From: a virus
Reading direction: 5' to 3' (one strand)
IMG/VR virus record: IMGVR_UViG_3300044695_003800
Span: 1 to 23,185 of that record
DNA length: 23,185 bases
Below are positions 1 through 23,185 of this stretch, in pieces. Within the stretch, counting starts at the first letter, position 1. Every line of letters begins with the position of its first letter. Under the pieces are notes generated by a model. That model saw only the letters and a program-made list of their open reading frames with translations, searched no databases and was not told the origin of the DNA. The translations under genes were made by a program, and so were the position numbers.

Positions 1-1
1 G

Positions 2-244
2 GCTCAGGCAATGGCGCAGCAACAGCAGGCGATGGCGATTCAGCAGGGTGTCGATCCGAAGACCGCTGTTCTCAACGCTGAAGTTCAGGCAAAAATCGCT
101 CGCCAGAATGCCGAGACTATGGCCAACATTCAGCGTCAGAACACGAAGGCGATGGCAGATCTGTCACGCCGGAATGCGAAGACAACCGCTGATATTCAGC
201 GAGCGAATGCAACTGCCGAGTCTAACTTGGCGCGTCAGGGATAA
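2..244 (+). CDS. C-terminal part of a phage structural protein, probably portal (5' truncated)
   Basis: The reading frame enters from the left edge and stops with TAA at 242-244, so only the C-terminal ~80 residues are visible. A Gln-rich stretch is followed by five consecutive 11-residue repeats (bases 74-238), each starting with Asn and carrying Ala and a hydrophobic residue at fixed places, for example NAEVQAKIARQ. This is a hendecad pattern that suggests a right-handed coiled coil. Portal proteins of podovirus-type phages often end in Gln/Ala-rich coiled tails, and a Bbp19-like gene and a scaffold-like gene lie downstream on the same strand, so a portal is the best guess. A tail or ejection protein is an alternative. 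The catalytic or clip domains that would decide are outside the window. Confidence 0.5.
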   Translation, partial: AQAMAQQQQAMAIQQGVDPKTAVLNAEVQAKIARQNAETMANIQRQNTKAMADLSRRNAKTTADIQRANATAESNLARQG

Positions 245-249
245 GAATT

Positions 250-867
250 ATGGGAAACGAAGAAAACATCGTTGAATTTATCGCCAACAACTTCCCAAAG
301 ATGGGCGGTTGGTGCGATCCGAAGAAGGGTATTGAAATCGCCAAACTTGTTCTCGAAACGAAACCGCAGCGCATTGCTGAAGTTGGTGTTTTCGAGGGCA
401 AGTCTACACTCGCACTCGCCCAAGCCTGCAAGCTAAACGGAAGCGGAACCGTCTACGCTATCGATTCTTGGAAAAAAGAGGACTGCATCGACGACGAGAC
501 GAATGCCAATCAGGAGTGGTGGGCGACACTCGATCTGGACAAGCATTACGAATCTTTCGTTGGTCATTGCGTTCGCGCGCAGGTCGTAAAGCAGATTCAG
601 TTCTGCCGCATGTCCTCATGGGATGCGTCGCGATTTCTGCCCGACATGGACATGGTTCACATCGACGCCAATCACGCCGAATGGCCGTCTACGAGCGATG
701 TCGTCAACTGGCTTCCAAAGCTCAAGGTTGGCGGATATCTGGTCATGGACGATGTGAACTGGGAATCGACCCAGACTGCTCTCAAGTTCGTCCTGAAACG
801 CTGCGAATTTGTCTCGCGATTTGATCTGAGCGAGAGCGTTTTTGCTATCTATCGAAAACTGAAATAA
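250..867 (+). CDS. Class I SAM-dependent methyltransferase (Methyltransf_24-like)
   Basis: A 205-residue protein with a Rossmann-type methyltransferase core. Motif I is AEVGVFEGKST (residues 43-53), the acidic end of strand 2 is AIDSW (70-74), an acidic HIDANH lies at 137-142, and GGYLVMDDVNW (161-171) closes the sheet. The HIDxxH and GGxxxxDD pair is typical of TylF/CmcI-like and Methyltransf_24 enzymes that O-methylate sugars or small molecules. The start is an ATG in the context AAGAATTATG, 5 bases after the previous stop; an AGGGA 9 bases upstream could serve as ribosome site. It begins a block of five transferase or glycosidase-like genes, so a glycan substrate is likely but unproven. 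Confidence 0.8.
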   Translation: MGNEENIVEFIANNFPKMGGWCDPKKGIEIAKLVLETKPQRIAEVGVFEGKSTLALAQACKLNGSGTVYAIDSWKKEDCIDDETNANQEWWATLDLDKHYESFVGHCVRAQVVKQIQFCRMSSWDASRFLPDMDMVHIDANHAEWPSTSDVVNWLPKLKVGGYLVMDDVNWESTQTALKFVLKRCEFVSRFDLSESVFAIYRKLK

Positions 868-871
868 CCCC

Positions 872-1474
872 GTGCAAACGGTCGTTATCACGATGCGAGG
901 CAGTTCTCGCATCCCGCGCCTACAAAGAAACCTTGATTCCGCTGGAGTCACGGACTACCGCATTTTCTATGGCCTGAACGGCGCGAAGTCCGGCCTGAAA
1001 GCGAGCATTCCATACGAGATAGATGCTCCCGGTTCAGGCTACCTTATCTGCTCCAAGCACGTTGGATGCAGTATGTCCCATTGGATGCTGTGGAACGCGC
1101 TGGATTTCGATCCTTCCACGCCGGACATGGTGATGGTCCTAGAGGACGACATCCTATTCCGTCCGCATTGGCGCGAAACAATCGAACGTGCGCTGACAAA
1201 GCTGCCCGAGGATTGGGACATTCTCTATCCCGGCTCCTGTTGCGCGCATGGAAAGCTCTCACGCGAGCTGGATTCAAACCTTTTCGAAGGAATGCCGCTT
1301 TGCACTCACTGCTACATCGTCCGCAAGAAGGCTCTCAAGACCCTCATCGAGACGAACGAAGAGGTCTTCGCTCCAATCGATTTGCAGATGTACTTTAAGA
1401 GCCGCCAGCATCTTAAATGCTTCACAATTTTCCCGCGAGTTGCCGATCAAGAAGACTGCCTTTTAGCCGACTAA
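872..1474 (+). CDS. GT25-family glycosyltransferase, first copy
   Basis: A 200-residue protein resembling glycosyltransferase family 25 (LPS-type galactosyl or glucosyl transferases). Visible marks are the N-terminal VVITMRGSSRIPRLQRNL strand-helix, the GCSMSHWMLWNAL segment matching the GC-x-SH-x3-W hallmark, and MVLEDDILF, whose EDD is the metal/nucleotide-sugar acidic motif. A GSCC turn and a PIDLQM segment are shared with the second GT25 copy at 2066-2695. The start is GTG at 872, 4 bases after the previous stop, with no clear Shine-Dalgarno. It should transfer a sugar from a nucleotide-sugar to a glycan or protein; donor and acceptor cannot be told from sequence. Confidence 0.8.
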   Translation: MQTVVITMRGSSRIPRLQRNLDSAGVTDYRIFYGLNGAKSGLKASIPYEIDAPGSGYLICSKHVGCSMSHWMLWNALDFDPSTPDMVMVLEDDILFRPHWRETIERALTKLPEDWDILYPGSCCAHGKLSRELDSNLFEGMPLCTHCYIVRKKALKTLIETNEEVFAPIDLQMYFKSRQHLKCFTIFPRVADQEDCLLAD

Positions 1475-1478
1475 AATT

Positions 1479-2069
1479 ATGGGTTCACCTTTCAATGGAG
1501 ACACGTTCATCGAGCAGGAGTTTCTCTACCTCAAAGAACGCTTCGAGCTGACGGCCGCTGTCGAAACCGGCACTCACGAAGCGGACACTACCGTTTGGTT
1601 GGCCAAGAACTTCCTCAAGACCGTTTCATGCGAGCTGAACCATGATCTGGTTGAGAAGGCTAAGGAGAAGTTCAAGCGCGAGAATGTCTACGTCGAGATG
1701 TTCGAGGGCAGCAGCGATGCCTGCATGAACTGGTTCATTCCGCATCACGGAATTGGACACGACACAATCTTCTTTCTCGACGCCCACTGGAACGACTACC
1801 TGCCACTGCTCGAAGAGCTTGAGGCAATCAATCGCTATGACCTACATCCAGTCATCGCCATCCACGATTTCAAGGAACCGACCGGACAGCTCGGCTACGA
1901 CAGCTACAACGGCCACGACATCTGTCTCAGCTACATCAAGGACAAGTTAGACGCAATTTACCGCGCCAAGACGTTGACGCAGAAGTACGGCTACAGCTTC
2001 TACTACAACCACCCCAGCCGCTCTACCGGCGCGCGTCGCGGCATCATCTACATCCTCCCGAACCGATGA
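1479..2069 (+). CDS. Class I SAM-dependent methyltransferase, second copy
   Basis: A 196-residue protein with methyltransferase signatures: AVETGTHEADTT as motif I (residues 27-38), an acidic SCELNHDL (50-57), FFLDAHWN (98-105) and AIHDF (127-131). It is not a close duplicate of the 250-867 gene; motif order is shared but sequence is diverged. The start context AAAATTATG lacks a Shine-Dalgarno. The TGA stop overlaps the ATG of the next glycosyltransferase (ATGA), so the two are translationally coupled. A role in methylating a sugar made or moved by the neighbouring GT25 enzymes is inferred. FkbM-like or hydroxylase-like folds with similar motifs are alternatives. Confidence 0.7.
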   Translation: MGSPFNGDTFIEQEFLYLKERFELTAAVETGTHEADTTVWLAKNFLKTVSCELNHDLVEKAKEKFKRENVYVEMFEGSSDACMNWFIPHHGIGHDTIFFLDAHWNDYLPLLEELEAINRYDLHPVIAIHDFKEPTGQLGYDSYNGHDICLSYIKDKLDAIYRAKTLTQKYGYSFYYNHPSRSTGARRGIIYILPNR

Positions 2070-2695
2070 AACTACAGCTCGAAAAGACGCCGTGCTTCAT
2101 CGTCTCGAAGCCTGAGAGCGAGAAGGAGCGACGCTGCATCCGCTACATGAAGACATTCGGAATCGATGCGGTTCCGATGTACGGATTTAGGGCCGAGAAC
2201 TGCGGCATATCGACCGACTACTATCACACACGCGAGAAGGAGAAGGCGAAGGTCAAAACAATCGTCGCCGGACTCAGCCATTTCTCCGTCTGGTCGGCCA
2301 TCAAGTGGATGGTTGAGTCGAAGATAACCGATCATCGCACATTTCTTATCGTCGAGGATGACGTTGAGTTCACATGCTCCGACTGGAAGGCAAAGCTGGC
2401 CGACAATCTGGACTATCTCCCGAGCGATTGGCATGTCGTCTACATCGGAAGCTGCTGCGCCGACCCGATTGAAGACCACGGCTACATCGCGTCGAACCTT
2501 TACAAGCTCGTTCGCGGCATGTGTACGCATGCTTACCTTGTAAATTACGAAGGTGTCTGCAAACTCCTCGAAACGAACCAGAAGGTTTGGGGTCCAATCG
2601 ACATCCAGATGCTGGTGGATTCGATGCCTAGGATGAACTTTTACGGGATTCTTCCGAGGCTCGCGACGCAGGAGAACACAAAATTGTATCCATAA
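2066..2695 (+). CDS. GT25-family glycosyltransferase, second copy
   Basis: A 209-residue paralogue of the 872-1474 gene with the same landmarks in the same order: a GLSHFSVW segment (LSH-x2-W), FLIVEDDVEF with the EDD motif, YIGSCC, THAYLV, and PIDIQM near the C-terminus. Family 25 enzymes use nucleotide-sugars. Its ATG overlaps the preceding methyltransferase stop, and its TAA overlaps the next ATG (TAATG), giving a tightly packed transcription unit. The alternation methyltransferase, GT25, methyltransferase, GT25 suggests duplication of a two-gene unit or stepwise assembly of a methylated oligosaccharide. Confidence 0.8.
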   Translation: MKLQLEKTPCFIVSKPESEKERRCIRYMKTFGIDAVPMYGFRAENCGISTDYYHTREKEKAKVKTIVAGLSHFSVWSAIKWMVESKITDHRTFLIVEDDVEFTCSDWKAKLADNLDYLPSDWHVVYIGSCCADPIEDHGYIASNLYKLVRGMCTHAYLVNYEGVCKLLETNQKVWGPIDIQMLVDSMPRMNFYGILPRLATQENTKLYP

Positions 2696-4038
2696 TGAAA
2701 GACATCATCCGAAGTCTGTCTCTTAAAGCTCTCAAGCGATTTGCAAATGGCGGTGATGGTCAGGCTGATTTGCTGATGCAGATCGAGGATTTGCAGAAGA
2801 CCCTTGAGATTCGAACCAAAGAACATGACGAGCATCTGACCGAGGTCCGCGAGGAGCGCGATCATTGGCTTGCTCTCTACGACGAAATCAAATTCGCAGC
2901 CGAGTTTCTAATGAGCTACGCAAAAAACGACGTACCCAAGCTGGCCGAACAATGCGATTGGGAGGTTGGCAAAATCACGCTTCCTGAGGAGGTTGGAACC
3001 TACTACTTCAACCCCGCAATCGTTCAGGAACCAAGCGGTCAGATCCTTCTTTTCGCCCGACGCTGCCGCAACAAGCGCGAGAAGGACGAGGACGTTTACC
3101 TTGAGAAGAACGACATCGTTGTCTTTGAGCTGACCAAGGATCTTGGAGCCATCAAGAAAGCGTTGATCAACCTCACCTCGCACATTCCAGGCGAGCAGTT
3201 CGAAGATCCGCGAGTGGTCAAGTTCGGCGACAAGTACGGACTAAGCTGCTGCACATTTGTGCCGTTCAAGAGCTACGCGCATCAGGCGATGTTCGTTTTG
3301 GATAAGCAGTTCCTGAACGTCGCCCGATTCGATCCGATCTACGGCAACAACTACGCGCAGGCGATGGTGAACGATGGCCATGAGAAGAACTGGCTCTACT
3401 TCGTCCACGATAACACGCCACACATGGTGTATTCGGCCAATCCTCATGTCGTAGTACGCCTTAATGGGCGTCTTGAGAAGGAAGCGGAGTACGTCACCGA
3501 CGAGTTCAATCCGCTCTGGAAGTTTGGCGAGGTGCGCGGCGGCTCCAACCCGATTCTGGTCGATGGCTTGTACTGGACCTTCTTCCACAGCTCATTGCCG
3601 TGGATCAACAAGAAGCGTCGCTACTACATGGGTGCGTATGCCTTCGAGGCTAAGGCTCCATTCCGCATCGTCCGAATGACGACGCTGCCGCTTCTGACCG
3701 GCACGAATCAGCAGGACTGGTGGCCGGGATTGCCTGCGGTCGTGTTCCCGTGCGGAGCGTTCTACGACAGCGCGAAGAGTCATTTCATCGTCTCGTACGT
3801 CATCAACGACGTTGATTGCGGCTACATCAAGCTGCCGTTGGACGACATGCTGGAGGTGACGAAGGTGATTCGGCCCAAGCGCGATGTCGTCACGCCTGAG
3901 AAACCGATCAAGCTAGGCGAGGTTCTCGACCCGATTCCGCAGAGGCATAAACTGAAACGAAACAAGAAGACAAAGTATGATAAATTGGTTGAAAGGCTCA
4001 ACGAAGACCCAGAAATCGGACCTGAAGAATCTGCCTGA
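2695..4038 (+). CDS. Five-bladed beta-propeller glycosidase/phosphorylase-like protein (GH130/GH43-like)
   Basis: A 447-residue protein. Residues ~25-65 form a charged coiled coil. From ~100 to ~395 the protein has propeller-type motifs seen in GH130 mannoside phosphorylases and GH43/GH32 relatives: FNPAIV (105-110), FEDPRV (169-174), GEVRGGSNPI (278-287) and FFHSS (296-300). The EDPR motif lies at the usual place for a substrate-binding and acidic catalytic residue. The C-terminus (~400-447) is Lys-rich. It could make, trim or bind mannoside-type glycans with the adjacent GT25 enzymes; the N-terminal coiled coil may tether it to another protein. GH130 membership is inferred from motifs only, and a non-catalytic propeller is possible. 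Confidence 0.6.
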   Translation: MKDIIRSLSLKALKRFANGGDGQADLLMQIEDLQKTLEIRTKEHDEHLTEVREERDHWLALYDEIKFAAEFLMSYAKNDVPKLAEQCDWEVGKITLPEEVGTYYFNPAIVQEPSGQILLFARRCRNKREKDEDVYLEKNDIVVFELTKDLGAIKKALINLTSHIPGEQFEDPRVVKFGDKYGLSCCTFVPFKSYAHQAMFVLDKQFLNVARFDPIYGNNYAQAMVNDGHEKNWLYFVHDNTPHMVYSANPHVVVRLNGRLEKEAEYVTDEFNPLWKFGEVRGGSNPILVDGLYWTFFHSSLPWINKKRRYYMGAYAFEAKAPFRIVRMTTLPLLTGTNQQDWWPGLPAVVFPCGAFYDSAKSHFIVSYVINDVDCGYIKLPLDDMLEVTKVIRPKRDVVTPEKPIKLGEVLDPIPQRHKLKRNKKTKYDKLVERLNEDPEIGPEESA

Positions 4039-4045
4039 GGTAAAT

Positions 4046-4300
4046 ATGGCGGAGTGGATGACAAGCGGTGAGAGTGCCGAATTCTCTAAGCTGTTGCAGA
4101 CCCCGCTCTTACGCATGGCAATCCGCATCGTCGCTGAATCCATGCCGGTGCCGATGCCGTCTCATGGAGCGAAGGAATCAGACATTATTTTCGCTGCCGG
4201 TGTAACCGCTGGCTACGCGCATTGTCTTGAAAACCTTCGAAAATTGTCGGTGAATGAAACAACTAAGGAACCTGAAGCAACCTTCGAAAAACAATATTAA
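4046..4300 (+). CDS. Small head-module protein, Bbp19-like
   Basis: An 84-residue protein from ATG 4046, preceded by TGAGG at suitable spacing and starting just after the previous stop. An in-frame ATG at 3977 would add 23 residues and overlap the upstream gene, so it is less likely. The pattern is a Phe-Ser-x-Leu-Leu-x-Thr-Pro segment followed by a helix, then FAAGVTAGYAHCLENLRKL. It resembles the small Bbp19-type protein found between portal and scaffold in BPP-1-like podoviruses. Position directly before the scaffold-like gene supports this. Function in that family is not well established. No cysteines or signal peptide are informative. Confidence 0.5.
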   Translation: MAEWMTSGESAEFSKLLQTPLLRMAIRIVAESMPVPMPSHGAKESDIIFAAGVTAGYAHCLENLRKLSVNETTKEPEATFEKQY

Positions 4301-4306
4301 CAAATT

Positions 4307-5485
4307 ATGGACGTACCACTGAACTCTCCGCTGACCAATCCGGCGTCGCAGCCTGACTTTGGCAACTCGATTCTCGACGCATTCAATCGCATGGGAGCCG
4401 AAGCCGATGAGGGCATATCGACTCCGGTTACCGAGGAACCTAAGAAAGCCACAACGCCTGCGGCATCCGAAACGACCAAGCCCTCCAGCGGAGCAAGCAA
4501 GTCCGAGAAGGACATCGAGCGTTTGTTTGGCTCTTCGAAGAAGCAGGCAGCCGCCGCCGAAGTTCCGACTTCTACGGACGCTGATTCCGATATTCCCGAG
4601 ACGATCAAGTCTACGAAAGCCGCTGATGCGTTCCGTAAGATCAAGGAGGAGAAGGCTCAGTTGGCCAAGCAACTGGACGAGCTGAAGGCTGGCAAGACCG
4701 CCAATCCGAACTTCGAGTCGCAGCTCAAGACCTTGCAGGAGGAGCGTGACGCGCTTTCCGAGCGTGTTCGATTGCTCGACATCGAGCGTCACCCTGAGTT
4801 CGTCAAGAAGTACGAGGGTAAGATCAATGGCGTCTTCGAATCGGTGAAGGGTCTTGTCGGCACCGATGGAGAACGGCTTGTTGGCCTACTCAAGTCGCCC
4901 GAGAGCGACTACCGGAACTCGCAGATCGACGATATCGTTGACGGTCTTTCGCCGTCCAAGAAGGCCAAGCTCGGCGCGCTAATCGTTCGCTACGACGAGA
5001 TTAACGGCGAGAAGGCGGCGGAGATGTCCGAGGCTAAGTCCGATTACGACGCCATCATCTCGAAGTATCAGCAGGACAACGAGCAGGGTACGAAGGCTGC
5101 ATTGGAGTCGGCCAGTAAGACCTGGGCGAAGGTGAGCGAGAATGCTCGCGCTCTTGAAATCTTCGAACCGCGTGAGGGCGATGAGGAATGGAATGGCGAG
5201 CTGAATCAGCGTCTCAGCCTCGCGCAGCAGATCTTCAATGGTGAGAACAGTGAAGAAGACCTCGCCAAGGCCGCTCTTTGGGCCGCTGCCGCGCCGAAAT
5301 ACCGTGAGCTTCTCTATTCTCAGGTTGAGGTAAATAAACGCCTACAAGCCGAATTGGCGAAGTATCGTGGCAGCGAGCCGGGAGTTAGCTCGAAGGCTAT
5401 CAGCGGTGGTTCTCGTCCTGCGAACACGAACAACGCCAAGAGCGAGGACTTCGTTGCGAGCGTTCTGAAGTCGTTAGGACGCTGA
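4307..5485 (+). CDS. Scaffold-like capsid assembly protein
   Basis: A 392-residue acidic, highly charged protein. Residues ~1-100 are Pro/Ser/Thr/Ala-rich and low complexity. A long coiled coil runs from about 105 to 165, rich in EEKAQLAKQLDEL and LQEERDALSERVRLL. A helical middle and a second helical stretch near the end follow, and the protein ends with FVASVLKSLGR. Disordered N-terminus, coiled coil and basic/hydrophobic C-terminal helix are typical of phage scaffolding proteins that guide procapsid assembly. The start is AACAAATTATG without a Shine-Dalgarno. The gene is the last of the plus-strand unit and is followed by a strong terminator. The capsid candidate is not next to it but on the other strand at 9249-10496. 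Confidence 0.6.
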   Translation: MDVPLNSPLTNPASQPDFGNSILDAFNRMGAEADEGISTPVTEEPKKATTPAASETTKPSSGASKSEKDIERLFGSSKKQAAAAEVPTSTDADSDIPETIKSTKAADAFRKIKEEKAQLAKQLDELKAGKTANPNFESQLKTLQEERDALSERVRLLDIERHPEFVKKYEGKINGVFESVKGLVGTDGERLVGLLKSPESDYRNSQIDDIVDGLSPSKKAKLGALIVRYDEINGEKAAEMSEAKSDYDAIISKYQQDNEQGTKAALESASKTWAKVSENARALEIFEPREGDEEWNGELNQRLSLAQQIFNGENSEEDLAKAALWAAAAPKYRELLYSQVEVNKRLQAELAKYRGSEPGVSSKAISGGSRPANTNNAKSEDFVASVLKSLGR

Positions 5486-5506
5486 GCCGCTGCGCTGGAA
5501 ACAATT

Positions 5507-5545
5507 ATCCCCCGATGGTTTCGAAGCCACCGGGGGATTTTGCTT
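5507..5545. terminator. Hairpin terminator between convergent units
   Basis: A near-perfect stem of about 14 pairs (one mismatch, one G-T pair) has arms 5507-5520 and 5525-5538, closing on a TCGA loop. Its base is ATCCCCCG paired with CGGGGGAT. On the plus strand it is followed by TTTTGCTTTG, a fair U-tract, 22 bases after the scaffold-like gene. On the minus strand the tail is only TAATTGTTT, but the last minus-strand gene ends at 5550, so it probably stops both units. Confidence 0.85.
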
Positions 5546-5549
5546 TGAA

Positions 5550-5696
5550 TTATTTGCGGTAAGGACCGCTTCCACTCGGAACCGGCTTTGGCTGAGGCTG
5601 AACCGGCGGCTTAGGCGGCGGCGACTGTTTGTAAGGTCCGCTTCCGCTAGGTCGTGAGACTGACGGCGAACCTTTGTAAGGTGCGTTATAGCTCAT
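5550..5696 (-). CDS. Small proline-rich protein with GPYK repeats
   Basis: A 48-residue protein read from ATG 5696 to TAA at 5550-5552. It contains three copies of a (S/N)xxPYK/R unit (APYKGSPS, GSGPYKQSP, GSGPYRK) separated by a Pro/Gln/Lys-rich linker. There is no hydrophobic segment. The ATG follows directly on the TAA of the lipoprotein-like gene, and AAGGAG lies just before that stop, a real Shine-Dalgarno. Such Pro/Lys-rich tails may bind nucleic acid or span the cell wall, but I do not recognise the family. It is the last gene of the minus-strand unit. Confidence 0.6.
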   Translation of the reverse strand: MSYNAPYKGSPSVSRPSGSGPYKQSPPPKPPVQPQPKPVPSGSGPYRK

Positions 5697-5936
5697 TTAC
5701 TCCTTTGGCAATGCATACCAGCCCTCATGGATGGTAATTCGGTTCTTACTACGCACCGTTTTGCCGCTGGCGTCAACAGTCCAGACCTTGGCCTCAACGC
5801 TCTCAGCGAGGCGTACAGGCTCACCGTGGGGGACGTAAATCACTCGGCTCGCACAGCTCACGCTCATGCTGGCGAACACGATCCAGAAGACCGCGCTTAA
5901 GATCAGGCTGTTTCTTGGCGTCTTCACTTGATACAT
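5697..5936 (-). CDS. Small lipoprotein-like lysis-cluster protein
   Basis: A 79-residue protein with a basic N-terminus, a hydrophobic stretch at ~11-26 and SVSC ending at Cys28, a weak lipobox. The exported part reads VIYVPHGEPVRLAES, then a VEAKVW strand and a terminal EGWYALP. That pattern recurs in small phage proteins encoded near holins; I know of no assigned function. The first 116 bases overlap the 59-residue ORF at 5821-6000 in another frame, an arrangement like Rz/Rz1 spanins, in which the outer lipoprotein overlaps the inner-membrane partner. An outer-membrane lysis role is therefore plausible but not proven. Confidence 0.6.
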   Translation of the reverse strand: MYQVKTPRNSLILSAVFWIVFASMSVSCASRVIYVPHGEPVRLAESVEAKVWTVDASGKTVRSKNRITIHEGWYALPKE

Positions 5937-6000
5937 CCTGCTTCGTCAGCGCATGAAGCCAGATGACCAGCTTCATCACCAAGTCGGCCAGGAAGTTCAT
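5821..6000 (-). CDS. Small overlapping lysis-cluster protein
   Basis: A 59-residue ORF from ATG 6000 to TGA at 5821. The N-terminus FLADLVMKLVIWLHAL is hydrophobic to amphipathic with Asp6 and Lys10, then a strongly charged helical tail follows (KKQPDLKRGLLDRVRQHERE). Its ATG overlaps the TGA of the holin-like gene at 5997-6179 (ATGA), which argues that it is translated. It overlaps the lipoprotein-like gene for 116 bases out of frame. A membrane-anchored helix overlapping a lipoprotein gene recalls the Rz/Rz1 pair, although the membrane segment is weak for a true inner spanin. Confidence 0.55.
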   Translation of the reverse strand: MNFLADLVMKLVIWLHALTKQDVSSEDAKKQPDLKRGLLDRVRQHERELCEPSDLRPPR

Positions 6001-6179
6001 TCGGGCTTCTCAGCGTTCTTGCTCTTGTTATTGAAGATCGACCAAGCGACGCCGATGATGCTCACGGTGGCACCGGCAAGTTCAGCGACTTGATCGGCTG
6101 AAGCCAGACCTTTGGCGACGAGGAAGCCACCAGCGGCGGAGAGAAGATGGCGAATGAGAGAGGTAAGATTGGGGTTCAT
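5997..6179 (-). CDS. Small holin-like membrane protein
   Basis: A 60-residue protein with two hydrophobic segments, about LLSAAGGFLVAKGLA (12-26) and LAGATVSIIGVAWSIF (34-49), separated by a short SADQVAE turn. It ends in a short charged tail (NNKSKNAEKPE). Size, two-helix hairpin and charged C-terminus fit a class II-type phage holin; the AAGGFLVAKG segment is common in small holins. Its ATG overlaps the stop of the preceding small membrane protein, and its stop overlaps the next ATG, so it sits in a coupled lysis string. Confidence 0.7.
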   Translation of the reverse strand: MNPNLTSLIRHLLSAAGGFLVAKGLASADQVAELAGATVSIIGVAWSIFNNKSKNAEKPE

Positions 6180-6358
6180 TTGAACTTTCGATACAGGTCG
6201 ATGGCCTTGGATAGGCAGACGATAAAAGCAGTGACGGCACCGAACGCGAGCGATGCCGTCTTGAGGTTCGGGTCTGAAAAAACCGCGTTCCCGAGTATTC
6301 CGATAACTGGCCCACTAGCAGCGGCAACCATGTCTCGCATGAAGTGGGATTCAGTCAT
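6176..6358 (-). CDS. Small membrane protein, holin or antiholin candidate
   Basis: A 60-residue protein with two hydrophobic stretches (MVAAASGPVIGILGNAVF and LAFGAVTAFIVCLSKAIDLY) and a basic end (RKFK). It lies directly before the holin-like gene with an ATGA overlap. Two tandem small two-helix membrane proteins often form a holin/antiholin pair, but which is which cannot be read from sequence. Both lack similarity strong enough for a named family. A membrane-bound tail or connector role is a less likely alternative. Confidence 0.6.
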   Translation of the reverse strand: MTESHFMRDMVAAASGPVIGILGNAVFSDPNLKTASLAFGAVTAFIVCLSKAIDLYRKFK

Positions 6359-6369
6359 GGGATAATTTT

Positions 6370-6534
6370 CTACTTAGCGATTTCGATCTGCTGCGAGGAC
6401 TTGGCGGCTTCCAGAATCAGGTCGGCCAGAGGTACTCCAACCTTTGCGTTCTGAAAACCGCCAGCTTTGATCGAGATATCGATGAGTTGCAGGAGGCTGT
6501 TAACTTGTTCGATGGTCAGCTCAATTTTAATCAT
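6370..6534 (-). CDS. Small helical phage protein
   Basis: A 54-residue ORF read from ATG 6534 to TAG at 6370-6372. It begins MIKIELTIEQVNSLLQLID and continues as amphipathic helices with no membrane segment. Small proteins with this LTIEQVNxLL start occur near tail and lysis genes of many phages and are often uncharacterised. The ATG overlaps the TGA of the preceding 147-residue gene, and a gap of 11 bases separates it from the next gene. No function is claimed. Confidence 0.65.
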   Translation of the reverse strand: MIKIELTIEQVNSLLQLIDISIKAGGFQNAKVGVPLADLILEAAKSSQQIEIAK

Positions 6535-6974
6535 GCCGCCGGAGCATCGGAGACAGACGAATCGCTGGCAACCAAAACCGGCTCAACCTGAGGCAACATC
6601 GGAGGCACAATCATCTCAGGTTCGGGCGGAGGCACCGGAGCCACCCACGGCAGCGGCAGACTCACCACGGGCGGGTTGATCTGGTTGGCAATCTGGAGCG
6701 AGACGTTCGCTTCGATGGCCGACTTGTTCACGCCGTTGGCGTAGCACCAATCCAGCACCTGCGCTTCGGTCAGTTGGTCGTAAGGCGTGAAGCTACCAGT
6801 CGGCGGAGCGAATGAGCAGCTACCGTAGCAGGTGCCGCTGTAGGTCTGCTCGGTGTCTCCGCTGCCGGTGGTTTCGGTGCCGTTGCATCGCCAGTCGGCG
6901 GTAATCACAACGTCCGTGAGAGAGCCTTCAACCGGCTTGGTGAGAAGGCGTTCGATGAGCCAGAGGATGGTCAT
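6531..6974 (-). CDS. Tail-associated protein, DUF7936-like
   Basis: A 147-residue protein from ATG 6974. The open frame extends further upstream into the tail-fibre gene, but that extension is Arg/His-rich shadow sequence. The core reads TDVVITADWRC, then GSCSF, FTPYDQLTEAQVLDWCY, IEANVSLQIANQINPPVVSLPLPW, followed by a Pro/Val-rich tail. This order (Trp-containing strand, FTPYxxLTxxQVxxW helix, PPVVxxPLPW) matches small proteins often found just downstream of phage tail fibres and annotated as DUF7936. Its TGA overlaps the next ATG. A structural or fibre-associated role is inferred from position; four cysteines in ~90 residues are unusual. Confidence 0.6.
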   Translation of the reverse strand: MTILWLIERLLTKPVEGSLTDVVITADWRCNGTETTGSGDTEQTYSGTCYGSCSFAPPTGSFTPYDQLTEAQVLDWCYANGVNKSAIEANVSLQIANQINPPVVSLPLPWVAPVPPPEPEMIVPPMLPQVEPVLVASDSSVSDAPAA

Positions 6975-6985
6975 GGTAGTATGAA

Positions 6986-8182
6986 TTAGGCGTTGGCGAT
7001 GGTGGTGACGGTGCCGGAGCTTCCACGGTACTTCAGCGCACCGGCTTCGACGTAGAGTTGACCGCCAGTGACGTTTGCAGTCGGAGCGGTTCCGTTGGCA
7101 ATCTGAATGGTCTTCGCAGCGGTAGTTCCGGCAGCGGTCAATCCGACGAGTAGGTTGCCGAGGGCATCCAGCGTCATCGCCTGCGTGAAGGTGATTGCGT
7201 TGCCAGCGGTGCCGGAGGGGGCGGTGTACCAAACGTGTTTGCCAGCTTCTTGGGCGTACGAAGCGGCGTTCCCTGTGCCTATGTATTTGTATCCGCTTGA
7301 ATAGTAGGCATTCGATGTGATGTTTAGATACTGTGCATTTGCGGCTATCGCTCCATTTGCACCACCAAGTTGAAGCGTTGGCCCACCACTACTAACCCAC
7401 GCACTCGGCGTAACTCCGATGCCGACGTTGCCGTCAGACGACAATCTCAAACTCTCGACCAAGCCGGTTCCAGCTTTGTAGGTCTGCCAAGCAAGACCGC
7501 GCTGATCACCAGCACCATCACGCACCGCATACATTCCGCCGTAAGTGCCAGCCGCATATTGAGCGGTGATGATCGGATACAGCGTTCCGACAACATCAGA
7601 ATGCGTGACAGCAAGTTTAGTGTTTGGGCTAACCCCCACCCCAAGTCCGGTGGAGTTGAGGGTCATGGCGGTGCCAGCGACTCCGCCGACGTTGGACCAT
7701 GTGCAGATGCCAGTTCCCGAGATACGAAACCGATCAACTGACGTTCCGCTACCAGTGTAAACAACAACATCTCGGGCATCGCTTGTGCGAGGAACGAGAA
7801 TCAAATCACCATTGCCGTTTCCGGCAAAAGCAGATGTTGATGTACCTACAAAACAAGCGGTCTGTGACGCTGGTGCGGCGGTAAGATCGCCAAATCGAAT
7901 AGGGATACCGTTTGTATCAGTGACAGATAGCTTCGCAGAAGCGAAAGCACCTATTCCAACGCTTCCGCTCAACGCGGATTCCCCAGTCACACCAAGAGTC
8001 GTCCCCACCGTAGCCGCGCCGGTGATGGTGGCGGAGCCAGGAACAACGATGTTGTTGCCGCTCGGACCTGTCGCGGTGTACAGCTCCGTGAAATTCTGGT
8101 TCGTGTAATCGAACGCCGTACGCAGCGGCGTCCCCGTTCCGTCGTTCGGCGATGCGCCGATGTTGATAGTCTGTTTTGCCAT
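6986..8182 (-). CDS. Tail fibre / receptor-binding-type protein
   Basis: A 398-residue, Gly/Ala/Thr-rich, beta-predicted protein. The N-terminus (residues 1-35, [17 protein letters not shown] through NFTELY) is a head often found on phage fibres that dock to the virion. The middle contains alternating strand-turn units such as [12 protein letters not shown] and [11 protein letters not shown] typical of trimeric fibres. The C-terminus ends in [25 protein letters not shown]-like sequence (quoted in part), a common fibre ending with no chaperone domain. It probably binds the host surface. No Shine-Dalgarno is seen before ATG 8182. It is the longest of the fibre-like genes in this unit. Confidence 0.75.
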
Positions 8183-8202
8183 ATCTATTAAAAGGTTTGA
8201 GG

Positions 8203-8412
8203 TTACCGAAACTCGGTCATGTCCGCCGTGATGATCGTGCTGTCAGCCGTAATCACCGTGTTATCCGCCGTGATATCCGCCGTTCCGCCAAGCGTCGCCG
8301 CCTCCCAGAGTAGGCCAATCTCCAGCAGGTTCTTCTCGCGGTTGCTCTTGCAGGACGCGCCATACGCCTCCGCAATCAATGCCGCCGCTTCGCTACAGGA
8401 GATGTTGGCCAT
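8203..8412 (-). CDS. Small structural-type protein with ITAD heptad repeats
   Basis: A 69-residue protein. The N-terminal ~38 residues ([20 protein letters not shown], then [15 protein letters not shown]) are homologous to the start of the next protein upstream (8420-8845), with two conserved cysteines. The C-terminal part is three 7-residue repeats of the form xITADxT, which suggest a beta-solenoid or stacked strand. A small virion or tail protein is likely from its place between fibre and capsid genes. No known family is recognised. Confidence 0.6.
8215..8277 (-). repeat. Three degenerate 21-bp tandem repeats
   Basis: The repeats encode [14 protein letters not shown] and IITADMT at the end of the 69-residue protein. 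Third positions vary (for example GCC/GAC alternatives) while Ile-Thr-Ala-Asp is kept, so selection appears to act on the protein. Confidence 0.7.
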
Positions 8413-8419
8413 AGAATTC

Positions 8420-8845
8420 TTAGATGATGAACCAAGCGATTCCGTTGTTCATGATCGTCACGGAATTCCATTGAGCAGACAGCGTGTACGTCGCCGCGCC
8501 ATCAATCGTCTCGGCACCGCTCGGATCGATAACAACCGCATTCGCACCGCTGTTTATCCGCTTGAAGGTGTAGATACGACCCGGAACCAGCGCGGCAGGC
8601 GGCAGTGTCATCGTAATCGCGCCACCAGCCGCATCGGCAACGATCAGATAATCGCCGCTCACCACATTGCCGGTCGTCGTAACAGTCCGGTACTGCGCGC
8701 TCATCACGCTGCCATCGACCAGATACGTCGCGATGCGATTCTCTAGCGCGAGCTTGGCCAACTCGACCTCCCACGGAGAACGACATCCAAGCGATGCCGC
8801 CTCATTGATCAGCGTCTCCGCCTCATCGCATGTGATACTTGGCAT
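8420..8845 (-). CDS. Structural protein with paralogous N-terminal domain and beta C-terminal domain
   Basis: A 141-residue protein. Residues 1-40 (ITCDEAETLINEAASLGCRS, then ExxLAKLALENRIAT) match the start of the 69-residue protein next to it, with the same Cys spacing. Residues ~50-141 are beta-rich: TGNVVSGDYLIVADAAGG, AITMTLPPA, YTFKRINSGANAVVIDPSGAETIDG, QWNSVTIMNNGIAWFII. That C-terminal part resembles the small fibre or decoration domain seen in many phage tail proteins (strands with LPxA and G-I-A-W near the end). It is probably a virion protein. Confidence 0.65.
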   Translation of the reverse strand: MPSITCDEAETLINEAASLGCRSPWEVELAKLALENRIATYLVDGSVMSAQYRTVTTTGNVVSGDYLIVADAAGGAITMTLPPAALVPGRIYTFKRINSGANAVVIDPSGAETIDGAATYTLSAQWNSVTIMNNGIAWFII

Positions 8846-8868
8846 ATCGTTTTTCTATGGGTTAAGCC

Positions 8869-9153
8869 TCAGGCCATCGGGCCGCCACGACCGCGCTGCA
8901 TTACCTCGGCGATGAAACCGCCGCCGCCGCCCTCGGATTCCATCTCCTCGCCCTCCTCCTCCTCATAGCCACGCTCGGCCATCTTCTTCCCCTTCGACTT
9001 CTTCTCGTAGCCGGGGATGGCCATGCCATCAATCTCGATGAACTCAGCTTTGCCGTTCTTACCGAGGACAATCGTCGCCATCGTCTGGAACGCCTCGCCT
9101 TCCTTCAAATTCTCGGGAATCTCAACGCCTTCGGGGAGAGTAAAACTCGGCAT
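8869..9153 (-). CDS. Small capsid-adjacent protein with acidic/glycine-rich tail
   Basis: A 94-residue protein. Residues 1-50 look folded (FTLPEGVEIPENLKEGEAFQTMATIVLGKNGKAEF, quoted in pieces: VEIPENLKEGEAF, MATIVLG, FIEIDGMAIPGY). The second half is low complexity: a Lys-rich patch, then EEEEGEEMESEGGGGG, then a basic end. It is the first gene after the capsid terminator. Similar small proteins next to capsid genes are common and unnamed; a decoration or assembly role is possible but unsupported. Confidence 0.6.
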   Translation of the reverse strand: MPSFTLPEGVEIPENLKEGEAFQTMATIVLGKNGKAEFIEIDGMAIPGYEKKSKGKKMAERGYEEEEGEEMESEGGGGGFIAEVMQRGRGGPMA

Positions 9154-9191
9154 ACGGGGAGCATCAGATCCTGCTGATCCTTGTCAATGCT

Positions 9192-9227
9192 AAAGCAAAA
9201 ACCCGCAAGCCTTTTGGACCTGCGGGT
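9192..9227 (-). terminator. Intrinsic terminator after the capsid gene
   Basis: On the minus strand a 9-pair stem (ACCCGCAGG with CTTGCGGGT, one G-T pair) with a 9-base loop is followed by TTTTTGCTTT. It begins about 20 bases after the capsid stop, so it should cap the capsid transcript and lower expression of the downstream genes. Confidence 0.85.
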
Positions 9228-9248
9228 CTGTTAGCTATTCAACTCGAA

Positions 9249-10496
9249 TTACGAGCAGATGATGGTCGTGAGTGCGCCTGTGCAACGACGGAAGATGATG
9301 GTCATTCCTTGATTGGTGAACACTGGCTCAATTGCGTGAACGAACTCAGCGTAGTGCTGACCCTTCTTCTCCAGCGGATCGGCGCAATCCACATCGAGCT
9401 TGTAGGCACCAGTCACCCACTGCCACTCGCCCATGTAGTTGGTCGGCATCCAGCTCAAGTCGCCAACACGGTTCACGGGGCGAACGATATGGCTCTTGAT
9501 GACGTACGGAGTCGGGATGAACGCACCCTCGTACAAGGCGGTCGTCCAGCTCGGGTTGACGCTGAACACAGTACCCTTCGTGCCGGAGGTGCTGGTGAAG
9601 GGCTGGATCAGCGTGTACTTGCCGCCAGCGTAGCTGAAGCGGGGCGGGAACAGATTCGGAATGTGGCGGAAGTTCTTGATGACCCGATTCGCGCCAATCC
9701 GCTTGAGCAGCTCAGCACCCGGACCAGAACCCATATCGGCGAAGCGCAGATCCTCGCGCAGCGCGGCATTGTTCTGGGCGATACGCTGGGAAGCCTCCAT
9801 GCCGATGTAGAGCGGGAACACCGGACCGTCGCTGGAGAAGCTGATGAAGCCGGAGCTATCAGGATTCGTCGCGCCATTGCGGATCAGCGTGGCGGCGGCG
9901 ACATCGAGCATCTCCTGCGTCAACTCGGAGGTAGCCTGATTCAACGCCTGACCAGCGGAGCCGGTCTGAATCCAGGGCAGCTCGTTCACACCGCTCGGAA
10001 TCGTCTCCACCTGAGTGAAGGACGAGTCGGCCACCGCCTTGATGGCGTACTTGGCGAACATGTTTTGGTAGCGAGTCTCCCACGAACGCTGAGCGCGGAT
10101 CGAGAGCTTCTCCAGATACACGCGAAGGAACGCCTCGACGCGATGGTCGAAGGTCAGATCGTCCTTACACAGGAGCGGACCTTTAAGAGCGAAACGCTCA
10201 GGCCCCCAGGTGACAGCGTTGTAGCCGACCGGAACGTCATTGTAGGTGACATCGCAAGCACCACCGTTATCGCCGGGGTTGCCGGACGCGAGGGTGATGG
10301 CAGACCACTCCTCAGCCGCAGTCGGCTCAATCGAGGTGGTGGTGAACGAGGTCTGGGTCAGACCGGTACCCTGAGGATACTCGCCGCGCTCAATGAGGTT
10401 GAGCCACATCGAACGGTACGAGGCGCGTTTGTAAACGTCCTGCGCGAGCGACTCAGTCGCAACGGCGAAGGCGTTAAAGACATTGGGACAAGACAT
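9249..10496 (-). CDS. Probable major capsid protein
   Basis: A 415-residue protein from ATG 10496. It starts MSCPNVFNAFA, has an early WLNLIERGEYPQG segment, a Gly/Thr-rich loop, a long helix-rich stretch (FDHRVEAFLRVYLEKLSIRAQRSWE, quoted to show the spine-helix pattern only) and a beta-rich C-terminal half with NYMGEWQWVTG near 360. Length, the N-arm and helix pattern, an own terminator and long structured leader, and adjacent TerS-like and small capsid-side genes all point to an HK97-fold major capsid protein of a less studied phage group. There is no Shine-Dalgarno before the ATG. Assignment rests on context and composition rather than on a diagnostic motif. Confidence 0.65.
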   Translation of the reverse strand: MSCPNVFNAFAVATESLAQDVYKRASYRSMWLNLIERGEYPQGTGLTQTSFTTTSIEPTAAEEWSAITLASGNPGDNGGACDVTYNDVPVGYNAVTWGPERFALKGPLLCKDDLTFDHRVEAFLRVYLEKLSIRAQRSWETRYQNMFAKYAIKAVADSSFTQVETIPSGVNELPWIQTGSAGQALNQATSELTQEMLDVAAATLIRNGATNPDSSGFISFSSDGPVFPLYIGMEASQRIAQNNAALREDLRFADMGSGPGAELLKRIGANRVIKNFRHIPNLFPPRFSYAGGKYTLIQPFTSTSGTKGTVFSVNPSWTTALYEGAFIPTPYVIKSHIVRPVNRVGDLSWMPTNYMGEWQWVTGAYKLDVDCADPLEKKGQHYAEFVHAIEPVFTNQGMTIIFRRCTGALTTIICS

Positions 10497-10526
10497 GAGA
10501 TGAAATGAATTAAACCGACGTTATCT

Positions 10527-10680
10527 ATCGGTAGGCCATCCTCCCCATCACACGATGGTCGATTCGACCCACCTTCTTACCGATGCGGAGCGTCATTGCC
10601 GCTTAGACAGTTTGCTGTGGACGACCAATCCACGTTCACGTTTAAGGTCGATGAGCGGACTGACGCACAACAATGACGCT
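10527..10680 (-). ncRNA. Two-domain structured leader before the capsid gene
   Basis: Between the PD-(D/E)XK-like gene (ends 10689) and the capsid ATG (10496) lies 190 bases of non-coding sequence that folds well on the minus strand. Domain A: a perfect 10-bp closing stem (10671-10680 with 10589-10598), an inner 5-bp stem (10654-10658 with 10599-10603), a GTGGA/TCCAC hairpin (10617-10621, 10629-10633) and a 5-base complement between that hairpin loop (10622-10626) and 10646-10650, which could make a pseudoknot. Domain B: a 7-bp closing stem (10578-10584 with 10527-10533) enclosing two overlapping, mutually exclusive hairpins (10557-10569 and 10545-10558). It may be a cis-regulatory leader or a separate RNA. 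Confidence 0.5.
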
Positions 10681-10688
10681 ATTGTCAA

Positions 10689-11240
10689 TTAGAATAAATT
10701 GGATGATTGGCAATCCGAAGGATTGGCAATTATCTCGTCGGTCAGCTCGCTTTGCTCCGCCATGTAGCTCTTGTAGCCGCACAGTAGGCCAAGTTTGTGT
10801 GGCTGGATGATCTGCTCCCGCGCGATGAAGCCTCTGAATGTGTACGGGCCAGGGAAGCTCCCGGTCATCAGCGCGTAGAAATCCACGCCGTCCGTTTTCC
10901 TACCCTTGCGCGCATCGACCAGCAGCTTGCCATTGTCGTACTTGGTCGTTTTGACATCGATGCGGAATCCCGGCGGAGGCGGGATAACCGCGTCGTAGAG
11001 CGGATGCGGAGGCTCGCGGTTGGTATCCAAATCGGGATACACATTGAAGAGCTTGCAGAACGCTATCTCGCCGCACATTCCCTCCAGATCCACAGTCGCA
11101 GCGTCCTCCGAACTGATCTTCAAGTTCGCCTTGTTGAAATGACGGTTATTGCCGTTTCGATTCCTAGCGACGAAGTGGGCCAACTTCCTCTCAGCGGTTG
11201 TTAAAGATACAGTTTGACCAATTTTGATTTTATTTAGCAT
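10689..11240 (-). CDS. PD-(D/E)XK nuclease-like phage protein
   Basis: A 183-residue protein from ATG 11240; a TTG two codons upstream is an alternative. The sequence has a helix with GMCGEIAFCKLF, then YDAVIPPP, and RIDVKTTKYDNGKLLV. The order Glu ... Asp ... (I)DVK, with the last Asp-x-Lys on a strand, is the PD-(D/E)XK active-site pattern. Such proteins in phages can be resolvases, restriction-like or packaging-associated nucleases. It lies between the TerS-like gene and the capsid gene, so a packaging-associated nuclease is one option. Metal-binding and fold assignment are inferred from motif order only. Confidence 0.5.
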   Translation of the reverse strand: MLNKIKIGQTVSLTTAERKLAHFVARNRNGNNRHFNKANLKISSEDAATVDLEGMCGEIAFCKLFNVYPDLDTNREPPHPLYDAVIPPPPGFRIDVKTTKYDNGKLLVDARKGRKTDGVDFYALMTGSFPGPYTFRGFIAREQIIQPHKLGLLCGYKSYMAEQSELTDEIIANPSDCQSSNLF

Positions 11241-11299
11241 GGTCAAAAAGGTGGAAAATTTTTGAGGGGGGTATCGTAAACGAAGCCCACCCGCAAAGG

Positions 11300-11340
11300 G
11301 GGCCGGCCCTCCGCCAGTCTGCCGCCGATTCTGCCGCCGG
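11300..11340. other. GC-rich palindrome and direct repeats between TerS-like and nuclease-like genes
   Basis: The gap 11241-11434 is non-coding. It contains a 10-bp palindrome GGGCCGGCCC (11300-11309), followed by three CCGCC words and a 9-bp direct repeat CTGCCGCCG at 11319-11327 and 11331-11339. A G6 run lies nearby and a TATAAT-like -10 on the minus strand at 11402-11397, without a good -35. Packaging sites (cos or pac) often lie beside terS, so this is a candidate, but nothing here proves it. Confidence 0.3.
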
Positions 11341-11434
11341 AAAAGGATTCTTTAGCGTCCCGATAGACTTTCTGTCCATTAGTTTAACTTATCCTGATTA
11401 TAAGTCACCTAGTGCGGTACAATCACTGTTATAT

Positions 11435-11878
11435 TCACTTCGTTTCGGATTCGTTCGTGACGCTCACTTCGAATGCGCGGTCCGGCATTGATCCGAGTAA
11501 GTTAATACTCACGCTCGCTTGTTCGCCAGCTTCACTCCAGCCAAACACAAGCGCGGAGCGTTTGGCAACGCTCCCGAGTATTTGCTCCCGTGTTGATTCG
11601 TCTTTTATCCCGTCCAAGTCATACCCATTGACGCGTTCAATCGTTGACGCGGCATCTTCGGCAAGCTTCGAACGAACGATTGCTGACAGCGCTTCCAACG
11701 ATTGAGTTTTCTTTTCAGTGCAAATCGTTTGCATTTGAGCCTTCATCTTTGTGATTCCCTCACGACTGGCTTTCGTCTGCAACGTTGCCTGCGATAGTTG
11801 CAAATCGTTTGCAATTGTCTTCCATTCCATCCCTGACAGGTACAGGGACTTTGCATGCTCCCATTGATCTTTCGTCAC
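11435..11878 (-). CDS. Helix-turn-helix protein, candidate terminase small subunit
   Basis: A 147-residue protein if read from GTG 11878; the frame is open to a GTG at 11959, but that extension covers two palindromes and looks non-coding (Trp/His/Cys-rich). The N-terminus has an HTH pattern: WEHAKSLYLSGMEWKTIANDL, then LSQATLQTKASREGI, as in phage terminase small subunits and related DNA-binding proteins. The rest is helical and ends in a short strand-rich segment. TerS selects the packaging site on phage DNA. The large subunit is not in this window, so a transcriptional regulator remains possible. Two copies of a 15-bp palindrome lie inside the gene. Confidence 0.5.
   Translation of the reverse strand: MTKDQWEHAKSLYLSGMEWKTIANDLQLSQATLQTKASREGITKMKAQMQTICTEKKTQSLEALSAIVRSKLAEDAASTIERVNGYDLDGIKDESTREQILGSVAKRSALVFGWSEAGEQASVSINLLGSMPDRAFEVSVTNESETK
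11719..11813. repeat. Two identical 15-bp inverted-repeat elements inside the TerS-like gene
   Basis: TGCAAATCGTTTGCA (6-3-6 inverted repeat) occurs at 11719-11733 and again at 11799-11813, 80 bp apart. On the coding strand the copies are read in different frames (one gives MQTIC, the other IANDLQ), so protein conservation cannot explain the identity. They may be binding sites for this HTH protein, as pac sites are in terS genes of several phages, or an operator pair. Confidence 0.6.
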
Positions 11879-11883
11879 GTTGA

Positions 11884-11940
11884 CTTTGTGCCACAAAGCA
11901 TGCCAAGCGTCCAAACAAAAACACCACAACCTGTTGTGGT
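11884..11940. promoter_or_regulatory. Two palindromes upstream of the TerS-like start
   Basis: CTTTGTG-C-CACAAAG lies at 11884-11898 (7-1-7) and ACCACAAC-CT-GTTGTGGT at 11923-11940 (8-2-8). Both are perfect and sit just upstream of GTG 11878 on the minus strand. They could be operators in the divergent control region between the minus-strand unit and the plus-strand genes from 12139, or hairpins in the leader RNA. The rest of the gap to 12138 is AT-rich; TTGCAA and CATAGT spaced 17 bases apart (about 12101-12129) may be a weak plus-strand promoter. Confidence 0.5.
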
Positions 11941-12138
11941 CCTTATCTTGCAACACCACTACATCTTGTATGCCACTTTATCGTTAAATTTCGCATTTTT
12001 ATTTGTTCCTAGGGTCATGACAGCACCCTGTTTTCCGATTTTGACGCTGTCTAGTTCAACCCTCCCATCACACTTTTCTCAAAATATTTCAAAATAAATC
12101 TTGCAAGCGACAGGCTTTCAGCCCATAGTGTGTCTGTC

Positions 12139-12318
12139 ATGAAGATCGCTCAGAAAACCAAGATTTGGAGAATCATCCGCAACCATTGCCCCGAGGCCTC
12201 GTTTTACGAGGTTATGGACATTCTCGAATACATCACCAAGAAAGCCAACGGCAAGTTCCCCGAGGCGAAGCGACTGGCGGATAACCCGTATCGGATTGCC
12301 GGCAGGGTATCTTGGTAA
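12139..12318 (+). CDS. Small basic helical protein, first gene of rightward unit
   Basis: A 59-residue protein from ATG 12139; a GTG three codons earlier is an alternative. It is basic and helical at the N-terminus (MKIAQKTKIWRIIRNHCPEA), then FYEVMDILEYITKKANGKFPEAKRLADN (quoted in part as FYEVMDILEYI and FPEAKRLADN). No known family is recognised. It lies just right of the divergent control region and so would be the first gene expressed rightward, a place often taken by small early regulators or anti-host proteins. Confidence 0.6.
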   Translation: MKIAQKTKIWRIIRNHCPEASFYEVMDILEYITKKANGKFPEAKRLADNPYRIAGRVSW

Positions 12319-12361
12319 TCTGGCTATCGTTCCCAGCCTGTCAGCAATGGCGGGTTGTGGA

Positions 12362-12378
12362 CGGTGAACGGTTCACCG
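12362..12378 (+). promoter_or_regulatory. Inverted repeat in the 12.32-12.39 kb gap
   Basis: CGGTGAAC-G-GTTCACCG is a perfect 8-1-8 inverted repeat, forming a 7-bp hairpin with a 3-base loop in RNA. It lies 10 bases before the start of the 31-residue ORF at 12389. It could be an operator or the first of the intergenic hairpins seen further right, although its loop is not a tetraloop. Confidence 0.5.
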
Positions 12379-12388
12379 CTCAAAACTC

Positions 12389-12484
12389 ATGAAACGCAAA
12401 CTCCTCTCCCTCCTTTTCCAATCCATCACCTACGCTGCCCTAGGTTACGCCTTTTTCTTCGTTTTCTTCCGTTCTCAGTTCTAA
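12389..12484 (+). CDS. 31-residue single-pass membrane microprotein
   Basis: The ORF runs from ATG 12389 to TAA at 12482-12484. It reads MKRKLLSLLFQSITYAALGY followed by AFFFVFFRSQF: three basic residues, then a long hydrophobic helix, then a short tail with Arg. This is a clear transmembrane design. Small phage membrane proteins of this kind can act as superinfection exclusion factors, toxins or host takeover proteins. Start context is CTCATGAAA with no Shine-Dalgarno, as in its neighbours. Because it is so short it could be chance, but the composition differs from the rest of the region. Confidence 0.45.
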   Translation: MKRKLLSLLFQSITYAALGYAFFFVFFRSQF

Positions 12485-12504
12485 ACCTCAACCCACTAAA
12501 TCCC

Positions 12505-12873
12505 ATGAACTATCCTGGATCAATCCCCGCAGCCTATCAATCCGCAGACTTAGAACGCGCCTATCGAATGGGCTGGAATCACGGCCATGGCATCGCTTGC
12601 CATAACGTCCCTGAAATTGGCGATAGAATTTGCCCATCCATTGATTGGGTAGGCTTGGGCAAAACCGTCACTTCCGAAAACATCGCCGAATATCACGAAT
12701 TGCTTTGCTTCGCCGCAGAATCCAATTCCCGAGACTATTCCCCGTTCGAATTCACCGCCCATGAATTCAACGAATCCGACGATTCCGAATCGCTTTGGGA
12801 GGCTTTCGAATCCGGCGTTGCCGATTCAATCCGAGAAGACCTGAAAGGCTATTCATACGCTGAATTGGTTTGA
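12505..12873 (+). CDS. Hypothetical small acidic protein
   Basis: A 122-residue acidic protein beginning MNYPGSIPAAYQSADLERAY, with RMGWNHGHGIACHNVP around residues 25-40 and an acidic, Glu/Ser/Phe-rich second half ending YSYAELV. The start is AAATCCCATG, the same TCCCATG context used by several genes to the right. Glu is coded almost only by GAA here. I do not recognise a family. A GAAA-tetraloop hairpin follows 12 bases after the stop. Confidence 0.65.
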   Translation: MNYPGSIPAAYQSADLERAYRMGWNHGHGIACHNVPEIGDRICPSIDWVGLGKTVTSENIAEYHELLCFAAESNSRDYSPFEFTAHEFNESDDSESLWEAFESGVADSIREDLKGYSYAELV

Positions 12874-12884
12874 ATGCCGAAACG

Positions 12885-12908
12885 CTGCCCATCGGAAACG
12901 GTGGGCAG
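12885..12908 (+). promoter_or_regulatory. Intergenic hairpin with GAAA tetraloop (H1)
   Basis: A 10-pair stem (CTGCCCATCG with CGGTGGGCAG, one G-T pair) is closed by GAAA. It lies 12 bases after one stop and 35 before the next ATG, with no U-tract, so it is unlikely to be a plain terminator. A leader containing AATCAATCC follows, leading into AATCCCATG. Confidence 0.7.
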
Positions 12909-12943
12909 AATTCGTCCGTCAAAATCAATCAATCCAAAATCCC

Positions 12944-13273
12944 ATGACAAAATCCGACGAAAAGTCTGTTCTCCGAAACGCAATCGCGACGCTAGGCAAG
13001 AATTCCTATTCTGGCCAATGGCTTGCCGATCAATTGCCGGCAATCGAATTCGCGATTGATTCCGACGAATGTCTTGAATGCCGGGCCTTAACATTTGCCG
13101 AATCGCGGCAACAAGCGGAGGCGATTCTCCGCAACGCAAAGGAACAGGCTGCGGCAATCGAAAAGGAATCGAAGGAACGCGCCGACGATTTATTCCGTCG
13201 CGCAAAGTCTGCAATCGAATTCGAAAAGGAACGCCTCCGCGATACCCTCCGCAAGTCTCTTTCTAGCCTTTGA
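12944..13273 (+). CDS. Hypothetical coiled-coil protein
   Basis: A 109-residue protein. The N-terminus (~1-50) contains a SYSGQWLADQLPAIEFAI segment and a CLEC pair. From about 53 to 104 it is a continuous charged helix rich in Ala, Glu, Lys and Arg (FAESRQQAEAILRNAKEQAAAIEKESKERADDLF in part), a probable coiled coil for self-association. Start context is AAAATCCCATG. No family is recognised. The coding sequence is rich in GAATC/GATTC words. Confidence 0.65.
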   Translation: MTKSDEKSVLRNAIATLGKNSYSGQWLADQLPAIEFAIDSDECLECRALTFAESRQQAEAILRNAKEQAAAIEKESKERADDLFRRAKSAIEFEKERLRDTLRKSLSSL

Positions 13274-13283
13274 TTCCCCGAGT

Positions 13284-13307
13284 CAGTCCATCGGAAACGA
13301 TGGATTG
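13284..13307 (+). promoter_or_regulatory. Intergenic hairpin with GAAA tetraloop (H2)
   Basis: A 10-pair stem (CAGTCCATCG with CGATGGATTG, one G-T pair) is closed by GAAA, exactly the 24-base size of H1 but with a different lower stem. A second small hairpin CGGCG/CGCCG (13311-13326) follows, then AATCAATCCCATG. Confidence 0.7.
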
Positions 13308-13346
13308 CATCGGCGAATTAACGCCGAATCAAAACCAATCAATCCC

Positions 13347-13592
13347 ATGAAACCTATCTTGTACCTTGCACCTCAATCAAAAGTCCGCCGTACCTATCCC
13401 CGCGCCAACGAATCCGCGCACTACGTTTCCGGCAATTCCCCGGAGCCGGTGGCGAAATGGTATTCGTCCCTTGAATCTGGAAAAGTTCACGTTTCCCTTT
13501 TCAATGGCGAGTATTTGACCGTTCCGACTGGCAAGGGTTATTTACTGGGAGTCCATGAAGTCGAAACACCGGCAATCCTTGCGCGCGCCTAA
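13347..13592 (+). CDS. Hypothetical small basic protein
   Basis: An 81-residue protein starting MKPILYLAPQSKVRRTYPRA. The second half is strand-rich: VAKWYSSLESGKVHVSLFNGEYLTVP, then GKGYLLGVHEVET. It could be a small beta-barrel or SH3-like fold, but no family is recognised. Start context is CAATCCCATG. A run of five CCCAT-type repeats separates it from the next gene. Confidence 0.65.
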   Translation: MKPILYLAPQSKVRRTYPRANESAHYVSGNSPEPVAKWYSSLESGKVHVSLFNGEYLTVPTGKGYLLGVHEVETPAILARA

Positions 13593-13593
13593 T

Positions 13594-13618
13594 CCCATCC
13601 CATTCCATCCCATCCCAT
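13594..13618 (+). repeat. Five tandem 5-bp CCCAT units running into a start codon
   Basis: Units are CCCAT, CCCAT, TCCAT, CCCAT, CCCAT; the last AT plus the next G makes ATG 13617. Because the local start context is TCCCATG, this is a microsatellite built from that motif and could vary in length by slippage without changing the protein. Confidence 0.75.
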
Positions 13619-13808
13619 GACCTTCATAGAAGCGTTGGAGAAAGCGTCCAAAACAGCGCAAAGGACGAAGTCCTTTAGACATGTCCTAGTTGAGAACTCC
13701 ATGTTTTCGGATTACGAAATTGCTTCGGACTTTGACCTAGAAAATTGGTTTCTTGGGAGCGAGCCGCTGGCCAGCTTCGGCCCGGACGGTGTGCGCATTC
13801 CTGAATGA
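13617..13808 (+). CDS. Hypothetical small acidic protein
   Basis: A 63-residue protein, MTFIEALEKASKTAQRTKSF at the start, then RHVLVENSMFSDYEIASDFDLENWFLG and a short end with FGPDGVRIPE. It looks like a helix followed by a compact acidic strand region. Unlike its neighbours, this gene has few GANTC words. The spacing to the previous stop is 24 bases, filled by the CCCAT repeat. No family is recognised. Confidence 0.6.
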   Translation: MTFIEALEKASKTAQRTKSFRHVLVENSMFSDYEIASDFDLENWFLGSEPLASFGPDGVRIPE

Positions 13809-13817
13809 TTCCTCGCG

Positions 13818-13843
13818 CCGTCTCATGGGCAACCGTGGGATGG
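13818..13843 (+). promoter_or_regulatory. Intergenic hairpin with GCAA tetraloop (H3)
   Basis: An 11-pair stem (CCGTCTCATGG with CCGTGGGATGG, three or more G-T pairs) is closed by GCAA, again a GNRA loop. Stem sequence is unrelated to H1 and H2. It starts 9 bases after a stop codon and precedes the 26-bp repeated leader. Confidence 0.65.
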
Positions 13844-13884
13844 GGCGGGCAATCAATCCCGATTCCCGATTCAAAATTAATCCC

Positions 13885-14082
13885 ATGACAACCCTTAGAA
13901 ACCTAATCATTTCAATTTTGGACGATGAAAACGGAATAAGTGAAGAGTCTTTTGCATTTTTGAATCAATTAGCAGAAACCGACGAGTCACTCCGTGATGT
14001 TGTTTTAATGGCCGATTGCTTCGCTGATCGCTTTTATTTGCACGAGTCGGACGCTGAAAACCTCAGGAACGCAAAATCCTGA
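13885..14082 (+). CDS. Hypothetical small acidic helical protein
   Basis: A 65-residue protein starting MTTLRNLIISILDDENGISE and continuing with SFAFLNQLAETDESLRDVVLMADCFADRFY (quoted in part) and a Glu/Asn end. It is helical and acidic, net negative. Such small acidic phage proteins may be inhibitors of host DNA-binding proteins, but there is no motif to support that. Start context is TTAATCCCATG. Confidence 0.6.
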   Translation: MTTLRNLIISILDDENGISEESFAFLNQLAETDESLRDVVLMADCFADRFYLHESDAENLRNAKS

Positions 14083-14095
14083 TTCCCCGCGAGAC

Positions 14096-14113
14096 GCTAT
14101 GCGAAAGCGTAGC
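14096..14113 (+). promoter_or_regulatory. Intergenic hairpin with GAAA tetraloop (H4)
   Basis: A 7-pair stem (GCTATGC with GCGTAGC, one G-T pair) is closed by GAAA; two more pairs can form beyond a single mismatch. It lies 13 bases after a stop and is followed by the second copy of the 26-bp leader repeat. Confidence 0.65.
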
Positions 14114-14161
14114 CTCCGGCGGCGAATCAATCCCGATTCCCGATTCAAAAAAAACCAATCC

Positions 14162-14485
14162 ATGAAAACTACCGTCTCAGAATTCCAATTCGTCGAAGCC
14201 TTCCGCCATGCAGGCCGCGAAAGCCAGTTCTCCGTCAACGCTCGCCGCGCTTTATTCGCGCATTTCGAACAATTCGAGGAAGACACCGACACCGAAATCG
14301 AACTCGACCCTATCGCGATTTGCTGCGAATGGGCAGAATACAAGTCACCGAAAGAGGCTGCGAAAGACTACGGTTTTGAGTGGAAACCAAGTCTGATTGG
14401 ATGTCATGACGCATCCCTTGAATGGCTTCACGAGCAAACCCAAGTCATCGAATTCGAAGGCGGAATCGTCATTCAGCAATTCTAA
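14162..14485 (+). CDS. Widespread small phage/plasmid protein (FEEDTxxEIELDxIAxCC family)
   Basis: A 107-residue acidic protein. It has SEFQFVEAFRHAGRESQFS, then LFAHFEQFEEDTDTEIELDPIAICCEWAEY around residues 38-67, and ends in TQVIEFEGGIVIQQF. I recognise this layout from many short phage and plasmid proteins: a helix, an EEDTGEEIELDxxAxCC core, and a VIxxxGGxIVQxF end. To my knowledge these have no assigned function. The start context CAATCCATG lacks a Shine-Dalgarno. This is one of the few genes in the block with wide relatives, which supports the phage nature of the array. Confidence 0.7.
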   Translation: MKTTVSEFQFVEAFRHAGRESQFSVNARRALFAHFEQFEEDTDTEIELDPIAICCEWAEYKSPKEAAKDYGFEWKPSLIGCHDASLEWLHEQTQVIEFEGGIVIQQF

Positions 14486-14503
14486 CCCATTCCCCGCGCA
14501 TCC

Positions 14504-14710
14504 ATGAACTACTACGTAATGCAGACCTCGCTTTCTAGCGGCTCAAAGCCTCAGCTTGTCCAATGGGCGAAAACCCAATCGGACGCCGTCGCCTATGCGC
14601 GCCAGCAACTTGACCTTTGGCGTGAAACTGGCGTTGCCAATCCTCCGCGCTACACGGTTCACTATTCTGGCCAGACAACCTTGCAACCTCTTTGGGACAG
14701 TCTGGACTGA
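14504..14710 (+). CDS. Hypothetical small protein
   Basis: A 68-residue protein: MNYYVMQTSLSSGSKPQLVQ, then WAKTQSDAVAYARQQLDLWRETG and RYTVHYSGQTTLQPLW. The pattern of strand, helix, strand is compact and resembles the small Tyr/Trp-containing strand-helix proteins common in this genome. Start context is GCATCCATG. Only 18 bases separate it from the previous stop, without a hairpin; a large hairpin follows it. Confidence 0.6.
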   Translation: MNYYVMQTSLSSGSKPQLVQWAKTQSDAVAYARQQLDLWRETGVANPPRYTVHYSGQTTLQPLWDSLD

Positions 14711-14717
14711 TTAGATC

Positions 14718-14768
14718 GGCCCATCCTCCGCGCGCCATCGCTCCGGCGGTGACGCGAAAGGGTAGGCC
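14718..14768 (+). promoter_or_regulatory. Large intergenic hairpin with UCCG tetraloop (H5)
   Basis: Outer arms GGCCCATCC and GGGTAGGCC pair with one mismatch, an inner CGCG/CGCG stem follows, and a terminal CATCGC/GCGGTG stem closes on TCCG, a UNCG-type loop with the proper C-G closing pair. No U-tract follows. It is the most elaborate of the series. Confidence 0.65.
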
Positions 14769-14796
14769 AATCTATCCGCAATCAACTCCGCATCCA

Positions 14797-15048
14797 ATGA
14801 ACAAAACCCAAGTCTTTATCCAACTCCCCACGGAAGTTTCCTACTGGGGCAGCACCGCAACGGAAAGCGACGTTTCGCGCATATGCGACAATCTGGAATC
14901 GCTCATCCGCGCGGAATTCGGGGAGCGTTTGGTTCTTAACTTTGAGCGTACCGCAACGCCACTAGGTGACGGTATTTCCTCAGATCATGAAGACTCCGCG
15001 CAGGAAGTCTGGAACTGGATTGCGAACAACTGGACAGCCGCCCTCTAA
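14797..15048 (+). CDS. Hypothetical small acidic protein
   Basis: An 83-residue protein starting MNKTQVFIQLPTEVSYWGST, then a helix SDVSRICDNLESLIRAEFGERLVLNF, and an acidic DGISSDHEDSAQEVWNWIANNW end. Strand-helix-strand-helix order suggests a small alpha/beta domain. Start context is GCATCCAATG. No family is recognised. It is the last gene preceded by one of the hairpins; from 15057 on, genes overlap or abut. Confidence 0.6.
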   Translation: MNKTQVFIQLPTEVSYWGSTATESDVSRICDNLESLIRAEFGERLVLNFERTATPLGDGISSDHEDSAQEVWNWIANNWTAAL

Positions 15049-15056
15049 GGATTCCC

Positions 15057-15266
15057 ATGCGCTACAAAATCCAAATCGAAACCTACAACGGCGGCTGGTC
15101 AGACCTCCGCGAATCCTGCGACGGCGAAACCTACGAAACCTGTTTATTCCCCACGCGCAACGCAGCCCTTGCCGCGCGCGAGGAGTTCTCTGAACTGTCC
15201 GAATTCCTCGAAACGACGCGCATCGTAACCGCCGAAACTCCCGAAACCGAAAACATCTACGCATGA
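15057..15266 (+). CDS. Small GWSDL-family protein, first copy
   Basis: A 69-residue protein: YKIQIETYNGGWSDLRES, then FPTRNAALAAREEFSE and a RIVTAETPE end. The same order (K-hydrophobic-Q-I, GWSDLxE, F-x-TR-x-A, helix, R-hydrophobic-V) occurs in the 84-residue protein at 17055-17309, so the two are paralogues. Such proteins occur in phages with no known role. The start context is GATTCCCATG, 9 bases after the previous stop; its TGA overlaps the next ATG. Confidence 0.65.
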   Translation: MRYKIQIETYNGGWSDLRESCDGETYETCLFPTRNAALAAREEFSELSEFLETTRIVTAETPETENIYA

Positions 15267-15526
15267 AAGCAACCCATACCCCCGGCCCTTGGCGTGTCGA
15301 TCATTCCGGCCCTTGCCATATTGGAATCATCGACGAAAACGAACGGACGATTGCCTTTTGCGCGTTGCAAAACGAGAACGGAGACGAAGATGAATTGAAT
15401 TCCTGTCTTATCGCCTCCGCCCCCGATCTTCTCGCAGCTCTTGAACGTCTCGCGCACCCAATGGCCGACGACGAGGATCTAGACTACGCGCGGGAGGTCA
15501 TTGCGAAAGCGAAAGGAAACGAGTGA
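15263..15526 (+). CDS. HTPGPW-type phage protein
   Basis: An 87-residue protein with the hallmark MKATHTPGPWRVDHSG start, a central I-A-F strand, and the segment LIASAPDLLAALERL followed by a helix ending IAKAKG. Proteins with HTPGPW and A(A/S)APDLLAALE are very common in phages of many hosts and I know of no assigned function. It overlaps the preceding and following genes by 4 bases each, so it is translationally coupled. The adjacent gene is a diverged copy. Confidence 0.8.
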   Translation: MKATHTPGPWRVDHSGPCHIGIIDENERTIAFCALQNENGDEDELNSCLIASAPDLLAALERLAHPMADDEDLDYAREVIAKAKGNE

Positions 15527-15798
15527 ACATCCCAATCTGCACTAATCATGCGCCGTGGAAGGCTGAATTTGGGGGCAAGAAATTGGCTGGATGGGGAGTC
15601 TTATCCGCGCGCGATGAAGTCGTAGCCTACATACCGCAAAGCATCGTTCACGATGAAGCCAATGCGCGCCTGATTTCCTGTGCGCCTGAGATGCTTGCCG
15701 CTCTTGAATTGATTTTCTCGAACGCTGGAGAATCGCCCGAATGGATTCGTGCACGCATTGGTCCGGTGATTGAGAAAGCGAAGGGGGGACAGCAATGA
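15523..15798 (+). CDS. Second HTPGPW/APDLLAALE-type protein, tandem paralogue
   Basis: A 91-residue protein from GTG 15523, which overlaps the previous TGA (GTGA). The N-terminus has HAPWKAEFGGKK in place of HTPGPW, and the C-terminal part has ANARLISCAPEMLAALELIF and ends VIEKAKGG, the family signature. It is thus a tandem, diverged duplicate of its neighbour. The function of the family is not established. Its TGA overlaps the next ATG. Confidence 0.75.
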   Translation: MNIPICTNHAPWKAEFGGKKLAGWGVLSARDEVVAYIPQSIVHDEANARLISCAPEMLAALELIFSNAGESPEWIRARIGPVIEKAKGGQQ

Positions 15799-15935
15799 AA
15801 GTCTACTGGACAGTTTATTTCGGCAAATTCCGGCGTAGCGAATACACGTTCCAAGGCGAAAACGCCAAGCGCGACGCGCAACGACTGGCGAAGCGATTCG
15901 GAGGGCGTGCGGTTTGCGAGAAAGGCCAGCAATGA
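15795..15935 (+). CDS. 46-residue basic protein
   Basis: The ORF runs from ATG 15795 to TGA at 15933-15935. It reads MKVYWTVYFGKFRRSEYTFQ, then a basic helix AKRDAQRLAKRFGGRAVC and ends KGQQ. Strand-strand-helix with many Arg and Lys. ATGA overlaps on both sides strongly support translation. It may bind nucleic acid because it is so basic, but no family is recognised. Confidence 0.65.
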   Translation: MKVYWTVYFGKFRRSEYTFQGENAKRDAQRLAKRFGGRAVCEKGQQ

Positions 15936-16120
15936 AGCACACTCACAAGCCAAAAACATTCATCAGCCGATGTTTCAGCGGTGCGGTTGATTCGCGCCGT
16001 CCGAATCCCCGCGCGCATGGCTGGGCGACGATTGAACAGATCTGTCCATGCGGCGCATGGCGACTGGTCAACGTGAACCAAGGTCAGAAGGAACTTGGCC
16101 ATTGGCAATCGGAGCGGTAA
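15932..16120 (+). CDS. Small CxCG phage protein
   Basis: A 62-residue protein from ATG 15932, coupled by ATGA to the previous gene. The core reads AHGWATIEQICPCGAWRLVNVNQGQKELGHW. The pattern H-G-x-(V/A)-T ... C-x-CGA-x-R-x-x-N-x-N ... W occurs in many small phage proteins, usually with CxxC. It may bind a metal in a dimer, but only two of the usual cysteines are present besides Cys in the N-terminal SRCFSG. The function is unknown to me. Confidence 0.65.
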   Translation: MKHTHKPKTFISRCFSGAVDSRRPNPRAHGWATIEQICPCGAWRLVNVNQGQKELGHWQSER

Positions 16121-16154
16121 ATCCTAAGAAAATCACGCAAACGAGAATCAAATT

Positions 16155-16526
16155 ATGCATCCACTCCTCTTATCCGCGCTTATCCAAATCGAATCCGGCG
16201 GAAATGATCAGGCCCGAGGCCGTCACGGCGAGCTTGGCGCGTTGCAGATTAAGCCGATCCTCGTGCGCGACGTTAACCGCATCATGGGAACGTCCTATGC
16301 GCACCAGCAGGTAACGAATCGAGCGACGGCGACATTCATCGCCAATGCCTATCTCAGCCACTACGGCAAGAATCTCGGCGACGAATCCTTAGCTCGGCTC
16401 TGGCAAGGTGGGCCAAAAGGTCTTAGAAAACCATCCACACGCGCGTACGCCCGACGGGTCATGCGCGAGCTAGATCGGCAGCGAACTGTAAAGGAATCCA
16501 TGACAGTTCAATTCACCGCACGGTAA
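16155..16526 (+). CDS. Lysozyme-like lytic transglycosylase, possible endolysin
   Basis: A 123-residue protein with the transglycosylase (goose-lysozyme/SLT-like) layout: ALIQIESGG at residues 8-16 with catalytic Glu13, GALQIKP at 28-34, a helix NRATATFIANAYLSHYG (55-71) and ARLWQGGPKG at 80-89, then AYARRV. It cuts the glycan strand of peptidoglycan. No signal peptide or membrane segment is seen, so release would need the holins encoded at 5997-6358, about 10 kb away on the other strand. Start context is CAAATTATG. Alternative: a virion-associated wall-degrading enzyme, but early-region position argues against it. Confidence 0.75.
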   Translation: MHPLLLSALIQIESGGNDQARGRHGELGALQIKPILVRDVNRIMGTSYAHQQVTNRATATFIANAYLSHYGKNLGDESLARLWQGGPKGLRKPSTRAYARRVMRELDRQRTVKESMTVQFTAR

Positions 16527-16540
16527 AACAGCCAAAACCA

Positions 16541-16771
16541 ATGAAACTAACCATTCAGAGCAAGCAGAACGCTCAGACCATCATCGACCTGTTCAACGCG
16601 GTCATCAACGGCGAGGTACAGGAACACGGCGCGCAGCCGCTCTCCATCTACGACGACGACAAGCACATTTGCAGCATCGTCGCCGCGAACGGCGAGCAGA
16701 TTCTGGAACTGATCATCGAGCGAGAGGAAGGCGATAGGATCATTCAGCAGGGCGAACCGGAGACGCTATGA
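16541..16771 (+). CDS. Hypothetical small acidic protein
   Basis: A 76-residue protein starting MKLTIQSKQNAQTIIDLFNA, then a strand pair ICSIVAANGEQILELIIERE and an acidic end. The order strand, helix, strand, strand resembles small DNA-mimic or regulatory domains but carries no motif. It starts 14 bases after the transglycosylase gene and its TGA overlaps the next ATG. Confidence 0.6.
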   Translation: MKLTIQSKQNAQTIIDLFNAVINGEVQEHGAQPLSIYDDDKHICSIVAANGEQILELIIEREEGDRIIQQGEPETL

Positions 16772-17058
16772 TCGACCGCAACCTATCCGAAACGGCTCTC
16801 GTGCGATGCAGCACGATGCCCCTTAAAGAGTTGATTAAGAATCTCGAATGGATGGCTCATTCCTGTCAGTCGCAAATCTTCAAGGAAGCGGCGAACCGGC
16901 TTCGTAACGCTGATTGCGCGGCGACTATCCTTGAGGACTCACTTTTCTACGCGCGGATGTACCGCGACACGACGAGCGACGGCGACAATCGGCGGAGGAT
17001 GCTCATCGACGATGCCGAGACGGTCGTCTCGCTGATCCGCACCGGAGGATGCGAATGA
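16768..17058 (+). CDS. Hypothetical helical protein
   Basis: A 96-residue all-helical protein: LSETALVRCSTMPLKELIKN, then LEWMAHSCQSQIFKEAANRLRNADCAATILED and FYARMYRDTTSDGDNRRRMLIDDAE (quoted in part). Helices with regular Leu/Ile spacing (LIKNLEWMA, AANRLRNAD) suggest a helical bundle. No family is recognised. It is coupled by ATGA overlaps at both ends. Confidence 0.6.
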   Translation: MIDRNLSETALVRCSTMPLKELIKNLEWMAHSCQSQIFKEAANRLRNADCAATILEDSLFYARMYRDTTSDGDNRRRMLIDDAETVVSLIRTGGCE

Positions 17059-17309
17059 GCCGCAATCTCTTCGCCCCGCCCAAGTTCAAGGTTCAGATAT
17101 CCGGCGCGATTGGTTGGTCGGACCTGAAGGAGCGTGTGGTCAGCTTCCGAACGGTCGAATTCCGTACGCGCAAGGAGGCGGAGCAAGCGGCCAAAGACCT
17201 CAATCCCGGCGAGTACACGCAGGGAAGACTTCGCGTCGTGCCGGTCGAGATGCCGGAGGATTACGATGTTTATCCGGTCGTCGAACGCGAGAATCCTAAA
17301 GCCACTTAG
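17055..17309 (+). CDS. Small GWSDL-family protein, second copy
   Basis: An 84-residue protein from ATG 17055, chosen because GGAGG at 17044-17048 has good spacing for it and its ATGA overlaps the previous stop; the in-frame ATG at 17049 abuts GGAGG. It reads FKVQISGAIGWSDLKERVVS, FRTRKEAEQAAKDLNPGEY and RLRVVPVEMPEDYDV. It is a paralogue of the 15057-15266 protein. Its end overlaps the HNH gene end by 14 bases, convergent. Confidence 0.65.
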   Translation: MSRNLFAPPKFKVQISGAIGWSDLKERVVSFRTVEFRTRKEAEQAAKDLNPGEYTQGRLRVVPVEMPEDYDVYPVVERENPKAT

Positions 17310-17838
17310 GTTTCATGAAGTTCTGAAACTCTTCGTTGCCAGGAAACTCAGACTTTGCTGACTGATAAGCCTCTTCGAAGAGTTTTGTGAACTCTTCTTT
17401 GAACTGCCAAGAAACTCGATCAACCGCGATTCCACGTTCTGCCTGTTTGCTTAAAACATAACCCCTGAGCTTTCCCTTAACCTCATCCAACTCCCATTGC
17501 TGCCATGTCTCCATATGCAAGAGCTTCGAATAACGCCTTCTCAATCTTTTGTTCGCGTATTCACACCTTTCAGAAAGTGAATCAAAAAAGAAATTTGAAA
17601 GAATCAAATTGCACTCATGGCACGCTGGAGTGCGTGGGCCGAAGTTAGCTGACGCATCCGTTCGCTTTTGCAAAGTCAGCATTGAAAATGGAATCACATG
17701 CTCTTGATCGGTGGGAGAAGTTCCGCAGTAGAAACAGCTCGACCAGCTTCCAAACCTGAAGTCAGACGGCACCCAATTCTTGAGTTTTTCGATTTCACTC
17801 TGGCTGAAAAGTATGTCTTTGGCAGTTAGCTGCTTCAT
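17296..17838 (-). CDS. Free-standing HNH endonuclease
   Basis: A 180-residue protein from ATG 17838; the open frame extends further upstream but the extension is shadow. It contains CFYCGTSPTDQEHVIPFSML with Cys35, Cys38 and the first catalytic His47, then TPACHECNLILSN with Cys73, Cys76 and Asn77. Paired CxxC motifs that bind zinc around an HNH core are typical of HNH nucleases. It lies alone on the minus strand between plus-strand genes and is more AT-rich than its neighbours, as expected for a homing-type mobile endonuclease. Its C-terminal half is helical. It may instead serve DNA packaging, but terminase genes are not adjacent. Confidence 0.75.
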   Translation of the reverse strand: MKQLTAKDILFSQSEIEKLKNWVPSDFRFGSWSSCFYCGTSPTDQEHVIPFSMLTLQKRTDASANFGPRTPACHECNLILSNFFFDSLSERCEYANKRLRRRYSKLLHMETWQQWELDEVKGKLRGYVLSKQAERGIAVDRVSWQFKEEFTKLFEEAYQSAKSEFPGNEEFQNFMKPKWL

Positions 17839-18255
17839 GTTGAAATTATGAGCCTTCAAAACCAAACCTGCAACCTTCAAAACCCAGATTTGGACGACCA
17901 CGTTCAAACGCCGCGTAAAGCTCGCGGACGTAGCCGAACACACTTTCGCACCTCCGAACGCTCTACGGGCCATTTCCGGCGCAGCGCGGGGCATTCTATA
18001 ATTCTATCGAAACCCAATTTTGATGGTTTGAGCGGTGTTCGAGGGGGAATTCCGCCGCTGCTCGCGCCACCGCCGTTCAAGGCGGGGGTAAAAAGCGAAG
18101 CAGCGAAAGCGGAATTCAAGCTCCCTATTTATAGGGAGTTAGTACTCCCTAATAGGGGAGGTAGTAGGATCTATGCTAACTTTAGACGAAGTGAAAGTGG
18201 TACCGCACAGAAGTTAGTTGACGCGAACAAAAAGGAGAGGTATTTACAAGTTCCT
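17839..18255 (+). promoter_or_regulatory. Control region with TATAAT box and stacked palindromes
   Basis: This 417-base gap between divergent genes has no convincing gene; the rightward frame is open through it but shows poor protein character. TATAAT at 17997-18002 is a perfect -10, with a weak -35. At 18121-18138 lies CTCCCTAT-TT-ATAGGGAG (8-2-8), and at 18145-18160 CTCCCTAATAGGGGAG, a near copy. The inner arms also form AGGGAGT-TAGT-ACTCCCT (18133-18150). This looks like a tandem operator or alternative RNA hairpins. GGGGAGG and AAGGAGAGG runs occur at 18155 and 18231, but neither is well spaced to the ATG at 18256. Confidence 0.55.
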
Positions 18256-18747
18256 ATGAGTTACTTAGAGAATGGGGCAACACACCGCAGCATGTTCCGA
18301 TTGATGGAGCCGCTGCATCACGACGCTGATCCGAACCGCTCGCAGGTCCTGGCCCACATCATGGCCAACATGCGCTGCGACATGGGGCGAGCGATACGAG
18401 CGTTCAATTCGATGCGGCATCCCAAGTCGAAGGTCCTGGTCTTCGATGCCATCCATCGGATGTGGAAGGGCTGCGATTGGGTGCCAGCCGACAACGATTC
18501 CAAGGATAGCATGTTCATCGTCGAGCTTCGCACCCTTCAACGCCGCGTGGTGGCGATGGACTCGGAGCTAAAGAAGGCTGTGAAGGAAATCAAGAGGCTG
18601 AACAAGAAGGTGGCCAACGCGAAGGAGACGGGAAGCACGCCTGAAATAGATGGGGACTGGTTCGCAAAGATGAGGGAAGCTCTTGGAACGACCGACGAAA
18701 AACCCATGAACACGACCGAATCGCTTGTCGCCCAGGCATGGAGCTGA
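18256..18747 (+). CDS. Hypothetical DNA-binding-type protein with coiled coil
   Basis: A 163-residue protein if ATG 18256 is used. Upstream in-frame starts back to 17848 would carry the operators through the coding region and add low-quality sequence. Residues ~12-75 (FRLMEPLHHDADPNRSQVLA, MGRAIRAFNSMR, VFDAIHRMWKGCDW) look like a helix-turn-helix or winged helix with a DADPNRS cap. Residues ~89-123 form a coiled coil (LRTLQRRVVAMDSELKKAVKEIKRL). A short acidic end follows. A replication-initiation accessory or transcription role fits its place before the excisionase-like and recombination genes, but no family is recognised. Confidence 0.55.
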   Translation: MSYLENGATHRSMFRLMEPLHHDADPNRSQVLAHIMANMRCDMGRAIRAFNSMRHPKSKVLVFDAIHRMWKGCDWVPADNDSKDSMFIVELRTLQRRVVAMDSELKKAVKEIKRLNKKVANAKETGSTPEIDGDWFAKMREALGTTDEKPMNTTESLVAQAWS

Positions 18748-18820
18748 AAATGTTTTTGAAAATCATTTGACGCCACTCCAGACAACTGCAACACTACGTC
18801 CGCAACGATGACCGATTTTT

Positions 18821-18897
18821 GGCAACTGGAAATAGAGAGCAGGGAGAGCCTGCTACGGGGTATTGGATTTTCTCCCCTGATTGAACATCCAGTTGCC
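18821..18897 (+). promoter_or_regulatory. Structured leader before the excisionase-like gene
   Basis: In the 161-base gap 18748-18908, GGCAACTGGA (18821-18830) and TCCAGTTGCC (18888-18897) form a perfect 10-bp outer stem. Inside, GCAGGGAGA can pair with TCTCCCCTG (one bulge), or AGCAGG-GAGAG-CCTGCT can form a 6-bp hairpin instead; the two options exclude each other. The stem ends 11 bases before ATG 18909. Confidence 0.6.
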
Positions 18898-18908
18898 ATC
18901 TCCCTTTC

Positions 18909-19187
18909 ATGAAAGTTTTTACGGCCAAGCAAACAGCCGCGATGCTGCAAATCTGCACCGAGACGCTTCGGCGTATCGTTCGCACCGACGGCATCCAGCA
19001 CCGGAGAATTGGCCGACGCATTTTGTTCACTGAAGCCGACATCGCGGCGATTCTTGAGAGTCGAGCGATGACCGGAGCCGTGAACCCCTACGCACCAAGA
19101 AAACAAAAACAACAAACCGAGAATACAAATGAGCAGCAGCAACCTAGTTCCGACATCACCGCAACCTCTGAGTCCGGCCAGTCCTGA
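18909..19187 (+). CDS. Excisionase/MerR-like DNA-binding protein
   Basis: A 92-residue protein. Residues 4-50 follow the HTH_17/excisionase pattern: FTAKQTAAMLQICTETLRRI, then a wing HRRIGRRILFTEADIAAIL. Such small proteins bind DNA as phage Xis or as transcription regulators. The C-terminus (~55-92) is Gln/Thr/Ser-rich and disordered and overlaps the start of the next gene by 59 bases. With no integrase visible, a regulator of early transcription is as likely as excision. Confidence 0.7.
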   Translation: MKVFTAKQTAAMLQICTETLRRIVRTDGIQHRRIGRRILFTEADIAAILESRAMTGAVNPYAPRKQKQQTENTNEQQQPSSDITATSESGQS

Positions 19188-19938
19188 CTTCTACGACCGC
19201 ATCGACAGTCCGATGGATGCGGTGAAGACGATGGGCGATTGGATAGCGCATTCCGGCATGTTCGGCTGCGTCAAGCCTGAGCAAGGATACGTCCTGGCTC
19301 TCGAATGCATCGCCAGCCGTATGACTCCGCTTTCATGGAAGCGCGAGAATCACCTGATCAATGGCAACATCACCATGAAATCGGAGAGCATGCTTTCCGG
19401 TCTGATGAATGCCGGTTGGGACGTTGACTGGATTCAGTTCGACGCCATCGCCGCCATCGCCGACTTCTCCAAAGGCGCGAAGAAGGTCCGCGTGTCATTC
19501 ACAAGCGACGATGCGAAGCAGGCAGGTTTGCTTCCCGCGAAAGCTGGCAGCGGTTGGGCCAAGTTTCCCGCTGAGATGCTCAGAGCGCGTGTCATCAGCA
19601 AGGCGACAAGGATGCTCGATCCGCGAATCACGCAAGGCCGCTACACGCCTGAGGAGGTGGCCGACTTCTCTGCAACGCCGTCAACACCCGCTCCGACCGC
19701 TTCAACGCGCCAGACGGTCAATGTGACGCCGGAACCGTCATTCTCGCTGGTCGAGAAACTGGAGCAGATTCTTGAGCCACATTCCGACATCGCCAATGCG
19801 TTTTTGCTGTCGAAGAACCTGATCAAGGAAGGTCAGAACTTCCGCGATGTCAGCACCAAGGTGGCCAACATGATCATCGCCGACAGCGACAGTTTCCTGA
19901 TCAAGGCTAAGGCGTTTTCCGAACCGACCATCGAATGA
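19129..19938 (+). CDS. RecT-like single-strand annealing protein
   Basis: A 269-residue protein. The core shows FGCVKPEQGYVLALECIASRMTPLSW (residues ~45-70), KSESMLSGLMNAGWDVDW (84-101), DDAKQAGLLPAKAGSGWAKFPAEMLRARVISKATRML (127-163, in part) and YTPEEVADF (172-180). This order matches RecT/Red-beta-type annealing proteins of phages. The C-terminal ~80 residues are Pro/Thr-rich then helical. It should coat ssDNA and anneal complementary strands, working with the RecE-type nuclease whose ATG overlaps its stop. ATG 19129 is chosen because of its TACAAATG context; a later start near SPMDAVKTM is possible. Confidence 0.7.
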   Translation: MSSSNLVPTSPQPLSPASPDFYDRIDSPMDAVKTMGDWIAHSGMFGCVKPEQGYVLALECIASRMTPLSWKRENHLINGNITMKSESMLSGLMNAGWDVDWIQFDAIAAIADFSKGAKKVRVSFTSDDAKQAGLLPAKAGSGWAKFPAEMLRARVISKATRMLDPRITQGRYTPEEVADFSATPSTPAPTASTRQTVNVTPEPSFSLVEKLEQILEPHSDIANAFLLSKNLIKEGQNFRDVSTKVANMIIADSDSFLIKAKAFSEPTIE

Positions 19939-20729
19939 GCATTCTAAACCGCCACGTTAATTTCGACATGGCTGCTGAGAAGTACCATGCCGTTGACGCT
20001 CTCTCGAAAAGCATGATGTCCAAGATCCTCAAGTCGCCAGCGCACTACAAAGCCGCGCTGGAGGAGCATCAGGAGCCGACGAAGGCTATGCAGATGGGTA
20101 CGGCGATTCACACCGCTGTTCTCGAACCGCACTTGTACTCGCAGGTCGTAGCTGTCGTTCCGCCGGATATCGATGGCAGGACGAAGGAAGGCAAGGCATG
20201 GAAAGAGGCGCATAAGAGCCGTATCCACATGACTCACGCCGAAGACATCGATGTGCAGGGTGTCGCGAACAGCGTCCGCCGCCATCCGTTCTGGGACATC
20301 ATTCATCTCAATCACAAGATTGAGGCATCTGTCTTCGCTCAAGATGAGGACACTGGCCTACCTCTCAAAGCGCGTCCCGATCTGTGGGTCGAGGATCATA
20401 CGCTTGTCGATGTGAAGACCACCGACGACGCGACGCCCGAGGGTTTCAGCCGCACGGTGACTAGCTTCGGCTACCACATTCAGGCCGCGCACTATCTGGA
20501 GATGACAGGTGCGGAGAACTTCATCTTCGTAGCGGTCGAGCGTAAGGCTCCGTATGCGGTTGGCATCTACAAGCTGGATGCCGAATGGCTTCAGGCCGGT
20601 GCGAACCTGCGTAGGAAAGCCATCACGCTGCTGCACGAATGCAAAGCACTGGACAGTTGGCCAGCCTATCCGACCGCAGTCCAAACCCTTTCTTGCCCAA
20701 AGTGGGTCTTGAATAAGTCAGAGAGCTGA
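19935..20729 (+). CDS. RecE/exonuclease VIII-type PD-(D/E)XK nuclease
   Basis: A 264-residue protein with motifs of the phage exonuclease family (DUF3799-like): MQMGTAIHTAVLEP (52-65) with conserved His59, Glu130, ARPDLWV with Asp149, LVDVKTTDDA with Asp159 and Lys161, and YHIQAAHYLEM (180-190) with Tyr and Gln. It degrades the 5' strand of duplex DNA to expose ssDNA for the annealing protein. The ATGA overlap with the RecT-like gene fits a RecE/RecT pair. It is far shorter than E. coli RecE and equals its C-terminal nuclease domain. Confidence 0.8.
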   Translation: MSILNRHVNFDMAAEKYHAVDALSKSMMSKILKSPAHYKAALEEHQEPTKAMQMGTAIHTAVLEPHLYSQVVAVVPPDIDGRTKEGKAWKEAHKSRIHMTHAEDIDVQGVANSVRRHPFWDIIHLNHKIEASVFAQDEDTGLPLKARPDLWVEDHTLVDVKTTDDATPEGFSRTVTSFGYHIQAAHYLEMTGAENFIFVAVERKAPYAVGIYKLDAEWLQAGANLRRKAITLLHECKALDSWPAYPTAVQTLSCPKWVLNKSES

Positions 20730-20753
20730 AACCAAAATCGAAACCTAACAATT

Positions 20754-21182
20754 ATGTTCCAAGTAAACCGTAAGGATGCCGGAGGCCGCTACATCGATGC
20801 CGAAGGCGAGTACACCGTCACTCTCACCAAGGTTGAGGAGAACCTCGATCCGAAGGGCCGCGAGGTCTGCAAGGTGACGTTCACTACGAGCGAAGGTGCC
20901 AGCATCACCGACCGTTTCCTCAATCAGGAGAACACTTGGTTCCGCGTGAACCAGCTTGTCGCCGCCACTAACCACAACGTGCCGGACGGTACGCAGGTTG
21001 ACTTCCTCGGCGTGAAGGGCAGCTATGCCAACTTCCTTAAGTCGATGATCGGTCTGGAGTTGGCCATCACGACTCGCTTTGAGGAGTACGAGTACAACGG
21101 CGAGAAGAAGAAGACTCTTCGCCTCAAGGGCATGAAGGCCGTCGCCCCGGTTGCCGCCGAGACTGAGGAAAAGCCGTTCTAA
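20754..21182 (+). CDS. DUF669-like / SSB-like recombination accessory protein
   Basis: A 142-residue protein. It is beta-rich: GEYTVTLTKVEENLDPKGRE, VTFTTSEGASITDRFL, ELAITTRFEEYEYNGEKKKTLRLKGM in part. This order matches the small DUF669-type proteins that often follow phage recT/recE genes and may bind ssDNA. The C-terminus AAETEEKPF is acidic and ends in Pro-Phe, like the tail of bacterial SSB that binds partner proteins. Start context is AACAATTATG. An actual OB fold is inferred, not shown. Confidence 0.6.
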   Translation: MFQVNRKDAGGRYIDAEGEYTVTLTKVEENLDPKGREVCKVTFTTSEGASITDRFLNQENTWFRVNQLVAATNHNVPDGTQVDFLGVKGSYANFLKSMIGLELAITTRFEEYEYNGEKKKTLRLKGMKAVAPVAAETEEKPF

Positions 21183-21248
21183 GCATCTCAAACACGGAGG
21201 GGAGCGCATTCCGCGATAACGCTCGCAATCAACCTAAAATTCGTATCC

Positions 21249-21899
21249 ATGAGAACAAAACTTGTAGCCATCACCAAACCCCTTGTCGGCGACGGAACTC
21301 TAACCGCCTCCGACTTCATCACGTTCGCCGCCCGTGTCAGCAATCCGTCGAACCAGATGAGCCTCCTCACAGCCCCGAAGTTATTGGCCTACTGCATCAA
21401 GCACGGCCATTGGAGCATCTTCGAGCAGGCGAGCATGACCATCGAGATTCAAACGAGCCGCGCTATCTCCGCCCAAATCCTGCGCCATCGCAGCTTCTGC
21501 TTCCAAGAATTCAGCCAACGCTACGCGCCAAGCGACGCAGCGGAGCCAGTTGAACTCCGCACTCAGGACCGTGTAAACCGCCAGGGAAGCGGCGATGCGT
21601 TTCCGCAGGAGTGGGCCAATGAGGTTGTCGCCAAATCGGTCGATCTGGCGTTCAGGACGTATCGCACTCTGCTTCAGGAGGGTGTGAGCCGCGAAACTGC
21701 TCGCATGGTTCTCCCGCTCTGTACGCAGACGACCTTGTACATGACCGGCAACATCCGCTCATGGATTCATTACTTCGAGCAAAGGTGCGCGAAAGGTACG
21801 CAGAAGGAGCATCGCGACATCGCCATCCAGATCCGTGACGAAATCTTCGCCAAGGAATTCGCGGTCATTCACGAAGCCATTACGAGCGATTCCAAATGA
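21249..21899 (+). CDS. thyX: Flavin-dependent thymidylate synthase ThyX
   Basis: A 216-residue protein with the ThyX signature RHRSFCFQEFSQRY at residues 79-92: RHR binds FAD/dUMP, Ser89 matches the nucleophile-position Ser of known ThyX, and Arg91-Tyr92 are kept. The first Ser of the usual RHRxxS motif is Cys here. The C-terminal IRSWIHYFEQRC and EHRDIAIQIRDEIF segments match the family end that contacts dUMP. It methylates dUMP to dTMP with methylenetetrahydrofolate and NAD(P)H. Full length for the family. Its TGA overlaps the next ATG. Confidence 0.9.
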   Translation: MRTKLVAITKPLVGDGTLTASDFITFAARVSNPSNQMSLLTAPKLLAYCIKHGHWSIFEQASMTIEIQTSRAISAQILRHRSFCFQEFSQRYAPSDAAEPVELRTQDRVNRQGSGDAFPQEWANEVVAKSVDLAFRTYRTLLQEGVSRETARMVLPLCTQTTLYMTGNIRSWIHYFEQRCAKGTQKEHRDIAIQIRDEIFAKEFAVIHEAITSDSK

Positions 21900-22057
21900 C
21901 CCCCACAAAACCCAAACGTCCCACCCCCAAGATCTTTGTGGTCAGCGACGACACGCACAAGCGGCTGAAGGACTACGCAACCAAGAAGGGCTACAAGCTC
22001 CAGTTCGTGGCCGATGAGGCGGTCAGTGAATACCTCAAGCGAAAGGAGCAGCAATGA
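21896..22057 (+). CDS. Small ribbon-helix-helix-like protein
   Basis: A 53-residue protein from ATG 21896 (ATGA overlap with thyX) to TGA at 22055-22057. A Pro/Lys-rich N-tail leads to KIFVVSDDTHKRLKDYATKK, then FVADEAVSEYLKRKEQQ. One strand followed by two helices fits a CopG/Arc-type ribbon-helix-helix DNA-binding dimer, usually an autorepressor. ATGA overlaps on both sides support translation. Confidence 0.65.
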   Translation: MTPTKPKRPTPKIFVVSDDTHKRLKDYATKKGYKLQFVADEAVSEYLKRKEQQ

Positions 22058-22401
22058 CACGCGAACAAACAATCGAAGCCATCCGCATCATGCAAGCGTT
22101 TGTGGATGGGAAGGAAGTGGAGAGCCTGTATGGAGGAAAGTGGGCATTAGCGTGTATACCTAGGTGGGACTGGGATGACACAGACTACCGCATCAAACCC
22201 ACCCCTGTTCTCCGCCCGTGGACTGCGGATGAGGTTCCGCTGGGAGCGTGGATACGTTACAAAAGAGCGTTGCATGACCGCAGCATCCTCGCATGGACAT
22301 CAAACCAAGCTGACCGAGATATGTGGCTGGATGAACGCGAACACAGCATCGACGGCGGTAAGAACTGGCTCCCGTGTGGGGTCGTGGAGGAGGCGAAATG
22401 A
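22054..22401 (+). CDS. RPWT-type phage protein
   Basis: A 115-residue protein: an N-terminal helix EAIRIMQAFVDGKEVESLYG, then YRIKPTPVLRPWTADEVPLGAWIR at about 49-72, then a strand with WTSNQ and WLPCGVV. The order IxAFxxGKxIE, W..xYRIKP, RPWTxxEVPxGxxxR is a widespread phage protein family of unknown function. It is coupled by ATGA to the RHH gene and overlaps the next ATG. Confidence 0.7.
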   Translation: MTREQTIEAIRIMQAFVDGKEVESLYGGKWALACIPRWDWDDTDYRIKPTPVLRPWTADEVPLGAWIRYKRALHDRSILAWTSNQADRDMWLDEREHSIDGGKNWLPCGVVEEAK

Positions 22402-22631
22402 GCGATCATATTCCTGACCCCACGAAAATGATCAACGACGGAGGACCGGCGTTTCCTCGAACTGGAGCTGATGGACACACAAGTCCGCAAAGCGGGATGG
22501 CACTTAGGGACTTCTTCGCAGCGGCGGCGTTGGAAAAAGCATCGAGAGGATCAGATCGAAGTGCTGATGAAATAGCCAAGCGAGCGTTCTACATAGCCGA
22601 CGCAATGCTCAAAGCGAGGGAGGCGAAATGA
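22398..22631 (+). CDS. DGGPAFP-type phage protein
   Basis: A 77-residue protein from ATG 22398. GGAGGAGG lies 6-13 bases upstream, and the ATG overlaps the previous TGA. It reads MINDGGPAFPRTG, then GMALRDFFAAAALEKA and a helix KRAFYIADAMLKAREAK. NDGGPAFP ... GMxLRDxFA ... AYxxADAML is a very common small phage protein family of unknown role. Its end overlaps the next ATG. Confidence 0.8.
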   Translation: MSDHIPDPTKMINDGGPAFPRTGADGHTSPQSGMALRDFFAAAALEKASRGSDRSADEIAKRAFYIADAMLKAREAK

Positions 22632-22906
22632 ACCATCTTGGTGACACCAACAAAATGGTCAGCGATACGCCGAGGACGGATGAAGCGCAGTTTGGAACCG
22701 GACGAGTCAGTGTCAGCTTCGTCCGCAAACTCGAACGCGAACTCAACGCAGCCAACGACCGCATCAAGCGGTTGGAGGAGTTCGCGAGAACCATTGAGAA
22801 CGATTTTGACCACGACGAAGACGCCCATAGATACGGAACAACGTGTCGAGTTTGCGACGCCGAAGACCTGTTGAAGGAAACCAAAGTCAAGGAGGCCAAG
22901 CTGTGA
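22628..22906 (+). CDS. DTPRTD coiled-coil phage protein
   Basis: A 92-residue protein: MVSDTPRTDEAQ near the start, then FVRKLERELNAANDRIKRLEEF as a coiled coil and a C-terminal CRVCDAEDLL. The DTPRTD plus LERELNxAxxRIxxLE layout is common in small phage proteins, often placed beside DGGPAFP-type genes as here. CxxC could bind metal. The ribosome site GGGAGGCGAA is clear. Confidence 0.7.
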   Translation: MNHLGDTNKMVSDTPRTDEAQFGTGRVSVSFVRKLERELNAANDRIKRLEEFARTIENDFDHDEDAHRYGTTCRVCDAEDLLKETKVKEAKL

Positions 22907-23127
22907 GCGTAGAACAACGAATCCTTTTCCTATCGGAGGCTCCCGGTTGCCACCAGTCACGCGAACTCCGCGCCATCGCCTTTCAGGTGCGAAAACTGGA
23001 GGATCGGATCAAGCAACTGGAGGACCGTATCCACCGAGCATCAATGGCGTTTTTTAGGGACGGATCGGACGGACATGTTGCGAGTCAAATGCTTCAGATT
23101 CTGGAGGAGGAAAGGGGGAAGAAATGA
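22903..23127 (+). CDS. Small coiled-coil protein
   Basis: A 74-residue protein from GTG 22903, overlapping the previous TGA and preceded by AAGGAGG. It has RELRAIAFQVRKLEDRIKQL followed by EDRIHRA, a coiled coil, and an end with SQMLQILEEERGKK. No family is named. It continues the string of small coupled genes. Confidence 0.6.
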   Translation: MSVEQRILFLSEAPGCHQSRELRAIAFQVRKLEDRIKQLEDRIHRASMAFFRDGSDGHVASQMLQILEEERGKK

Positions 23128-23185
23128 ACGTCCTAAAAGACCTGTCAGTCGCGTTTGTTTACAAACACAAGATGACCAGCGAGGT
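23124..23185 (+). CDS. Start of a gene cut by the right edge
   Basis: ATG 23124 overlaps the previous TGA and follows GGAGGAGGAAAGGGGGAAG. The first 20 residues read MNVLKDLSVAFVYKHKMTSE. Too little is visible to classify; gene continues beyond the window. Confidence 0.6.
   Translation, partial: MNVLKDLSVAFVYKHKMTSE

Follow-up and report, generated by a model that had tools for sequence, protein, structure and literature searches.

A conserved, likely pseudoknotted leader RNA upstream of a probable major capsid gene in an uncultured tailed-phage lineage

The mRNA leader of phage T7 gene 10, the major capsid gene, consists of a short hairpin and a strong Shine-Dalgarno sequence, and supports stability and high translation. 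In phage T4, gp32 binding nucleates at a pseudoknot in the gene 32 leader and proceeds along a start region that is rich in A+U and contains UUAA(A) repeats (PMC3014915, PMC535899). Regulatory pseudoknots are rare in phage leaders. A 2010 review described that of T4 gene 32 as possibly the sole viral pseudoknot used in translational autoregulation (PMC3014915). Structured RNAs of cyanophages, manA and wcaG, are known from metagenomes (PMC2864571). The locus examined here lies in a 23,185-nucleotide stretch of viral DNA (IMG/VR record IMGVR_UViG_3300044695_003800), referred to below as the window, where a 415-residue open reading frame is preceded by a leader that is a real, conserved structured RNA, almost certainly acting in cis. 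The leader appears to represent an uncatalogued RNA family, present in every relative checked of an uncultured tailed-phage lineage, and no description of it was found in the literature searched. It combines the features of the broad class of cis-regulatory leaders, namely a covarying structure, a 5' leader position and a consistent link to one gene. The conserved fold is other than the one drawn in a first-pass annotation of the window, as detailed below.

Conservation, size and context make the 415-residue protein the probable major capsid protein. This label, already applied in the first-pass annotation, is plausible, but the protein has no match in Pfam, PHROGs or a PDB sequence search, and AlphaFold2 returned a model with a pLDDT of 27 and no usable capsid fold. 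At least 330 relatives of the protein were found in IMG/VR, and the 150 full-length relatives compared are 88–100% identical to the window's copy; no named phage carrying it was found. The presence of a large terminase gene in a 45-kb relative places the lineage among the tailed phages. The contig of one relative was binned into an Akkermansiaceae MAG, from which the host is possibly a member of the Akkermansiaceae; among 387 genomes searched in that MAG's order, the leader RNA occurred nowhere else.

The leader is linked exclusively to the 415-residue gene. All 284 gene starts with at least 120 nt of upstream sequence (106 distinct leaders; some loci overlap or share a contig) carry GUCUAWGCGG, including those fetched by the protein alone, which form an unbiased subset. 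Conversely, a pattern describing the leader core retrieved at least 120 stretches and, among the matches listed, all but two chance ones precede the 415-residue protein. An exhaustive search with a second pattern for diverged copies had the same outcome, with two further apparent chance matches, such that in the pattern searches only four chance-like matches (L151, L167, L197 and L198, the last two from the second pattern) precede other genes. As the gene (9249–10496) runs on the minus strand, the leader is a minus-strand RNA at 10497–10688. Its features are collected in Table 1.

Table 1 Features of the leader and of the gene that follows it, in window coordinates.
Feature	Coordinates	Strand	Remarks
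TTGAC, −35-like block	10684–10688	−	putative promoter role
5' arm of first-pass 10-bp stem, AGCGUCAUUG	10671–10680	−	lineage-specific, outside the conserved RNA
Whole conserved leader RNA	10497–10656	−	from 7 nt 5' of GACC to the last base preceding the start codon
Conserved GACCUUAA	10642–10649	−	its GACC complements the P2 loop
P2 hairpin 5' strand, GUGGAU	10628–10633	−	five significantly covarying pairs in P2
P2 loop, UGGUC	10623–10627	−	likely pseudoknot or loop–loop contact site; invariant, pairing predicted
P2 hairpin 3' strand, GUCCAC	10617–10622	−	covariation
GUCUAAGCGG	10599–10608	−	9 of 10 bases invariant in alignment A1
P3 5' strand, GCGG, within GUCUAAGCGG	10599–10602	−	
UGAC in P3 loop	10592–10595	−	invariant in alignment A1; complementary to GUC(A) sites
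3' arm of first-pass 10-bp stem, CAAUGACGCU	10589–10598	−	overlaps P3 loop
P3 3' strand, CCGC	10585–10588	−	100% of cells paired in alignment A3; GC/GU variation only
P4 5' strand, GGUGGGUC	10566–10573	−	one P4 pair significantly covarying, AU/UA/GC/GU
P4b 5' strand, AUC	10561–10563	−	pairs with GAU at 10538–10540
P5 hairpin, CCAUC-GUGU-GAUGG	10545–10558	−	one significantly covarying pair, CG/UA/AU
P4 3' strand, GGCCUACC	10530–10537	−	covariation, pairing kept
Tail motif, AACGUCGGUUUAA	10510–10522	−	precedes AU-rich start region
415-residue probable major capsid protein gene	9249–10496	−	at least 88% identity among 150 full-length relatives; putative role

The conserved fold comprises a core, in which GACCUUAA is followed by P2 with the loop UGGUC and then by GUCUAAGCGG..UGAC..CCGC, and the stacked helices P4 and P5. 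The window, itself part of the training set, scores 145.5 bits against model R1, and alignments A1 and A3 also support the extent 10497–10656. The UGGUC loop of P2 is present in 66 of 71 minimum-energy folds, and the P2 stem varies freely in sequence with its pairing kept (GCCACGGAU/AUCCGUGGC, GCGUUCG/CGAACGC, GCAUUCAA/UUGAAUGC and GUGGAU/GUCCAC). A structure-guided alignment was used because plain RNAalifold on a MAFFT alignment gave mostly invariant helices and missed P2. Covariation was evaluated with our own reimplementation of an R-scape-like method with a tree-simulated null, against which 7 of 27 pairs were significant, five of them in P2 and one each in P4 and P5. When all pairs of columns were scanned, P2, P4 and P5 pairs were among the top matches, together with combinations of adjacent P2 columns that do not base-pair. 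In 64 leaders aligned by sequence only, 92.8% of cells are paired and 152 double changes occur, versus 85.5% and 58 in shuffles; the model-based alignment of 71 leaders, which is biased towards the structure, yields 94.1% paired cells and 187 double changes versus 68 in shuffles. Within P3–P5, G-U combinations outnumber A-C combinations by 65 to 5, which fits an RNA on the capsid strand; in P2, which includes a mismatch column, the counts are 48 and 44. The proposal that the region encodes a two-part structured RNA, more than a simple leader, is thus borne out by covariation above chance and by structure conserved in the relatives.

The most diverged relative, L215, which was left out of the model-building alignment, retains the tail and a core that scores 41.8 bits, and P4/P5 are entirely missing. 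Identity at 4-fold degenerate sites is 0.50–0.58 in some relatives and falls to 0.34 between the window and L215, with the core invariant. Because L215 keeps the core without P4/P5, the core is taken as the essential part and P4/P5 as an optional domain. Low-complexity GATCATCGGTCATCG-type repeats lie close to this diverged capsid locus (L215:2149–2532).

The helices of the first-pass fold could be located on the minus strand, and 10497–10688 folds below shuffles on that strand (−68.7 kcal/mol, z −2.7, range −2.6 to −3.1), compared with a z of −1.6 on the plus strand. The excess stability derives mostly from a perfect 10-bp stem (10671–10680 with 10589–10598), and removal of its 5' arm (leaving 10497–10656) brings z to −1.1. 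This stem is real in the window, but it is lineage-specific and not conserved, since all ten pairs occur in only 1 of 37 distinct arm combinations among the relatives, most of which form 4–6 pairs. The mean z over the relatives is −1.1 (−1.6 for the reverse complement); folding energy was rejected as proof of structure, the low value in the window being due to the non-conserved stem. In the second domain, 71 relatives were compared: the annotated 7-bp closing stem AUCGGUA/UACCGAU is present in 7 of them and the alternative hairpin ACCGA..UCGGU in 11; the stem that is conserved there is P4.

A pseudoknot between a hairpin loop and a downstream segment had also been put forward. A loop pseudoknot is possible, but the clearest partner of UGGUC is the upstream GACC, and GACC and GGUC are both kept in all 71 relatives. 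The segments GACC, GGUC, GUC and GAC are mutually complementary and invariant in every member, and the core is likely pseudoknotted. The same invariance means that covariation cannot prove pseudoknots or choose between contacts, which may be GACC–GGUC with GUC–GAC or, alternatively, a loop–loop contact GGUCA–UGAC. Two other pairings were considered and rejected. The tail GUCG cannot pair with the P3 loop UGAC in the L102 group (tail ACGCAGG) or in L215 (CUCGG), and extension of GUC/GAC by flanking bases places C opposite A in many members.

At the 5' side, 54 of 59 distinct upstream regions have TTGAC 5' of GACC at a near-constant spacing, mostly 39–40 nt. The search for sigma-70 matches with 16–18 nt spacing found none. 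In one locus (L036, upstream of 2411) the flanking sequence lacks TTGAC and is unrelated to that upstream of other members, which suggests recombination at the leader boundary. Between TTGAC and GACC, a candidate 5' hairpin is clear in some lineages and absent in others (mean z −0.5). The variable inverted repeats of this interval, seen for example in the GATACATAAAATGTATC lineage, differ in sequence with pairing kept in some lineages, and may represent either a hairpin at the 5' side of the RNA or an operator in the DNA. At the 3' side, the leader family carries the tail AAYGUCGGUUUAA 5' of the start codon, represented in the window by a single mismatch-free occurrence of AACGUCGGUUUAA. Some members (e.g. 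L092, L104 and L137) have this motif doubled at ~11-nt spacing, and 13 of 60 distinct tails contain two CGGU copies. The capsid ATG indeed lacks a Shine-Dalgarno sequence, as annotated, but this absence deserves less weight than it was given. Among the window's ORF starts, 25 were checked and only ~4 have a Shine-Dalgarno-like match, so that a missing one is ordinary in this phage; such a match occurs in 1 of 31 distinct leader ends.

Further elements were observed around the leader. A nearly invariant element, CTTCGTTTACGATACCCCCCTCAAAAATTTT, lies at ~11233–11300 on the minus strand between an HTH ORF (11435–11959, with weak small-terminase matches) and a DUF5843 ORF; its exact 22-mer is present in 238 of 298 loci, and a role as a cos or packaging site is conceivable. 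In L064:2729–2941 and L073:853–1063 the DUF5843-type gene is missing and the invariant C6 element adjoins the capsid leader directly. The ORF at 4307–5485 (plus strand), opposite in orientation to the probable capsid gene, is scaffold-like by composition alone, with no family match, and the 45-kb relative has an ORF of similar size likewise placed. Exonuclease VIII-like, RecT-like and ThyX genes at 19129–21899 (plus strand) correspond to phage recombination and nucleotide metabolism.

The leader may well be a control element of the probable capsid mRNA, working in cis through a specific partner on translation or on mRNA lifetime. It would constitute the 5' end of this mRNA, with transcription starting downstream of the conserved TTGAC block and just 5' of GACC. 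The 5' part folds into a compact core, P2 with its loop UGGUC followed by P3 with UGAC in its loop, probably knotted by pairing of the invariant GACC, GGUC, GUC and GAC with one another. Most relatives have in addition the stacked P4/P5 domain, as covariation shows, and the conserved tail UCGGUUUAA, predicted to be single-stranded, leads into an AU-rich initiation region free of a Shine-Dalgarno sequence. A specific partner is suggested by the invariant unpaired core bases. The core might be recognised by a phage protein or by the ribosome, and this binding might set how strongly a presumably very abundant mRNA is translated and how long it persists. Because P4/P5 can be missing, the spacing between core and start codon varies, and the start site is therefore not an obvious target of direct masking. 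That a capsid or assembly protein controls its own synthesis through this new compact RNA fold, matching capsid supply to assembly, is a doubtful, more specific proposal.

The main rival is a passive 5' stabiliser or translation enhancer that needs no specific partner, its fold protecting an abundant mRNA and leaving the start region accessible. This is considered rather unlikely: the probable 5'-terminal position of the structure on what is presumably a very abundant mRNA, an AU-rich start region lacking a Shine-Dalgarno sequence and the dispensability of P4/P5 in L215 are all compatible with it, whereas the ~35 invariant, largely unpaired bases are not needed by a passive stem. The separate phage RNA envisaged in the first-pass annotation is unlikely because no intrinsic terminator (a G+C-rich hairpin followed by a T run) was found at 10400–10800, each record scanned contains one leader copy, and the same ORF always lies directly 3'. 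Processing from the mRNA into a small RNA, or into an RNA that forms part of the virion or of the packaging motor, might also produce strong conservation and one copy per record, but is improbable given that the conserved tail continues into the start region.

More improbable still is a new self-cleaving ribozyme trimming the mRNA 5' end. The window matches no family of Rfam 15 at gathering scores, a comparison proposed in the first-pass annotation, and at E values up to 10 it returns snoRNA-type chance matches alone; the compact core, the invariant unpaired bases and a possible double pseudoknot would suit a ribozyme, but no ribozyme family matched even at permissive E values and no conserved cleavage-site pattern was identified. 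Hardly credible is a phage-captured relative of the engA cis-regulatory RNA (RF02972). One member, L058, matches the whole engA model with 26.3 bits (E 0.0017), its UGGUCA loop and another, GAC-containing loop lining up, against a cut-off of 46 bits. Matches were obtained in just 3 of 14 members tested, all three sharing one P2 variant and confined to one sub-lineage, and a 415-residue capsid-like ORF lies 3' in all linked loci. Membership was rejected because so few tested members match at all, and the resemblance is regarded as a weak lead only; no engA-like match was found in 142 genomes of the Akkermansiaceae MAG's order, a search that was silent in control genomes too. Just as hard to credit is a DNA element (operator, origin or packaging site) in place of an RNA, since the inverted repeats that some lineages also have between TTGAC and GACC are opposed by the excess of G-U over A-C in P3–P5.

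If the leader controls capsid translation, it would provide a testable case of Shine-Dalgarno-free capsid-dosage control and a portable expression element for such hosts. As in engA RNA, two hairpins follow one another, with GGUCA and GAC in their loops; the downstream gene differs, as the engA family name implies a position upstream of engA genes. Like manA and wcaG it is a phage-carried structured RNA known from metagenomes, whereas those RNAs are linked to metabolic genes and not to a capsid-like gene, and this leader has no Rfam match. In T7 gene 10, too, the capsid mRNA (a probable one in the present case) has a structured 5' leader, but that leader has no pseudoknotted core with invariant loops. 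The nearest working analogue appears to be the T4 gene 32 leader pseudoknot, although the sequence and the gene are different and the present leader has an additional P4/P5 domain, no Shine-Dalgarno sequence and no known binding protein. Both would be phage mRNA leaders in which a pseudoknot, a likely one here, lies 5' of a less structured start region; T4 has UUAA(A) repeats there, and this lineage has the tail UUUAA and an AU-rich start region.

Follow-up and report, generated by a model that had tools for sequence, protein, structure and literature searches.

A 15-bp inverted repeat, TGCAAATCGTTTGCA, which a TerS-like gene carries twice within its coding sequence, is very probably a recognition element kept at the level of the DNA. 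The gene lies in the window, by which we mean the whole 23,185-nt stretch of viral DNA analysed here. Three lines of comparative evidence point to such an element, namely the DNA-level constraint on the repeat among relatives of the gene, the inverted repeats of different sequence that other lineages have in this linker, and the association of the repeat type with the HTH of the encoded protein. The features concerned are as follows.

11435-11959, minus strand: host gene, encoding the TerS-like HTH protein, 174 codons
11759-11872, minus strand: HTH-coding region, residues 30-67, with model helices 30-41, 46-53 and 57-67
11799-11813, strand not applicable: site 1, the second identical copy, residues about 49-54, in HTH helix 2
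11719-11733, strand not applicable: site 2, TGCAAATCGTTTGCA, with 6-bp arms and a 3-nt spacer, residues about 76-81, placed by the structure model where the long helix that follows the HTH begins
11702-11734, minus strand: frozen synonymous-codon block, from the M codon to codon +10
11884-11898, strand not applicable: third inverted repeat, of 6-3-6 geometry and other sequence, CTTTGTGCCACAAAG on the plus strand

The duplicated repeat and its host gene

The initial annotation had pointed to the same 15-bp sequence at 11719 and 11799, and an exact search of the 23,185-base record confirmed both copies, 80 bp apart; the search of the rest of the record, which had been proposed as a check, gave no third exact copy. 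The match between the two copies extends beyond the 15-mer, with 18 of 19 bases identical. Although the sequence was called a palindrome, it is not a perfect one, since its inverted arms, TGCAAA and TTTGCA, are separated by a spacer that reads TCG on the plus strand and CGA on the gene strand. The spacing of 80 is 2 mod 3, and the minus-strand gene indeed reads the copies in different frames, as M-Q-T-I-C-T (11719) and I-A-N-D-L-Q (11799). The window has fourteen 6-3-6 inverted repeats, so that a single one is unremarkable; three of them fall within 180 bp here (11719, 11799 and 11884). A chance origin of the duplicated repeat was rejected by dinucleotide shuffles of the window, none of which (0/200) duplicated a 6-3-6 repeat; any 15-mer was duplicated within 200 bp in one shuffle of 200.

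From the relatives, it is likely that the true start of the gene is the GTG at 11878 rather than 11959: in L005 a stop codon falls within the upstream part of the gene, and others such as L054 and L064 begin near the place equivalent to 11878. A terminator-like hairpin on the minus strand (11923-11940, ACCACAACAGGTTGTGGT followed by a T-rich stretch), upstream of the likely start, also supports a start later than 11959. The third inverted repeat, which reads CTTTGTGGCACAAAG on the gene strand, lies just 5′ of this GTG. A CTTTG..CAAAG repeat upstream of the gene is found in 17 of 60 type-A genes versus 1 of 70 others, and it is uncertain whether the 11884-11898 repeat is part of the same element as the two sites.

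The model of the encoded protein (mean pLDDT 63) has the N-terminal HTH (30-67), then a long helix and then another helix. Its VIA structure matches include the HTH domains of GcrA, of Hin and of the G20c TerS (Z 6.0-6.6), and also those of transposases (Z about 6). The G20c match (6ejq, 88 residues at 8.1 Å, Z 6.0) came in the midst of unrelated HTH proteins in the ranking. Foldseek against the PDB and viral models gave nothing at E 0.001 or better, and a PDB sequence search with the protein gave no match. The window protein (P0001) scored 16.7 bits against Pfam Terminase_5, below the curated cut-off of 20.3; among 60 relatives, Terminase_5 was matched by 27 (E up to 0.1, best 3.6e-05) and the TerS-type family phrog_2606 by 21 (E up to 0.1), and the family searches also gave weak invertase and regulator matches beside terminase. 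The weak TerS-type matches agree with the TerS-like label of the gene, which is weakened by the low Pfam score and by a TerL gene that is not adjacent. The protein may be a small terminase.

Relatives were taken from environmental viral contigs, 80 in the first search and more through four profile searches, and 153 distinct genes, with distinctness judged on the last 420 nt, were extracted from 373 sequences. For the loci L083-L097 the motif itself had served as the query, and all such contigs except L092 were also found in the protein searches. The annotated phage collection gave no relative by DNA or protein, and none of 21 candidate stretches from prokaryote genome contigs was a relative. 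The exact site strings had no match in the literature collection searched, papers outside that collection not being covered.

Synonymous codons are frozen at site 2

It had been argued that two copies translated in different frames must owe their identity to constraint on the DNA. Two copies alone do not imply this, but for the 11719 copy the relatives now provide strong support. The residues M-Q-x-x-C are found at the site 2 place in 68 of the 153 distinct relatives, and both arms (TGCAAA-N3-TTTGCA) are kept in all 68, with a spacer that varies (CGA, CGG, CCG, CAG or TCG). C is followed by I, K or T, and every codon for these residues opens with A, the base that completes the arm. In a single gene, L023, I-V stands in place of T-I, and its site 2 is exactly the reverse complement of what the gene strand of the window reads there.

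The lowest synonymous window of the gene also falls on site 2, at 0.041 of expectation versus 0.78 gene-wide, in 59 representatives with M-Q-x-x-C (53-92% nucleotide identity) that remained after three of the 68 genes, of other length, had been left out and the other 65 reduced at 95% identity. Expected synonymous diversity was based on the genes' own codon usage, and a freeze of this depth was reached in none of 10,000 column permutations, a procedure that presumes exchangeable columns. In the first synonymous test the class had been picked by the palindrome itself, and the later test, with its class defined by the protein, is the more trustworthy. The codons CAA, GTT or ATT, and TGC had no synonymous variation at all in the 59 representatives, and the spacer codon had hardly any. 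Codons +1 to +10 retain 0-0.37 of the expected synonymous diversity and codons +11, +12 and -4 to -6 are near 1, which delimits a frozen block of about 33 nt that extends over some ten codons after the M codon to a sharp edge, with variable codons on its flanks. In the window this block holds site 2 together with an A-rich tract, which lies on the 3′ side of the site as read on the gene strand. When the codons of the palindrome were left out, the six that come next gave the seventh lowest of 111 windows; the flank of site 2 is constrained, but not uniquely so.

Site 1 and coding constraint

For the 11799 copy the case for upkeep at the DNA level is weaker. Both arms are present in 21 of the 25 genes encoding IANDLQ, and these codons overlap conserved HTH codons. 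Two copies are found in only 16 of the 153 genes, in all of which (16/16) the spacing is again 80. Synonymous constraint at 11790-11814 is also seen in relatives without the palindrome there (lowest window 0.34, P 0.012).

These observations at site 1, where the codons are part of the HTH and are constrained even without the palindrome, would suit an account with no separate element at all, in which protein constraint, codon bias, an overlapping frame or a recently exchanged short module produced the pattern; one antisense frame is moreover open over 150 nt in 38 of the 68 genes. However, the same frame is closed in the other 30 and no other ORF of at least 60 aa crosses both sites in the window, so that an overlapping gene is disfavoured, with no conserved open frame across the sites. 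Codon bias had already been allowed for in the expected diversity, and the frozen codons form a sharp block between variable ones. We consider this account very improbable, and keep to a separate DNA-level element.

Other lineages carry other inverted repeats

About half of the relatives are without the TGCAAATCGTTTGCA-type motif; in these the same linker holds other inverted repeats, among them TTACAGAAATTTCTGTAA, AGTTTC-N7-GAAACT, AATCTC-N7-GAGATT and ACTGTTTC-N7-GAAACAGT. In each of four groups (A-D), which were delimited by our own regular expressions, the longest inverted repeat in the 51-nt linker exceeded that in all 200 synonymous shuffles (observed versus shuffled, A 7.63 versus 5.04, B 7.6 versus 4.52, C 5.86 versus 4.19 and D 5.78 versus 3.84), as tested on distinct linkers (43, 15, 44 and 9) with genes lacking the landmark excluded. 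A control region of the same genes had no excess in B, C and D, and was slightly high in A, where 3 of 100 shuffles reached the observed value. Watson-Crick pairing joins the variable outer bases of the type C repeat in 38 of 56 genes (25 G-C and 13 A-T, with the amino-acid pairs V/T and I/I accordingly), a tally of sequences and not of independent events.

Such paired changes, together with loops of 3 or 7 nt, could also be expected of an RNA hairpin in the mRNA that acts on translation or stability. However, all six segments folded no better than their shuffles (z -0.64 to 1.34; the folded segment of L069 ends before the flank of its repeat does), Rfam gave no match at gathering scores, the DNA palindrome is variable at its innermost position, and type B repeats have no spacer. 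An RNA hairpin is thus disfavoured, and we regard it as highly improbable.

Between groups, the HTH part is about 50% identical on average, versus 86-90% for the C-terminal core. Among 142 distinct genes, the repeat type was predicted by the nearest HTH neighbour at 0.98 versus 0.62 for the core, and the partial r with repeat type was 0.48 for the HTH versus -0.006 for the core. This suggests that the HTH and the site may change together. Since the HTH and the linker are neighbours, hitch-hiking can mimic such an association, and the several recognition-helix types that occur with identical arms in group A argue against simple self-recognition. It is possible, but somewhat doubtful, that the HTH and a cognate two-fold symmetric site in the adjacent codons form a self-addressing specificity cassette, in which the specificity of the protein and the address on the genome would move and change as one on a constant core. 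If true, this would be a family whose TerS-DNA recognition codes could be read from sequence across lineages.

Identical arms across differing recognition helices would also fit a site for another phage or host protein, such as a replication initiation, recombination, partition or host nucleoid protein. An unrelated viral contig, L092, does carry six exact TGCAAATCGTTTGCA copies in three iteron-like pairs; within L092:7103-7369 the members of a pair are 20 bp apart, start to start, in an A-rich stretch between larger ORFs. No such array is found elsewhere in the gene-bearing records, however, and the repeat type tracks the HTH of the encoded protein and not its core. This alternative is unlikely in our view, and binding by the encoded protein itself is, with moderate confidence, the probable case.

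Genomic context

The gene is the first of a conserved series on the minus strand, in which it is followed by genes for a DUF5843 protein, a 412-415 aa protein, a 144-147 aa protein and a tail-fibre-like protein. A TerL gene next to the HTH gene, an arrangement that is common but not obligatory, was not found in the two records G003 and G006: the TerL match in G003 (phrog_2, E 1.4e-23) is at L098:3955-5706, with the HTH gene at about 35.2 kb, and the TerL homologue of G006 lies about 13 kb from the HTH gene. In the window, similar leaders, AATCCCATGA (CCAATCAATCCCATGA-like), stand directly before the ATG at 12493, 13335, 13605 and 13873 (12493-13888) and are a putative shared translation or promoter signal of the small early genes. 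A 52-nt direct repeat (13825-13876 and 14099-14150, 81% identical) spans AATCAATCCCGATTCCCGATTCAAAA.

The motif is present in at least one copy in 15 of the 34 gene-bearing records, and outside the gene in only two of them, G005 and G008. The G005 copy, TGCAAAGTGTTTGCA at L101:5765-5779, is inside a methyltransferase-like gene, and the methyltransferase-gene copy of G008 lies similarly far from the HTH gene, at about 9.8 kb; this extra site is probably incidental.

The initial annotation had proposed a packaging or autoregulation site. A DNA-level element nearly confined to the HTH gene in the 34 records supports this in part, with autoregulation the less likely of the two functions, as the sites are 65-145 nt past the likely start codon. 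As an operator, the element would let the HTH protein, or a dimeric regulator, bind the start of its own gene and block transcription. Symmetric sites fit a dimeric HTH regulator, they are at most about 160 nt from the likely start of a gene that is the first in its conserved order, an extra 6-3-6 repeat lies just upstream of that start, and the weak matches include GcrA and repressor-like families. On the other hand, the sites are within the coding sequence and not at a promoter, a simple scan of 11400-12200, in which other promoter types would be missed, gave no sigma-70-like promoter, and the window has no further exact copies that could form a regulon. An operator is thus quite unlikely.

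The ends of the contigs were also compared. Of 165 distinct contigs, 8 have an end in the first 250 bp upstream of the gene and 5 in the second 250 bp; the corresponding downstream numbers are 1 and 1, with more ends at 500-1750 bp. As a sign of genome termini these ends are uninformative. With regard to a circularly permuted, terminally redundant genome, as in headful packaging, two of ten long records have overlapping ends (G021, about 260 bp, and G022, 127 bp) and four (G002, G005, G007 and G023) end in one shared variable region, which has short repeated matches (L106:4200-8700). Taken together, the contig ends do not discriminate between packaging types.

A possible packaging site and comparison with known systems

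The best reading, which is tentative and to which we give slightly less than an even chance, is that the repeats make up all or part of a pac-like packaging-initiation site, to which the encoded TerS-like protein would bind. The HTH domains of a protein oligomer would bind the symmetric sites within their own gene, and the bound oligomer would then recruit TerL, with the first cut made nearby. We infer each of the three steps, namely binding by the encoded protein, the identity of this protein as TerS, and a purpose in packaging.

Evolutionary comparison alone predicts the site base by base, and the spacer, the arms and the HTH each have natural variants, which would provide ready-made matched and mismatched protein-site pairs if binding is confirmed. 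Synonymous-site conservation can thus reveal, without reads, a compact in-gene DNA signal in unculturable phages.

By analogy, the arrangement resembles the pac-in-terS class, and we do not file it as a member of that class. In phage P1, pac consists of repeated short elements, several hexamers, within pacA, the packaging-recognition gene; the likeness is in the repeated short elements inside such a gene. The HTH fold of the model is similar to those of GcrA (5yiu, VIA Z 6.6 over 48 residues at 1.7 Å) and Hin (1jj8, VIA Z 6.2 over 49 residues at 2.3 Å), but the match is limited to the HTH, and the window protein is without regulator or recombinase domains.

Of the known systems P22 comes closest: excerpts of PMC9611059 and PMC8022706 place the P22 pac inside its terS gene, and with P22-like phages the system described here would share a short sequence in the coding sequence of a (putative) packaging-recognition gene (PMC9611059, PMC8022706 and PMC7672466, in excerpt). 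The P22 pac in gene 3 (terS), however, is given in the first of these excerpts as a 22-bp asymmetric sequence (PMC9611059), whereas the sites here have symmetric 6-3-6 geometry; also unlike P22, the arms here are sometimes duplicated and are replaced by other inverted repeats in sister lineages. The same 2022 review (PMC9611059) calls the reading of the genome start site by small terminases unclear and controversial. In the SPP1/SF6 pac region, according to excerpts of PMC4737164, repeats at and in the small terminase gene are likewise proposed TerS contacts, with binding that is largely non-specific in vitro; those repeats are direct-repeat boxes across the promoters and the gene start, whereas the ones described here are inverted repeats within a linker.
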